Assembly: GCA_017882375.1 (NCBI GenBank) | Contig: JADGPP010000025.1 | Span: 1 to 43,264, forward strand | DNA: 43,264 nucleotides | Direction of reading: 5' to 3' | Origin: Solirubrobacteraceae bacterium | GTDB lineage: Bacteria; Actinomycetota; Thermoleophilia; Solirubrobacterales; Solirubrobacteraceae | In this document: positions 1 through 43,264 of the stretch, one piece after another | How positions within the stretch are numbered: position 1 is the first letter of the stretch | Layout: every line of letters starts with the position of its first letter | Position numbers and translations under genes: made by a program | The notes under the pieces: generated by a model | Database searches by the model: none | What the model saw: the letters and a program-made list of their open reading frames with translations, nothing else | What the model was told of the DNA's origin: nothing

Positions 1-362
1 CCTGACCGGGTCGCCGCGAACATCCTCGCGGTCGCCCGCTCGTAACGCCGATGGAGCGCCAGCAAGTGCACGACCCTCTGCCTGACGGCGAGAGAGCGGT
101 CGAGCGTGGCGATTCTCCTCAGATCGGCGATCAGGTTGTCACCGGACTGCTCGTGAAGGTCCAACGCTTGCCGGCTCGGTTCGAGCCGGTACTTTCGCTC
201 CAGCGACTCGCCCTGTCCCACCCAGAACCGCGCGTCCTGATAGGCGGTCGCGAGTCGGTTGGCCGCCTCGGCGCTCTTGGCCTCGATCGAAGCGCCGTGC
301 TGAGCGTTCAGCGCGAACGTCGCGAGTGCGGCAAGCGCCAAGACCAGACAGGTCGTGCTCAT
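1..362 (-). CDS. Membrane sensor protein, N-terminal part (partial at window edge)
   Basis: Open reading frame on the minus strand that continues beyond base 1; about 120 residues are visible. It opens with a hydrophobic segment (residues about 4-20, CLVLALAALATFAL). An extracytoplasmic helical region follows, with the motif WVGQGESLERKYRLEPS near residues 46-62 and ending RMFAATRS. From memory this ESLERKYRLEP pattern is typical of the sensor domain placed before GGDEF/EAL, PAS or kinase modules in soil actinobacteria, so the missing C-terminus may be a cyclic-di-GMP enzyme. The ATG at 362 has a GGAG eight bases upstream; a GTG at 368 is an alternative. The output domain lies outside the window, so the enzyme class is inference. 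Confidence 0.6.
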   Translation of the reverse strand, partial: MSTTCLVLALAALATFALNAQHGASIEAKSAEAANRLATAYQDARFWVGQGESLERKYRLEPSRQALDLHEQSGDNLIADLRRIATLDRSLAVRQRVVHLLALHRRYERATARMFAATRS

Positions 363-711
363 GCGCACGACTCCACGCCCTGCCGGCTTTGCCCTGCGTT
401 GCTCGATGGCCCTGTCTCTTCCTTGGTTGCGCGTGACCCGGCTCCGGCGAGGACGCGAGCAATCCCATCGCGCGTGTGGGCGCAGCGCCCATTTCTCCTG
501 CCGTGGGTCATGTATCGACGCTTGCGGCCAGATAGATGAGGCCGGTGTGTGAGGCCGGTGTGCGCAGTGACCGTTCGGACAGCCCATGCCGGCCCCGGCT
601 TGACCGCACGACGCGCTTATCGGCCCAGCCGCGCTGAGATCCTCGCCGCCGCAGGATCGCCGACAATGGGCCGATGAGCCTGGCCAGAGTCGCATTCGTC
701 TCGGTCCATCC
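363..711. other. Intergenic region without a supported gene
   Basis: Divergent spacer between the minus-strand sensor gene and the plus-strand acyltransferase. ORFs on both strands here lack homology that I recognise and a ribosome-binding site. The one structural item is a perfect tandem duplication of the 13-mer TGAGGCCGGTGTG at 537-549 and 550-562. A 13-codon ORF (674-715) ends in a GTGA overlap with the acyltransferase start and could be a translated leader, but nothing else supports it. Confidence 0.5.
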
Positions 712-1371
712 GTGACCGGCGACCCCGCGGACGCCGCGCCCGATGCCGCCAGGGCGCTGCATCGCCGCCCCCGCGTCGACAGCCAGGCGCTGGCCCGGAC
801 TCGCCTTTGGGCGCAGAAGTGGCGCTGGTATGAGCGCAACTCGCTGCCCTGGAACCGCGCGCAGATCCACTGGCAGTTCCTGCGCCGCGAGGCGTTCGTG
901 CGCTGGCCCGTGCACGGCAACGTGCTCGAGGCCTTGCGCGAGCGCCGCCTGGAGATCGGCGCGGGCGTGCTGCTCGAGCCGGGCGTGTGGATCACCGCCC
1001 CCGGGACCGCGCGTGTGCGCATCGGCGCCGGCAGCTTTCTCAACCTCGGCGTGATGGTCGCGTCGGAGGGGCTGGTGGAGATCGGCGAGAACTGCATGCT
1101 GGCCAACGGCTGCTTCGTCAGCGACGCCAGCCACCGCTATGACGACCCGGACCAGCCGATCACCTGGCAGGGCTTTCAGAGCAAGGGCCCGACGCGGATC
1201 GGCGACAACTGCTGGCTTGGCGCCAACGTCGTTGTCACCAGCGGCGTCACGATCGGCGCGCGCTGCGTGATCGGCGCCAACAGCGTTGTCACGCACGATC
1301 TCGAGCCGTTCTCGATCGCCGCGGGGCTGCCGGCGCGGTTGATCAAGCGCGTCGAGTACTCAAGCCGGTAG
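712..1371 (+). CDS. Acyltransferase, left-handed beta-helix (hexapeptide repeat) family
   Basis: A 219-residue protein of the acetyltransferase-type hexapeptide-repeat superfamily (LbH-MAT-like). Such enzymes transfer an acyl group from acyl-CoA to a sugar, amino acid or other small acceptor in the cytoplasm. Residues about 80-205 show the imperfect [LIV]-G-x4 repeats (IGAGVLLEPGVWI, IGAGSFLNLGVMV, IGENCMLANGCFV, IGDNCWLGANVVV, IGARCVIGANSVV). DASHRY near residue 143 supplies the usual catalytic-type His, and the C-terminus ends in the family-typical AAGLPARLIKR. The N-terminal 75 residues are an Arg/Trp-rich extension. Start is GTG at 712; no strong ribosome-binding site is visible. The acceptor cannot be named from sequence. 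It lies 9 bases before the nitroreductase and may be co-transcribed. Confidence 0.85.
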   Translation: MTGDPADAAPDAARALHRRPRVDSQALARTRLWAQKWRWYERNSLPWNRAQIHWQFLRREAFVRWPVHGNVLEALRERRLEIGAGVLLEPGVWITAPGTARVRIGAGSFLNLGVMVASEGLVEIGENCMLANGCFVSDASHRYDDPDQPITWQGFQSKGPTRIGDNCWLGANVVVTSGVTIGARCVIGANSVVTHDLEPFSIAAGLPARLIKRVEYSSR

Positions 1372-1380
1372 CTTGCGGTC

Positions 1381-2034
1381 ATGGACTTGGCTGAGGCGAT
1401 GCGCTGTGCCCCGACGAGCCGGCGGTTCACCGCCGAGCCCGTGCCCGCGGATGTGCTCAAGCGCGTTCTGGACAACGCGCGCTTCGCGCCGAGTGGCGGC
1501 AACCGGCAGGGCTGGCGCGTCGTCGTGGTGCGCGACGCCGCACGGCGCCGGGCGATCCGCGATCTCTATCTGCCGCGCTGGCGTGCCTACATGGAGCAGA
1601 CCGGCGGCGCGCAGATGCTGCGCAGCCCCGAGGACTTCGACGCGGCCCGCGTGCGCATGGTGCGAGGCGCAGACGTTTACGCCGAACGCATGGACGAGGT
1701 GCCCGTGCATCTCGTCGTGGGCGTGCGCCTGGACGATCTCGCGGTGACCGACGCGGACCTGCCGCGCCAGAGCATCGTTGGTGGCGCGTCGGTGTATCCG
1801 TTCGTGCAGAACCTGCTGCTCGGTCTCCGCGCGGAGGGTCTCGGGGCGGCAATGACCACATTGCTCGTGCCCGCCGAGGCCGATGTCAAGCCGCTCCTGG
1901 GCATACCCGACGACATCGCCCTAGCGGCGCACATCGGCGTCGGCTACCGAGCCGACGACTGGCCGAAGCAGCTCGCGCGCAAGCCCGTCGAGGAGTTCGC
2001 GTTCGCCGAGCGCTTCGGCGAGCCCCTCGACTGA
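1381..2034 (+). CDS. Nitroreductase-family FMN oxidoreductase
   Basis: A 217-residue member of the NfsA/NfnB/BluB-like nitroreductase superfamily: homodimeric FMN flavoproteins that use NAD(P)H to reduce nitro groups, quinones or related acceptors. Family marks are the N-terminal CAPTSRRFTAEPVP segment with the FMN-phosphate-binding SRRF, RFAPSGGNRQGWR at residues about 36-48, and a C-terminal GLGAAMTTLL followed by LGIPDDIALAAHIGVGY, where a family-typical LG.P.....A....GYP lines the flavin. Length is normal for the family. ATG at 1381, nine bases after the acyltransferase stop, suggests one transcription unit. The physiological substrate is unknown. It converges on panB across a 31-base gap. 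Confidence 0.88.
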   Translation: MDLAEAMRCAPTSRRFTAEPVPADVLKRVLDNARFAPSGGNRQGWRVVVVRDAARRRAIRDLYLPRWRAYMEQTGGAQMLRSPEDFDAARVRMVRGADVYAERMDEVPVHLVVGVRLDDLAVTDADLPRQSIVGGASVYPFVQNLLLGLRAEGLGAAMTTLLVPAEADVKPLLGIPDDIALAAHIGVGYRADDWPKQLARKPVEEFAFAERFGEPLD

Positions 2035-2065
2035 CGCGCGAGGGAGCCTGCCCGCCGCGGATCGC

Positions 2066-2953
2066 TCAGGTCAGTCGCGCGTGCAGGTCGGCCAGCTCAT
2101 CGGCGTTGATCTTGTAGGTGTGCTCCGGCCCCGGATAGCGCCGCGTGCGCACGTCCTCGGCATATGCCGCGACCCCGGCGTTCATCTCCTGCTGCAGGTT
2201 TGCGTAGCGCTTGACAAAGCGCGGGCCGAGCCCGTCGCGGATGCCGAGCAGGTCGTGGAAGACGAGCACCTGGCCATCGGTCGCCGGCCCGGCGCCGATG
2301 CCGATCACGGGGATCTGCAGGTGGGGCATCAGCTCCTCGGTGACGGCGCTCGGGATCGCCTCGAATACGAGCGCGAAGCAGCCCGCCTCCTGCAGCGCGA
2401 GGGCCTCGGAGGCGATCCGCTCGGCTGCTCCGGCGGTGCGGCCCTGCGCCTTCCAGCCGCCGAGGGCGGTGGAGGTCTGGGGCGTCAAGCCGACATGTCC
2501 CATCACGGGAATGCCCGCGCCGACGATCGCTCGTGCGCGCTTGACCGAGGCCTCGCCGCCGCCCTCGAGCTTGACGACTTCGCAACCGGCCTCCTTGACC
2601 ATGCGCATGGCGGTCGTGATCGCCTGCTCGTCTGAGACCTCGTAGGAGCCGAAGGGCAGGTCGCCGATCAGCAGCGGCGTGCTCAGCCCGCGGCGGACTG
2701 CGCGCGCGAGCACGAGCATGTCGTCGAGCGACACCGGCGTCGTGGCGTTGTAGCCGAGCACGGTCGTGGCGGCCGAGTCGCCGACGAGCACGAGGTCGAC
2801 CCCGGCGGACTCGGCCGCGCGGGCGCTCGGGTAGTCATAGGCGGTGACCATCACGATCGGATCGCCAAGCCGCTTCTTCTCCGCAAGCAGCGGCAGCGTC
2901 ATCGGCAGGCGTCCTGGATCTGATGGGGCCTGTACGTCGGGGTGGCTGGGCAT
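2066..2953 (-). CDS. panB: 3-methyl-2-oxobutanoate hydroxymethyltransferase
   Basis: Ketopantoate hydroxymethyltransferase, 295 residues, makes ketopantoate from 2-oxoisovalerate using 5,10-methylenetetrahydrofolate, the first committed step of pantothenate synthesis. Visible motifs are VTAYDYPSARAAE, LVLVGDSAATTVLGY (metal-binding Asp), DLPFGSYE (second Asp), VKLEGG (metal-binding Glu), GHVGLTPQ, and the C-terminal IGAGPATDGQVLVFHDLLG. ATG at 2953 is preceded by a good GAGGA Shine-Dalgarno eight bases upstream; an internal ATG 17 codons later is less likely. It is the last gene of the minus-strand panC-panD-panB operon, 30 bases after panD. Confidence 0.97.
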   Translation of the reverse strand: MPSHPDVQAPSDPGRLPMTLPLLAEKKRLGDPIVMVTAYDYPSARAAESAGVDLVLVGDSAATTVLGYNATTPVSLDDMLVLARAVRRGLSTPLLIGDLPFGSYEVSDEQAITTAMRMVKEAGCEVVKLEGGGEASVKRARAIVGAGIPVMGHVGLTPQTSTALGGWKAQGRTAGAAERIASEALALQEAGCFALVFEAIPSAVTEELMPHLQIPVIGIGAGPATDGQVLVFHDLLGIRDGLGPRFVKRYANLQQEMNAGVAAYAEDVRTRRYPGPEHTYKINADELADLHARLT

Positions 2954-2983
2954 GCGTGCTTCCTCTCTGAGGCGGTTGACCCC

Positions 2984-3367
2984 CTACGTGAGCAGGGTGG
3001 CCACCGCGTCGTCGATTGTGATGATGCGATTGGTCTGCGCCTGCACGTGCACGACGCGAGGCTCGTAGGTCTCCAGGTCGTCCTGGTCGTAGCCGGCGTA
3101 GGAGACGACGATGATCGTGTCGCCGCGCTGTACCAGGCGAGCCGCGGCGCCGTTGACGGTCATCGCGCCCGATCCGCGCTCGCCGGCGATCGTGTACGTC
3201 TCAAAGCGAGCGCCGTTGTCGATGTCGAGCACGTGAACCTGCTCGTGCTCGAGGATGTCCGCGGCCTCGAGCAGCTCCGGGTCGATCGTGATCGAGCCGA
3301 CGTAATGCAGGTCGCAGTCGGTGATCGTCGCCCGGTGGATCTTTGACTTGAGCATCACGCGTTGCAT
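2984..3367 (-). CDS. panD: Aspartate 1-decarboxylase proenzyme
   Basis: A 127-residue pyruvoyl-dependent enzyme that converts L-aspartate to beta-alanine, the amine half of pantothenate. The self-cleavage site Gly24-Ser25 is intact in HYVGS; Ser25 becomes the pyruvoyl group. Other conserved parts are [12 protein letters not shown] at the N-terminus, the Tyr/Asn/Gly set in [14 protein letters not shown], and VSYAGYD. Length matches the family. Its ATG overlaps the panC stop (ATGA at 3364-3369 region), so translation is probably coupled, and panB follows after 30 bases. All three dedicated pantothenate genes are thus in one unit. Confidence 0.97.
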
Positions 3368-4260
3368 CAGACGATCGCCTTTCTCGGGTCCGGTTGACGG
3401 GGGGTCCCCACGGCTGACGGCCGCAGGATCGCGTTGTCGATCAATCGCGTCTCACCGATCCGCACGGCGAGCACCAGCAGCGCCTCGCGCGCCAGCCCCT
3501 CGCACGGCTCGAATGTCTCGGGATCGACCAGCTCGACGTACTCGGGCTCGACGCCGCGAGCGGACAACGCAGCGCGGGCCGCATCCACCAGCGCGCCCGC
3601 CGAACGCTCACCTTCGCCGGCGCGCCCGCAGGCGGCCTGCAGCGCGTCTGCGAGCGCGAGCGCTCGCGCTCGCTCCTCGGGGGACAGTCGCGCGTTGCGG
3701 CTGGACATCGCCAGGCCGTCGGGTTCGCGCACCGTCGGGCACACCTGGATGCGCAGCGCCAGGTTCAGGTCTGCGACCAGGCGTCGGATCACGACCACCT
3801 GCTGGGCGTCCTTCTGGCCGAAGTAGGCGACATCCGGCATCGACATCCCGAGCAGCTTGGTGACCACCGTGCTCACGCCGCGGAAGTGCCCGGAGCCGCG
3901 CGCGGCTCCCTCGAGCCTGTCGGTCACGCCGAGCACTTCGACGGCCGTCGCAAAGCCCGGCGGGTAGACCTCGTCGGCCGACGGCGCGAACATCACGTCG
4001 GCGCCCGCGCGGGTGGCGAGATCCACGTCGCGACGCTCGGAGCGCGGATAGCGGTCGAGGTCGGTCCGCTCGTCGAACTGCGCCGGGTTGACGAACAGCG
4101 AGACGACAACCACATCGCACTCGGCGCGCGCCCGTCTGATCAGCGAGAGGTGACCCTCGTGCAGCGCGCCCATCGTCGGCACCAGCCCGATCGTCTGACG
4201 TGCACGGCGGGCCGGCGCCAAGGCAGAGCGCAGGTCGTCGACGGTGCGCACGGTGCTCAT
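3367..4260 (-). CDS. panC: Pantothenate synthetase (pantoate-beta-alanine ligase)
   Basis: ATP-dependent ligase that joins pantoate and beta-alanine through a pantoyl-adenylate, the final step of pantothenate synthesis. With the ATG at 4260 the protein has 297 residues, the usual size. It starts [14 protein letters not shown] and carries [11 protein letters not shown] (residues 28-38) with the HxGH nucleotide-binding signature, [38 protein letters not shown] and the MSSRN loop. An in-frame GTG at 4356 would add 32 residues of no recognisable family sequence. It would suit the short distance to the predicted promoter, but the ATG matches homologues better. First gene of the operon; stop overlaps panD. 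Confidence 0.95.
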
Positions 4261-4393
4261 ACGCAGGGCGAAGGTTCGGTTGCGGGGATCATCGGCTTCG
4301 GTCCAGTTCCTTGCGGATACCGGCGCGACTGAAGATGTCGTTGCGGTCGTCTGCACGGTCCACCCCGGGTGATCCCGGTGGCGGCTTGCCTCA

Positions 4394-4421
4394 ATGATAC
4401 AGGCGCCCCGGTTGCGCTCAA
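4394..4421 (-). promoter_or_regulatory. Predicted sigma-70-type promoter of the pan operon
   Basis: On the minus strand TTGAGC (4416-4421) is followed after 16 bases by TATCAT (4394-4399), close to -35/-10 consensus and suitably placed ahead of panC. The predicted transcript start, near 4387, leaves a leader of about 125 bases to the chosen ATG, or 30 bases to the alternative GTG at 4356. Sequence match only. Confidence 0.45.
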
Positions 4422-4453
4422 GGGCGCACGTCGGTTAGGCTTGCGCGAGTTCG

Positions 4454-5131
4454 ATGCTCGAGCGAGTCCGACCCCGCCTGAACCACGCGACCGTCGTCGC
4501 CTATCTTGCGCTGTTCGTCGCGCTCGGCGGCGGCGCTTTCGCCGCAAGCCGCGGCTTTGTCTCCAGCAACGGCGAACTGCGCGGCTGTGTCGACGCCGAA
4601 GGCCAGCTCACGGTTCTCAAGGCGGGCAAGAGCTGCGCCAAGCACCGCACGCAGATCGCCTAGAGCGTGCGCGGCCCACAGGGCGCCACCGGACCGCCGG
4701 GGGTTACCGGCGCTCAGGGACTGCCGGGGGTTACCGGCGCTCAGGGGGCCTCCGGCGCGCAGGGAGCCGCGGGCGCGCCTGGCGAAGCCGGTGCGGCCGG
4801 GCCAGGGGCCCAGCAGTTTGAAGTCAACTTCGGGCCGGGCGCCAGCGGGACCGTCATCGAAGCTGAAGGCGTCAAGGTCAAAGGCGACTGCGAAAACATC
4901 GTTCCCGGGGAGGTCGGGCTGTCGACGCTCGGACGTTCCGGGCTCTACTGGACGAGATCGTCGGCCACTCCGCTCGCCGACGAAATGGGCTTCGTGCTCG
5001 ACAAAACCGAGGTGGCGATCGACGTGCTCGCTCGAGAAGCCCCGGCGGACAAATACGTTCAGTTCCAGGTGATCGGCCACAGACAGGCAGGCGGCTGTCT
5101 GTTCTCAGGCGTGATCACGCCGTCCAGCTAG
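4454..5131 (+). pseudogene. Collagen-like surface/secreted protein interrupted by in-frame TAG
   Basis: One reading frame from ATG 4454 to the stop at 5129-5131 is broken once, by TAG at 4661-4663. The first part (69 codons) has the N-terminus LNHATVVAYLALFVALGGGAFAA, a signal or anchor segment I recognise from a collagen-like family of Solirubrobacterales, then a C...C pair ending KSCAKHRTQIA. After the stop the same frame continues SVRGPQGATGPPGVTGAQG, about 15 Gly-x-y collagen triplets, then a 100-residue globular C-terminal domain. Relatives usually have a Trp at the position of the stop, so a single TGG to TAG change would explain it. A GTG at 4667 could restart translation, but without a signal peptide. 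At DNA level a 27-base unit (GVTGAQG plus LP or AS) is duplicated near 4697-4750. Confidence 0.75.
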
Positions 5132-5177
5132 CCGCCTCATCGTCGTGCCCGCGTGAGCGCATGACGGTGGCGCCGGC

Positions 5178-7052
5178 TCACCACGCGTCGACGTACGGCC
5201 GCGTCTTGCCCTCCCGCTGCCACCAGGTCTGCGCGCTCGGGTAGAACAGCGTGGAGATCCAGCGCGCGCAGTCGGCCGGGTCGATCACGTCGTCGATCTC
5301 GCCGTACGCGGCCATGTTCAAGCCGCGGCCGCGCTCATACGCGGCGGCGACCGTCGCCTGGAACACGCGCTCGCGCTCCTCGGGATCGTCGATCGCGTCG
5401 AGCTCGCGACGCATCCCCAGCTTCACCGCGCCCTCCAGGCCCATCGCGCCGAACTCCGACGTCGGCCAGGCGACGGTGAACAGCGGCGCCTTGAAGCCGC
5501 CGCCGGCCATCGCCTGCGCGCCGAGGCCGTAGCCCTTGCGCAGCACGATCGTCCCGGACGGCACGCTGAGGTTCGCACCGCCGAGGAACATGCGCGCGAA
5601 GTGGCGCACCGTGGCCGTGCGCTCGGCATCCGGCCCGACCATGAAGCCGGGGGTGTCGCAGAGGAACAGAAGCGGCAGCCCGAAGGCGTCGCACAGGCCG
5701 ATGAAGCGCGCCGCCTTGTCTGCCGCGTCGGCGTCGATCGCCCCGCCGAGGTGCTTGGGGTCGTTGGCCACGACGCCGAGTGGCCGGCCCCCATGGCGTG
5801 CCAGCGCCGTGATCATCCCGGCGCCGAATCCGCGGCGCAGCTCCAGCACCGAGCCCTCGTCGAACAGCGTCTCGACGACGCGGCGCACGTCGTAGACGCG
5901 CTTGCGCTCCTGCGGGATCAGCTGGCGCAAGAGGTGCTGGTCGGGCAGCCGTCCCGGCTCGGCGGGTCCGTGAAAGTAGGAGAGATAGCGCTTTGCGGCG
6001 GCGACCGCCTCGTGATCGTCGGCGACGCGCAAGTCGACAACCCCGTTTGCGTCCTGCACGTCGATCGGTCCGACCTCGCCGGGCTCGTACACGCCCAGCC
6101 CGCCACCCTCGATCATCGCCGGCCCGCCCATGCCGATGCTCGCGTCCTCGCTGGCGATGACCACGTCGCAGCAGCCGAGCAGCGCCGCGTTGCCGGCAAA
6201 GCAGTAGCCCGAGGCGATGCCGACCAGCGGGACGAGGCCGCTGAGGCGCGCGAACAGCGCAAAGGCGCGGCAGTCCAGGCCGGCGACGATCGGCATGTCG
6301 ACGTCGCCCGGGCGACCGCCGCCGCCCTCGGCGAACAGCACCAGCGGCAGCCGGCGCCGCTCGGCGATCTCGAACAGCCGGTCCTTCTTCATGTGATTGC
6401 GCATGCCCTGCGTGCCGGCGAGCACGGTGTAGTCGTAGGACATCGCCACGCACGGCCGGCCGTCGATCTCGCCGACGCCCGCGACCAGCCCGTCGGCGGG
6501 GGTGCGAGCGATCAGCTCCTCGCGCGAGCGCCTGGCCTCCTGGGCGGCGAACAGCAGCGGCCCGTACTCGACGTAGGTGCCCTCGTCGAGCAGCTCCGCG
6601 AGGTTCTCGCGCGCCGTGCGCCGGCCGCGCTTGCGACGTCGCGCGACCGCGTCCGGGCGCGCCGCGTCGAGCCCCACCGCGTGACGCTCGCGCACGGCCT
6701 CCAGGTCGGCGCGAAAGCCATCGTCGGAGGCCGCGAGCGAAGGCCGCGGGCCATCGGCGCGATCCTCGCCATCGCCCGCCCCGATCAGCGCCAGCAGCTG
6801 CCCCTCCTCGACGGCGTCGCCGACCGTGACCTCGACGCTATCCAGCACCCCGCCGGCTCGGGCGAGCACTTCGTGCTCCATCTTCATCGCCTCCAGCACG
6901 ATCAGCGGGGCGCCCGAGCCGACCCGGTCCCCGGGCTCGTGGGCGATCGAGACGACTACTCCGGCAAACGGGGCCGTCACGCTGGCCTGCGCAGCCGATG
7001 GGGTCGCGGGATCGGAGGAGGGCACCGCAGGATCATTGCGCAGCGGCGTCAT
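5178..7052 (-). CDS. Acyl-CoA carboxylase: biotin carrier fused to carboxyltransferase
   Basis: A 624-residue protein with two domains. Residues about 22-92 form a biotinyl domain with EAMKMEHE, the biotinylated Lys being K57. Residues about 130-620 form the carboxyltransferase of the propionyl/methylcrotonyl/acetyl-CoA carboxylase type. This part includes AEGGGGRPGDVD, GNAALLGCCDVVIASEDASIGMGGPAMIEGGG, LCDTPGFMVGPDAE, and GAMGLEGAVKLG. It moves carboxyl from biotin to an acyl-CoA; the substrate is not readable from sequence. A biotin carboxylase subunit must come from elsewhere, as none is in the window. A carrier in front of the carboxyltransferase is unusual, since actinobacteria normally attach it to the biotin carboxylase. 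Divergent from the UDG gene with a 92-base shared spacer. Confidence 0.9.
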   Translation of the reverse strand: MTPLRNDPAVPSSDPATPSAAQASVTAPFAGVVVSIAHEPGDRVGSGAPLIVLEAMKMEHEVLARAGGVLDSVEVTVGDAVEEGQLLALIGAGDGEDRADGPRPSLAASDDGFRADLEAVRERHAVGLDAARPDAVARRRKRGRRTARENLAELLDEGTYVEYGPLLFAAQEARRSREELIARTPADGLVAGVGEIDGRPCVAMSYDYTVLAGTQGMRNHMKKDRLFEIAERRRLPLVLFAEGGGGRPGDVDMPIVAGLDCRAFALFARLSGLVPLVGIASGYCFAGNAALLGCCDVVIASEDASIGMGGPAMIEGGGLGVYEPGEVGPIDVQDANGVVDLRVADDHEAVAAAKRYLSYFHGPAEPGRLPDQHLLRQLIPQERKRVYDVRRVVETLFDEGSVLELRRGFGAGMITALARHGGRPLGVVANDPKHLGGAIDADAADKAARFIGLCDAFGLPLLFLCDTPGFMVGPDAERTATVRHFARMFLGGANLSVPSGTIVLRKGYGLGAQAMAGGGFKAPLFTVAWPTSEFGAMGLEGAVKLGMRRELDAIDDPEERERVFQATVAAAYERGRGLNMAAYGEIDDVIDPADCARWISTLFYPSAQTWWQREGKTRPYVDAW

Positions 7053-7144
7053 CGTCCGCCGAGTGCGTGAACGTCAGGCGCCCGCATCCGTCAAGCCGCG
7101 CGGCGGACGCCCGCGCCTCCCAGGCAGCGCTTACCATCCAGGCG

Positions 7145-7921
7145 ATGTCCTCCGCGCAGAGCGAAAGCACGCCCGCCCAGCGGCGCGAGGCTCTCAAGGA
7201 GGTCTTCGCGCAGGCCAAGGGATGCGTGCGATGTCCCGAGCTGGCGGCGACGCGCAGGACGGTCGTGTTCGGCTCGGGCAACGCCGACGCCGAGCTGATG
7301 TTCGTCGGCGAGGCGCCTGGCGCCAGCGAGGACGAGCAGGGCGTGCCGTTCGTCGGCAGGGCGGGAAAACTGCTGGAGACGCTGCTCGAAGAGGTTGGAC
7401 TACAGCGAACCGACGTGTTCATTGCGAACACCTTGAAGTGCAGACCCCCCGGCAACCGCGACCCGCTGCCGATCGAGATCGACAACTGCCAGGACTACCT
7501 GCACCGCCAGGTCGAGCTGATCCAGCCGACGGTCATCTGCACGCTCGGCAACTTCTCCACCAAGCTCCTGCGCGGCGACCCGACGGGGATCACGCGGCTG
7601 CACGGCCAGCCGGAGGTGCTCACGCTCGGCCGCCGCGCGGTGCGGCTGTACCCGATCTTCCATCCGGCGGCGGCGCTGTACACGCCGCGCATGCTCGAGA
7701 CGCTGCGCGAGGACTTTGCAGGGCTGCCGCAGCTGCTGGCGATGGGCGCGCCCGAGCAGCCGTCGCTGGAGGAGGTCCCGGAGATCGACGGGGCGCTCAG
7801 CGCAGGCGGCCAGCCAGGCGCCGTCGATCCCGGCGAGCCACCCGAGCGCGCGGCGCAGGACGACGTCGCGGCGGGTGGGGGCGGACAGGCCGCCGAAGCC
7901 GACCAACTGGGGCTGTTCTGA
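7145..7921 (+). CDS. Uracil-DNA glycosylase, family 4 (Fe-S)
   Basis: A 258-residue protein of the family-4 UDGs, which remove uracil from DNA and start base-excision repair. Four cysteines expected to hold a [4Fe-4S] cluster are present: C27 and C30 (GCVRC), C99 (LKCRPP) and C115 (DNCQDYL). The uracil-pocket motif GEAPGASEDEQGVPFVG is at residues 55-71 and the DNA-binding motif HPAAAL follows near residue 177. ATG 7145 was chosen because the upstream in-frame sequence lacks family similarity. Residues past 200 form a low-complexity Ala/Gly/Glu tail found variably in actinobacterial homologues. A hairpin starts at the stop codon. Confidence 0.93.
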   Translation: MSSAQSESTPAQRREALKEVFAQAKGCVRCPELAATRRTVVFGSGNADAELMFVGEAPGASEDEQGVPFVGRAGKLLETLLEEVGLQRTDVFIANTLKCRPPGNRDPLPIEIDNCQDYLHRQVELIQPTVICTLGNFSTKLLRGDPTGITRLHGQPEVLTLGRRAVRLYPIFHPAAALYTPRMLETLREDFAGLPQLLAMGAPEQPSLEEVPEIDGALSAGGQPGAVDPGEPPERAAQDDVAAGGGGQAAEADQLGLF

Positions 7922-7938
7922 GGCGTCTTGGACGCCTC
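7920..7938 (+). terminator. Hairpin overlapping the UDG stop codon
   Basis: Perfect 8-base stem GAGGCGTC / GACGCCTC with a TTG loop, starting inside the TGA of the UDG gene. It has no T-run, so it is either a weak terminator or part of the structured spacer that follows. Its right arm enters the 11-base repeat array. Confidence 0.4.
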
Positions 7939-7969
7939 TTGGACACTCTTTGGACACTCTTTGGACAGT
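7926..7969 (+). repeat. Four tandem 11-base repeats (core TTGGAC)
   Basis: Units start at 7926, 7937, 7948 and 7959: TCTTGGACGCC, TCTTGGACACT, CTTTGGACACT, CTTTGGACAGT. The core TTGGAC is invariant and the spacing is exactly 11 bases, close to one helical turn. The array is outside any supported gene, between UDG and the tsaE operon, so it could be a cooperative protein-binding site or slippage-derived sequence. Confidence 0.8.
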
Positions 7970-7971
7970 TT

Positions 7972-8146
7972 CTTCCCACGTTTGCCCTGCAAAGAGGGGA
8001 TCTTTGGGAAGTGTCGAAGATTTCTTTCCCAGGGTCTAAAGTCGGCATACCCCGTTGCCGATACAGGCCTTGTCTCCATCCCTCCAGGAGTAACGACCGG
8101 CCCGCGACCCTTTCTCCCGCGGGCCGGCCGCTTTAACGGGCCGGTC
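7972..8146 (+). promoter_or_regulatory. Candidate structured leader with mutually exclusive stems before tsaE
   Basis: CTTCCCA (7972-7978) can pair with TGGGAAG (8005-8011), while the same TGGGAA can instead pair with TTCCCA (8026-8031). Further on, CCGGCCCGCG (8097-8106) pairs perfectly with CGCGGGCCGG (8118-8127), but the overlapping GACCGGCCCG (8095-8104) also pairs perfectly with CGGGCCGGTC (8137-8146). The two 10-base stems exclude each other. The 9-mer TCTAAAGTC occurs at 8035-8043 and again at 8156-8164; the second copy would place a -10-like TAAAGT just before the tsaE GTG. Attenuation is inference. Confidence 0.4.
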
Positions 8147-8169
8147 ACGGTTGGCTCTAAAGTCTCGAC

Positions 8170-8601
8170 GTGGCCGTGCGCATCGTCGACACCTCGGACC
8201 CTGCGGAGACCGAATCGCTTGGGGCGGAGCTGGCTGGCAGCCTGCGCGACGGCGACGTCGTGCTCGTGCGCGGCGAGCTGGGCTCGGGCAAGACGACGCT
8301 CGTGCGCGGGGCGGCACGCGCGCTCGGGGTCACCGATTGCGTCACCAGCCCGAGCTTCAGCATCGGCCACCGCTACCGCGCCGGCGACCGGCTGACGGTC
8401 TCGCACCTGGACCTCTACCGCCTGGCAGGCCTCGAGCAGGAGGATCCGGCACTGCTCGCCGACTACCTCGGCGCGGGGCGGATCGCCTTCGTCGAGTGGC
8501 CGCCGGACGCTGCTGCGCATGAGCTGAGCGGCGCGCGCCTGCGTGTCTCGCTGACCCATCGCGGCGAGGATCGCCGGCGCATCGAGGTGGTGGACGGATG
8601 A
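8170..8601 (+). CDS. tsaE: tRNA t6A biosynthesis ATPase TsaE
   Basis: A 143-residue P-loop ATPase that, with TsaB and TsaD, transfers the threonylcarbamoyl group onto A37 of ANN-decoding tRNAs. The Walker A motif GELGSGKTT is at residues 35-43; also typical are TSPSFSIGHRY (switch region), HLDLYRL and FVEWP. Start is GTG 8170. There is no Shine-Dalgarno and a TAAAGT box lies 6-12 bases upstream, so the mRNA may be leaderless. First gene of a compact operon; its stop overlaps the tsaB ATG (ATGA). Confidence 0.95.
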   Translation: MAVRIVDTSDPAETESLGAELAGSLRDGDVVLVRGELGSGKTTLVRGAARALGVTDCVTSPSFSIGHRYRAGDRLTVSHLDLYRLAGLEQEDPALLADYLGAGRIAFVEWPPDAAAHELSGARLRVSLTHRGEDRRRIEVVDG

Positions 8602-9374
8602 TCGTGCTCGGCTTCGATACGGCCACGCAGGCGACCGTCGTGGGATTGCGCCTGGCCGACGGCAGCACCCTTCAGGCCAGCGACGACCCGGCGCCCGAGG
8701 CCCACCCCGGTCACGCCACGCGGCTGCTGGCCATGTCCGCCGAGTTGCTCGCGCAGGCCGGGATTCGCTGGAGCGCGCTGGAGCGGATCGCGGTCGGCAT
8801 CGGCCCGGGCAGGTTCACTGGTCTGCGCGTGGGGATCGCGACGGCGCGCGGACTGGCTCAATCGCTCGACATCGAGCTGACCGGCGTGTCGAGTCTGCAA
8901 GCGCTCGCACTGGCTGCCGCCGCGCGCGAGCCCGGCCGAGCGATCCTCGCCGTGATCGACGCCCGCCGTGACGAGGCATTCGCGGCCGCGTATCAGCCTT
9001 CCGTGGACTTCGCGCGCACGCGGCGCGCCGGCGAGCCGCTGCCGGGCGAGATCGAGCTGCCGCGCGCTCTGGGCGCCTGCCAGCTGCAAAGCATCGTCGA
9101 GGAGCTCGAGCAACGTGGCTCTCCGCCCGGGCAGCGCTGGCTCGCCGTCGGTGACGGCGCGGTGCGCTTCGCACTACAGCTGGCACAGGCCGGCGTGGAG
9201 GTTGCCGCCGAGAGCTCGGGACTGCACGCGATCGATCCGGTCGCGGTCTGCGAGCTGGGCGCGAGCGCGGCGTCGGGCGGATCGACGGCGCAGGTTCTTC
9301 CCGACTATCGGCGCTCGCCCGACGCGGCGCTGGCGCGCGAGCGCCCGGTGGCACTCGGAGGTGCTGCTTCGTGA
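8598..9374 (+). CDS. tsaB: tRNA t6A biosynthesis dimerization protein TsaB
   Basis: A 258-residue ASKHA-fold protein that scaffolds the TsaD-TsaE complex in t6A synthesis. The N-terminal ILGFDTATQAT-like segment, the conserved VGIGPGRFTGLRVGIATARGLAQ stretch (residues about 64-86) and VIDARRDEAFAAAY identify it. Unlike TsaD it lacks the metal-binding His pair. ATG overlaps the tsaE stop, and its own TGA overlaps the rimI GTG, so the operon is translationally coupled. Slightly longer than E. coli TsaB, with divergence in the last 100 residues. Confidence 0.94.
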   Translation: MIVLGFDTATQATVVGLRLADGSTLQASDDPAPEAHPGHATRLLAMSAELLAQAGIRWSALERIAVGIGPGRFTGLRVGIATARGLAQSLDIELTGVSSLQALALAAAAREPGRAILAVIDARRDEAFAAAYQPSVDFARTRRAGEPLPGEIELPRALGACQLQSIVEELEQRGSPPGQRWLAVGDGAVRFALQLAQAGVEVAAESSGLHAIDPVAVCELGASAASGGSTAQVLPDYRRSPDAALARERPVALGGAAS

Positions 9375-9942
9375 GCGAGCGCTCGTCGTCGCGGCTGCGC
9401 GCCGGCGAGGCCGCCCCTTCGGTGCGCATCCGGCCGCTGGCGTACCCGGATCTGCCCGAAGTGCTCGAGATCGAGCGCCGCGTGTTTCCGACGCCGTGGT
9501 CGCTGGCGATGTTCGTGCTGGAGCTCTCCAAGCAGACGGGCATCTGCCTGGCGGCGACCGAGCGCGTCAAGGACGGCGCCGGCGCCATTGAGGAAGAACG
9601 GCTCGTCGGCTACTTGATCTGCTCGCGCTACGACACCGTGTGGCACGTGATGAACGTCGCCGTCGACCTGCACCGCCAGCGCATGGGCCTGGCCTCGCGG
9701 ATGCTCGCCGAGCTGTATGCGCGCGTCGATGACGAGCACGCCCGATTCACGCTCGAGGTGCGTCGATCAAACGCCGTGGCGATCCACCTCTACGAGCGCG
9801 AGGGCTTCCGTGCGGCCGGGACGCGCCGGCGCTACTACCAGGACAATGGAGAGGACGCGCTGGTGATGTGGCGCACGCCGGCGACGCGCCTGGACCGATC
9901 GGGGATCGGCCAGCTTCCGGACGTGCCCAACCCCGGTCCCGT

Positions 9943-9946
<4 letters not shown>
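9371..9946 (+). CDS. rimI: Ribosomal protein S18-alanine N-acetyltransferase (GNAT)
   Basis: A 191-residue GNAT-fold acetyltransferase. Conserved parts are IRPLAYPDLPEVLEIERRVFPTPWS, typical of RimI, the beta4 segment MNVAVDLHRQRMGLASRML holding the acetyl-CoA pyrophosphate loop (R/Q-x-x-G-x-A type), and TLEVRRSNAVAIHLYEREGF followed by RRRYYQDNGEDALVM. RimI acetylates the N-terminus of S18 in E. coli, and its gene sits inside the tsa cluster in many actinobacteria; substrate here is inferred from that. GTG start overlaps the tsaB stop. The N-terminal 20 residues are a non-conserved extension. Confidence 0.92.
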
Positions 9947-11045
<1,099 letters not shown>

Positions 11046-11049
<4 letters not shown>

Positions 11050-11288
11050 GTGCGATCGTCGTGTACACCACGCCGGGCTGTCACCTGTGCGTGCAGGCGA
11101 TGACCGACCTGCGCCGGTTGCAGGGCGAGCTCGGCTTCACCTTGAGCGAGTGCGACATCGATCGCGACGAGGCGTTGCAGCGCGCGTACTTCGAGCGCAT
11201 CCCCGTCGTCGCGCTCGACGGCGAGGAGCTGTTTGACTTCCACGTCGACGAGAAGGCTCTGCGAGAGCGTCTAGAGTCACGACAATGA
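11046..11288 (+). CDS. Glutaredoxin-like thiol-disulfide protein
   Basis: An 80-residue thioredoxin-fold protein (DUF836/glutaredoxin type). It starts VVYTTPGCHLCVQA, with the redox motif CHLC at residues 13-16, and has the cis-Pro in RIPVVALDGEELFDFHVDEKAL. It is likely a small cytoplasmic thiol reductase or redox relay. ATG overlaps the tsaD stop and its TGA overlaps the rex ATG, so it is translated between tsaD and the NADH sensor Rex. That placement suggests, but does not prove, a redox role shared with Rex. Confidence 0.88.
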
Positions 11289-11965
11289 CCTACGGAGAAA
11301 CGACGACGCGCCCGCGAGAGGTCGAGATGGACGGCGCGGCTGCATCCAGCGAGCGGCTTTCACTCGGTGTCGCGGCACGCCTGTCGCGCTATCTGCAGGT
11401 GCTCACGCAGGCCAAGAAGATGGGCAAGGAGACGATCTCCTCGCAGGAGCTGTCGGACTACACGCACGTCAACTCCACGCAGATTCGCCGCGATCTGTCG
11501 GGCTTTGGCAAGTTCGGCAAGCGTGGCGTGGGCTACAACGTCGAGGCGCTGGTCTCGCAGATTCGCAAGATCCTGCGCACCGCCGGACAGCACAACATCG
11601 CGCTGCTCGGCGCCGGACACCTCGGTCAGGCGATCGCCTCATCGGACATCTTCGCCGACCACGGCTTTCGCGTCGTGGCGATCTTCGACGTCGACGACCA
11701 GAAGGTCGGCACGACCGTCGGCAACCAGGTCGTGCGGCACACCACCGAGCTGCGCCAGATGGTGGAGGACGAGGACATCGTCGTCGGCGTCCTCGCCGTG
11801 CCCACCAACGCCGCACAGGGTCTCGCCGACGAGCTCGTCGAGGCCGGCGTGAAGATCATCTTCAACTACTCCGAGTCGCTGTTGCTGGTGCCGCCGGAGG
11901 TTACGGTCCACACTTCCAGCCCGGCGGTCGATCTTCTCTACGCGCTGTACTTCTATTTGACATAA
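11285..11965 (+). CDS. rex: Redox-sensing transcriptional repressor Rex
   Basis: A 226-residue repressor that binds DNA when NADH/NAD+ is low and leaves it when NADH binds. The N-terminal winged-helix domain (about 25-95) includes VAARLSRYLQVL, SQELSDYTHVNSTQIRRDLS and the Rex hallmark GKFGKRGVGYNV. The Rossmann domain follows with ALLGAGHLGQAI, and the C-terminal swapped helix ends VDLLYALYFYLT. Length and motifs are standard. Last gene of the tsa operon. I found no TTGTGA-N6-TCACAA-type operator in the window, so its targets presumably lie elsewhere. Confidence 0.97.
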   Translation: MTYGETTTRPREVEMDGAAASSERLSLGVAARLSRYLQVLTQAKKMGKETISSQELSDYTHVNSTQIRRDLSGFGKFGKRGVGYNVEALVSQIRKILRTAGQHNIALLGAGHLGQAIASSDIFADHGFRVVAIFDVDDQKVGTTVGNQVVRHTTELRQMVEDEDIVVGVLAVPTNAAQGLADELVEAGVKIIFNYSESLLLVPPEVTVHTSSPAVDLLYALYFYLT

Positions 11966-12052
11966 GGGAGCGACACTCGGCGCGCCATCGGCGAAGGACC
12001 GCGAACGCCGAGCGCAGAACGCATCGCAAGCAGGCCCGAACGCCCGAACGCC

Positions 12053-13201
12053 ATGACCAGCCTGGACCTAGACAGAGCTGCCGACACGTTTGCCCAGGCG
12101 AGCGACTTCACCGTCGGCGTCGAGGAGGAGTTCTCGATCCTCGATCCGCGGACGCTCGACCTGCTGCCGCGCTTCGAGCAGCTGCGCGACGCCGCGCAGA
12201 GCGACCCGCTGTTGCACGAGCACATCACCGGCGAGCTGATCTCCTCGGAGATCGAGATCATCTCCGGGGTCGGCGGCGACCTGCAGCATGCGCTCGTACG
12301 CCAGCGCGAGCATCGCCGGCGCCTGTTCGCGCTGGCGGCCGCACAAGGGGTCGCCTTGGGCGCCACCGGGACCCATCCCTGGGCCGACTACCGCGAGCAG
12401 GCGATCATCGACACCGAGCACTATCGCCGCGTCGAGGACGGGCTGAAATACGTGGCCTGGCGCAACAACACCTTCAGCCTGCACGTGCACCTCGGGGTGC
12501 GCGATCTCGATCGCGCCATACGCGTCTGCGATCGCCTGCGCCCGGTCCTGCCGCTGCTGCTGGCGATCTCCGCCAACTCGCCGTACCTGGACGGCCGTGA
12601 TACCGGTCTGCACTCGGCGCGCACGCAGAGCTTCACCAAGAGCTTCCCGCGCTGCGGCGTCCCCGACGCCTTCGGCGGCTGGCCCGCCTACCGCGAGTAC
12701 ATCGAGTTCCTCAAGCGCACGAACTCGATCGTCGAGTTCACGCAGGTGTGGTGGTCGGTCAGGCCGCACTTCAGCTTCGGCACCGTCGAGATGCGCATCT
12801 GCGACGTCCAGGCGACAGCCGGCGAGTCCGACGCGCTGGCCGCGCTGATCACCGCCTGCATCGCGCAGGCGACGCGCGACGTGGACGACGGCGTGCCGTT
12901 CGCCGATCCGCCGGCGCGGCTGATCGAGGAGAACATGTGGCGGGCGATCCGCTTCGGGCTCGACGGCCGGCTGATCGACCTGTCGCGCGCCGTGGAGTAT
13001 CCAGCGCGCGAGGCGATCGAGCGGCTCGCGGACTGGACAGAGCCGATTCGCTCGGAGCTCGGCATCGACCTGACGTTCCCCGAGCGCAACGGATCCCAGC
13101 GCCAGCGCCAGCTGATCGAGGCGGGAGCGACCCGTGAGGAGGTCTTCGCGGCATCGGTCGCGGAGACGCAACAGACCTATTCCGAGGAGGTGAAGGTGTG
13201 A
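12053..13201 (+). CDS. Carboxylate-amine ligase, YbdK/EgtA-like glutamate-cysteine ligase 2 family
   Basis: A 382-residue protein of the GCS2 family. Motifs are FTVGVEEEFSILDP (metal/ATP-binding Glu cluster), ELISSEIEIISG, ALGATGTHPWADY, NTFSLHVHLGVRD, ISANSPYLDGRDTGLHSARTQ, WWSVRPHFSFGTVEMRICDVQ and ENMWRAIRFG. Members condense glutamate with an amine such as cysteine using ATP; YbdK itself has weak ligase activity and its true substrate is uncertain. ATG at 12053, 87 bases after rex. The next gene starts in a GTGA overlap with its stop. Confidence 0.9.
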   Translation: MTSLDLDRAADTFAQASDFTVGVEEEFSILDPRTLDLLPRFEQLRDAAQSDPLLHEHITGELISSEIEIISGVGGDLQHALVRQREHRRRLFALAAAQGVALGATGTHPWADYREQAIIDTEHYRRVEDGLKYVAWRNNTFSLHVHLGVRDLDRAIRVCDRLRPVLPLLLAISANSPYLDGRDTGLHSARTQSFTKSFPRCGVPDAFGGWPAYREYIEFLKRTNSIVEFTQVWWSVRPHFSFGTVEMRICDVQATAGESDALAALITACIAQATRDVDDGVPFADPPARLIEENMWRAIRFGLDGRLIDLSRAVEYPAREAIERLADWTEPIRSELGIDLTFPERNGSQRQRQLIEAGATREEVFAASVAETQQTYSEEVKV

Positions 13202-13758
13202 GCACGGATCCGAGTGGCGCGCCGGGCGGTCCCGGCGCGGGTCCCGGTGGTGCGCCGGGACAGCCCAGCGAAGAGGACCGCTTGCGCGACCAGCGCGCGG
13301 CCTACGAGGCCGAACTGAGCCGCATCACGAGTGCGGACATGATGCTGCAGGCGGCCGTATCGCTGCTGAACATCGGCAGCTACAGACTCGCGGGCCCGCC
13401 GCCCGCCGGCGAGGGTGAGGACCCGCAGGCCACGAGCGGTCGCGACCTGGAGCAGGTGCGCGACGCGATCGACGGCGTCAGGGCGCTGCTGGAGATCCTC
13501 GAGCGCCGCATCCCGGGTGAGCTCGGTCCGCTGCGCAACGCGCTGTCGCAGCTGCAGATGGCCTGCGCGCGCGAGATGCAGGCCAGCGGCGCAGAGACCG
13601 CCTCCGGCGCGGCGGCGCCCGCGAGCGGCGAGCCCCAGCCGTCGAGCGGCGGTGTCCGGGGCACCAAGCCCGGCGAGGGCGAGGGCGCCGGCGAGCAGGG
13701 CTCGTCGGGTCCCGGACCGGCCGAGTCCAGCGGGCGGCTGTGGGTGCCCGGTCGCTGA
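13198..13758 (+). CDS. Conserved hypothetical protein, DUF1844-like
   Basis: A 186-residue protein with a Gly/Pro-rich N-terminus, a structured middle and a Gly/Ser/Glu-rich tail. The middle (about 25-125) reads DRLRDQRAAYEAELSRIT, DMMLQAAVSLLNIGSYRLAG and DLEQVRDAIDGVRALLEIL, then a helix ending MACAREM. This resembles DUF1844 (an early hydrophobic helix followed by AI-L---L-EKT-G-L), a family of unknown function often encoded in housekeeping clusters of actinobacteria. GTG start overlaps the stop of the preceding ligase. No enzymatic motif is visible. Confidence 0.75.
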   Translation: MSTDPSGAPGGPGAGPGGAPGQPSEEDRLRDQRAAYEAELSRITSADMMLQAAVSLLNIGSYRLAGPPPAGEGEDPQATSGRDLEQVRDAIDGVRALLEILERRIPGELGPLRNALSQLQMACAREMQASGAETASGAAAPASGEPQPSSGGVRGTKPGEGEGAGEQGSSGPGPAESSGRLWVPGR

Positions 13759-13778
13759 GGCGCCGCCCGCCGTGCCGA

Positions 13779-13805
13779 CGCCCGCCGGCATGTTTCCGGC
13801 GGGCG
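13779..13805 (+). terminator. Hairpin terminator after the DUF1844-like gene
   Basis: Perfect 10-base stem CGCCCGCCGG / CCGGCGGGCG with the loop CATGTTT, 20 bases after the stop codon at 13758. No T-tract follows, as is common in high-GC actinobacteria. It separates this unit from hppA. Confidence 0.6.
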
Positions 13806-13922
13806 CGATAGACTGCCCGCGCGTTTGCACCGGGTAGGCGCTCGTCCCGAGCAGCCCGGGCGACAAATGTGCGCGCGACGATCCTCGCGCGGCACGCCAA
13901 TCAGACCGCGGAGGATTTTCAG

Positions 13923-15998
13923 TTGAGCAGCTTTCTGACGAACCATGGGGTCGTCGTCGCCCTCGTTTGCGCCGCATGCGCCGTTGTGTACGGCCTGCTG
14001 ACCACGCGCTCCCTGCTCGCGCTCTCGCCGGGCAATGAGCGGATGCAGAGCATCTCACTCGCCGTCCAGCAAGGAGCACGGGCCTATCTGAACCGTCAGT
14101 ACGCGACGATCGCCGTCGTAGGCGTGGTGCTGTTCGTCGCGCTCATCTTCATCCAGAACATCGCGGTGGCGGGCGGCTTTGCGATCGGCGGCCTGCTCTC
14201 GGGCTCGACCGGCTACATCGGCATGAACGTGTCGGTGCGCTCCAACGCCCGCGTCGCCGAGGCTGCGCGCTCGGGCGTCACGCCCGCGCTGCGAGTTGCC
14301 TTCCGCGGCGGCGCGATCACCGGCCTGCTCGTCGTCGGCCTCGCGCTGATCGGCGTCGCCGGCTACTACGGCGCGCTCACCTCGATCTTCAACGACAGCC
14401 CGAAAACGGCGGTTGACGCGCTGATCGGCCTCGGCTTCGGCGGCTCGCTGATCTCCGTCTTCGCGCGACTCGGCGGCGGCATCTTCACGAAGGCCGCCGA
14501 CGTGGGCGCCGACCTCGTAGGCAAGGTCGAGGCGGGGATCCCCGAGGATGACCCGCGCAACCCTGCGACGATCGCCGACAACGTCGGCGACAACGTCGGC
14601 GACTGCGCCGGCATGGCGGCCGATCTGTTCGAGACCTACGCCGTGACTGCCGTCGCGGTGATCCTGCTCGGCGTGCTGACCTTCCACGAGTCCACGCGCG
14701 TGGCGCTCTATCCACTTGTGATCGGCGGCGCGGCGATCATCGCCTCGATCATCGGCACCTACGCCGTGCGCTCGAAATCGGGCAACGTCGAGCGCGCGCT
14801 GCTGCAGGGCTTGGTCGTCTCCGGCGTGCTTGCGGCCGGGGCCTTCGCGCCGATCACCTACTGGCTGATGCGCAACCTGACCTTCAAGAGCGTCGGCGAC
14901 ACCGTCAACACGCCGAGCTGGTCGCACCTGTACCTCTGCTCCCTGATTGGAATCGCCGTCACGGCGCTCCTGTTCGGGATCACCGAATATTACACCTCGA
15001 CTCGCTTCTCGCCGGTCAAGAAGACCGCCAAGGCCTCGATCACGGGCCACGCCACGAACATCATCCAGGGCTTCGGCTCGGGACTGCAGGCGACGGCCTT
15101 GCCGGCGCTTGTGATCGTGCTGGGGATCCTCGGCTCGTGGAAGCTCGCGGGGGGCGGCGTGACCGGTATCTACGGCATCGCGATCGCCGTCATGGGCCTG
15201 CTCTCGCTGACGGGTCTGATCGTCGCGCTCGACGCGTTCGGGCCGATCACCGACAACGCGGGCGGGATCGCCGAGATGGCCGACCTGCCCGAGGAGGTGC
15301 GGACCGTCACCGATCGCCTCGACGCTGTCGGCAACACGACCAAGGCCGTCACCAAGGGTTATGCGATCGGCTCCGCGGTCCTGGCGGCGGTCGTGCTGTT
15401 CGCCGGCTTTCAGAAAGAACTTGAAGCGAAGGTCGGACACGCGATCTCCTTTGGCATCAACGAACCGCCTGTGCTGATCGGCCTGCTGATCGGCGGCCTG
15501 ATGGTCTGCCTGTTCGCGTCGCTTTCGATCGAGGCCGTCGGTCGCGCCGGTGGCGCGGTCGTCGAGGAGGTGCGCCGCCAGTTCCGCGAGCACCCCGGGA
15601 TCATGGACTACACCGAAGAGCCCGACTACGCGGCGTGCGTGGACATCGTCACCAAGACGGCGCAGCGCGAGATGATCCTTCCATCGCTGCTGCCGATCCT
15701 GCTGACGCTGATCATCGGCCTGATCGACCAGCAGGCCCTCGGCGGCCTGTTGATCGGAGTGATCGTCGTCGGCTTCTTCTTCGCGGTACTGATGACCGCC
15801 GGCGGCGGTGCGTGGGACAACGCCAAGAAGCTGATCGAGGATGGGGCGTTCGGCGGCAAGGGCTCAGAAGCGCACGCGGCGTCGATCACCGGCGACACTG
15901 TCGGGGATCCGTTCAAGGACACCGCCGGCCCAGCGATCAACCCGATGATCAAGGTCGCCAACATCGTCGCCATCCTGATCATCCCCCTGATCACCTGA
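13923..15998 (+). CDS. hppA: Membrane-bound proton-pumping pyrophosphatase, K+-independent type
   Basis: About 691 residues with some 16 membrane helices; hydrolyses pyrophosphate and pumps H+ across the membrane. Substrate-site motifs are present: [47 protein letters not shown], and near the C-terminus [17 protein letters not shown]. The diagnostic position reads GNTTKA, with Lys instead of the Ala of GNTTAA enzymes, which marks the K+-independent class. I chose the TTG at 13923 because GGAGGA lies eight bases upstream and homologues begin there; the GTG at 13869 has no ribosome-binding site and adds 18 unrelated residues. Confidence 0.96.
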
Positions 15999-16007
15999 GG
16001 CCCCTCG

Positions 16008-16031
16008 TCGCGTGCCGAGCTCCGCACGCGA
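16008..16031 (+). terminator. Hairpin after hppA
   Basis: Perfect 8-base stem TCGCGTGC / GCACGCGA with an 8-base loop, ten bases after the hppA stop. No T-run. Plausible as a GC-rich terminator. Confidence 0.45.
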
Positions 16032-16086
16032 GACGGAGCATGGATGCTGCCACACAACTTCAGCCGACCCCTAAGCTCAGCGTGAG

Positions 16087-16284
16087 ATGAGCGGACGTCA
16101 GGTGCATCGCTCGGGCACGCTTGTGTTCTCGGTCGTGATGGCTGCGATCGGCGTCGCGCTGATCGCCCAGGTGGCGACCGGCGACGGCGGCGTTCTCTCG
16201 GCACGGCTGCTGCTCGGGGTGCTGTTCCTCGCCGGCGGGATCGCCCGGCTGTATCTCGAGCATAAGCGGGGCGGCCAGGCATGA
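16087..16284 (+). CDS. Small two-helix membrane protein
   Basis: A 65-residue protein with two hydrophobic segments, residues about 12-30 (LVFSVVMAAIGVALIAQVA) and 39-57 (ARLLLGVLFLAGGIARLYL), and a basic C-terminus (EHKRGGQA). I do not recognise a named family. Its stop overlaps the ATG of the APC permease (ATGA at 16281), so it is translated with it and could be an accessory subunit. Coding bias matches neighbours. Confidence 0.75.
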   Translation: MSGRQVHRSGTLVFSVVMAAIGVALIAQVATGDGGVLSARLLLGVLFLAGGIARLYLEHKRGGQA

Positions 16285-18416
16285 CCGCGCAGGAGGGATC
16301 GCCGGGGCCCGGCTCGGCGGGGCAGGGCGACGGCGAGGAGCCGGGCAAGCCAGCCGCCACGTCCGCCGATGGGGGGCCGAGCAGGGGCGGTGGGCCGAAA
16401 GTGCAGGCCGAGCTGGGTCGCGCGGAGGCTGAGCGGATCGCGCTGCAGATCTCCGCGCGCTCGCTGTCGACGATGCGCCGCAGCGTCGGCTCGCCGCTGC
16501 TGTTCGCGATCGTCTACACGCCGCTGGCGAGCGCGATCTACTTCTCGCTGGGGATCATCTCCGGGCACGCGCTGGGACTCACGCCGCTGGTCTTCCTGAT
16601 CGCCGCGATGCTGTTCACGCTGACGGCGATGACCTATGCCGAGGGCGCCTCGCTGCATCAGGAGCGCAGCGGCTCGACCGTGTTCGCGCGCTATGCGTTC
16701 AACGAGCTGATCAGCTTCGCGGCGGGCTGGGCGATCCTGCTCGACTACATCATCCTGATCGCCGTCACGTGCTACTCGGCGACGCAGTACCTGAAGGTCT
16801 TCTGGAGCCCGCTGGGACACAGCGCGGAGTCGCTCGGGCTGGCGCTCGTGTTCATCCTGATCGTCGTGCTCGGCAACATCCGCGGCTTCGGCTGGCGGCG
16901 CTCGCGGAGGCTGGCGGTGCTCGTCGTCGGCGATCTCGCGCTGCAGGGGCTGATCGTCGTGCTCGGCCTCGTGCTGTTCTTCAACCCGCACACGCTGCTC
17001 GATCCGATTCACCTGGGCAGCGCGCCGAAGTGGTCGGATCTGGTGTTCGCGCTGACGATCGCGGCGATCTCCTTCACGAGCCTGGAGTCGGCAGCCGGGC
17101 TGGCCGGAGAGGTGCGCATCAGCAGCGGCGCGCTGAAGCGCCTGGTGGGTAGCGGCACGGCGACTGTCGTCGTCCTGTACGTCGGCATCGCGCTCGTGGC
17201 GGTGACCGCGCTGCCGGTCCACAACGGTCACACGCAGCTGGCGACGCGCTTTCTCAACGACCCGGTGGTTGGCCTGGTCTCGCACATGCACCCGCATTGG
17301 CTTGCGCGCACGCTGCGCTACGTCGTCGCCGGGCTGGCGACGCTGACGCTCGTGGCCGCCGCCAACTCGGCGATGCTCGGCCTCTCGCGCCTGGCCTACT
17401 CGCTGTCAACCAACCGCCAAATCCCCAGCGGCCTCGGACGGCTGCATCCGCAACGCTCGACGCCGTACGTGCTGATCATCCTCGCCGGCGTGATCGCCGC
17501 GGGCCTCGTTGTGCCCGAGAGCCTGGACTTTCTCGTCGGCATCTACGCGTTCGGCGCGCTGCTGGCGTTCACGATCGCGCACGTGTCGGTCTGCCGGATG
17601 CGCTACTCCGACCCCGACGGCAAGCGCCCGTACCGGGTTCCCCTGTCGATCGTCGTGCGCGGCGCGAGCCTGCCGCTGCCGGCCATCTTCGGCGCGTTCG
17701 TCTCTGGCGCCGGCTGGGTCGCCTTGCTGATCCTGCACGACCCCGCGCGCTACGTCGGGCTCGGCTGGATGCTCGCAGGACTTGCGATGTACGTCGTCTA
17801 CCGGCGCGCCGACGAGACCTCGCTGCTGCGGCGCGTGACGGTGGCGCCGGAGGTGCTGCGCGCCGAGCCGCCGCGCGAACGCGACTACGGCTCGATCCTC
17901 GTGCCGCTGTTCGGCACGCGCCTGGACGAGGACATCGTGCAGACGGCCGCGCTGCTGGTCTCCGGCGAGCCGACCGACGACGCGGCGATCGACGCGGCGA
18001 CGATCGAGGCGGTGTGGATCTTCGTGATCCCGATGTCGCTGCCGCTGGACGCGCGGCTGCCCGAGGCGCAGGTCAAGGAGGCCCGTCAGGCGCTCGCGCG
18101 AGCGAAGGCGGTGGGGGAGGAGTACACCGGCGTGCAGGTCGCCACGGCGACGGTGCGCACGCGCCGCGCCGGCTACGCGATCGTCGACGAGGCCAGGCGA
18201 CGTGGGGTGGAGGCGATCGTGCTCGGCGCCGAGGAGCCCTCGCTGATCCGCGGCGGCGCGCGCCTGGGGGGGCGCGGCGGTCCGCTGGAGAACTTCGTCG
18301 GCGACGTCACCAAGTACGTGATCTCCAAGGCCGACTGCCGGGTGATCGTGACGGCGCCCGCGGGCGGCGAATCGGCGGCGGAGAGCCGCTCTCGCCTGGC
18401 CCCGGCGAACCCCTGA
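16281..18416 (+). CDS. APC-superfamily permease with C-terminal USP-like domain
   Basis: A 711-residue transporter. An 80-residue Gly/Pro-rich cytoplasmic N-terminus precedes about 12 membrane helices (residues about 70-510). The first helix region contains SPLLFAIVYTPLASAIYFSLG and helix 3 FARYAFNELISFAAGW. Residues about 535-690 form a soluble domain with the universal-stress-protein pattern, including SILVPLFGTRLDEDIVQTA and ARRRGVEAIVLGAEEPS and a final CRVIVTAPAG. Usually annotated as an amino-acid permease. The layout, an APC core plus a cytoplasmic USP-fold domain, is also that of KimA-type K+ importers, and two TrkA-like genes follow, so potassium is a credible substrate. Confidence 0.85.
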   Translation: MTAQEGSPGPGSAGQGDGEEPGKPAATSADGGPSRGGGPKVQAELGRAEAERIALQISARSLSTMRRSVGSPLLFAIVYTPLASAIYFSLGIISGHALGLTPLVFLIAAMLFTLTAMTYAEGASLHQERSGSTVFARYAFNELISFAAGWAILLDYIILIAVTCYSATQYLKVFWSPLGHSAESLGLALVFILIVVLGNIRGFGWRRSRRLAVLVVGDLALQGLIVVLGLVLFFNPHTLLDPIHLGSAPKWSDLVFALTIAAISFTSLESAAGLAGEVRISSGALKRLVGSGTATVVVLYVGIALVAVTALPVHNGHTQLATRFLNDPVVGLVSHMHPHWLARTLRYVVAGLATLTLVAAANSAMLGLSRLAYSLSTNRQIPSGLGRLHPQRSTPYVLIILAGVIAAGLVVPESLDFLVGIYAFGALLAFTIAHVSVCRMRYSDPDGKRPYRVPLSIVVRGASLPLPAIFGAFVSGAGWVALLILHDPARYVGLGWMLAGLAMYVVYRRADETSLLRRVTVAPEVLRAEPPRERDYGSILVPLFGTRLDEDIVQTAALLVSGEPTDDAAIDAATIEAVWIFVIPMSLPLDARLPEAQVKEARQALARAKAVGEEYTGVQVATATVRTRRAGYAIVDEARRRGVEAIVLGAEEPSLIRGGARLGGRGGPLENFVGDVTKYVISKADCRVIVTAPAGGESAAESRSRLAPANP

Positions 18417-18495
18417 TGCGCGCCCTGGGGCTGCAGCGCCCCGCAGTCCCGTACATACGTTTGCGTGACGCCGCGCATCGACTAATCTCCGGCGC

Positions 18496-18924
18496 ATGTT
18501 CGTGTTGATCGTGGGAGCTGGGCGCGTCGGCTCGGCAGTCGCCAAGACGGCGCTAGCCGCCGGCCATCAAGTCTCGGTGCTCGACGAGGACACGCTCTCG
18601 CACGAGCGCCTGGATGCAGGACAGGCCGCCAGCTGGGAGGAAGCGGGCGGTCAGTTCACCGTGGGCACGGCGCTTGAGATCGACGCGCTGGTCCAGGCGG
18701 GGATCGAGCGCGCGGAGGTGTTCATCGCCTCCACCGACGGTGACAACACGAATCTGATCATCGCCCAGATCGCCCAGCGCCGGTTCGGCGTGGAGAAGGT
18801 GATCGTGCGCGTGATGGACCCGGCGCGCGCGAGCTGGTACGGCGAACAGGGCCTGCATACGATCTCCCCGACCAAGCACGCGATCGAGATGTTCGAGCAC
18901 GCGCTCGCCCCCGAGCCGGCCTGA
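18496..18924 (+). CDS. TrkA-N domain (RCK/KTN) protein, single domain
   Basis: A 142-residue Rossmann-fold nucleotide-binding protein. Residues 3-20 hold the dinucleotide motif LIVGAGRVGSAVAKTALA; FIASTDGDNTNLIIAQIAQRRF and VIVRVMDPARASWYGEQGLHTI are typical of KTN domains that gate potassium transporters by binding NAD(H) or ATP. The C-terminal RCK_C domain is absent, so it may pair with the full-length TrkA encoded two bases downstream. ATG 18496. Confidence 0.9.
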   Translation: MFVLIVGAGRVGSAVAKTALAAGHQVSVLDEDTLSHERLDAGQAASWEEAGGQFTVGTALEIDALVQAGIERAEVFIASTDGDNTNLIIAQIAQRRFGVEKVIVRVMDPARASWYGEQGLHTISPTKHAIEMFEHALAPEPA

Positions 18925-18926
18925 GC

Positions 18927-19604
18927 ATGTACGCGATCATCGTCGGAGCCGGCAAGGTCGGCCGCAACCTCGCGCGAGAGCTGATCGACAAGGGTCACGA
19001 GGTCACGTTGATCGAGTCCTCGCGCCCGCGCTACCTGGCGATCGAGGAAGAGCTCGAGCACTCCGTCCAGTACGGGGACGCAACCGAGCTGTGGGTGCTC
19101 GAGCGCTCGGGCATCCAGCGCGCGGATCTGGTCATCGCGGTCACCGGCGACGACGAGGACAACATGCTCGTCTGCCAGGTCGCCAAGGAGAAGTACCTCT
19201 GCGATCGCATCATCGCGCGCGTCAACAACCCGCGAAACCACGACCACTTCCGCCTGCTCGGGATCCAGCCGGCGGTCTCCGCGACCGACCTGATCCTGCG
19301 CCTGATCGAGCACGAGGTGCCCCGCTACGGCCTCGTGCATCTGCTCGCGCTGGAAGAGGAGCGCCTGGAGATCATCGAGCTCGAGGTCAGCGCAGATGCG
19401 CCGACGGTCGGCGAGACGGTCGCCGACATCAACCTTCCCGAGGGCAGCCTGATCATCTCGGTGCTGCGCGGCGGGTCCGGCTTCGTGCCCAAGCCCGACA
19501 CGGTGATCGAGGCCGGCGACGAAGTGCTGCTCGTGCTCGACCCCGGGCTGGAGGAGGCGATCACCGCCTACTTCGCTCCGAACGGGGTGGGGAGCACCGG
19601 CTAG
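18927..19604 (+). CDS. trkA: Potassium uptake protein TrkA (KTN + RCK_C)
   Basis: A 225-residue two-domain regulator. The N-terminal KTN domain has IIVGAGKVGRNLARELIDKGHEVTLIE-type sequence, Asp at the end of beta2-equivalent ESSRPR, VQYGDATELWVLERSGIQRADLVIAVTGDDEDNM, and RIIARVNNPRNHDHF. The C-terminal TrkA_C domain covers about 140-220 (LEIIELEVSADAPTVGETV to ITAYFAPNG). It sits in the cytoplasm on a K+ channel or transporter. No TrkH/TrkG channel gene is nearby; the only transporter in the cluster is the APC-USP protein. Confidence 0.93.
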   Translation: MYAIIVGAGKVGRNLARELIDKGHEVTLIESSRPRYLAIEEELEHSVQYGDATELWVLERSGIQRADLVIAVTGDDEDNMLVCQVAKEKYLCDRIIARVNNPRNHDHFRLLGIQPAVSATDLILRLIEHEVPRYGLVHLLALEEERLEIIELEVSADAPTVGETVADINLPEGSLIISVLRGGSGFVPKPDTVIEAGDEVLLVLDPGLEEAITAYFAPNGVGSTG

Positions 19605-19665
19605 GAGTTGTCGGACGGCCAGGCTGCCGCGTACGGTTTGGCTATCATTTTTCGCCGACGCGCGG

Positions 19666-19738
19666 TCCGGGATAGTCCAATTGGCAGTGACGCCCGGTTC
19701 TGGTCCGGGAGATTGGGGTTCGAGTCCCTGTCCCGGAG
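19666..19738 (+). tRNA. tRNA-Gln (anticodon CTG)
   Basis: Cloverleaf readable: acceptor TCCGGGA / TCCCGGA, anticodon stem CCCGG / CCGGG enclosing loop TTCTGGT (anticodon CTG, Gln), T-loop TTCGAGT, discriminator G. CCA is not encoded. A TATCAT box at 19643 may be its -10. Bases 19719-19738 recur exactly at 21524-21543. Confidence 0.95.
19719..19738 (+). repeat. Attachment-site core, proximal copy (in tRNA-Gln 3' end)
   Basis: The 20-mer TTCGAGTCCCTGTCCCGGAG covers the T-loop through the acceptor 3' strand. An identical copy occurs 1,805 bases downstream; the flanking bases differ on both sides. Confidence 0.8.
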
Positions 19739-19744
19739 TTTGCA

Positions 19745-19771
19745 AAAGCCCTGCTAACAGCGGGCTTTCCT
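19745..19771 (+). terminator. Terminator of tRNA-Gln
   Basis: AAAGCCC (19745-19751) pairs with GGGCTTT (19762-19768), with an inner GCT/AGC extension, loop AAC and one bulged T. The 3' side ends TTTCCT and is followed immediately by the group II intron 5' end, the kind of site used by group IIC introns. Confidence 0.75.
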
Positions 19772-20200
19772 GTGTACGCCGGGCATGACCAGCCGCTCGG
19801 GGGTGCAAGTCCCCTGTGGAGGTTGATCGCGCCAACCACAAGCCGAGGGCAACTGCGTCGTCGCGAGGCGGGGTGGGAAGGAAGCTGGAGGCGAATTCGC
19901 GACCCGAGAGATACGAACCGCATCAGAGGCGGGGCGGCCCGGGCGAGCCAGCACGATGTGGCGAAGCCCGATGCCATCAAGGGGCCGTCACGTAAATGCG
20001 ACGGGTGCGCATGGGGTGTCTTTGATGAGGCAAACTACTGGCCAAGCAGGGCGAAACAGCTGTACGATGCGCGCCAGGACGGAAGAAGCTGTATCCTCCG
20101 CGCGCGGAGGAGTGCCTGTTGGGGGTTTTCGGCTGGCTTTCGTCCGAACAGGCTCCCTGGAGGGGGCGAGGACAATGCTCAAGGGCTAGGCGTCCTGGGG
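19772..20200 (+). mobile_element. Group II intron remnant, 5' portion (no domain V, no maturase)
   Basis: Begins GTGTACGCC, matching the GUGYG 5' consensus. It continues with a hairpin GGGG-TGCAAGT-CCCC, a second hairpin around 19815-19842, GAGGGCAACTGCGTCGT, GGAAGGAAGC and GATACGAACCGCATC, a sequence set I know from domain I of bacterial group II introns. No reverse-transcriptase ORF follows, only ATGCTCAAGGGCTAG at 20174-20188 where one might have begun. The conserved domain V hairpin (AGC ... GAAA ... GTTC) was not found. The 3' limit is approximate. The 144-codon ORF across this region is ribozyme RNA, not protein. Confidence 0.65.
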
Positions 20201-20220
20201 TGATGAGAATGGAGACAGAT

Positions 20221-21000
20221 ATGACTGGAAGGATTCCTAAGACGGCCGCGAGGCTGTCTGCGGCTATTCTCGCGGCAACTGCGCTCTTGGCCATCGTGGC
20301 TGGGACAGCGGGTGCCGAAGTGGTCTACAACAACGTTCCGAGCCCGTTGCCCGCGAACTTTGCGTCGATCGGCTTGGCGGCGACCTCCACTTCGGAGTTC
20401 GGCGGCCAGGTCGAACTCGCGGGTACAGCCCGCAAGAACCCGGAAGTGACGGTCGTGATGAGCAGTTGGACATGTGAAACCGGAGCGTGGTTCAGCAAAG
20501 ACTGCAAAACGACCAAGAACAAGACGTTCAAGGTGCCGGTCACTATCCGCATATACGGGACGGGGCCGGGAGAACTGGCCGAGCCGCCGCTCGCGGAAAA
20601 GACGAAGACCGTCAAGATGCAGTACCGGCCGTCTTCAAACCCGTCGTTGTGCCCGGGGGGGGAGACGTGGTACCAGGAATCTACAAAAGAATGCTCCCAC
20701 GGCCTCGCGTTCGCGATCGGGCCGATCAAGCTGAAGTCCAAGAAAATGCCCAAGAACGTGATCGTCACGGTCGCCTACCCACCCACAGGGCCGGCTGAAT
20801 CTCTGAACATATCGGTAAGCGAACCGCCGGAAAAAACACTGTCGGTGGGTAAACAGCCGGTGGAAGAATGGTTTGCCAACTCGAAATCGAGCGAAATGTA
20901 TTGCCCAGGAGCGAAAGACGTGGGCAAACTTGGACCCGAGGAAGGGGTGGGCTGCCAAGGAGTCAACTACCAGCCTGTGATTGCGATCAGCGCCGAATAG
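20221..21000 (+). CDS. Secreted protein of unknown function (island passenger gene)
   Basis: A 259-residue protein with a clear signal peptide: basic MTGRIPKTAARLSAA, hydrophobic core ILAATALLAIVAG, cleavage near AGA-EV. The mature part starts VVYNNVPSPLPANFAS and contains TSEFGGQVELAG, VTVVMSSWTCETG, and FKVPVTIRIYGTGPG, a pattern I associate with a secreted family of soil actinobacteria whose function is unknown. Six or so Cys, spaced for disulfides. ATG 20221 was chosen for GGAG six bases upstream; upstream ATG/GTG codons lie in the intron remnant. Codon use is less GC-biased than neighbours (frequent AAA, ATA), suggesting transfer. Followed by a strong terminator. Confidence 0.8.
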   Translation: MTGRIPKTAARLSAAILAATALLAIVAGTAGAEVVYNNVPSPLPANFASIGLAATSTSEFGGQVELAGTARKNPEVTVVMSSWTCETGAWFSKDCKTTKNKTFKVPVTIRIYGTGPGELAEPPLAEKTKTVKMQYRPSSNPSLCPGGETWYQESTKECSHGLAFAIGPIKLKSKKMPKNVIVTVAYPPTGPAESLNISVSEPPEKTLSVGKQPVEEWFANSKSSEMYCPGAKDVGKLGPEEGVGCQGVNYQPVIAISAE

Positions 21001-21030
21001 GCAAGACCAGCGATCCGGATGTGCAGCATC

Positions 21031-21065
21031 TGACGACGGCCCCGCCAATGGCGGGGCCGTCGTCA
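21031..21065 (+). terminator. Strong hairpin terminator after the secreted-protein gene
   Basis: Perfect 16-base stem TGACGACGGCCCCGCC / GGCGGGGCCGTCGTCA with the loop AAT, 30 bases after the stop at 21000. The most stable simple hairpin in the window. No T-tract. Confidence 0.85.
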
Positions 21066-21215
21066 CGTAATGACTGTCACCGAATTGGCAGGCTGGTCGC
21101 CGTTGTTGCGCTAGGGCTGGGGCTGCCGTCGGGTGGCAGCGCCGGCAGGGGCACGATGTGATACCTGCGTAGATCGTCTTACGATCGTGATCAAGTATCG
21201 GGAGGACGGACGCCG
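21066..21215. other. Spacer inside the island, no gene seen
   Basis: Between the terminator and the transposase remnant. Contains a short palindromic stretch GATCGT-CTT-ACGATC at 21172-21186 and no supported ORF. Probably decayed IS or island sequence. Confidence 0.4.
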
Positions 21216-21395
21216 TTGGCCGGCGGCGCCTGGTCTCTGAAGGAGGGCATGCAGGAGACGCTCACCGTCACTCGCCTCGGGGTCCGCGGCGCGCTGAAGC
21301 GCACGCTGCAGAGCACCAACCCTTGCGAGTCGATGATCGAGTGTGTCCGCCGATCCAGCCGCAACGAAGAGGTCGCTACGCTCGTCACCGTCTGA
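21216..21395 (+). pseudogene. IS256-family (Mutator-type) transposase remnant
   Basis: The frame from 21216 reads GGAWSLKEGMQETLTVTRLG, then VRGALKRTLQSTNPCESMIE and CVRRSSRN, which is the C-terminal region of IS256-group transposases (SL-EGM-ETLTVTRLGV ... STNP-ESMIE). After SRN it jumps to EEVATLVTV and a stop, which looks like the extreme C-terminus; the usual R-KRW...RW-AAGM...YR-LA stretch of about 60 residues is missing. No start, no catalytic DDE residues and no intact ends remain. Bases 21396-21508 may be the IS right flank. Confidence 0.75.
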
Positions 21396-21508
21396 GAATC
21401 ACACCCGGGTCGCCACCGAAGTTCCACGCCGGCCGGGACATCCTCGAACCCGGTCCGGCCCAAGCTCTGCAACCACGCGGGATTTGGCTCTAGCAGTAGG
21501 ATTGCGCC

Positions 21509-22093
21509 ATGACGCTGACACGATTCGAGTCCCTGTCCCGGAGCTCGATCAGAAAGCTCCGAATTGTGGTGGCGCAGGTAGCATTTGTGCTCGCGGCTTG
21601 CGCGGCACTGGCGTCCACCGCCCAGGCCGCCCACACGATCTCCTGGGGCAGTCCCTTGCGAACGCCCCCGTCGCGCACGCTGAGCGCACCGGTCGACGCC
21701 GCCTACTGGCAGCAGTCGGTGGCGCCGAAGGCGGGGCAGATCGTCACGATCACGCTGTGGGGCCGTGTGGCCAGCGGCCAGCCGACGATCCTCTTTCAGG
21801 ACCTGCGCCCGATCGGTGGCGGCAGGTTGAAGGTCATCAGCACGACGCAGCCGTTCAAGCTGACCGGGACGACGGCCAAGCGCACGTTCAGGCCGATCAA
21901 CTTCTTCGTGCACAAGGGCGATCACGTCGGCTTGGCGACGATCGGCGGCAGCTACGAGGTCTTCGCGGCGGCTCCCGGTGGGACGACCAACGGCTTCGTC
22001 GGCGCCGGTGGCGACATGAACGGCAGTCAGTTCAGCGGCAAAGCGCACAGCGGCATCGAACTGCTGCAGCGGATGGGCGAGCGCGTCGGCTGA
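21509..22093 (+). CDS. Secreted protein of unknown function whose N-terminus includes a tRNA remnant
   Basis: A 194-residue protein with a signal peptide: n-region MTLTRFESLSRSSIRKLR, hydrophobic core IVVAQVAFVLAACAALAS, cleavage near AQA-AH. The mature part reads HTISWGSPLRTPPSRTLSAP, then VTITLWGRVASGQPTILFQD, and ends GIELLQRMGERVG; it resembles no family I can name, though it has the look of a beta-sandwich fibre or carbohydrate-binding fold. ATG 21509 lies on the island side of the att copy, with a weak AGGA upstream. The next in-frame candidates are GTGs at 21566/21569, which would leave a signal peptide without charge. Confidence 0.7.
   Translation: MTLTRFESLSRSSIRKLRIVVAQVAFVLAACAALASTAQAAHTISWGSPLRTPPSRTLSAPVDAAYWQQSVAPKAGQIVTITLWGRVASGQPTILFQDLRPIGGGRLKVISTTQPFKLTGTTAKRTFRPINFFVHKGDHVGLATIGGSYEVFAAAPGGTTNGFVGAGGDMNGSQFSGKAHSGIELLQRMGERVG
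21524..21543 (+). repeat. Attachment-site core, distal copy
   Basis: Exact second copy of TTCGAGTCCCTGTCCCGGAG from the tRNA-Gln 3' end, without the 5' half of the tRNA, as expected for the far end of an element integrated in a tRNA gene. It lies in frame inside the 21509-22093 gene and encodes FESLSRS of its signal-peptide n-region. Confidence 0.8.
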
Positions 22094-22150
22094 GGACCGG
22101 GCGTGCGGGCTTGGCGTTCGCTGCGACGCTGCGCGACACGCACGAGCCGC

Positions 22151-22198
22151 CTGCGCCGCCGCCTACGCCGCCGCCTGCGCCGCCGCCTGCGCCGCCCA
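22151..22198. repeat. 12-base tandem repeat at the 3' end of the ABC exporter gene
   Basis: Four units at 22151, 22163, 22175 and 22187: CTGCGCCGCCGC, CTACGCCGCCGC, CTGCGCCGCCGC, CTGCGCCGCCCA. On the coding strand each encodes QAAA. In the second unit CTG is CTA, which turns CAG (Gln) into the TAG that ends the gene. Confidence 0.85.
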
Positions 22199-24103
22199 GT
22201 CGCGATACAGCTCGTAGTAGCGCCCTTCGGCGGCGATCAGCTCGTCGTGCGTGCCCTGCTCGGCGATGCGGCCGTGTTCGAGCACGACGATGCGACCGGC
22301 CTGGCGGATCGTCGACAGGCGGTGGGCGATGACGATCGACGTGCGCCCGGCGAGCAGCCGGCGCAGGCCTTGCTCGATGCGCGCCTCGGAATGTATGTCG
22401 ACGTTGGAGGTGGCCTCGTCGAGCACGAGGATGCGCGGGTCGGCGATCAGCGCGCGCGCGAAGGCGATCAGCTGGCGCTGGCCGGCCGACAGCTGCGTGC
22501 CACGCTCGCCGACTTCGGTGTCATAGCCGCTGGGCAGCTCGGAGATGAACTCCTCGGCGCCGACCGCGGCGGCGGCGGCGCGGATCTGATCGGCGTCGGC
22601 GTCGGGGCGCCCGAAGGCGATGTTTTCGGCGACGGTGCCGGAGAACAGGAAGGCCTCCTGCGGGACGATGCCCATCTGCGAGCGCAGCGAGCTGCTGGCG
22701 ACCTCGCGCAGGTCGTGGCCGTCGACGAGCACAGCACCGGAGGTCGGGTCGTAGAAGCGCGCGATCAGCTTGGCCATCGTCGACTTGCCGGCGCCGGTGG
22801 CGCCGACGAGCGCAACGGTCTGCCCGGGCGGGATCTGCAGGCTGACATGATCGAGCGCGAGCACCTGCTCGTCGGTGGCCGAGCCGTTGCTGGCCGAGCC
22901 GTTCGCGCTGGCGCCATTGGAGCCCGCGATGTTGGAGCCCGCGCCGTTGGCGTCCGAGCCGGCGACGGCCGTCGCCGGCGATCGCTGCGGCCGGCGCGCG
23001 TAGGCGAAGGAGACGTCGTCGAAGTCGACCTCGCCGGAGATGCGCCCGAGCTCGAGCGCGCCGGGGCGATCGTCGAGATCGGGGCGCACGTCGAGCAGCT
23101 GGAAGATCTTCTCCAGCGCGGCCATGCCGGATTGGTAGGTGGCGTACAGCTGGGAGAGCTGCTGGATCGGTTCGAACAGGTTCGACAGCGCGGCGACGAA
23201 GGCGACGACGGTGCCGACTGTGATGTGGCCTTCGATCGCCTGCAGCCCGCCGTAGAGGACGATTGCGGCGACGGCGACGCCGGAGAGCATTTCGACGGTG
23301 GGGAAGTACGCGGCGTTGAGCTTGACGGTCGTCATGTTCGCGTCGCGGTTGTCCTGGTTGAGCTCGGTGAACTGCGCCTCGTGCACGGGCTCCTGGGCGA
23401 AGCTGCGCACGACGCGGATGCCCGAGAGCGTCTCCTGTAGGTAGGCGGTGATCGAGCCGATCGTCTCGCGCGTGCGGCGGAAGGCGCCGGCGGAGACGAT
23501 GCGAAACCACAGCGACCCGGCGAGCAGCAGCGGCAGCACGCAGAAGGTGATCAGCGCGAGCTTGACGTCGAGGTAGAGCAGGATGCCGACGGTCCCGATC
23601 AGCGTCAGCCCGGCCTGGAAGAGCGTGACGACGGAGTCGGTGACGAGGCTGTCGAGCGCCTCGACGTCGTTGGTGATGCGCGAGATCAGCACGCCCGCCG
23701 GCCGGCTCTCGTAGAAGCCGATCGGCAGCGTCTGCAGGTGCGTGAAGATGCGGATGCGCAGGTCGGCGAGCACGCGCTGGCCGACCCAGCCGACGAGGTA
23801 GGTCTGCAGGTAGGTCATCAGCCACACCAGCAGCGCGGAGACGAGGAAGGCGACGACGACGACCACGAGCGTGGTCACGCTGTGGTGGGCGATGCCTTTG
23901 TCGATCGCCGCGCGCGCGAGCAGCGGCGGCGCGAGCGATGCGCCGGTTCCGACGACCAGCGCCACGAGCATGGCGATCGCCCGTGTGCGATAGGGCTTGA
24001 TCAGCGCGAGCAGGCCGCGCAGGTTGCGCCCGCGCGTGCCGCGACTGGCGCGCTCGCCGGTCCACTGCGACTGGTTGGGGCCTCTGCCGACCATCGGGCT
24101 CAC
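22163..24103 (-). CDS. ABC exporter, fused membrane and ATPase domains (subunit 2)
   Basis: A 646-residue half-transporter of the multidrug/lipid exporter type. The six-helix domain is at about 30-320; the ATPase domain (about 355-630) has Walker A GATGAGKST, Q-loop VPQEAF, a signature reading LSAGQRQ, Walker B ILVLDEAT and the switch His in IAHRLST. LSAGQ replaces the canonical LSGGQ. A Ser/Asn/Gly/Ala linker (about 386-412) is inserted near the A-loop. GTG 24103 overlaps the stop of the upstream subunit; ATG three codons later is possible. With that gene it probably forms a heterodimer. Substrate unknown. Confidence 0.92.
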   Translation of the reverse strand: MSPMVGRGPNQSQWTGERASRGTRGRNLRGLLALIKPYRTRAIAMLVALVVGTGASLAPPLLARAAIDKGIAHHSVTTLVVVVVAFLVSALLVWLMTYLQTYLVGWVGQRVLADLRIRIFTHLQTLPIGFYESRPAGVLISRITNDVEALDSLVTDSVVTLFQAGLTLIGTVGILLYLDVKLALITFCVLPLLLAGSLWFRIVSAGAFRRTRETIGSITAYLQETLSGIRVVRSFAQEPVHEAQFTELNQDNRDANMTTVKLNAAYFPTVEMLSGVAVAAIVLYGGLQAIEGHITVGTVVAFVAALSNLFEPIQQLSQLYATYQSGMAALEKIFQLLDVRPDLDDRPGALELGRISGEVDFDDVSFAYARRPQRSPATAVAGSDANGAGSNIAGSNGASANGSASNGSATDEQVLALDHVSLQIPPGQTVALVGATGAGKSTMAKLIARFYDPTSGAVLVDGHDLREVASSSLRSQMGIVPQEAFLFSGTVAENIAFGRPDADADQIRAAAAAVGAEEFISELPSGYDTEVGERGTQLSAGQRQLIAFARALIADPRILVLDEATSNVDIHSEARIEQGLRRLLAGRTSIVIAHRLSTIRQAGRIVVLEHGRIAEQGTHDELIAAEGRYYELYRDWAAQAAAQAAA

Positions 24104-25995
24104 AGGCCGCTCACCTCGCGCTCGCGTGGCTTGCGCGTCAGGAAGACCTGGTCGGGCAGGCCCTTCTCGACGATCTCGCGATACAGCTCGGAGGCCTCGA
24201 GCAGGTGCTCGTGGTCGCCTTGCGCGACGACGCGCCCGTGGTCGAGCACGACGATCTCGTCGGCGAGCGAGATCGTCGACAGGCGGTGGGCGATGACGAA
24301 CGTCGTGCGCCCGGCCATCGCCTCGTCGAGCGCCACCTTGATGGCCTGCTCGGTCGAGGCGTCGACCGACGACGTCGCGTCGTCGAGGATCAGCACGCGC
24401 GGGTCGGCGAGCAGCGCGCGGGCGATCGCGATGCGCTGACGCTGCCCGCCGGACAGCGACAGCCCGCGCTCGCCGACGCGCGTGTCAAAGCCCTGGGGCA
24501 GGCGCGCGACGAAGTCAAAGGCCTGCGCGCGGCGCGCGGCGTCTTCGATCTCCGCCAAGCCCGCCTCCGGGCGGCCGTAGGCGATGTTCTCGGCGACGCT
24601 GGCGGAGAACAGGAACGGGTCGTCTGAGACGACGGCGACGGCTTTGCGCAGCGAGGTCAGCTCGACGGTGCGCACGTCGGCGCCGTCGAGCAGCACGTGG
24701 CCCTCGCTGGCGTCGTACAACCGCGAGATCAGCGAGACGAGGCTGGTCTTGCCCGAACCGGTGCCGCCGACGAGCGCGACGGTGGCGCCGGCGGGGACGT
24801 CGAGGTCGACGTCGCAGAGCACCGCGCGCACCGGGCGCGCCTTGCGCGCGACGCCGTCGCGATCGCCGTCGAGCGTGAACTCGCGAGGCGCCGCGTAGAC
24901 GGCGCCGAAGTCGTCGGCTTCGTCGTAGCGCAGCGTCACGCCGCGCAGCTGAACGTGGCCGTTGCCGGGCGGCAGGGGCGGCGCGTCGGGCGGCTGCACG
25001 ATGCGCGGCCCGCGGTCGAGCACCTGGAAGATGCGTGCGCCGGAGGCGGTCGCGCGCTGGGCCAGGCCGAGCGTGACGCCGAGCGAGCGCATCGGCCCGA
25101 TGAGCATGTTCAGGTACAGGTAGAACTGGCTGAACTGGCCGAGGGTCAAATGGGCGTGGATCACGCTGCGCCCGCCGAGCAGCAGCACGGCGGCGAGCCC
25201 GAGCTGGGGCAGGAAGCCGATCGCCGGGTTGAACGTCGCCTCCAGGCGCGTGGCGACCATCGACTGGTCGAACACACGCGAGACGCTGTGGCGAAAGCGC
25301 TGCAGCTGGTGTGGCTCGCGCGCGAAGGACTTGACGACGCGCACGCCGGAGATGTTCTCCTCGGCGTCGGCGGTGAGCTCGGCGATGCGCTGCTGGACCT
25401 CCTGGATGGCCGGGCGCGCGGTGCGCCCGTAGCGCTGGGAGATGAACACGACGAACGGCACGGGCGCCATGGCGATCAGCCCGAGCCCGGGGTTGATGAG
25501 GATCATCGCGGCGCCGGCGAGCACGAGCGTGAGCGCAGACTGCAGGATGAACACGAGGCCGTAGCCGAGGAAGAAGCGCACGGCCTGCAGGTCGACGGTC
25601 GCGCGCGACATCAGCTGGCCGGTCTGCTGGCGGTCGAAGAAGCTCAGCTCCAGGCGCTGCAGATGGCCGTACAGGCGCTTGCGCAGATCGAATTCGATGC
25701 CGAGCGAGATCTGCCCGGCGATCATCCGCCGAAAGTACGTCAGCACCCAGCGTGCGAGCACGACGCTGACGATCACCAGCGCGAGCACGAGCAGCGTGTG
25801 GCGGTCGTGCGCGCGCTGGACGAGCTCGTGGCGATGGGCGTGCGTGTTGCCGTGCTGGATCGCTTCGACGGCCGAGCCGGTGAAGTGAGGGATCAGCACG
25901 GTCATGACCATCGCGGCGCTGGCGAGCAGCCAGGAGACGAGCAGCCCGCGCTTGTACGGGCGAAGGAAGCCGAGCAGTCTGTAGAACGTGGTCAT
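24100..25995 (-). CDS. ABC exporter, fused membrane and ATPase domains (subunit 1)
   Basis: A 631-residue half-transporter starting [19 protein letters not shown]. Six-helix domain at about 10-310; ATPase domain at about 335-620 with Walker [10 protein letters not shown], canonical LSGGQRQ, Walker [13 protein letters not shown] and IAHRLST. Walker B ends Asp-Asp (LDDAT) where catalytic sites carry LDEAT. So its own site pairs D for E while the partner has LDEAT with a degenerate LSAGQ, the asymmetry of heterodimeric exporters such as TM287/288. ATG 25995 is chosen by homology; the upstream 102 in-frame residues are not family-like. A GATAAT box at 26012-26017 lies close, giving a short leader. 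Confidence 0.93.
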
Positions 25996-26011
25996 AGTTG
26001 TATGGGCAACG

Positions 26012-26017
26012 ATTATC
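26012..26017 (-). promoter_or_regulatory. Candidate -10 box of the ABC exporter operon
   Basis: GATAAT on the minus strand, 16 bases before the ATG at 25995. No convincing -35 hexamer is visible. A start about seven bases downstream would leave a leader of roughly 10 bases or none. Confidence 0.35.
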
Positions 26018-26078
26018 GCAGGCGCCCGGAGAGCGGTGGCGAACGCCGGCGCCGGCGGGCTGGGCCTAAGCTTGGCTG

Positions 26079-26279
26079 ATGTCCGAGCGGCCGACGTCAC
26101 CGCCGCACCCGGGCGCTGGCGCCGGGCTGTGCGACACGTGCTCGCACCAGCAGGGGGTGCGAAACACGCGTGGCTCGGTGTTCTCGCTGTGCATGCGCTC
26201 GCGAGAAGATCCAGCTTATCCGCGCTATCCGCGTCTGCCGGTGCTCGGCTGTCGCGGCTACGAGCGCGGCGAGTCGTGA
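26079..26279 (+). CDS. Small cysteine-containing conserved protein
   Basis: A 66-residue protein: GLCDTCSHQQGV, RNTRGSVFSLCMRSRED, PAYPRYPRLPVLGCRGYE. Four Cys spaced C-x2-C-x16-C-x19-C suggest a small zinc-binding fold, and the RGSxFxLCxRS...YPRYPxLPV..CxGY pattern is one I recognise as a conserved short ORF of actinobacteria with no known function. Divergent from the ABC exporter operon with an 83-base spacer. Confidence 0.75.
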   Translation: MSERPTSPPHPGAGAGLCDTCSHQQGVRNTRGSVFSLCMRSREDPAYPRYPRLPVLGCRGYERGES

Positions 26280-26367
26280 TCTCTTTTATGGAGGCCGGCA
26301 CGGCCGGCCGGCTCGGGGTCGCGCGCGGGCGCGACGCGGCTATGCGCGGTCGACGCGGTCGCGTGCG

Positions 26368-27930
26368 TCAGCCGGCGGCGGCAGCGGGCGCGGCGTCAGA
26401 CTCGGCGGGCGCGTCCTCGGAGGTGACGAAGTCGCGGCTGCGCACGAGCGCGAAGGCGAATGCGGAGCCGGCGAGCGCGACGCAGGCGGCGATTATCAGG
26501 ATGCTGGTGAACGCTTCGGTGAAGCCCACGCGGTAGGAGTGCATCAGCGCGGCTCGTGCTGCGGGGGGCAGTGAGCGCGCGATCTGTCCGACTTCACCGG
26601 ACACCAGCGCGGTGTTCAGGTTGCCGTGCGCGGCGTGCAGGACTTCGCGTCCGGGACCGCTCATCAGCGCGGCGGTCGTATTGCGCGTGACGTCGTGCTG
26701 GAAGATCGCGCCGAGTCCGGCGATGCCGGTCGCGATGCCGACCTGGCGGAAGGTGTTGTTGATGCCCGAGGCCATGCCGCTGCGCGAATGGTGCACGACG
26801 CCGACGGCGGTGGAGGCGAGCGGCGGGTTGATCAGCCCGATGCCGGCGCCGGCGAGCAGGAAGCCGGGTATCAGCACGGTCCAGCCGGAGCTCGCGTCGA
26901 TGGCGGTCATCGCGAGCAGGCCGACGCCGACGAGGATCAGGCCGCAGCCGAGCAGCAGGCGCACGGGCACGCGCACGGACAGGCGCCCGGAGATCGGCGC
27001 GACGAAGAAGGACAGCAGCGTGACCGGCAAGAAGCGCAGGCCGGCTTGCAGCGGGCCGTAGCCGAGCACGTCCTGGATGTACAGGGTGAGATAGAGGAAC
27101 ATCGAGAACATCGACGCGGAGACGGCGAAGGCGACGATGCTCGCGCCGGCGAACGCCGGGCGGCGAAACAGGGTCAGGTCGAGCATCGGGCGCTGCTGGC
27201 GTCGCTCAACGATCACGAACAGCACGATCAGCGCCGCGGAGGCGACGAGGAAGCTGACGATGCGCGTCGAGCCCCAGCCCTTTTCGTTGCCCTCGATCAG
27301 CGCGAAGACGAGCAGGAACAGCGAGCCGGAGAACGTCACCAGGCCGAGCCAGTCGACGCCCCGGGCGTTGGGATCGCGCGACTCGGACACCTGGGTGAGG
27401 GTGAGCGCGACCGCGACGATGCCGATCGGCACGTTGACGAAGAAGATCCATTCCCAGCCGATGCTCGACGTGATCACGCCGCCGACGATCGGGCCGATGG
27501 CGACGGCGCCGCCGATGACGCCGCCGAATACGCCGAAGGCGACGCCGCGCTCGCGGCCGTGGAAGGCGCCGGCGATCAGCGCGAGCGAGGTGGCGAACAT
27601 CATCGCCCCGCCGGTGCCCTGCACGGCGCGCGCGAGGTTCAGCGCGAGCGGCGTGCTGGCCAGCCCGCAGGCGGCGGAGGAGAGCGTGAAGACGACCAGC
27701 CCGGTGACGAACACCAGCCGCCGTCCGAAGCGGTCGGCGAGCGCGCCGGCGGTGAGCAGGAAGGCGGCGAGCGTCAAGGAGTAGGCGTTGACGACCCACT
27801 GCAGGTCCTGAAAGCTCGAGTGCAGGGAGCGCTGGATGTCGGGCAGCGCGACGTTGACGACGGTGATGTCGAGCAACAGCATGAAGATCGCCACAGAGAC
27901 GGCGATCAGCGTCCACCACTTACGCTCCAC
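26368..27930 (-). CDS. MFS drug exporter, DHA2 (EmrB/QacA) family
   Basis: A 520-residue, 14-helix proton antiporter. N-terminal motif FMLLLDITVVNVALPDIQ with the membrane Asp (motif D1), motif A GALADRFGRRLVF in loop 2-3, and motif C GPIVGGVITSSIGWEWIFFVNVP in helix 5 mark the drug:H+ antiporter group. GTG 27930 is chosen for GGGAG five bases upstream and because homologues begin ...KWWTLIAV; in-frame sequence above it is not conserved. Substrates cannot be predicted. The Ala/Glu-rich C-terminus is cytoplasmic. Not coupled to the next cluster (130-base gap). Confidence 0.92.
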   Translation of the reverse strand: MERKWWTLIAVSVAIFMLLLDITVVNVALPDIQRSLHSSFQDLQWVVNAYSLTLAAFLLTAGALADRFGRRLVFVTGLVVFTLSSAACGLASTPLALNLARAVQGTGGAMMFATSLALIAGAFHGRERGVAFGVFGGVIGGAVAIGPIVGGVITSSIGWEWIFFVNVPIGIVAVALTLTQVSESRDPNARGVDWLGLVTFSGSLFLLVFALIEGNEKGWGSTRIVSFLVASAALIVLFVIVERRQQRPMLDLTLFRRPAFAGASIVAFAVSASMFSMFLYLTLYIQDVLGYGPLQAGLRFLPVTLLSFFVAPISGRLSVRVPVRLLLGCGLILVGVGLLAMTAIDASSGWTVLIPGFLLAGAGIGLINPPLASTAVGVVHHSRSGMASGINNTFRQVGIATGIAGLGAIFQHDVTRNTTAALMSGPGREVLHAAHGNLNTALVSGEVGQIARSLPPAARAALMHSYRVGFTEAFTSILIIAACVALAGSAFAFALVRSRDFVTSEDAPAESDAAPAAAAG

Positions 27931-28060
27931 GACAGCTCCCTTGTCGTTGCGTGCGTTACCGCACCGCACTATATGAACGCCAGGTCGCCCCCGCGGGCGC
28001 CTGCCTCCGCCGCCGGCGGCGATGCGCCGCGAGGCGGCCTCGTCGCGTGCTCGTGCGGCG

Positions 28061-28870
28061 CTACACCGTTTGAAGGTGCTTGTGCAGGAACGGCACGACC
28101 TCGCTCCACAGCTTCGCCGCCGGCTCGGGCCGGTAGGTCGGGCGGTAGTCGGCGAAGAACGCGTGGCCGGCGCCGTCGTAGATGTCGACTTTGACATCCT
28201 GCCCGCTCGCGCCGGCCTGCTCGCGCAGCTGCGCGCCGAGCTCGGGCGATGGGTTCTGGTCCTCGGCGCCGATCGCCGCCAGCAGCGGGCAGTTGAGCGA
28301 CGCGGCCATTTCCAGCGGCGGCGTCGGGCGCGGCCGCGTCGAGCGCTCGTCGGGTGTGGCGCGGTCGATGAAGCCGCCCCAGCAGTCGACGGCGGCATTG
28401 AGCCTGTCCGACGCGCAGGCGAACAGCAGCGTGTAGCGCCCGCCCATGCAGAAGCCGATGCAGCCGATCTGCTCGGTCACGCCGTCGAGGCTGCGCAGGT
28501 GATCGGCGGCGCCCTGCAGGTCGCCGAGCACGGTCTCGTCGGACATCGCGAACAGGCGCGCCATCACCGCCTGCAGGTCGTCGGTCGGCGGCGGCCCGCC
28601 TTCGCGCGTGTACAGGTCGACGCCGAGCGCCACGTAGCCGACGTTGGCGAGTCGGTTGCAGACATCGCGCACGTGCTCAATGAGCCCGCTGGCCTCGTGG
28701 ATGACGACCATCCCGGGGTGGCTGGAGGCGTCGGCGGGGCGCGCCAGGTAGCCGTTGACCTGCGTGTCGCCGGCGCCGGCGAACGTCAGCTCCTCGCCGC
28801 TGATGCGAGTGGGATCGCTGACGGCCCCGGGAACTCCCTGCGGGCTTGGCTTGACCTCGATGCTTGGCAT
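28061..28870 (-). CDS. Dienelactone hydrolase family protein
   Basis: A 269-residue alpha/beta hydrolase. The catalytic triad is readable: Cys nucleophile in GFCMGGRYT, Asp in IGAEDQ and His in DGAGHAFF; the oxyanion region reads VVIHEASGLIEHVRDV. Dienelactone hydrolases open enol-lactones in catechol breakdown, but this branch acts on varied esters. ATG 28870 has a strong GGAGGT eight bases upstream; an in-frame extension to 29446 overlaps the MerR gene and is not real. It is the last gene of the MFS-MerR-hydrolase operon and so may be part of a detoxification response. Confidence 0.92.
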   Translation of the reverse strand: MPSIEVKPSPQGVPGAVSDPTRISGEELTFAGAGDTQVNGYLARPADASSHPGMVVIHEASGLIEHVRDVCNRLANVGYVALGVDLYTREGGPPPTDDLQAVMARLFAMSDETVLGDLQGAADHLRSLDGVTEQIGCIGFCMGGRYTLLFACASDRLNAAVDCWGGFIDRATPDERSTRPRPTPPLEMAASLNCPLLAAIGAEDQNPSPELGAQLREQAGASGQDVKVDIYDGAGHAFFADYRPTYRPEPAAKLWSEVVPFLHKHLQTV

Positions 28871-28872
28871 GG

Positions 28873-29397
28873 TCACGGACCTCCTGGTCGCTGGAGAATG
28901 GGCGCCGGCGCCGCGAACGTCGCACCTGCGTGCGCGTCGAGCTCGCGCATCTTGCGTCGCACGCGCTTGCGCGTCTCTGAGAGCTCGTCCTCCAGGCGCG
29001 ACAGCTCGCCGGCGCGACGGCGCACGAGCGCGAGCTGGCGGTCGATGTGCCCGAGCGCCTCTTGCAGCAGCGCTTGGCGGCGGTCTGAGTCGACGTCCTC
29101 GCGGCGCAGCTGCGCGCGCACCGCAGCGCGCGCATCCTCGGCCGCGAGCAGCGTCTTCAGCTCCTCCAGCGAGACGCCGAGCAGGTCCTTCAGGCGCATC
29201 ACCTCGCGCAGGCGCTCGACCTCGGTGTCGCTGTAGAGGCGATGGCGCCCTGACGGCCGCGCGGGCGCCTCGGGCAGCAGGCCGATCTCCTCGTAGTAGC
29301 GGATCGTGCGCGGCGTCGTGCCGACCAGGCGCGCGACGTCGCCGATGCGCAGGCTCCCTGCGTGCGGTTGCTCGGTGCCTGGCGTCCGGCTGCTCAT
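28873..29397 (-). CDS. MerR-family transcriptional regulator
   Basis: A 174-residue regulator. The winged-helix domain at residues about 16-85 starts LRIGDVARLVGTTPRTIRYYEEIGLL, followed by RLYSDTEVERLREVMRLKDLLGVSLEEL. A coiled-coil dimer helix follows (about 105-155, rich in Arg/Glu/Leu). There is no C-terminal Cys set for metal sensing, so the ligand is probably an organic compound. ATG 29397 overlaps the MFS stop (ATGA) and its stop is two bases from the hydrolase start. It likely controls this operon. Confidence 0.92.
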   Translation of the reverse strand: MSSRTPGTEQPHAGSLRIGDVARLVGTTPRTIRYYEEIGLLPEAPARPSGRHRLYSDTEVERLREVMRLKDLLGVSLEELKTLLAAEDARAAVRAQLRREDVDSDRRQALLQEALGHIDRQLALVRRRAGELSRLEDELSETRKRVRRKMRELDAHAGATFAAPAPILQRPGGP

Positions 29398-31037
29398 GAG
29401 CGCACGCTGAGCTCGTCGGCGGGGGTGGCGACGGGGGAGGGGACACCGTCGAGACCGGGCAGCATGGCCTCCTCGACGATGGCCTCCTCCCATGGCGTGA
29501 CGCCGCGCTGGGCTTGCTCGGAAGCGCTTTCGTGGCGCGGGCGCATGAGACACACGGCGGTGCCGATCAGCGAGGTCCCCGCGAGCACCCACAGGGCGAC
29601 GTGCATGTTGGCGATGAACGGCGCGAGCTTCTCCGCCGAGAGTCCCTGGGCGAGGCCGGAGAAGACGGCGAACAGCGTCGACTTGGGCACGGCCGAGGTG
29701 ATGATGGCGAGCACGAAGGCGATCGACAGCACGGCGCCGGTGTTCTGCAGCAACGTGCGCGCGCCGGCGGCGATGCCGCGGCGGTGGGCCGGGACGACGC
29801 CCATCATCGCGGCCGTGTTGGGGCTGTTGAACATGCCCGAGCCGATGCCGACGACGAGCAGCCACAGGCCGCTCTGCCAGTAGGCGGTGTGCACGTCGAG
29901 CGTCGTCATCGCGGCCAGCGCGACGGCGCTGACGAGCATGCCGATCGCGGCCAGCGCGCGCGAGCCGTGGCGGTCGGCGTAGATGCCGGCGATCGGCGAG
30001 GCGACGAGCATGCCGAGCGCGAGCGGGATCAGCTTGATGCCGGCTTGGATCGGCGAATTGCCCTGCGCGCCCTGGTAGTAGAAGACGAACAGGAACATCA
30101 GCGCAAAGCGCGCGAGTCCGTTGATGAACGAGGCCGCGCTGGCCGCCGCGAACAGGCGGTCCTTGAAGATGTCGAGGTCGAGCATCGGCGCGCGCGAGCG
30201 GCGCTCGATCGCCACCCACAGCGGCAGCAGCACAGCGGCGACCACCAGCCCGCCGATCACCAGGCTGTCGTTCCAGCCGCTGATGCCGCCGCGCGAGACG
30301 CCGTACACCAGGCCCGTCAGCCCGATCACGAACGTCGTCGTGCCGAGCACGTCATAGCCCCGTACGGTGTCCGGTTTGGACAGCTCGCGCAGGATCAGCG
30401 CGCCCCACACGGCGCCGCCGAGCGCGAGCGGGACGTTGAACCAGAAGACCCAGTGCCAGGAGATCGCCACGAGCGCGCCTCCGAGCACCGGCCCGAGCAC
30501 GAGCCCGATCGCGGCGACCATCGTGTTGGCGCCCATCGCCAGGCCGAGTTCCTCCTTGGGGAAGGCGTCGGTGACCAGCGCGGCGGCGTTGGCGAACAAG
30601 AACGCCGAGCCGATTCCCTGCAGGATCCGCCACAGGATCAGCACGGTCGCGTCGCCGGAGAAGCCGGCGCCGAGCGACGCGAAGGCGAACACGAGAAAGC
30701 CGCCCACGTAGGCGCGCTTGCGCCCGAACAGGTCGCTCAGGCGACCGGCCATCAGCACCAGCACGGTGGCGGCGATCAGATATGCGAGGATCACCCAGAC
30801 GAGCGCCAGCAGGCTGGTGTGCAGCGAGCGCTCGAGGTCGGGCAGCGCGATGATCAGCGTGCCCGAGTTGGTCGCCGCGAGCAGCATGCCGAGGCTGGTG
30901 CAGGAGAGCGCCCACCACTTGTAGCTGGCGTGCCCGGCCTCGACGCCAAAGCGCGAGGCCGGTCGGGCGTCCTGGCCCTGCGGTGCGGTCGACGATGCGC
31001 TCAATGCCTGCTCCTCTGACGTCTCGCGGGTCTGCAT
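29394..31037 (-). CDS. MFS drug exporter, DHA2 family (MerR-linked)
   Basis: A 547-residue, 14-helix transporter. Helix 1 carries MLLAATNSGTLIIALPDLE, with Asn-Ser where DHA2 proteins usually have a charged Asp, which may alter coupling. Loop 2-3 has motif A GRLSDLFGRKRAYV; helix 5 has GPVLGGALVAISWHWVFWFNVP. The ATG at 31037 is preferred over a TTG one codon earlier. First gene of the operon with merR and the hydrolase. Substrate unknown but possibly the MerR ligand. Confidence 0.9.
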   Translation of the reverse strand: MQTRETSEEQALSASSTAPQGQDARPASRFGVEAGHASYKWWALSCTSLGMLLAATNSGTLIIALPDLERSLHTSLLALVWVILAYLIAATVLVLMAGRLSDLFGRKRAYVGGFLVFAFASLGAGFSGDATVLILWRILQGIGSAFLFANAAALVTDAFPKEELGLAMGANTMVAAIGLVLGPVLGGALVAISWHWVFWFNVPLALGGAVWGALILRELSKPDTVRGYDVLGTTTFVIGLTGLVYGVSRGGISGWNDSLVIGGLVVAAVLLPLWVAIERRSRAPMLDLDIFKDRLFAAASAASFINGLARFALMFLFVFYYQGAQGNSPIQAGIKLIPLALGMLVASPIAGIYADRHGSRALAAIGMLVSAVALAAMTTLDVHTAYWQSGLWLLVVGIGSGMFNSPNTAAMMGVVPAHRRGIAAGARTLLQNTGAVLSIAFVLAIITSAVPKSTLFAVFSGLAQGLSAEKLAPFIANMHVALWVLAGTSLIGTAVCLMRPRHESASEQAQRGVTPWEEAIVEEAMLPGLDGVPSPVATPADELSVRS

Positions 31038-31041
31038 CAAA

Positions 31042-31067
31042 TTGACGTGAACGTAAGGATCACGGTA
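31042..31067. promoter_or_regulatory. Candidate operator before the MFS-MerR operon
   Basis: The upstream region holds the near-palindrome ACGTGAACGT (31045-31054) and CGTGA / TCACG arms around 31046-31064. This is the only dyad in the 100 bases before the operon and could bind the MerR protein, but arm spacing does not match the classical 19-20 base MerR site. Confidence 0.25.
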
Positions 31068-31149
31068 GCAGGCCGGGGGCGCTTTTCGAAGTCCCCGGCG
31101 GGCGCCGCCAGGGGTATCGGCGGCGCCGGCGTCGTGCTAGAACATTCCT

Positions 31150-31620
31150 ATGAGCGAGCACAAGGTGGTCAAGTCAGAGGAGCAGTGGCGCCAGGAGCTG
31201 ACGCCGGCGCAGTACGACGTGTTGCGCAGGGCCGGCACAGAGCCGCCGTTCACCGGCGAGTACGTCTACAACAAGGAGTCCGGCGACTATCGCTGCGCGG
31301 CGTGCGGCACGGCGCTGTTCGACGCCGACACGAAGTTCGAGTCGGGCACAGGCTGGCCGAGCTTCACCGAGCCGGCGGTCGCCGAGGCGGTCGAGCTGCG
31401 CCCGGACAACAGTCTCTTCATGAAGCGCACAGAGGTCATCTGCCGCACGTGCGGCGGGCACCTCGGACACGTGTTCGACGACGGTCCCGGCGAGAACGGC
31501 CAGCGTTACTGCATCAACTCGGCGGCGTTGGCGTTCCAGCCGGCGGCTGCAAGCGCGCAGGACGACGGCGAGCCCGCCGGCGCTGCGCTTCCGGCACAGC
31601 CGGACTCCGACACCCGCTAG
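31150..31620 (+). CDS. msrB: Peptide methionine (R)-S-oxide reductase
   Basis: A 156-residue repair enzyme that reduces the R form of methionine sulfoxide in proteins. Zinc ligands C49/C52 (CAAC) and C98/C101 (CRTC) are present, as is the catalytic C121 in RYCINSAAL; GTGWPSFTEP and GGHLGHVFDDGP are conserved. The resolving-Cys position equivalent to E. coli-type enzymes lacks an obvious Cys outside the zinc set, so recycling may be direct. The last 25 residues are a non-conserved Ala/Pro/Asp tail. msrA lies 2.4 kb downstream on the other strand. Confidence 0.96.
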   Translation: MSEHKVVKSEEQWRQELTPAQYDVLRRAGTEPPFTGEYVYNKESGDYRCAACGTALFDADTKFESGTGWPSFTEPAVAEAVELRPDNSLFMKRTEVICRTCGGHLGHVFDDGPGENGQRYCINSAALAFQPAAASAQDDGEPAGAALPAQPDSDTR

Positions 31621-31630
31621 GGTTCGCGCG

Positions 31631-31948
31631 ATGATCATGGAGGCGCGCGCCAAGCGCCTGTCCACGCCGCTGCAATGGGGACGTCGTGAGAAGAGGGCCG
31701 TCGGCGCCCTGCTGGCCGTGCTCGCAGTTGCCGCGATCGCGCTCGGCACCTATGCGCTGACGAGCGGATCGCCGGCGCGCAAGGACTGCGTGGAAGCGAT
31801 CGCTCCGAGCACGGTCGGCGCCGTGAGGATTCACGCCTGCGGCAGCAAGGCGCGGCAGGTGTGCGCGTCGGCTCACAGCTACAAGGGCATCGCCGATGCC
31901 CTCAGCGCATCCTGCAGGCGCGCTGGCCTGCCGGTCGCCAAGAGCTAG
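31631..31948 (+). CDS. Small membrane-anchored protein with Cys-rich exterior
   Basis: A 105-residue protein: basic cytoplasmic N-terminus (to about 24), one membrane helix (about 25-45, GALLAVLAVAAIALGTYAL), and a 60-residue outer domain with four Cys (KDCVEAI, HACGSK, QVCASA, ASCRRAG) that could form two disulfides. No family recognised. ATG 31631 is ten bases after the msrB stop, so co-expression with msrB is likely and might hint at an envelope redox role. Confidence 0.75.
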   Translation: MIMEARAKRLSTPLQWGRREKRAVGALLAVLAVAAIALGTYALTSGSPARKDCVEAIAPSTVGAVRIHACGSKARQVCASAHSYKGIADALSASCRRAGLPVAKS

Positions 31949-32190
31949 AAGCGCCCGTCCAGCGCGCTTGCAGCAGCGCGCCCGCCGCGCCTGCGCGGGC
32001 CCCGACAGCCACGCACGCAAGGCTCTCTGGAGGGCATCTATACAGGTGTCTAAACGCCCTGTTGAAGTGTTGGCCAGTCTGTCCCTAGGCGCTTTGCCCA
32101 CCTGCCGTTTTCATGGTGCATTGCAATTGGCGCGCCCCGCTCGCATGCGTGCAACGGGTGGGCCACCAACCAAGTAGGAAATGGAGGCAC
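31949..32190. other. Intergenic region before amt
   Basis: No gene supported. Rich in GC at the left; the right 100 bases are less GC-rich and probably hold the amt promoter (AT-richer stretch around 32036-32060, CTATACAGGTGTCTAAACG). No clear GlnR-type site could be identified by eye. Confidence 0.4.
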
Positions 32191-33588
32191 ATGTCCTGGA
32201 ACGCATACCCAAGCTGGCTGGTGGCCGGCGACAACGCGTGGCAGATGACCGCGGCTACGTTCGTCGGCCTGATGAGCCTTCCGGGCCTGGCGGTCCTGTA
32301 TGGCGGTGTGATGCAGAAGCGCTGGTCGGTCAACAGCATGATGCTCACGTTCGCGGCGTTCTCGATCGTGCTGGTCGCCTGGTGCTTGTGGGCGTTCAAG
32401 ATGGGCTTCGGCACGCCGATCGGGAGTGGCAAAGGGTTCTTCGACACGATGTGGGGCAAGTCGGGGACGGTTCTCGGCGCCGGCACGTTGCAGGCGCAGG
32501 CGGCGATCCCATCGATCTCCGTTGGGCCGCCGTTCCATTTCCCTGAGGCGTCGCTGATCTACTTCCAGTTCGTGTTCGCCGCGATCACGCCGATCCTGAT
32601 GCTGGGCTCGGTGCTCGGGCGGATCAACTTCAAGGCATGGATCCCCTTCGTGCTGTTGTGGATCACGTTCGTCTACACGATCAACGCCTTCCTCATCTGG
32701 GGCGGCGGCTACTGGGCGGCGCACGGGGCGCTGGACTACTCGGGTGGTTACGTCATCCACCTCGCGGCCGGCATCTCCGGCTTCGTGGCGGCGGCCGTGA
32801 TCGGACCGAGGTTGCAACGAGATCGTGAGATCGACGCGCCGAACAACCTGTTGATGGTCGCCGTCGGCGCCGGTCTGCTGTGGCTCGGCTGGAACGGGTT
32901 CAACGGTGGAGACTCCTACTACGCGGGCGTCAACGCCTCCGTGGCAGTCGTCAACACGAACCTGTGCACGGCCGTGGCGATGCTCGTGTGGATCGCCTGG
33001 GACTACATCTTCCGTGACAAGCCGTCGCTGATCGGCTCGGTCAACGGAATGATCACCGGGCTCGTGGCGATCACCCCTGCCGCCGGCTTCGTCAACGGGT
33101 GGGGTGCGGGCGCGATCGGCATCATCGCTTCGACGATCGTCTGGATGGCGATCCGCTTCCTCAGCCGCGCGCCGGTGTTCCGCAACGTGGACGACACGTT
33201 GGGGGTGATCTATACGCACGGGATCGCCGGCCTGACGGGCGGTCTCTTGACGGGCATCTTCGCCGATCCGCACATCATCGAGTACGCGGCTTCCGGCGGC
33301 GGGGCGGGAAACCTGCCGGGATTCTCGGGGGTGGTGCACGGCAGCTGGACGCTGTTGCGCTGGCAGGCCGAGACTGCCGCGTGGGTGATCATCTTCAGCG
33401 GTATCGCAACGTTCATCCTGCTGAAGATCGTCGGCATCTTCGTGCCCTTGCGGCTCTCCGACGAAGAGCTGGAGATCGGCGATCACGCGATCCACGGCAA
33501 CGAGGTCTATCCATCGGACGTTCCAACGCTCGGCGGTCCGCACGCACCGCCGGCGTGGCAGCCCGCTCCAGCGCCCTCGGGGGCGTAG
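32191..33588 (+). CDS. amt: Ammonium transporter
   Basis: A 465-residue, 11-helix Amt/MEP/Rh channel that brings ammonium across the cytoplasmic membrane. The twin pore His are present (GGYVIHLAAGISG and YTHGIAGLTGG), with the Amt signature region and AYPSWLVAGDNAWQMTAATFV at the N-terminus. ATG 32191 follows GGAGG closely; an in-frame ATG at 32113 adds a non-conserved extension. The cytoplasmic tail (about 430-465) is Pro/Ala-rich. Atypically, no glnK is next to it. Two hairpins follow the gene. Confidence 0.94.
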   Translation: MSWNAYPSWLVAGDNAWQMTAATFVGLMSLPGLAVLYGGVMQKRWSVNSMMLTFAAFSIVLVAWCLWAFKMGFGTPIGSGKGFFDTMWGKSGTVLGAGTLQAQAAIPSISVGPPFHFPEASLIYFQFVFAAITPILMLGSVLGRINFKAWIPFVLLWITFVYTINAFLIWGGGYWAAHGALDYSGGYVIHLAAGISGFVAAAVIGPRLQRDREIDAPNNLLMVAVGAGLLWLGWNGFNGGDSYYAGVNASVAVVNTNLCTAVAMLVWIAWDYIFRDKPSLIGSVNGMITGLVAITPAAGFVNGWGAGAIGIIASTIVWMAIRFLSRAPVFRNVDDTLGVIYTHGIAGLTGGLLTGIFADPHIIEYAASGGGAGNLPGFSGVVHGSWTLLRWQAETAAWVIIFSGIATFILLKIVGIFVPLRLSDEELEIGDHAIHGNEVYPSDVPTLGGPHAPPAWQPAPAPSGA

Positions 33589-33607
33589 GGACGGGAGGCT
33601 GAAGGCT

Positions 33608-33640
33608 CGAGGCGCGTCCATTCCCCGCGGACGCGCCTCG
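33608..33640 (+). terminator. Terminator of amt
   Basis: Perfect 12-base stem CGAGGCGCGTCC / GGACGCGCCTCG with a 9-base loop, 19 bases after the amt stop. Confidence 0.8.
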
Positions 33641-33660
33641 GGTCGGATACGACGGTTCGT

Positions 33661-33680
33661 GGCCCCGCTTCGGCGGGGTC
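33661..33680 (+). terminator. Second hairpin after amt
   Basis: GGCCCCGC-TTCG-GCGGGGTC, an 8-base stem (one G-T pair) with a stable TTCG tetraloop, 20 bases after the first hairpin. Probably a backup terminator. Confidence 0.6.
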
Positions 33681-33757
33681 GCGCCGTTTAACAGGACACG
33701 CGTTTGGACGGCTGCCGCGCCAGCCTCCGCGCGCAGTGCGCGGCCCGCGGTAACCGG

Positions 33758-33945
33758 CCGTATAACGATGGTTGCTACCGAGCCGTCCTTTGATGCTCCC
33801 TCCGCAACCTCCGTATAACCATGGTTGCTACCGGTGCGGACTTCGATGCTCTCTTCGCAACCCGCGTATAACCATGGTTGCTACCAGGCCGTCCGTCGAT
33901 CCTCTCTTCACAGAGTGCGTATAACCATGGCTATACGCACTCTGT
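33758..33945. repeat. 53-base tandem repeat array with palindromic core
   Basis: TATAAC recurs at 33761, 33814, 33867 and 33920, an exact 53-base period. Each unit begins with CGTATAACCATGGTTGCTACC (first unit has one change) containing the palindrome AACCATGGTT, then a less conserved 32-base part. The fourth unit is cut after the core and changes into TATACGCACTCTGT, which pairs perfectly over 14 bases with ACAGAGTGCGTATA of the third/fourth junction (33910-33923 with 33932-33945, loop of 8). No coding potential supported. Confidence 0.9.
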
Positions 33946-34061
33946 TGGCAGGAATACGGCCCCGGCGCGGATCCCTGCCTACGTGCACGCGCTGGCCGCA
34001 CACCAGCAGGGTCCGGGGCGCGCGCGGGCGGCCCATCGGCGGGACGCGCGTCAGGCGGGAG
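33946..34061. other. Spacer between repeat array and msrA
   Basis: About 115 bases downstream of msrA (which is on the minus strand). No gene or hairpin of note seen. Confidence 0.4.
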
Positions 34062-34715
34062 TCAGCTGGAGTGCGCGAGGCCGACGGGACAGCTGACGCC
34101 GGTGCCGCCGAGACCGCAGTAGCCGTTGGGGTTCTTGGCGAGGTACTGCTGGTGATAGTCCTCGGCGTAGTAGAACGGCCCGGCCTCGGCGATCTCCGTT
34201 GTGATCTCTCCGTGGCCGGCCTGCGTGAGCGTCGCTTGGTAGGCCTCGCGCGAGGACTGCGCGGCTGCGCGCTGGGCGTCGCCGTGCCAAAGCAGCGCTG
34301 AGCGGTACTGCGTGCCGACGTCGTTGCCCTGGCGCATGCCCTGCGTTGGGTCGTGGCCCTCCCAGAAGAGCTTGAGCATGTCCTCGAAGCTCGCCTGCTT
34401 GACGTGAAAGGCGACGAGCACGACCTCGGTGTGCCCGGTGCGCCCACTGCAGACCTCCTCGTAGGTCGGGTTTGGCGTGAAGCCGCCCGCGTAGCCGGCG
34501 GCTGTCGTGTACACGCCCGGCGCCTGCCAGAAGATCCGCTCGGCGCCCCAGAAGCAGCCCATGCCGAACACTGCCGTCTCCACGCCTTCGGGGAACGGTC
34601 CCTTCAGCGGTGTGCCCAGCACCTCGTGCCTGGCCGGCAGTGGCATCTCTGTCTGTCGTCCCGGCAGAGCCGACTCGGCGTCGATCATGTTTGACTGCTT
34701 GCGTGTGAAGAGCAT
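34062..34715 (-). CDS. msrA: Peptide methionine (S)-S-oxide reductase
   Basis: A 217-residue enzyme that reduces the S form of methionine sulfoxide. Catalytic C54 sits in [13 protein letters not shown]; other conserved parts are [45 protein letters not shown] and [12 protein letters not shown]. Two Cys near the C-terminus ([16 protein letters not shown]) match the resolving cysteines of the E. coli-type enzyme, so recycling by thioredoxin is expected. Complements msrB upstream. ATG 34715; an in-frame ATG nine codons later (residue 10) is possible. Confidence 0.96.
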
Positions 34716-34845
34716 GAGCTCAGGCTAGATGATCGGCGGCAGTCGCAAGGCTGCTCACGGGTCGACCAAACGCGACGCAGGAGCGGCGCTGCAAGGCGCC
34801 GGCGAGCAGTTTCGGTCGGCGCCTGCGAGCCGCCGCGCCACGGTC

Positions 34846-35253
34846 CTAGTCCTCGGTGCTGCGCGGCGCGTAGCGGTGGTGCAGCATCAGCGCGTTGCCT
34901 TCCGGATCGGAGAAGAAGGCCATGTGGCAGACGCCCGTGTCGAAGGTGTCGCCGCGGAAGCTCACGCCGCGCTCTTCAAGCGTCTTGCGCGCCGCCTGCA
35001 CGTCATCGACGTGCAGCGCGACCTCGTGGCGCATCGTGTGGTGCTCGAGACCCATCTTCTCCGCATCGATGATGCTTAGCGTCACGTTGCCGGTCTCGAA
35101 CTCGGCGAAGTTACGCTCGGGCATGTACACCGAACGGCGCAGGCCGAGCTTGTCGGCGTAGAACTCGGCGGAGGCGCGCACGTCGTGCGTCGGCAGGGCG
35201 ACGAAGTCGACGCCGCTGATCAGCTGCTCGGTCGATGTGCTTGAAGCGGTCAT
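34846..35253 (-). CDS. VOC (glyoxalase/dioxygenase) superfamily protein
   Basis: A 135-residue protein with one vicinal-oxygen-chelate pair of beta-alpha-beta motifs: VDFVALPTHDVRASAEFYADKLGL at the start and HVDDVQAARKTLEERGVSF then HMAFFSDPEGNALMLHHRY at the end. Metal ligands appear possible at the first-strand position, His in the middle (EVALHVDD) and the Glu/Asn of PEGN. Function in this superfamily (lyase, dioxygenase, resistance protein) cannot be set from sequence. ATG 35253. Confidence 0.88.
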   Translation of the reverse strand: MTASSTSTEQLISGVDFVALPTHDVRASAEFYADKLGLRRSVYMPERNFAEFETGNVTLSIIDAEKMGLEHHTMRHEVALHVDDVQAARKTLEERGVSFRGDTFDTGVCHMAFFSDPEGNALMLHHRYAPRSTED

Positions 35254-35357
35254 TGGCTTGCTCCCGAGTAGGTGTGGATGGTCAAGGAGTGTCCGGTGCG
35301 TGGCGCCGAGGGCGAATTGCGGGCTGACTGCGATGGTAGTCCGCCGGGCGCTGGCGG

Positions 35358-35445
35358 CGCCTTCGAGGGCATGTGTGCTCGCTTGGCGCCCTTCGAGGGC
35401 ATGTGCGCTTACAGGCGCCTTCGACGGGCACGCGCGCTCGCCTGG
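35358..35445. repeat. Three tandem copies of a 29-base repeat
   Basis: Units start at 35358, 35387 and 35416, each beginning CGCC(C)TTCGAGGGCATGTG or a close variant (third copy CGACGGGCACGCG). Lies in the spacer between two minus-strand genes; no ORF with support covers it. Confidence 0.75.
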
Positions 35446-35485
35446 ACCGCGGTCGCGGGCAAACGAGTCGACGAGCCGCTGGAGA

Positions 35486-36718
35486 TCAGCGCGAGTAGAG
35501 CGCGAAGAAGTCGCGATCGTCCGGTTCCAGATAGCGGCTTGCCGGGCGATTCATGTCCGGCAGCAGGTTTGAGGGATCGAGCGCGCCGGCGCTTCCGTAG
35601 GTGATGAAGCTGACCCAGAAGGAGTTGATGTCGAGCTCCATCGCGCGCACGGCGCCCGCGCGGATCAGCGTCTGCGCGAGGCTGCGCACCGTCTGATCGT
35701 TGCCCGCCGCATAGATCAGGTTGCCGTGCTGGTCGATTCCCACACCCGAGCGCCAGACGAGAACCGCGTTGCCGACCGTCGCTCCCCATTCCGAGCCGTT
35801 TGCGAGATTCGGGGTGGCACGCCCTTCGTTGACGATCAGCGGCAGGTTCTGGCGGGCGAATGCGACCTGCGCCGGCGCCTGAATTCCGTAGGTCCAGTTG
35901 GTCACGTCGACGCGACCGTCGGTGTAGCCGACGAGCGTCGCCTGGCCGTTGCGCATCGCCGCATAGGTGCGGCCGTTGAGCACGAAGCCGCCGTGGGAGT
36001 CGTGCAGCTTGAAGCCGCTGTTGAACGTCGCCAGCAGCCGGCTGCGTCCGGCCTGTGGCACGTCCATCGAGCCGCGCGGGATCGTCACCGAGGGCTCCAC
36101 GCGCCCGGGCTGGAGAACGAGTCTCGTACGTGCCGTGTCGATCCACGCCAGCCCGGAGACAACGCGCGGATATTCCGGCTGATTTCGCAATGTCGTGAGC
36201 AGTAGCGGCGGCTGGGCTTCGAGGCCCGGCCGGCTCGCTCGCCAGACACCCTCGCCGGGGAGGGCGGGGTGCAGCAGCGGCACGACGCGCGGTGGCCTGT
36301 AGGTGCCAGCGCCCGCCAGGCCGCCGCCGGCTGCGCCGTTGGCAAGGGCCGAGCCTTGTTCGCGCTGGCCGGATCGCGTGTGCGTGCCTGCGAACCCGAC
36401 GCGCGGCAGGGCGTGCAGCGTGGGGCCGCCCTTCGCCGGCGCCGTCAGCGAGTAGTAGATCGACTCGACGCGCGCGACGATCCCGGCCGCGCCGTGGTCG
36501 CGCAGCCACTCGACGCTGCGAACTCCGACCGGCGAGTTCGACGGTTCGGACATCGTGATCGTGTAGGAGAACAGGACTGGTATGAGCACGAGCGCGCCAA
36601 GCAGCGCGGCGATGCGCCGCGCCCTTCGCAGTCCGTTGGGCGATGCGCGGTCGCCGTGACCGGCCGCTGGGCGGGGGCTGGGCGCGAACTGTCGGCGCGT
36701 GGCGATACCATGTGCCAT
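35486..36718 (-). CDS. Phosphodiester glycosidase (NAGPA-like domain) family protein, membrane-anchored
   Basis: A 410-residue protein. A single membrane helix at about 36-54 (RIAALLGALVLIPVLFSYTI) anchors it, with a long Ala/Gly/Pro linker to about 165. The C-terminal domain (about 195-400) has LLATFNSGFKLHDSHGGFVLNGR, GQATLVGYTDGRVDVTNW, LPLIVNEGR and AMELDINSFWVSFITYG, which match the phosphodiester glycosidase/NAGPA fold (PF09992) including the Asp-rich AMELDIN. Likely acts on envelope glycans outside the cell. ATG 36718 has no strong ribosome-binding site. Divergent from the DPA cluster. Confidence 0.8.
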   Translation of the reverse strand: MAHGIATRRQFAPSPRPAAGHGDRASPNGLRRARRIAALLGALVLIPVLFSYTITMSEPSNSPVGVRSVEWLRDHGAAGIVARVESIYYSLTAPAKGGPTLHALPRVGFAGTHTRSGQREQGSALANGAAGGGLAGAGTYRPPRVVPLLHPALPGEGVWRASRPGLEAQPPLLLTTLRNQPEYPRVVSGLAWIDTARTRLVLQPGRVEPSVTIPRGSMDVPQAGRSRLLATFNSGFKLHDSHGGFVLNGRTYAAMRNGQATLVGYTDGRVDVTNWTYGIQAPAQVAFARQNLPLIVNEGRATPNLANGSEWGATVGNAVLVWRSGVGIDQHGNLIYAAGNDQTVRSLAQTLIRAGAVRAMELDINSFWVSFITYGSAGALDPSNLLPDMNRPASRYLEPDDRDFFALYSR

Positions 36719-36944
36719 GCCAAGACTGTATGGGCCCTTGGGTTGCCCCGCGCTGTGACGCGCAATGGTGAGAGGATTTTAACTAAGGAGATTCTCACTC
36801 ACGATTAGACCTCTACCGGCGTCGATTGTGCGCCTGTGTGGAATCCTGCTCGTGCCGCGGTGTTAGCGCTTCGAGCGGCCTGACATTTCTCTTAATCGGA
36901 GGTTTAACATTAATTCGCTTGATGCGGTCGCTCGCGAGGAGCAG
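36719..36944. other. Divergent regulatory spacer before the DPA cluster
   Basis: 226 bases, AT-richer than surroundings. Holds an inverted pair GTGAGA / TCTCAC (36768-36773 and 36793-36798) around an AT-rich centre, a possible operator, and near its right end CGGAGGTTTAAC followed by ATT (36909), which is in frame with the UbiA-like gene. Confidence 0.4.
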
Positions 36945-37868
36945 GTGCGCCCCGGATTCGCCAACGACCGTCTTCGTGCTGGCGCTAGGCTGCCCGCCGC
37001 GCCGGCCGCCGGCCGCCGAGCGCTGCTTCGCGCCTGTCGTCCGCGGCAATGGAGCAAGAACCTGCTCGTCCTGGCGGCCCCGGCCGCGGCGGGCGCGATC
37101 GATCGTCCGGAAGTCGCCGCTCAGGTCGTTGGCGCGTTCGTCGTCCTCTGCCTGCTGTCGAGTGCGACGTACCTGGTCAACGACGTGCGCGACCGCGACC
37201 AGGATCGCCTGCACGCGCGCAAGCGATTGCGACCGATCGCCGCGGGAGAGCTGTCGCCGGCGGCAGCTCTCAGGTCCGCCGCCGTGCTGGCTCTTTTGGG
37301 GGTTGGGCTCGCGACCGCGATCGACCCAAAGCTGGGTGTGCTCGGGTGCGGATATCTCGCGTTGACCGCCAGCTACTCCGTTTGGCTGCGCAACGTGATG
37401 GTGCTTGACATCCTGGCGATCGCCGCCGGCTTCGTGTTGCGGGCGCTGGCCGGCGGGATCGCGACAGACATCTACCTGTCGCGCTGGTTCGTGATCGTCA
37501 CGGCGTGCTGTGCGATCTTCCTCGTCGCGGCCAAGCGTTACGCCGAGTTGCGAAGCCGCTCCGCGGCCACGATAACGCGGGCGACGCTGGCACGGTACTC
37601 GCCCAGGGCGCTGACGCTGACGCTCGCCTCCGCGGCGCTCATCGCCAGCGTGGCGTACACCTCGTGGGCGTTCACGCGACCGTCGCATCTGCTCTGGTAC
37701 GGCCTCTCGATAGCGCCGTTCGTGCTGTGGCTCGCGCGCTATGCGCGCCTCGTCCGTGCGGGGGTCGGCGAGGCGCCGGAGGAGCTCATCCTGCACGACA
37801 GAACGCTGCTCGTGCTCAGTGCGGTGTGGGCGGCGCTGTTCCTCGGAGGTGTGTATGTCGGTCACTGA
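36945..37868 (+). CDS. ubiA: Decaprenyl-phosphate phosphoribosyltransferase, UbiA family
   Basis: A 307-residue polytopic prenyltransferase (about nine helices). Conserved regions: RPRQWSKNLLVLAAP, the first Asp-rich motif NDVRDRDQDRLHARKRLRPIAAG, and YSVWLRNVMVLDILAIAAGFVLRALAGG with the second Asp region. This matches Rv3806c-type enzymes, which join decaprenyl phosphate to PRPP, the first step to decaprenylphosphoryl arabinose. GTG 36945 has GAGGAG at short distance; an ATT at 36909 with GGAGGT at ideal spacing is an alternative that would add 12 residues. dprE1 overlaps its end by 14 bases. Confidence 0.9.
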   Translation: MRPGFANDRLRAGARLPAAPAAGRRALLRACRPRQWSKNLLVLAAPAAAGAIDRPEVAAQVVGAFVVLCLLSSATYLVNDVRDRDQDRLHARKRLRPIAAGELSPAAALRSAAVLALLGVGLATAIDPKLGVLGCGYLALTASYSVWLRNVMVLDILAIAAGFVLRALAGGIATDIYLSRWFVIVTACCAIFLVAAKRYAELRSRSAATITRATLARYSPRALTLTLASAALIASVAYTSWAFTRPSHLLWYGLSIAPFVLWLARYARLVRAGVGEAPEELILHDRTLLVLSAVWAALFLGGVYVGH

Positions 37869-39267
37869 GCTGCGCTCACACGCGGGGGATCGGACTGAAC
37901 GGGCCTTGTGGGGGTGGGGGCGAACGGTTCACAGCCACTCGACAGTGACGCGCCCGCGCGAGGTCGAGCAGATCGCCCAGGCGCTTTCTGCGCGAGCGCG
38001 GGGGGGCGTCGGAGTGATCGCCCGGGGAGCCGGACGCAGCTATGGCGATGCGGCACTGAACGGCGGGGGGGAGGTGATCGACATGACCGGCTGGGACCGG
38101 ATCCTTTCGATCGACCCCGAGCGCCGGCTGCTCACGGCGCAGGCGGGGGCGACGATCGCTCAGCTGATGGCGGCGGCCGCGCCCCACGGTCTCACGCTTC
38201 CGGTCGTCCCGGGGACGCGGCACGTGACGCTCGGCGGTGCAATCGCGAGCGACATCCACGGCAAGAACCACCACTGTGATGGCGGTCTGGCCCGCCATGT
38301 CGTCTCGTTGATGCTCTGCACACCCGCCGATGGCTGCGTCGAGGTCTCGCCCGAGGTCGATCGCGAGCTGTTCTACGCGACGCTCGGCGGCATGGGGCTG
38401 ACGGGAGTCGTGGTGGAGGCGACGCTGGCGCTCGAGCCGTTGGATTCCTCGTGGTTCGCGGTCGACGTCGACCGCACCGACGGATTGGAGCAGACGCTCG
38501 CGCTGATGGCCGGCGAGGAAAGCCACCGCTACTCCGTCGCATGGCTCGATCTGCTCGCCGAGGGGAGCAAGCTCGGAAGGGCGGTCGTCACGCGCGCGGA
38601 TCGACTGCCGCAAGAGCGCGTCCGCAGCCGACCGCGAATGCGCCGCGATCACCGTGCGGCGCTCTTGCGAAAGCCCATCCTGGAGGTCCCACGCGGCTTC
38701 CCCGGCGCCCTGCTGCAACGCTCGGGCGTGCGCGCGTTCAATGCCGTGCGCTGGAGTGCGACGCCGCGCAGTGAGCGACAACGGCCGATGCCTCTGGCGC
38801 CCTTCCTCTTCCCCTTGGACGGGCTGGGGGAGTGGAATCGGCTCTATGGCGCGGCAGGTCTCATCCAGTATCAATTCGTGGTTCCGGCGGGGCAGGAGGC
38901 GACGCTCGTGACTTGCTTTGAGGTGATGCAAAGGCGGGCCTTGCCGATCTACCTGGCGGTCTTCAAGCGCTTCGGAGACGCCTTCGGCGGACCGCTGTCA
39001 TTTCCACTGGCGGGGTGGACGCTCGCCGTCGATCTGCCCGCGAGGGTGCCCGCGCTCGACGCGGCGCTCAGCGAGCTCGACGAGCTGGTCGCCGGATGCG
39101 GCGGTCGCGTTTACCTGACCAAGGATGTTCGCCTGCGGCGTGAGATCCTGCCTGCGATGTACCCGCAGCTTGGCTGCTTTGAGGAGGTTCGACGCCGTGT
39201 CGATCCCGAGGGGATGATGCGCTCCGATCTCGCGCGTCGATTGGGCCTGTGCGGGGCCGCTGCGTGA
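37855..39267 (+). CDS. dprE1: Decaprenylphosphoryl-beta-D-ribose 2'-oxidase
   Basis: A 470-residue FAD enzyme. The N-terminal FAD domain has GWGRTVHSHSTVTRP, ARGAGRSYGDAALNGGGEVIDMTGWDRI, GTRHVTLGGAIASDIHGKNHH and LGGMGLTGVVVEATL. The C-terminal substrate domain includes YQFVVP, YLAVFKRFG, and PLSFPLAGWTLAVDLP. With DprE2 it epimerises DPR to DPA. At the position of the benzothiazinone-target Cys of M. tuberculosis (GWNVCVDFP) this enzyme has Ala391. ATG 37855 has GGAGGT at four-base spacing. It overlaps ubiA and is coupled to dprE2 (GTGA). Confidence 0.94.
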   Translation: MSVTELRSHAGDRTERALWGWGRTVHSHSTVTRPREVEQIAQALSARARGGVGVIARGAGRSYGDAALNGGGEVIDMTGWDRILSIDPERRLLTAQAGATIAQLMAAAAPHGLTLPVVPGTRHVTLGGAIASDIHGKNHHCDGGLARHVVSLMLCTPADGCVEVSPEVDRELFYATLGGMGLTGVVVEATLALEPLDSSWFAVDVDRTDGLEQTLALMAGEESHRYSVAWLDLLAEGSKLGRAVVTRADRLPQERVRSRPRMRRDHRAALLRKPILEVPRGFPGALLQRSGVRAFNAVRWSATPRSERQRPMPLAPFLFPLDGLGEWNRLYGAAGLIQYQFVVPAGQEATLVTCFEVMQRRALPIYLAVFKRFGDAFGGPLSFPLAGWTLAVDLPARVPALDAALSELDELVAGCGGRVYLTKDVRLRREILPAMYPQLGCFEEVRRRVDPEGMMRSDLARRLGLCGAAA

Positions 39268-40031
39268 GCTCTGAGCACCCGCGGTCTGCGGGGCGACGGG
39301 TAATCGTGGCCGGTGGCTCCTCGGAGATCGCGCTGGCGATCGTGCGCAAGCTGCAGAGCAGGGCGCCGCGCGAGGTTGTGCTCCTCGGCCGCAGCACCGA
39401 TGCGCTCGCTCGGGCCGCGGATGGGCTCCAGACGGCCGGCGCTCCGCGCGCGACCGTGCTCGAGGTCGACGCTCGGCGCACCGGCGATCACGCCGACGTC
39501 GTCGACGAGGCGGTCAGGCGACTCGGCGGTGTCGACATTGCGATCGTCGCCGTCGGCGTCCTCGGGGAGCGTGGTGGCATGCCCTCCGACATGGATGCGG
39601 CGATCGAGCTTCTCCAGGTCAACCTCGTCGGCGCCGGATCGCTCCTGCTGCAGCTTGCTCGAGCACTGCGCGATGGCGGCGGAGGCACGCTCGTCGTGCT
39701 GTCCTCGGTCGCGGCCGAGCGCCCGCGTCGCAGCAACGTGCTCTACGGCGCGTCGAAGGCCGGTCTGGACGCGCTCGCGCAGGGCCTCGCCGACGCGCTA
39801 GGACCGGAGCACGTGCACGTGCTGGTCGTGCGCCCTGGCTTTGTGCACACGCGCATGACGCGTGGGCTCAAGCCGGCGCCGCTGTCCACCGACGCGCAGT
39901 CGGTGGCAGACGTCGTGGTCGACGGGTTGGATCGCGGGGCCACGACCGTGTGGGCGCCCAAGCAGCTGCGTTGGCTGATGCTGATCGTCAAGGCGCTGCC
40001 ACGTCGCCTGTTTCGCAGGATGAAGACGTGA
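39264..40031 (+). CDS. dprE2: Decaprenylphosphoryl-2-keto-beta-D-erythro-pentose reductase
   Basis: A 255-residue short-chain dehydrogenase. The cofactor motif is VIVAGGSSEIALAIV (glycine-rich loop), and the active site is Ser in LSSVAAERP with YGASK Tyr-x3-Lys; VRPGFVHTRMT follows. It reduces the keto intermediate made by DprE1, giving decaprenylphosphoryl arabinose. GTG 39264 overlaps the dprE1 stop; a GTG at 39249 is less likely. The C-terminus (LRWLMLIVKALPRRLFRRM) is a membrane-associating helix as in mycobacterial DprE2. Confidence 0.94.
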   Translation: MSSEHPRSAGRRVIVAGGSSEIALAIVRKLQSRAPREVVLLGRSTDALARAADGLQTAGAPRATVLEVDARRTGDHADVVDEAVRRLGGVDIAIVAVGVLGERGGMPSDMDAAIELLQVNLVGAGSLLLQLARALRDGGGGTLVVLSSVAAERPRRSNVLYGASKAGLDALAQGLADALGPEHVHVLVVRPGFVHTRMTRGLKPAPLSTDAQSVADVVVDGLDRGATTVWAPKQLRWLMLIVKALPRRLFRRMKT

Positions 40032-40312
40032 GCGCGATCGAAAACGGACATGACATGGCTCGACTGCGTGAGCGTCGCCGACGGGCGCGACGTCGTCGTC
40101 GACTGGCTCGCCTGGACGCCACCCTGGCGGTGACGGGCGCGATCGTGGTGCTGCTGGCGACGCCCGGATTGGCGATCGCCGCCCTCGTTGCGCTGATCCT
40201 GCTCGCCGTGTGCGTCGCGTCACTCGTGTGGGAGCGCGTAATGGCCTGGCGCGTGGCTCGCGAGGATCGTCAAGCTTATGCGCGGGGAACGAGCGAGTCC
40301 CGGCGACGCTAG
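40028..40312 (+). CDS. Small basic membrane protein at the end of the DPA cluster
   Basis: A 94-residue protein: strongly basic N-terminus (RLRERRRRARRRRRLARLD), then a hydrophobic hairpin region (about 30-70, LAVTGAIVVLLATPGLAIAALVALILLAVCVASLVW), and a basic tail. GTG 40028 overlaps the dprE2 stop, so it belongs to the operon. No family recognised; it could hold the enzymes at the membrane, which is speculation. It converges with, and overlaps by 4 bases, the Ddn-like gene. Confidence 0.65.
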   Translation: MSAIENGHDMARLRERRRRARRRRRLARLDATLAVTGAIVVLLATPGLAIAALVALILLAVCVASLVWERVMAWRVAREDRQAYARGTSESRRR

Positions 40313-40767
40313 CGTGGCTCGAGCACGAACACGGCGATCTCGCGTGAGGTGTTCGCGTCGTAGGAGTCAAAGCCCTCGTACAGCTCGTTGACCTTCTCCC
40401 ACAACCGCGCGCGCTCCTCGCCCTCGGCCACGCGAGCACGTACAGAGCGGCGTTTGCCACGGACGTCCACCTCCGCGTCCGGATTGGCCTGCAGGTTGAA
40501 CGACCACGCCGGGGCGCGCTTATTGCCGGCGTTCGAGCCGACTACGACGAGCCGCTCACCATCGACCAGATAGAGCACGGGCGCTGTGCGCTGCTGCCCG
40601 GAGCGCCGGCCGGTGGAGGTGAGCAGCAGCACCGGAGCGGTGCCGACCTTTCCCATCAACCGCCCGCGGCTGAGCCGGTACAGCGGGACGTTCAGTTTGC
40701 CGGTCGCCTTCAACCACGAGTCGGGCATCGCCATCGACATGCGTGCGTTGGCGCGGTTGCTGAGCAC
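40309..40767 (-). CDS. F420-dependent (Ddn-type) nitroreductase family protein
   Basis: A 152-residue split-barrel protein of the deazaflavin-dependent nitroreductase family. Recognisable parts: LNVPLYRLSRGRLMGKVGTAPVLLLTSTGRRSGQQRTAPVLYL with the F420-phosphate-binding TGRRSG.....P, VVVGSNAGNKRAPAWSFNLQANP, and EVDVRGKRRSVRARV. Homologues reduce quinones or unsaturated acceptors using F420H2, so the host probably makes F420. ATG 40767; an internal ATG at residue 10 is also possible. Substrate unknown. Confidence 0.9.
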   Translation of the reverse strand: MLSNRANARMSMAMPDSWLKATGKLNVPLYRLSRGRLMGKVGTAPVLLLTSTGRRSGQQRTAPVLYLVDGERLVVVGSNAGNKRAPAWSFNLQANPDAEVDVRGKRRSVRARVAEGEERARLWEKVNELYEGFDSYDANTSREIAVFVLEPR

Positions 40768-40828
40768 GCCGCAAGTATGTCACCGGGGCGTCCGCTGGAG
40801 CACGCTCGCCGGCTGTAGGATCGCCGGC

Positions 40829-41791
40829 ATGAGCGATCAGCCGGTGGTGCTCTACGAGGTCGCCGATCGCGTCGCGCGGATCACGCTCAACCGCCCGCAG
40901 CGCGGCAACGGGATCACGCCGGCGCTGATCGCCGCGCTGACTGACTGTGTACGCCGCGCCGACCTCGATCCGGCCGTGCACGTGATGCTGCTCAGCGGCG
41001 CTGGGCCGGGCTTCTGCGGCGGCTATGACCTGGTGGAGAGCGCCGAGGGCATGGGAGAAGCGACGGCAGGCGACACGACGACCGAGCCGGACGGCGCCGA
41101 GGTGCCCGAGCCGGACAGCGCGAAGGCGCCGGCCGGGTCACCGCTGGATCCGGCCGTGATGGCCGCCAACCACGATCCGCGCGGCACGTGGGACCCGATG
41201 CTCGACTACGCGATGATGAGCCGCAACGCACAGGGCTTCATGAGCCTTTTCGGCTGCGGCAAGCCGGTCGTGTGCAGGGTGCACGGCTTCTGCGTCGCCG
41301 GCGGCACCGACATGGCGCTGTGCTCGGACCTGCTCGTGATCGCTCAGGACGCGAAGATCGGCTACCCGCCGGCGCGCGTGTGGGGATCGCCGACGACCGC
41401 GCTGTGGGCGCACCGCATCGGCGTGCAACGCGCCAAGCGGCTGCTGTTCACCGGCGACTCGCTGTCCGGCCGCGAGGCCGTCGAGTGGGGCTTGGCGATC
41501 GAGGCGCCGCCGCCCGAGCAGCTCGACGAGCGCACGGAGATCCTGCTGGAGAGGATCGCGCGCATGCCGGTCAATCAGCTGATGATGATGAAGCTGCTCG
41601 TCAACCAGACGCTGTACTCGCAGGGGCTGCACGCCAGCCAGCTGCTCGGCACGGTGTTCGACGGCATCGCCCGGCACACGGCCGAGGGCTACGCCTTCCA
41701 GCGCAGCGCCGCCGAGCGCGGCTTTCGCGAGGCTGTGCGCGAGCGCGACGAGCCGTTCGGCGACGCCGGCCGCTCGACCTTCAAGGGGTAG
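40829..41791 (+). CDS. Enoyl-CoA hydratase/isomerase family protein
   Basis: A 320-residue crotonase-fold protein. The N-terminal beta region reads ITLNRPQRGNGITPALIAAL, the CoA-binding oxyanion loop GAGPGFCGGYDL, and the second CGKPVVCRVHGFCVAGGTDMALCSDLLVIAQDAKIGYPPARVWG gives the second oxyanion Gly pair. A 60-residue acidic insertion (about 75-130) follows the first loop. The two Glu of classic hydratases are not both evident; one position reads Arg-Val-Trp-Gly, so isomerase or hydrolase activity is possible. ATG 40829. Confidence 0.88.
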   Translation: MSDQPVVLYEVADRVARITLNRPQRGNGITPALIAALTDCVRRADLDPAVHVMLLSGAGPGFCGGYDLVESAEGMGEATAGDTTTEPDGAEVPEPDSAKAPAGSPLDPAVMAANHDPRGTWDPMLDYAMMSRNAQGFMSLFGCGKPVVCRVHGFCVAGGTDMALCSDLLVIAQDAKIGYPPARVWGSPTTALWAHRIGVQRAKRLLFTGDSLSGREAVEWGLAIEAPPPEQLDERTEILLERIARMPVNQLMMMKLLVNQTLYSQGLHASQLLGTVFDGIARHTAEGYAFQRSAAERGFREAVRERDEPFGDAGRSTFKG

Positions 41792-41901
41792 CCGGCGGCG
41801 CCGGCGCTCGCCGACACGCCGAGACCCGGCCGAGCGCGGCGGGTGAAGCGTCGGGCGCGATGAACGCGCCCCCTCCGCGAAGGCTAGAATGCGCGAGTCG
41901 C

Positions 41902-41975
41902 GCGGATGTAGCTCAGCTGGCTAGAGCGTCGCCTTGCCATGGCGAAGGTCGAGGGTTCGAATCCCTTCATCCGCT
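41902..41975 (+). tRNA. tRNA-Gly (anticodon GCC)
   Basis: Acceptor GCGGATG / CATCCGC, D-arm GCTC...GAGC, anticodon stem TCGCC / GGCGA enclosing TTGCCAT (anticodon GCC, Gly), T-arm GAGGG-TTCGAAT-CCCTT, discriminator T. CCA not encoded. A TAGAAT box at 41884 may be the -10. Confidence 0.96.
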
Positions 41976-41979
41976 TCAT

Positions 41980-42007
41980 CGAAAGCCCCGGAGATCCGGG
42001 GCTTTCG
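41980..42007 (+). terminator. Terminator of tRNA-Gly
   Basis: Perfect 12-base stem CGAAAGCCCCGG / CCGGGGCTTTCG with the loop AGAT, five bases after the tRNA end. Confidence 0.85.
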
Positions 42008-42240
42008 TGCGTTCTGGGCTCGAATGGGTGCGCTCGCATCTGTGCTGGGTACCACGTGTGGGTACCAAGCTGCTGCGTGTGTCGGCCGCACACCGGTACG
42101 GGGCTCTGGGTGCGGAGGTCGCATCTACAGCTGGAGTTCGTCCATCAGACACGCAGCGCGTGAGGGGAAGACCAGATCGCCGGAGATGTGGATCAGGCCG
42201 CTCGCATGATCCGTCCGGTCTTCCGCGGAAGGTGCCGTGG
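42008..42240. other. Spacer between tRNA-Gly and the toxin-antitoxin pair
   Basis: No gene supported. Contains GGGTACCA repeated at 42047 and 42060 (GGGTACCACGTGTGGGTACC), a palindromic block that could be an operator, and AT-richer bases near 42160-42190 upstream of the toxin start. Confidence 0.4.
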
Positions 42241-42630
42241 ATGAGCAAGCGGGGGAAAAGCTCGCAGGCCGCACGTCAATCGCGGATGCCGTCCGGGCCA
42301 TGGTCGGTGCGCTTTCATCCGATCGCGCGAGCCGAGGCGGACGCGGTGCCCACGCAAGAGCGCAAGGCGATCGACAACGCCGTCGACAAGCTGGCCTCGC
42401 TTGGCCCGACGCTCCCGTTCCCGCACTCCAGCAAGGTCATGGGAGATCCGGGCGGCTCGCTGCGTGAGCTGCGCCCCCGCGCTGGGCGCAGCTCGTGGCG
42501 GTGCATCTATGAACGGATCGGCGACGTGTTCGTGATCGGCGCCGTCGGTCCCGAGGCTCAGAGGGACAAGACTGGGTTCGATCGCGCGGTCAGTGCGGCG
42601 AAGGCGCGACTCGCCGAGGTCGAGCAGTGA
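42241..42630 (+). CDS. RelE/HigB-like toxin (phage-derived Gp49-like family)
   Basis: A 129-residue protein. After a basic N-terminal tail (SKRGKSSQAARQSRMPSGP) the core has VRFHPIARAEADAVPTQERKAIDNAVDKLASLGPTLPFPHSSKV, then GGSLRELRPRAGRSSWRCIYERIGDVFVIGAVGPEAQRD. The LPFPHSSK...LRELRPRxGRSxWR...Y pattern is that of HigB-type mRNA interferases (PF05973-like). Basic residues in the last two strands would make the active site. ATG 42241 has GGAAGG upstream; ATG 42286 would remove the tail. An XRE antitoxin gene follows 41 bases later (toxin-first order, as in higBA). Confidence 0.88.
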   Translation: MSKRGKSSQAARQSRMPSGPWSVRFHPIARAEADAVPTQERKAIDNAVDKLASLGPTLPFPHSSKVMGDPGGSLRELRPRAGRSSWRCIYERIGDVFVIGAVGPEAQRDKTGFDRAVSAAKARLAEVEQ

Positions 42631-42671
42631 CGAGCTGTTGAGCTATCACAAGTTTGATATATTAGCTCGGC

Positions 42672-43061
42672 ATGAAGCTCTCTGATCTCCCCACCCACGA
42701 GGAAGTCCTCGCCGACCATCTTGATGCTGATCCCGAGTACCGCAGGGAATGGGAGCGCACCGCGCTTGCTCGTGCGGTCGCCGTGAAGGTGATCGCCTAC
42801 CGCGCAGAGCATGACCTCAGTCAGACCGCGCTGGCCAAGCGCCTGAAGATGAGCCAGCCGGCCGTCGCACGGCTGGAGAGTGGGGAGCACAATCCGACGT
42901 TCCCGATGCTCCTGCGCATCTCTGACGCGCTTGGGGTCGAGCTGGCGATCGACATCACGCCGAGCGGACATGAGCCGCAGCTGATTGGCAGTCGGGCGCG
43001 CCGTAATGCTTTGGAGTCCTTCGAGGGCAACGGCTACGCGGTGGTCGTCGCCGCCACGTGA
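42672..43061 (+). CDS. XRE-family antitoxin/regulator (HigA-like)
   Basis: A 129-residue protein. N-terminal part MKLSDLPTHEEVLADHLDADPEYRREWERTALARAVAV is typical of antitoxins paired with HigB-like toxins; the helix-turn-helix at about 52-85 reads LSQTALAKRLKMSQPAVARLESGEHNPTFPMLLRISDALGVEL. It should bind both the toxin and the operon promoter. ATG 42672 has no clear Shine-Dalgarno, but the AT-rich gap (ACAAGTTTGATATATTAG) before it may hold an internal promoter. Confidence 0.92.
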   Translation: MKLSDLPTHEEVLADHLDADPEYRREWERTALARAVAVKVIAYRAEHDLSQTALAKRLKMSQPAVARLESGEHNPTFPMLLRISDALGVELAIDITPSGHEPQLIGSRARRNALESFEGNGYAVVVAAT

Positions 43062-43091
43062 GCATATTCTCCTGATCCCGGCCCGAGTCCT

Positions 43092-43115
43092 TCAGCGGCC
43101 GGATTTTGCCGCTGA
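43092..43115 (+). terminator. Terminator of the toxin-antitoxin operon
   Basis: 8-base stem TCAGCGGC / GCCGCTGA with the loop CGGATTTT, 30 bases after the antitoxin stop. Confidence 0.65.
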
Positions 43116-43140
43116 GCGCTCCTGACGGGGCGCTGAGGCA

Positions 43141-43174
43141 GATGGGGTCGCAGGTTCAAATCCTGTCTCCCCGA
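43141..43174 (+). repeat. tRNA 3'-half remnant (candidate attachment site)
   Basis: T-stem/loop GCAGG-TTCAAAT-CCTGT (43150-43166) followed by CTCCCCG and A, a well-formed T-arm plus 3' acceptor strand. The 5' acceptor partner CGGGGAG and the D and anticodon arms are absent upstream. This is what a tRNA-based attachment site leaves at the far end of an integrated element. The parent tRNA type is not determined. Confidence 0.7.
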
Positions 43175-43188
43175 TTCCTTACCGAACC

Positions 43189-43262
43189 GCGAACACAAGC
43201 GAACACGGGCGAAAACCCCCGAAAACGCTGAGCCTCGCGGGACGCTGTTCGCGCGTGTTCGT
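43189..43262. repeat. 10-base-phased GCGAACAC repeats, direct and inverted
   Basis: GCGAACAC at 43189 and 43199, GCGAAAAC at 43209 and CCGAAAAC at 43219 are spaced by exactly 10 bases. On the opposite strand TGTTCGC at 43246 and TGTTCGT at 43256 are also 10 apart. They begin 15 bases after the tRNA remnant, resembling arm-type integrase sites or an iteron-like binding array. Confidence 0.7.
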
Positions 43263-43264
43263 GG

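What the first reader, a model, noticed from the sequence alone, without database searches (positions are those of the whole stretch)
19666..21543. Perfect 20-base duplication of the tRNA-Gln 3' end brackets a decayed 1.8 kb island
TTCGAGTCCCTGTCCCGGAG at 19719-19738 (tRNA-Gln T-loop to acceptor end) is repeated exactly at 21524-21543, with different flanks. An intact tRNA upstream and a 3'-only copy downstream is the classic footprint of integration into a tRNA. Everything foreign-looking in this part of the window lies between the copies: group II intron fragment, secreted-protein gene with atypical codon use, and IS256 remnant. No integrase remains, so this is a degraded or passively mobile insertion hotspot.
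Basis: partly seen in the sequence, partly recalled or inferred. Interest (0 to 1): 0.7.

Follow-up and report, generated by a model that had tools for sequence, protein, structure and literature searches.

The report
Decayed mobile island in tRNA-Gln gene
A 1.8 kb piece of foreign DNA is inserted at the end of a glutamine tRNA gene in a soil bacterium, left behind by a mobile element that has lost the enzyme that moved it; relatives carry other inserts or nothing at the same spot, which is a well-known kind of event seen here at a newly recognised site.

Summary
The 20-mer occurs exactly twice in the 3.57 Mb genome, at tRNA-Gln(CTG) and 1805 bp downstream. Relatives in the genus (Solirubrobacteraceae; one member is palsa_744) settle the interpretation. 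Synteny is TrkA, tRNA-Gln, convergent ABC transporter. Five relatives have only 20-52 bp between tRNA and ABC gene. Six others have inserts bracketed by the same repeat (one with 1 mismatch, one partial), with different cargo. The 42 bp just inside the right copy are also homologous to the right ends of the G003 and G005 inserts, and in G003 a truncated tyrosine-recombinase gene lies ~140 bp from that end. So this is the footprint of integrase-mediated insertion into a tRNA 3' end at a genus-wide hotspot. The window copy has no integrase: a CIME-like remnant (attL/attR without recombinase). Known kind, new site. Whether the integrase-less cassettes still move is not shown.

The parts
19666..19738 (+). 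tRNA-Gln (CTG), target gene; its 3' 20 nt (19719-19738) are the left copy of the att core (attL side)
   Evidence: ARAGORN; Rfam RF00005; exact repeat
19739..19771 (+). terminator-like hairpin directly after the tRNA; target of the group II intron
   Evidence: fold -12.3 kcal/mol, z -2.28; intron relatives also begin after GC hairpins
19772..20026 (+). 5' fragment of a group II intron, truncated before its reverse transcriptase; DNA homology to full introns ends at 20010
   Evidence: RF02001 at 19857-20026; 80-84% identity over ~237 nt to introns in G162, G092, G089, the G089 one encoding a TIGR04416 RT/maturase, E 1.7e-121
20221..21000 (+). cargo: intact secreted-protein gene of unknown function (MTGRIPKTAARL..., 259 aa)
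   Evidence: homologs 42-51% identical at other loci in five congeners, same start and signal peptide; no Pfam hit on the longer frame and no NCBIfam or PDB hit; lower GC3
21031..21065 (+). strong terminator hairpin of the cargo gene
   Evidence: -36.6 kcal/mol, z -7.38
21216..21395 (+). IS256-family transposase C-terminal remnant
   Evidence: NF033543 E 1.3e-4, profile 275-319 of 338
21482..21523 (+). conserved right end of the element, inside the right core copy
   Evidence: with the core, 63 bp at 85.7% identity to the right end in G003 (E 3e-11) and 65 bp at 78% in G005; 60 bp without the core: 0 of 2000 shuffles reach the score for either
21524..21543 (+). right copy of the 20-nt core, displaced tRNA-Gln 3' end (attR side)
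21509..22093 (+). second secreted-protein ORF whose first codons run through the right core copy; accessory, absent from relatives' sites, perhaps an older insertion
   Evidence: absent; homologs match from about residue 16 on

Best explanation
Remnant of a site-specific integrative element in the 3' end of tRNA-Gln(CTG). A tyrosine integrase recombined a 20-bp core (T-loop to discriminator base) on an incoming circle with the same sequence in the tRNA, leaving the tRNA whole and a displaced 3'-end copy at the far end of the insert. The site is a recurrent hotspot in this genus, filled independently by different cargo. In this genome the integrase is gone, and the insert was further altered by a terminator-targeting group II intron (later truncated) and an IS256 insertion (later eroded). 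What is left is a secreted-protein gene between attL and attR, i.e. a cis-mobilizable-element-like (CIME-like) remnant. Shown: repeat, empty sites, parallel occupied sites, shared right ends, truncated integrase in one relative. Inferred: that an integrase related to the G003 fragment did it, and any present mobility.
For: Only two copies of the 20-mer in the genome. TrkA, tRNA-Gln, ABC synteny with 20-52 bp gaps in five congeners and kilobase inserts in others. Second core copies downstream in G005 (+1613), G007 (+1319), G009 (+2304, 1 mismatch), G011 (+1494), G003 (separate contig, about 1 kb before the ABC gene) and a 15-nt copy in G017. In G005 the right copy directly abuts the ABC gene. 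Right-end homology of the window with G003 and G005. Truncated tyrosine recombinase (PF00589, E 1.4e-8) followed by a tandem GGGCCA/GGGCCAG repeat and then the core in G003, with two HTH_17 excisionase-like ORFs nearby. The same kind of repeat (GGGCCAGGATTTGGGCCAGTCGTGC and variants) follows the tRNA in G005, G003, G007, G009 and the displaced core in G002, and similar repeats follow related integrase genes elsewhere (L190, L224). Occupied and empty sites are interleaved on the TrkA tree (weakly supported).
Against: No intact integrase was found at this site in any genome examined, so the enzyme is inferred from one truncated gene. The window lacks the left-end repeat seen in relatives (intron position or erosion). 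Genomes are draft assemblies, and the large G003 element spans two contigs that were not joined. No excision data.
Confidence: 0.92

Rival explanations
1. The right-hand 20-mer is simply coding sequence of the gene at 21509-22093 (codons for FESLSRS) and matches the tRNA by chance or by a local duplication, without any integrase.
For: The 20-mer lies in frame in that ORF.
Against: Chance expectation about 0.01 in the window. Homologs of that ORF do not share the first ~15 residues. The same 20-mer lies at the far end of inserts in several relatives. Homology continues 42 bp outside the tRNA-like part.
Confidence: 0.03
2. The inserts are moved as present-day cassettes: integrase-less attL/attR units excised and reinserted in trans by an integrase elsewhere in the genome or on a co-resident element.
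For: Five different small (1.3-2.3 kb) units with core copies at both ends and no recombinase motif in the loci scanned. Many tyrosine recombinases elsewhere in these genomes, including distant relatives of the G003 fragment. Contigs break 2 bp past the core in G020 and G023, and G022 contigs overlap across it, as mixed populations would give.
Against: Deletion after independent insertions gives the same picture. No identical unit was seen at two sites within one genome. Contig breaks have other causes.
Confidence: 0.25
3. The variable gap is an ordinary accessory region filled by illegitimate recombination and transposons at a convergent intergenic spot; repeats are secondary.
For: Some relatives (G002, G004, G016) have inserts with no second 20-mer within 3 mismatches; introns and IS elements also land here.
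Against: Exact repeats, shared right ends and an integrase remnant in occupied sites.
Confidence: 0.05

Closest known systems
tRNA-gene genomic islands as catalogued in Islander (PMC4383910)
   Same: tDNA target kept whole, displaced 3' fragment marks the other end; tyrosine integrase family
   Different: the window copy has no integrase gene of its own, so a search that starts from integrases would miss it
CIME (cis-mobilizable element; definition in PMC5704250)
   Same: attL and attR kept, integration and transfer genes lost; accretion with neighbouring elements possible (gene at 21509-22093)
   Different: present mobility untested; descent from an ICE or IME rather than a prophage or satellite unknown
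Dehalococcoides ssrA genomic islands (PMC3146451)
   Same: 20-bp direct repeat of a small-RNA gene 3' end, one hotspot with different cargo per strain, many islands without an integration module
   Different: target is tmRNA and the enzyme a serine recombinase; here tRNA-Gln and (in G003) a tyrosine recombinase remnant
Terminator-targeting group II introns (PMC8919778)
   Same: the intron fragment at 19772 starts right after a terminator-like hairpin, as do full relatives in the order
   Different: only about 240 nt of the 5' part remain; class not assigned

Membership tests
tRNA-integrated genomic island | intact tRNA at one end and identical 3'-end fragment at the other | tested here: met
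tRNA-integrated genomic island | empty sites in relatives | tested here: met
   20-52 bp gaps in G001, G006, G018, G013, G012
tRNA-integrated genomic island | integrase gene next to an att site (expected in an intact, autonomous island; not in a remnant) | tested here: not met
   none between the copies in the window; no PF00589 match on its contig among the matches listed (17 of 19); truncated in G003. Hence filed as a remnant, not as an autonomous island.
CIME | attL and attR retained, no recombinase or transfer genes | tested here: met
   both core copies exact; ORFs between them are a secreted protein and remnants of an intron and IS256
CIME | can be excised by a recombinase supplied from elsewhere | not testable with these tools
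   needs excision PCR or reads
CIME | derived from an ICE or IME | tested here: inconclusive
   integrase and excisionase-like remnants in G003, but conjugation genes were not searched for specifically
Group II intron (19772 fragment) | ribozyme domains and RT ORF | tested here: not met
   RF02001 only; no RT in the window copy; full relatives with RT frames in G162, G092, G089; so it is a fragment of one

The most novel reading that the evidence does not exclude
The genus carries a family of tiny (1.3-2.3 kb) integrase-less tRNA-Gln cassettes (toxin-antitoxin genes, a diphthamide-synthase-like protein, secreted proteins) with conserved ends that still move in trans, a tRNA-based counterpart of gene cassettes.
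Probability: 0.2. Interest if true: 0.6.

Novelty: new member of a known kind. Interest (0 to 1): 0.35.

Why it matters
It documents a site-specific integration hotspot in an uncultured soil lineage, shows that repeat and synteny evidence finds islands that integrase-based searches miss, and gives a small, comparable set of loci in which to ask whether integrase-less att cassettes still move.

Tried and rejected
Viral contig scan for the 20-mer: nothing. Genome-collection scan: 44 stretches, mostly tRNA-Gln genes, including other taxa, and tRNA-Asn in Dormibacterota-like MAGs, so the sequence alone is not diagnostic outside this genus. Search for an intact relative of the G003 integrase next to tRNA-Gln: none found; G026 has a 270-aa ORF next to a tRNA-like 3' fragment. 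A prophage in G002 C26 first looked like the helper, but its 40-nt repeat is of tRNA-Gly(CCC), a different site.

Full report
Observation. tRNA-Gln(CTG) lies at 19666-19738. Its last 20 nt recur exactly at 21524-21543, with different flanks. The genome holds no other copy within one mismatch, and chance in the window is about 0.01.

Relatives. The protein upstream (TrkA, 18927-19604) was found in nearly all of 61 related genomes, 23 of the same genus. Their downstream regions were taken out and compared. The order TrkA, tRNA-Gln, ABC transporter (convergent) is conserved. The distance from tRNA to ABC gene is 20-52 bp in G001, G006, G018, G013 and G012 (empty sites) and up to 2.8 kb in others. 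The genes between the copies in the window, and the ORF at 21509-22093, are absent from all of these gaps at E 1e-4.

Parallel insertions. The same 20-mer recurs at the far end of inserts in G005 (1613 bp on), G011 (1494), G007 (1319; there the tRNA copy has one change and the right copy is perfect), G009 (2304, one mismatch) and, as 15 nt, G017. In G003 the tRNA is on one contig and the right copy on another, about 1 kb before its ABC gene, so the element is larger, at least about 3.5 kb; its full content was not settled. Cargo differs: nucleotidyltransferase/HEPN genes plus an XRE-type regulator in G005 and nucleotidyltransferase/HEPN in G003, a diphthamide-synthase-like protein in G007, SnoaL-like proteins (by eye, not by a profile) in G009.

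Shared ends. The 42 bp inside the window's right copy, with the core, match the right end of the G003 element at 85.7% over 63 bp (E 3e-11) and of G005 at 78% over 65 bp. Without the core, no shuffle of 2000 reaches the score for either pair. A pair of GGGCCAG-type repeats follows the tRNA terminator in G005, G003, G007 and G009, and the displaced core in G002 C26. In G003 a tyrosine-recombinase C-terminus (PF00589 E 1.4e-8, 101-aa frame) ends just before such a pair and about 140 bp from the right core, with two HTH_17 (excisionase-like) ORFs further in. Related integrase genes elsewhere in the order also end before similar repeats (L190, L224), and a G026 one ends about 40 bp before a tRNA-like 3' fragment. 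I infer that integrases of this kind use the repeats as arm sites; this was not tested.

Inside the island. 19772 begins a group II intron fragment directly after a hairpin. DNA homology to full introns in G162, G092 and G089 ends at 20010; these relatives also follow hairpins, one behind a tRNA. It is a separate event, in line with terminator-adjacent introns described in PMC8919778. The cargo gene starts at 20221, has homologs with the same start and a conserved CCCCTGGAGGGGG element upstream, ends in a strong terminator and is not decayed. The IS256 remnant is 47 residues.

Right of the second copy. The ORF 21509-22093 reads through the core. Its homologs match only from about residue 16, so its present start was probably made or replaced by the insertion. 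Since relatives lack the gene here, it may belong to an older insertion whose far end is gone, as in accretion (PMC5704250). This is inference.

Verdict. A classic tRNA-site insertion, now without integrase: same kind as tRNA islands (PMC4383910, from its abstract) and integrase-less ssrA islands of Dehalococcoides (PMC3146451). New site and lineage, known kind. Present mobility is open; contig ends 2 bp past the core in G020 and G023 and a 99-bp overlap across it in G022 hint at mixed populations but have other possible causes.

Noticed in passing
G002 C26 (L136/L137; reversed-contig coordinates 12605-12678 and 22273): Prophage-like region with an integrase, bracketed by a 40-nt repeat of tRNA-Gly(CCC); about 700 bp beyond its right end is a copy of the Gln core plus left-end repeats without the tRNA, followed by RelE-like and XRE-type genes.
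   Followed up: partly
window about 20155-20172 and upstream of homologs (L090, L091, L094, L096): Near-palindromic CCCCTGGAGGGGG element about 60-70 nt before the start codon of a genus family of secreted proteins; possible regulatory site.
   Followed up: no
G000:C13:20940-23435: Three tyrosine recombinase genes in a row on one strand (recombinase-in-trio arrangement); similar clusters in G003, G007, G006, G022.
   Followed up: no
L146, L158, L160, L166, L173, L177, L187 (Chloroflexi/Dormibacterota-like MAGs): The same 20-mer away from any tRNA, while L167 and L172 carry it in tRNA-Asn(GTT): possibly displaced tRNA-Asn ends of other islands.
   Followed up: no
tRNA-Gln of G000, G002, G003, G022 versus G005, G004, G011: Within one genus two quite different D and anticodon arms are joined to the same acceptor and T-arm 3' end; might reflect repeated replacement of the 3' part by insertions.
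   Followed up: no

Follow-up and report, generated by a model that had tools for sequence, protein, structure and literature searches.

A fragment in the window, the whole 43,264-nucleotide stretch of DNA analysed here, is by its homology domain I of a group IIC intron, and we are confident that it is a 3′-truncated, decaying and untranslated relic without a catalytic centre that stands behind the terminator of a tRNA-Gln gene. The covariance model RF02001 (group-II-D1D4-3; Rfam) matched 19857-20026 with 102.7 bits (E 5e-20; gathering score, 32), and the match spans model positions 1-170, the whole model length. Thus, the covariance-model search that a preliminary description of this sequence had proposed bore out its reading of group II domain I signatures from GTGTACGCC at 19772. 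Its view of the fragment as a dead truncated copy was also upheld, as we found domain I only, in one copy, with somewhat more broken pairs than in intact relatives and with neither reverse transcriptase (RT) nor domain V nearby.

A DNA search with 19772-20026 over 232 genomes of the order gave 13 matches in 10 genomes. These were three full-length introns, two copies in genome G183 cut by contig ends, seven broken copies, and one match in G185 that showed no intron on rescanning and was hence regarded as chance. Domain I as a query finds only copies that keep their 5′ side, and the frequency of 5′ loss is not readable from these counts. Over 19774-20010, the fragment showed DNA identities of 83.5%, 80.8%, and 79.9% to the full-length introns of G069, G183, and G180, respectively. 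The identity to all three stops at 20010, and the covariance model stretches on to 20026. The relatives share the intron start GTACG, which lies at 19774 in the window; judging from the alignment, the GT at 19772-19773 probably belongs to the exon, since the two bases before GTACG differ among the copies. Of the extent first proposed for the fragment, 19772-20200, the presence of domain I was therefore retained, and the start was moved to 19774 and the recognisable end to 20010 (20026 by the model); the full-length relatives that had been sought to define the 3′ break served this purpose.

In G180 (locus L121) and G183 (L122), RF02001, RF01998 (~50 bases later), an RT, and the domain V model RF00029 follow each other in this order, with RF00029 ~1.8-1.9 kb from the intron start. 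The G069 intron (L043) contains RF02001 and RF01998 and encodes a protein of 481 amino acids that matched RVT_1 and GIIM (Pfam) as well as group_II_RT_mat (NCBIfam). Its domain-V-like end was read by eye and is uncalled by Rfam at the gathering score.

Next, we analyzed the state of the domain I structure. In the window, 43 of the 48 pairs of the RF02001 model still stand and five are non-standard, compared to one, two, and three non-standard pairs in G069, G180, and G183; one of the five is also broken in all three relatives. The minimum-energy fold of 19774-20026 was no more stable than those of shuffled sequences (z 0.46), and that of 20011-20222 gave a z of -0.09. Therefore, the structure rests on homology to RF02001 and not on stability, and the folding suggested in the preliminary description lent it no support. 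The exon-binding site EBS1, placed by eye, would form three of five pairs, one of them a wobble, with the last five exon bases in the window (CCUGU), and the EBS1-IBS1 pairs number 5/5 in G069, 4/5 in G180, and 3/5 in G183. Two of these values speak against decay: the number of broken pairs is only slightly higher than in the relatives, and the pairing of three in five equals that of the full-length G183 intron.

Table 1. Positions of the intron fragment and of the features around it in the window.
Feature	Positions	Strand	Basis
tRNA-Gln (CTG) gene	19666..19738	+	ARAGORN; RF00005
Terminator hairpin, 7 bp plus 2 bp around a bulged T, then CCT; 5′ exon	19745..19768	+	Read from the sequence
Domain I of group IIC intron, 5′ end intact, 3′ end broken	19774..20010	+	Identity to three full-length introns and RF02001
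Position of EBS1 (ACGAU)	19953..19957	+	Aligned by eye to EBS1 of relatives
Stretch between last intron base and gene leader	20011..20140	+	Matches neither the intact introns nor the gene's relatives
5′ leader of secreted-protein gene, common to intron-free relatives	20141..20220	+	67-71% identity to G097 and G096 (G106 from 20155)
Gene for protein of 259 amino acids, signal-peptide-like start (by eye)	20221..21000	+	ORF in the frame of 20119-21000
Second copy of the tRNA-Gln 3′ end, 23-base direct repeat, at most 2 mismatches	21521..21543	+	Repeat of 19716-19738

The start of the fragment right after the terminator stem of the tRNA, as described earlier, was confirmed (Table 1). The hairpin core at 19750-19764 was on the list of a terminator scan, whose count of two was not above that of shuffled sequences (mean 1.8). 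According to the accessible parts of two papers, group IIC introns insert at terminators (PMC4424553; PMC8919778), and the fragment lies, as such an intron would, behind the intrinsic terminator of tRNA-Gln. Among the copies whose 5′ side is covered, the window included, 10 of 11 stood behind a terminator-type hairpin as judged by eye; the chance match in G185 and the contig-cut copy in G063 are omitted from this count. In G189, ~15 bases separate the hairpin from the intron copy, and G219 holds the one copy of the 11 with no hairpin upstream.

We then looked for the parts that follow domain I in the full-length introns. No RF01998 segment and no RF00029 were found in the window at the gathering score, and none of either in 19600-21700 at E up to 5. 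The domain V pattern of the relatives, with three mismatches allowed, had zero matches over the whole window. Furthermore, comparison of the whole window with the intron-encoded protein of the relatives gave no credible match (best E, 0.41), and additional DNA matches of the window to the full-length introns (E 0.002 and up) were scattered and taken as chance. These results agree with the earlier statement that neither RT nor domain V is found, with the qualification that a diverged domain V could escape detection, as RF00029 at the gathering score misses that of G069. In the assembled genome, RF02001 matched once and RVT_1 nowhere; this assembly consists of 172 contigs without the bodies of another repeated intron, and an intact IIC copy could likewise be absent from it.

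RF00029 matched four times in this genome, each time at the very start of a contig. The four domain V matches are mutually identical over 96 bases and show 84-98% identity over the whole 96 bases to copies from seven further family genomes; the scanned, uninterrupted full-length copies among those are introns of the RF02003 type (L053, L058, L059). Loci L055, L056, L062, and L064-L067 entered only this Rfam scan and, like L060, L061, and L063, the pattern and BLAST scans across all loci. RF02003-type and group IIC introns gave no mutual match by DNA search, indicating that the domain V copies of the genome do not represent the part that the fragment has lost. At contig ends of this genome, three 5′ ends of the RF02003-type intron were also observed. 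This intron is repeated and its body is unassembled, which probably explains the absence of RT from the assembly. The preliminary description had named an intact domain V and RT beside the fragment as one finding that would speak against its reading; at most half of this was found, since the domain V in the genome belongs to another family and lies elsewhere, and no RT was seen.

The seven broken copies, namely the window, G063, G101, G189, G219, and two in G014, break at various points. The G101 copy has intron bases 1-84 only. One G014 copy (contig C1) has bases 1-106 joined to a piece of RT, with another gene behind that we take to be transposase-like, and the second (C7) consists of ~40 bases plus an oppositely directed RT piece. 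In G189, bases 1-41 are joined to 1211-1445 of the G180 intron. In G219 (L124 480-594), bases 11-76 are joined to 1856-1903, the domain V/VI end, of the G069 intron; a second piece of this mini-derivative type was noted at L124 928-959. The G063 copy, whose 5′ end is cut by the contig, runs up to approximately base 685 and is then lost though the contig continues. No relative with an identical insertion that shows the break was caught among the matches. Loss of this kind is a familiar fate: in the accessible text of PMC4424553, most bacterial copies are truncated or inactivated, often amid other mobile DNA, and that of PMC4496777 describes bacterial group II introns that decay by losing their 3′ end and leave fragments behind.

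The gene that follows the fragment encodes a putative secreted protein, for which no Pfam or NCBIfam match was obtained; a contig-level search for relatives, which may omit near ones, also gave none. Its start lies on the same strand at a distance of 211 bases from the last intron base, and homology to other copies of the gene begins only at 20141, ~130 bases behind that base. In G097, G096, and G106, relatives of the gene with the same leader stand behind other genes, and these loci gave no domain I match, indicating that the gene exists independently of the relic. Ahead of the gene, a TTGACA-N17-TAGNNT promoter was seen by eye in the three relatives; a scan of 19550-21200 gave no promoter-like site, although with 0.3 sites expected by chance this zero says little. 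As a separate observation, a conserved AGCCCCTGGAGGGG-like hairpin was recognised by eye in the leader at 20141-20220 and in L069, L071, and L078, and this is possibly a regulatory RNA.

Starting from what was observed, namely domain I, its position after the terminator, the absence of the rest from the window, the intact relatives, and the independence of the neighbouring gene, we infer an order of events and the lack of any function. A mobile group IIC intron would have inserted, as these introns commonly do, just downstream of the intrinsic terminator of tRNA-Gln. A later deletion or rearrangement would have removed everything behind domain I, that is, the next ribozyme segment, the RT gene, and domains V and VI, and the secreted-protein gene with its own leader would have come to lie near the break. 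The remaining domain I would then drift as an untranslated relic.

Other explanations were weighed against this one. The preliminary description had raised the possibility of a recently described kind of ORF-less ribozyme, and a complete and active IIC-derived element resembling HYER could lie between 19774 and 20220, as the fragment is short, of IIC type, devoid of RT, and placed behind a terminator. HYER elements have a complete catalytic core including domain V and occur in several copies in their host. They are group IIC endonucleolytic ribozymes, as far as the accessible parts of PMC11127173 and PMC12948488 go. The fragment resembles them in its IIC ancestry and lack of an ORF; however, domain V, RF01998, and all else behind domain I were not found in the window, only a single copy is present in the genome, both folds were no better than shuffles, and the leader of an unrelated gene occupies the region from 20141. 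We thus consider an active ribozyme here extremely improbable. A circularly permuted group II ribozyme, in which domains V and VI are upstream of domain I (described in the accessible part of PMC8637638), was rejected, as no domain V was found upstream of domain I and RF00029 had no match in the window at the gathering score.

The same strand and the short distance between the last intron base and the gene, together with the unrecognised promoter, could also suggest that the intron captured the secreted-protein gene, which would now ride in place of the 3′ half, as had been proposed. This can hardly be the case: the gene family occurs with the same leader at other loci without the intron, homology sets in only at the leader, no intron 3′ end was found behind the gene in the window, so that nothing seen could move it, and none of the other genomes among the 146 of the family showed domain I and the gene together. 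It is also very unlikely that the relic was kept because its RNA serves as a leader or regulator of this gene, and we see correspondingly little chance that domain I RNA was co-opted as a structured leader or trans-acting partner affecting it. The shared strand, the 43 standing pairs, and the apparent loss of the relatives' promoter would fit a leader role, but domain I lies behind a terminator, folds no more stably than shuffles, and was seen in this arrangement in no other genome. A 3′-truncated relic therefore remains our preferred reading. It resembles group IIC introns with a class C RT in its RF02001-type domain I, its GTACG start, and its place directly behind a terminator hairpin, but differs from them in lacking the RT, the segments behind domain I, and domain V. 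Similarly, the truncated RmInt1 copies treated in the accessible part of PMC4496777 keep the 5′ part, have lost the 3′ end, and drift, albeit in another intron class and host, and compared to these the fragment is mechanistically nothing new. Another decaying relic of the group IIC type in this bacterial order matters little in itself, but it shows that even a strong match to domain I is, on its own, no sign of a working ribozyme.

The surroundings of the locus look like mobile-element debris, consistent with a relic. The two copies of the tRNA-Gln 3′ end in the window are 1.8 kb apart, and four of 12 sister loci (G104, G100, G092, and G090) likewise repeat the terminal 19-25 tRNA bases at a distance of 1.5-2.3 kb downstream; among the eight loci without the repeat, that of G096 extends only 77 bases past the tRNA. 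These repeats likely point to an integration hot spot for elements. The tRNA-Gln gene and two genes, presumably TrkA-like, are grouped likewise in sister genomes. Two pieces of a dispersed repeat (21220-21366 and 21365-21445) were additionally observed, and several other genomes contain both, likewise ordered and separated by a spacer; 21220-21445 looks like a transposase remnant, and a Pfam search of it gave no match. Two candidates were set aside. A 32-base stretch at 20041-20072 with 91% identity to G058 (E 4e-4), where the matching sequence is presumably a chemoreceptor gene, probably reflects chance, and a weak sX6 match at 21013-21145 (24 bits against a gathering score of 40) was dismissed as a palindrome.

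Apart from the relic, a multi-copy, RT-bearing group II intron of the RF02003 type was observed directly after the start codons of leaderless-looking genes in this genome and its sisters, and its very regular target merits separate study. The sites in this genome (G000) are at the starts of contigs C63, C75, C113, C158, C11, and C15 and at the end of C39, and the sister loci are L053, L058, L059, L177-L183, L197-L204, and L210. In the alignment, ATG followed the intron end at 20 of 20 distinct 3′ junctions, a count that omits nine rows aligning only at the domain V core, which are other introns (L022-L027, L055, L056, and L188). The reading frames that begin at this ATG were determined for 17 of these junctions and span between 65 and at least 500 codons; in 15 cases, this frame was longer than the other two. 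A start codon preceded the intron at all 16 5′ junctions aligning from base 1 or 2 (15 ATG and one GTG), with five rows that align from base 12-25 omitted (L062, L184, L185, L186, and L202). TANNNT was seen 6-7 bases ahead of the start codon at the same 16 junctions (13 by script, and L180, L182, and L200 by eye; no control set). The L133 junction lies within another gene and follows GCG, and it was excluded as a chance match.

The GTG case belongs to this genome, where the start of C15 resembles the sequence upstream of the same gene in sisters and is accordingly taken as the 5′ flank, with C158 as the 3′ flank. From this likeness, C15 and C158 appear to form one insertion site, in a gene that we take to be of the DNA polymerase III delta′ type. 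As GTG stands on the 5′ side and ATG on the 3′ side, the 3′ ATG would be the intron's own and not a duplicated target. The intron thus seems to insert just downstream of the start codon in leaderless genes and to bring along, at the 3′ end, a start codon of its own, and it may target open promoters. A titles-level search of the open literature, which is weak evidence of absence, found no account of start-codon insertion by such an intron. The base after the ATG was constant within each genome that has several copies, being G in G000 (4/4) and G093 (2/2) and C in G079, G083, and G076 (3/3 each). Furthermore, in one copy from G093 (L058 2221-4083), reading from the host start codon meets no stop for 620 codons and passes across the ribozyme into the RT, compared to a frame that closes after 161 codons in five other copies.
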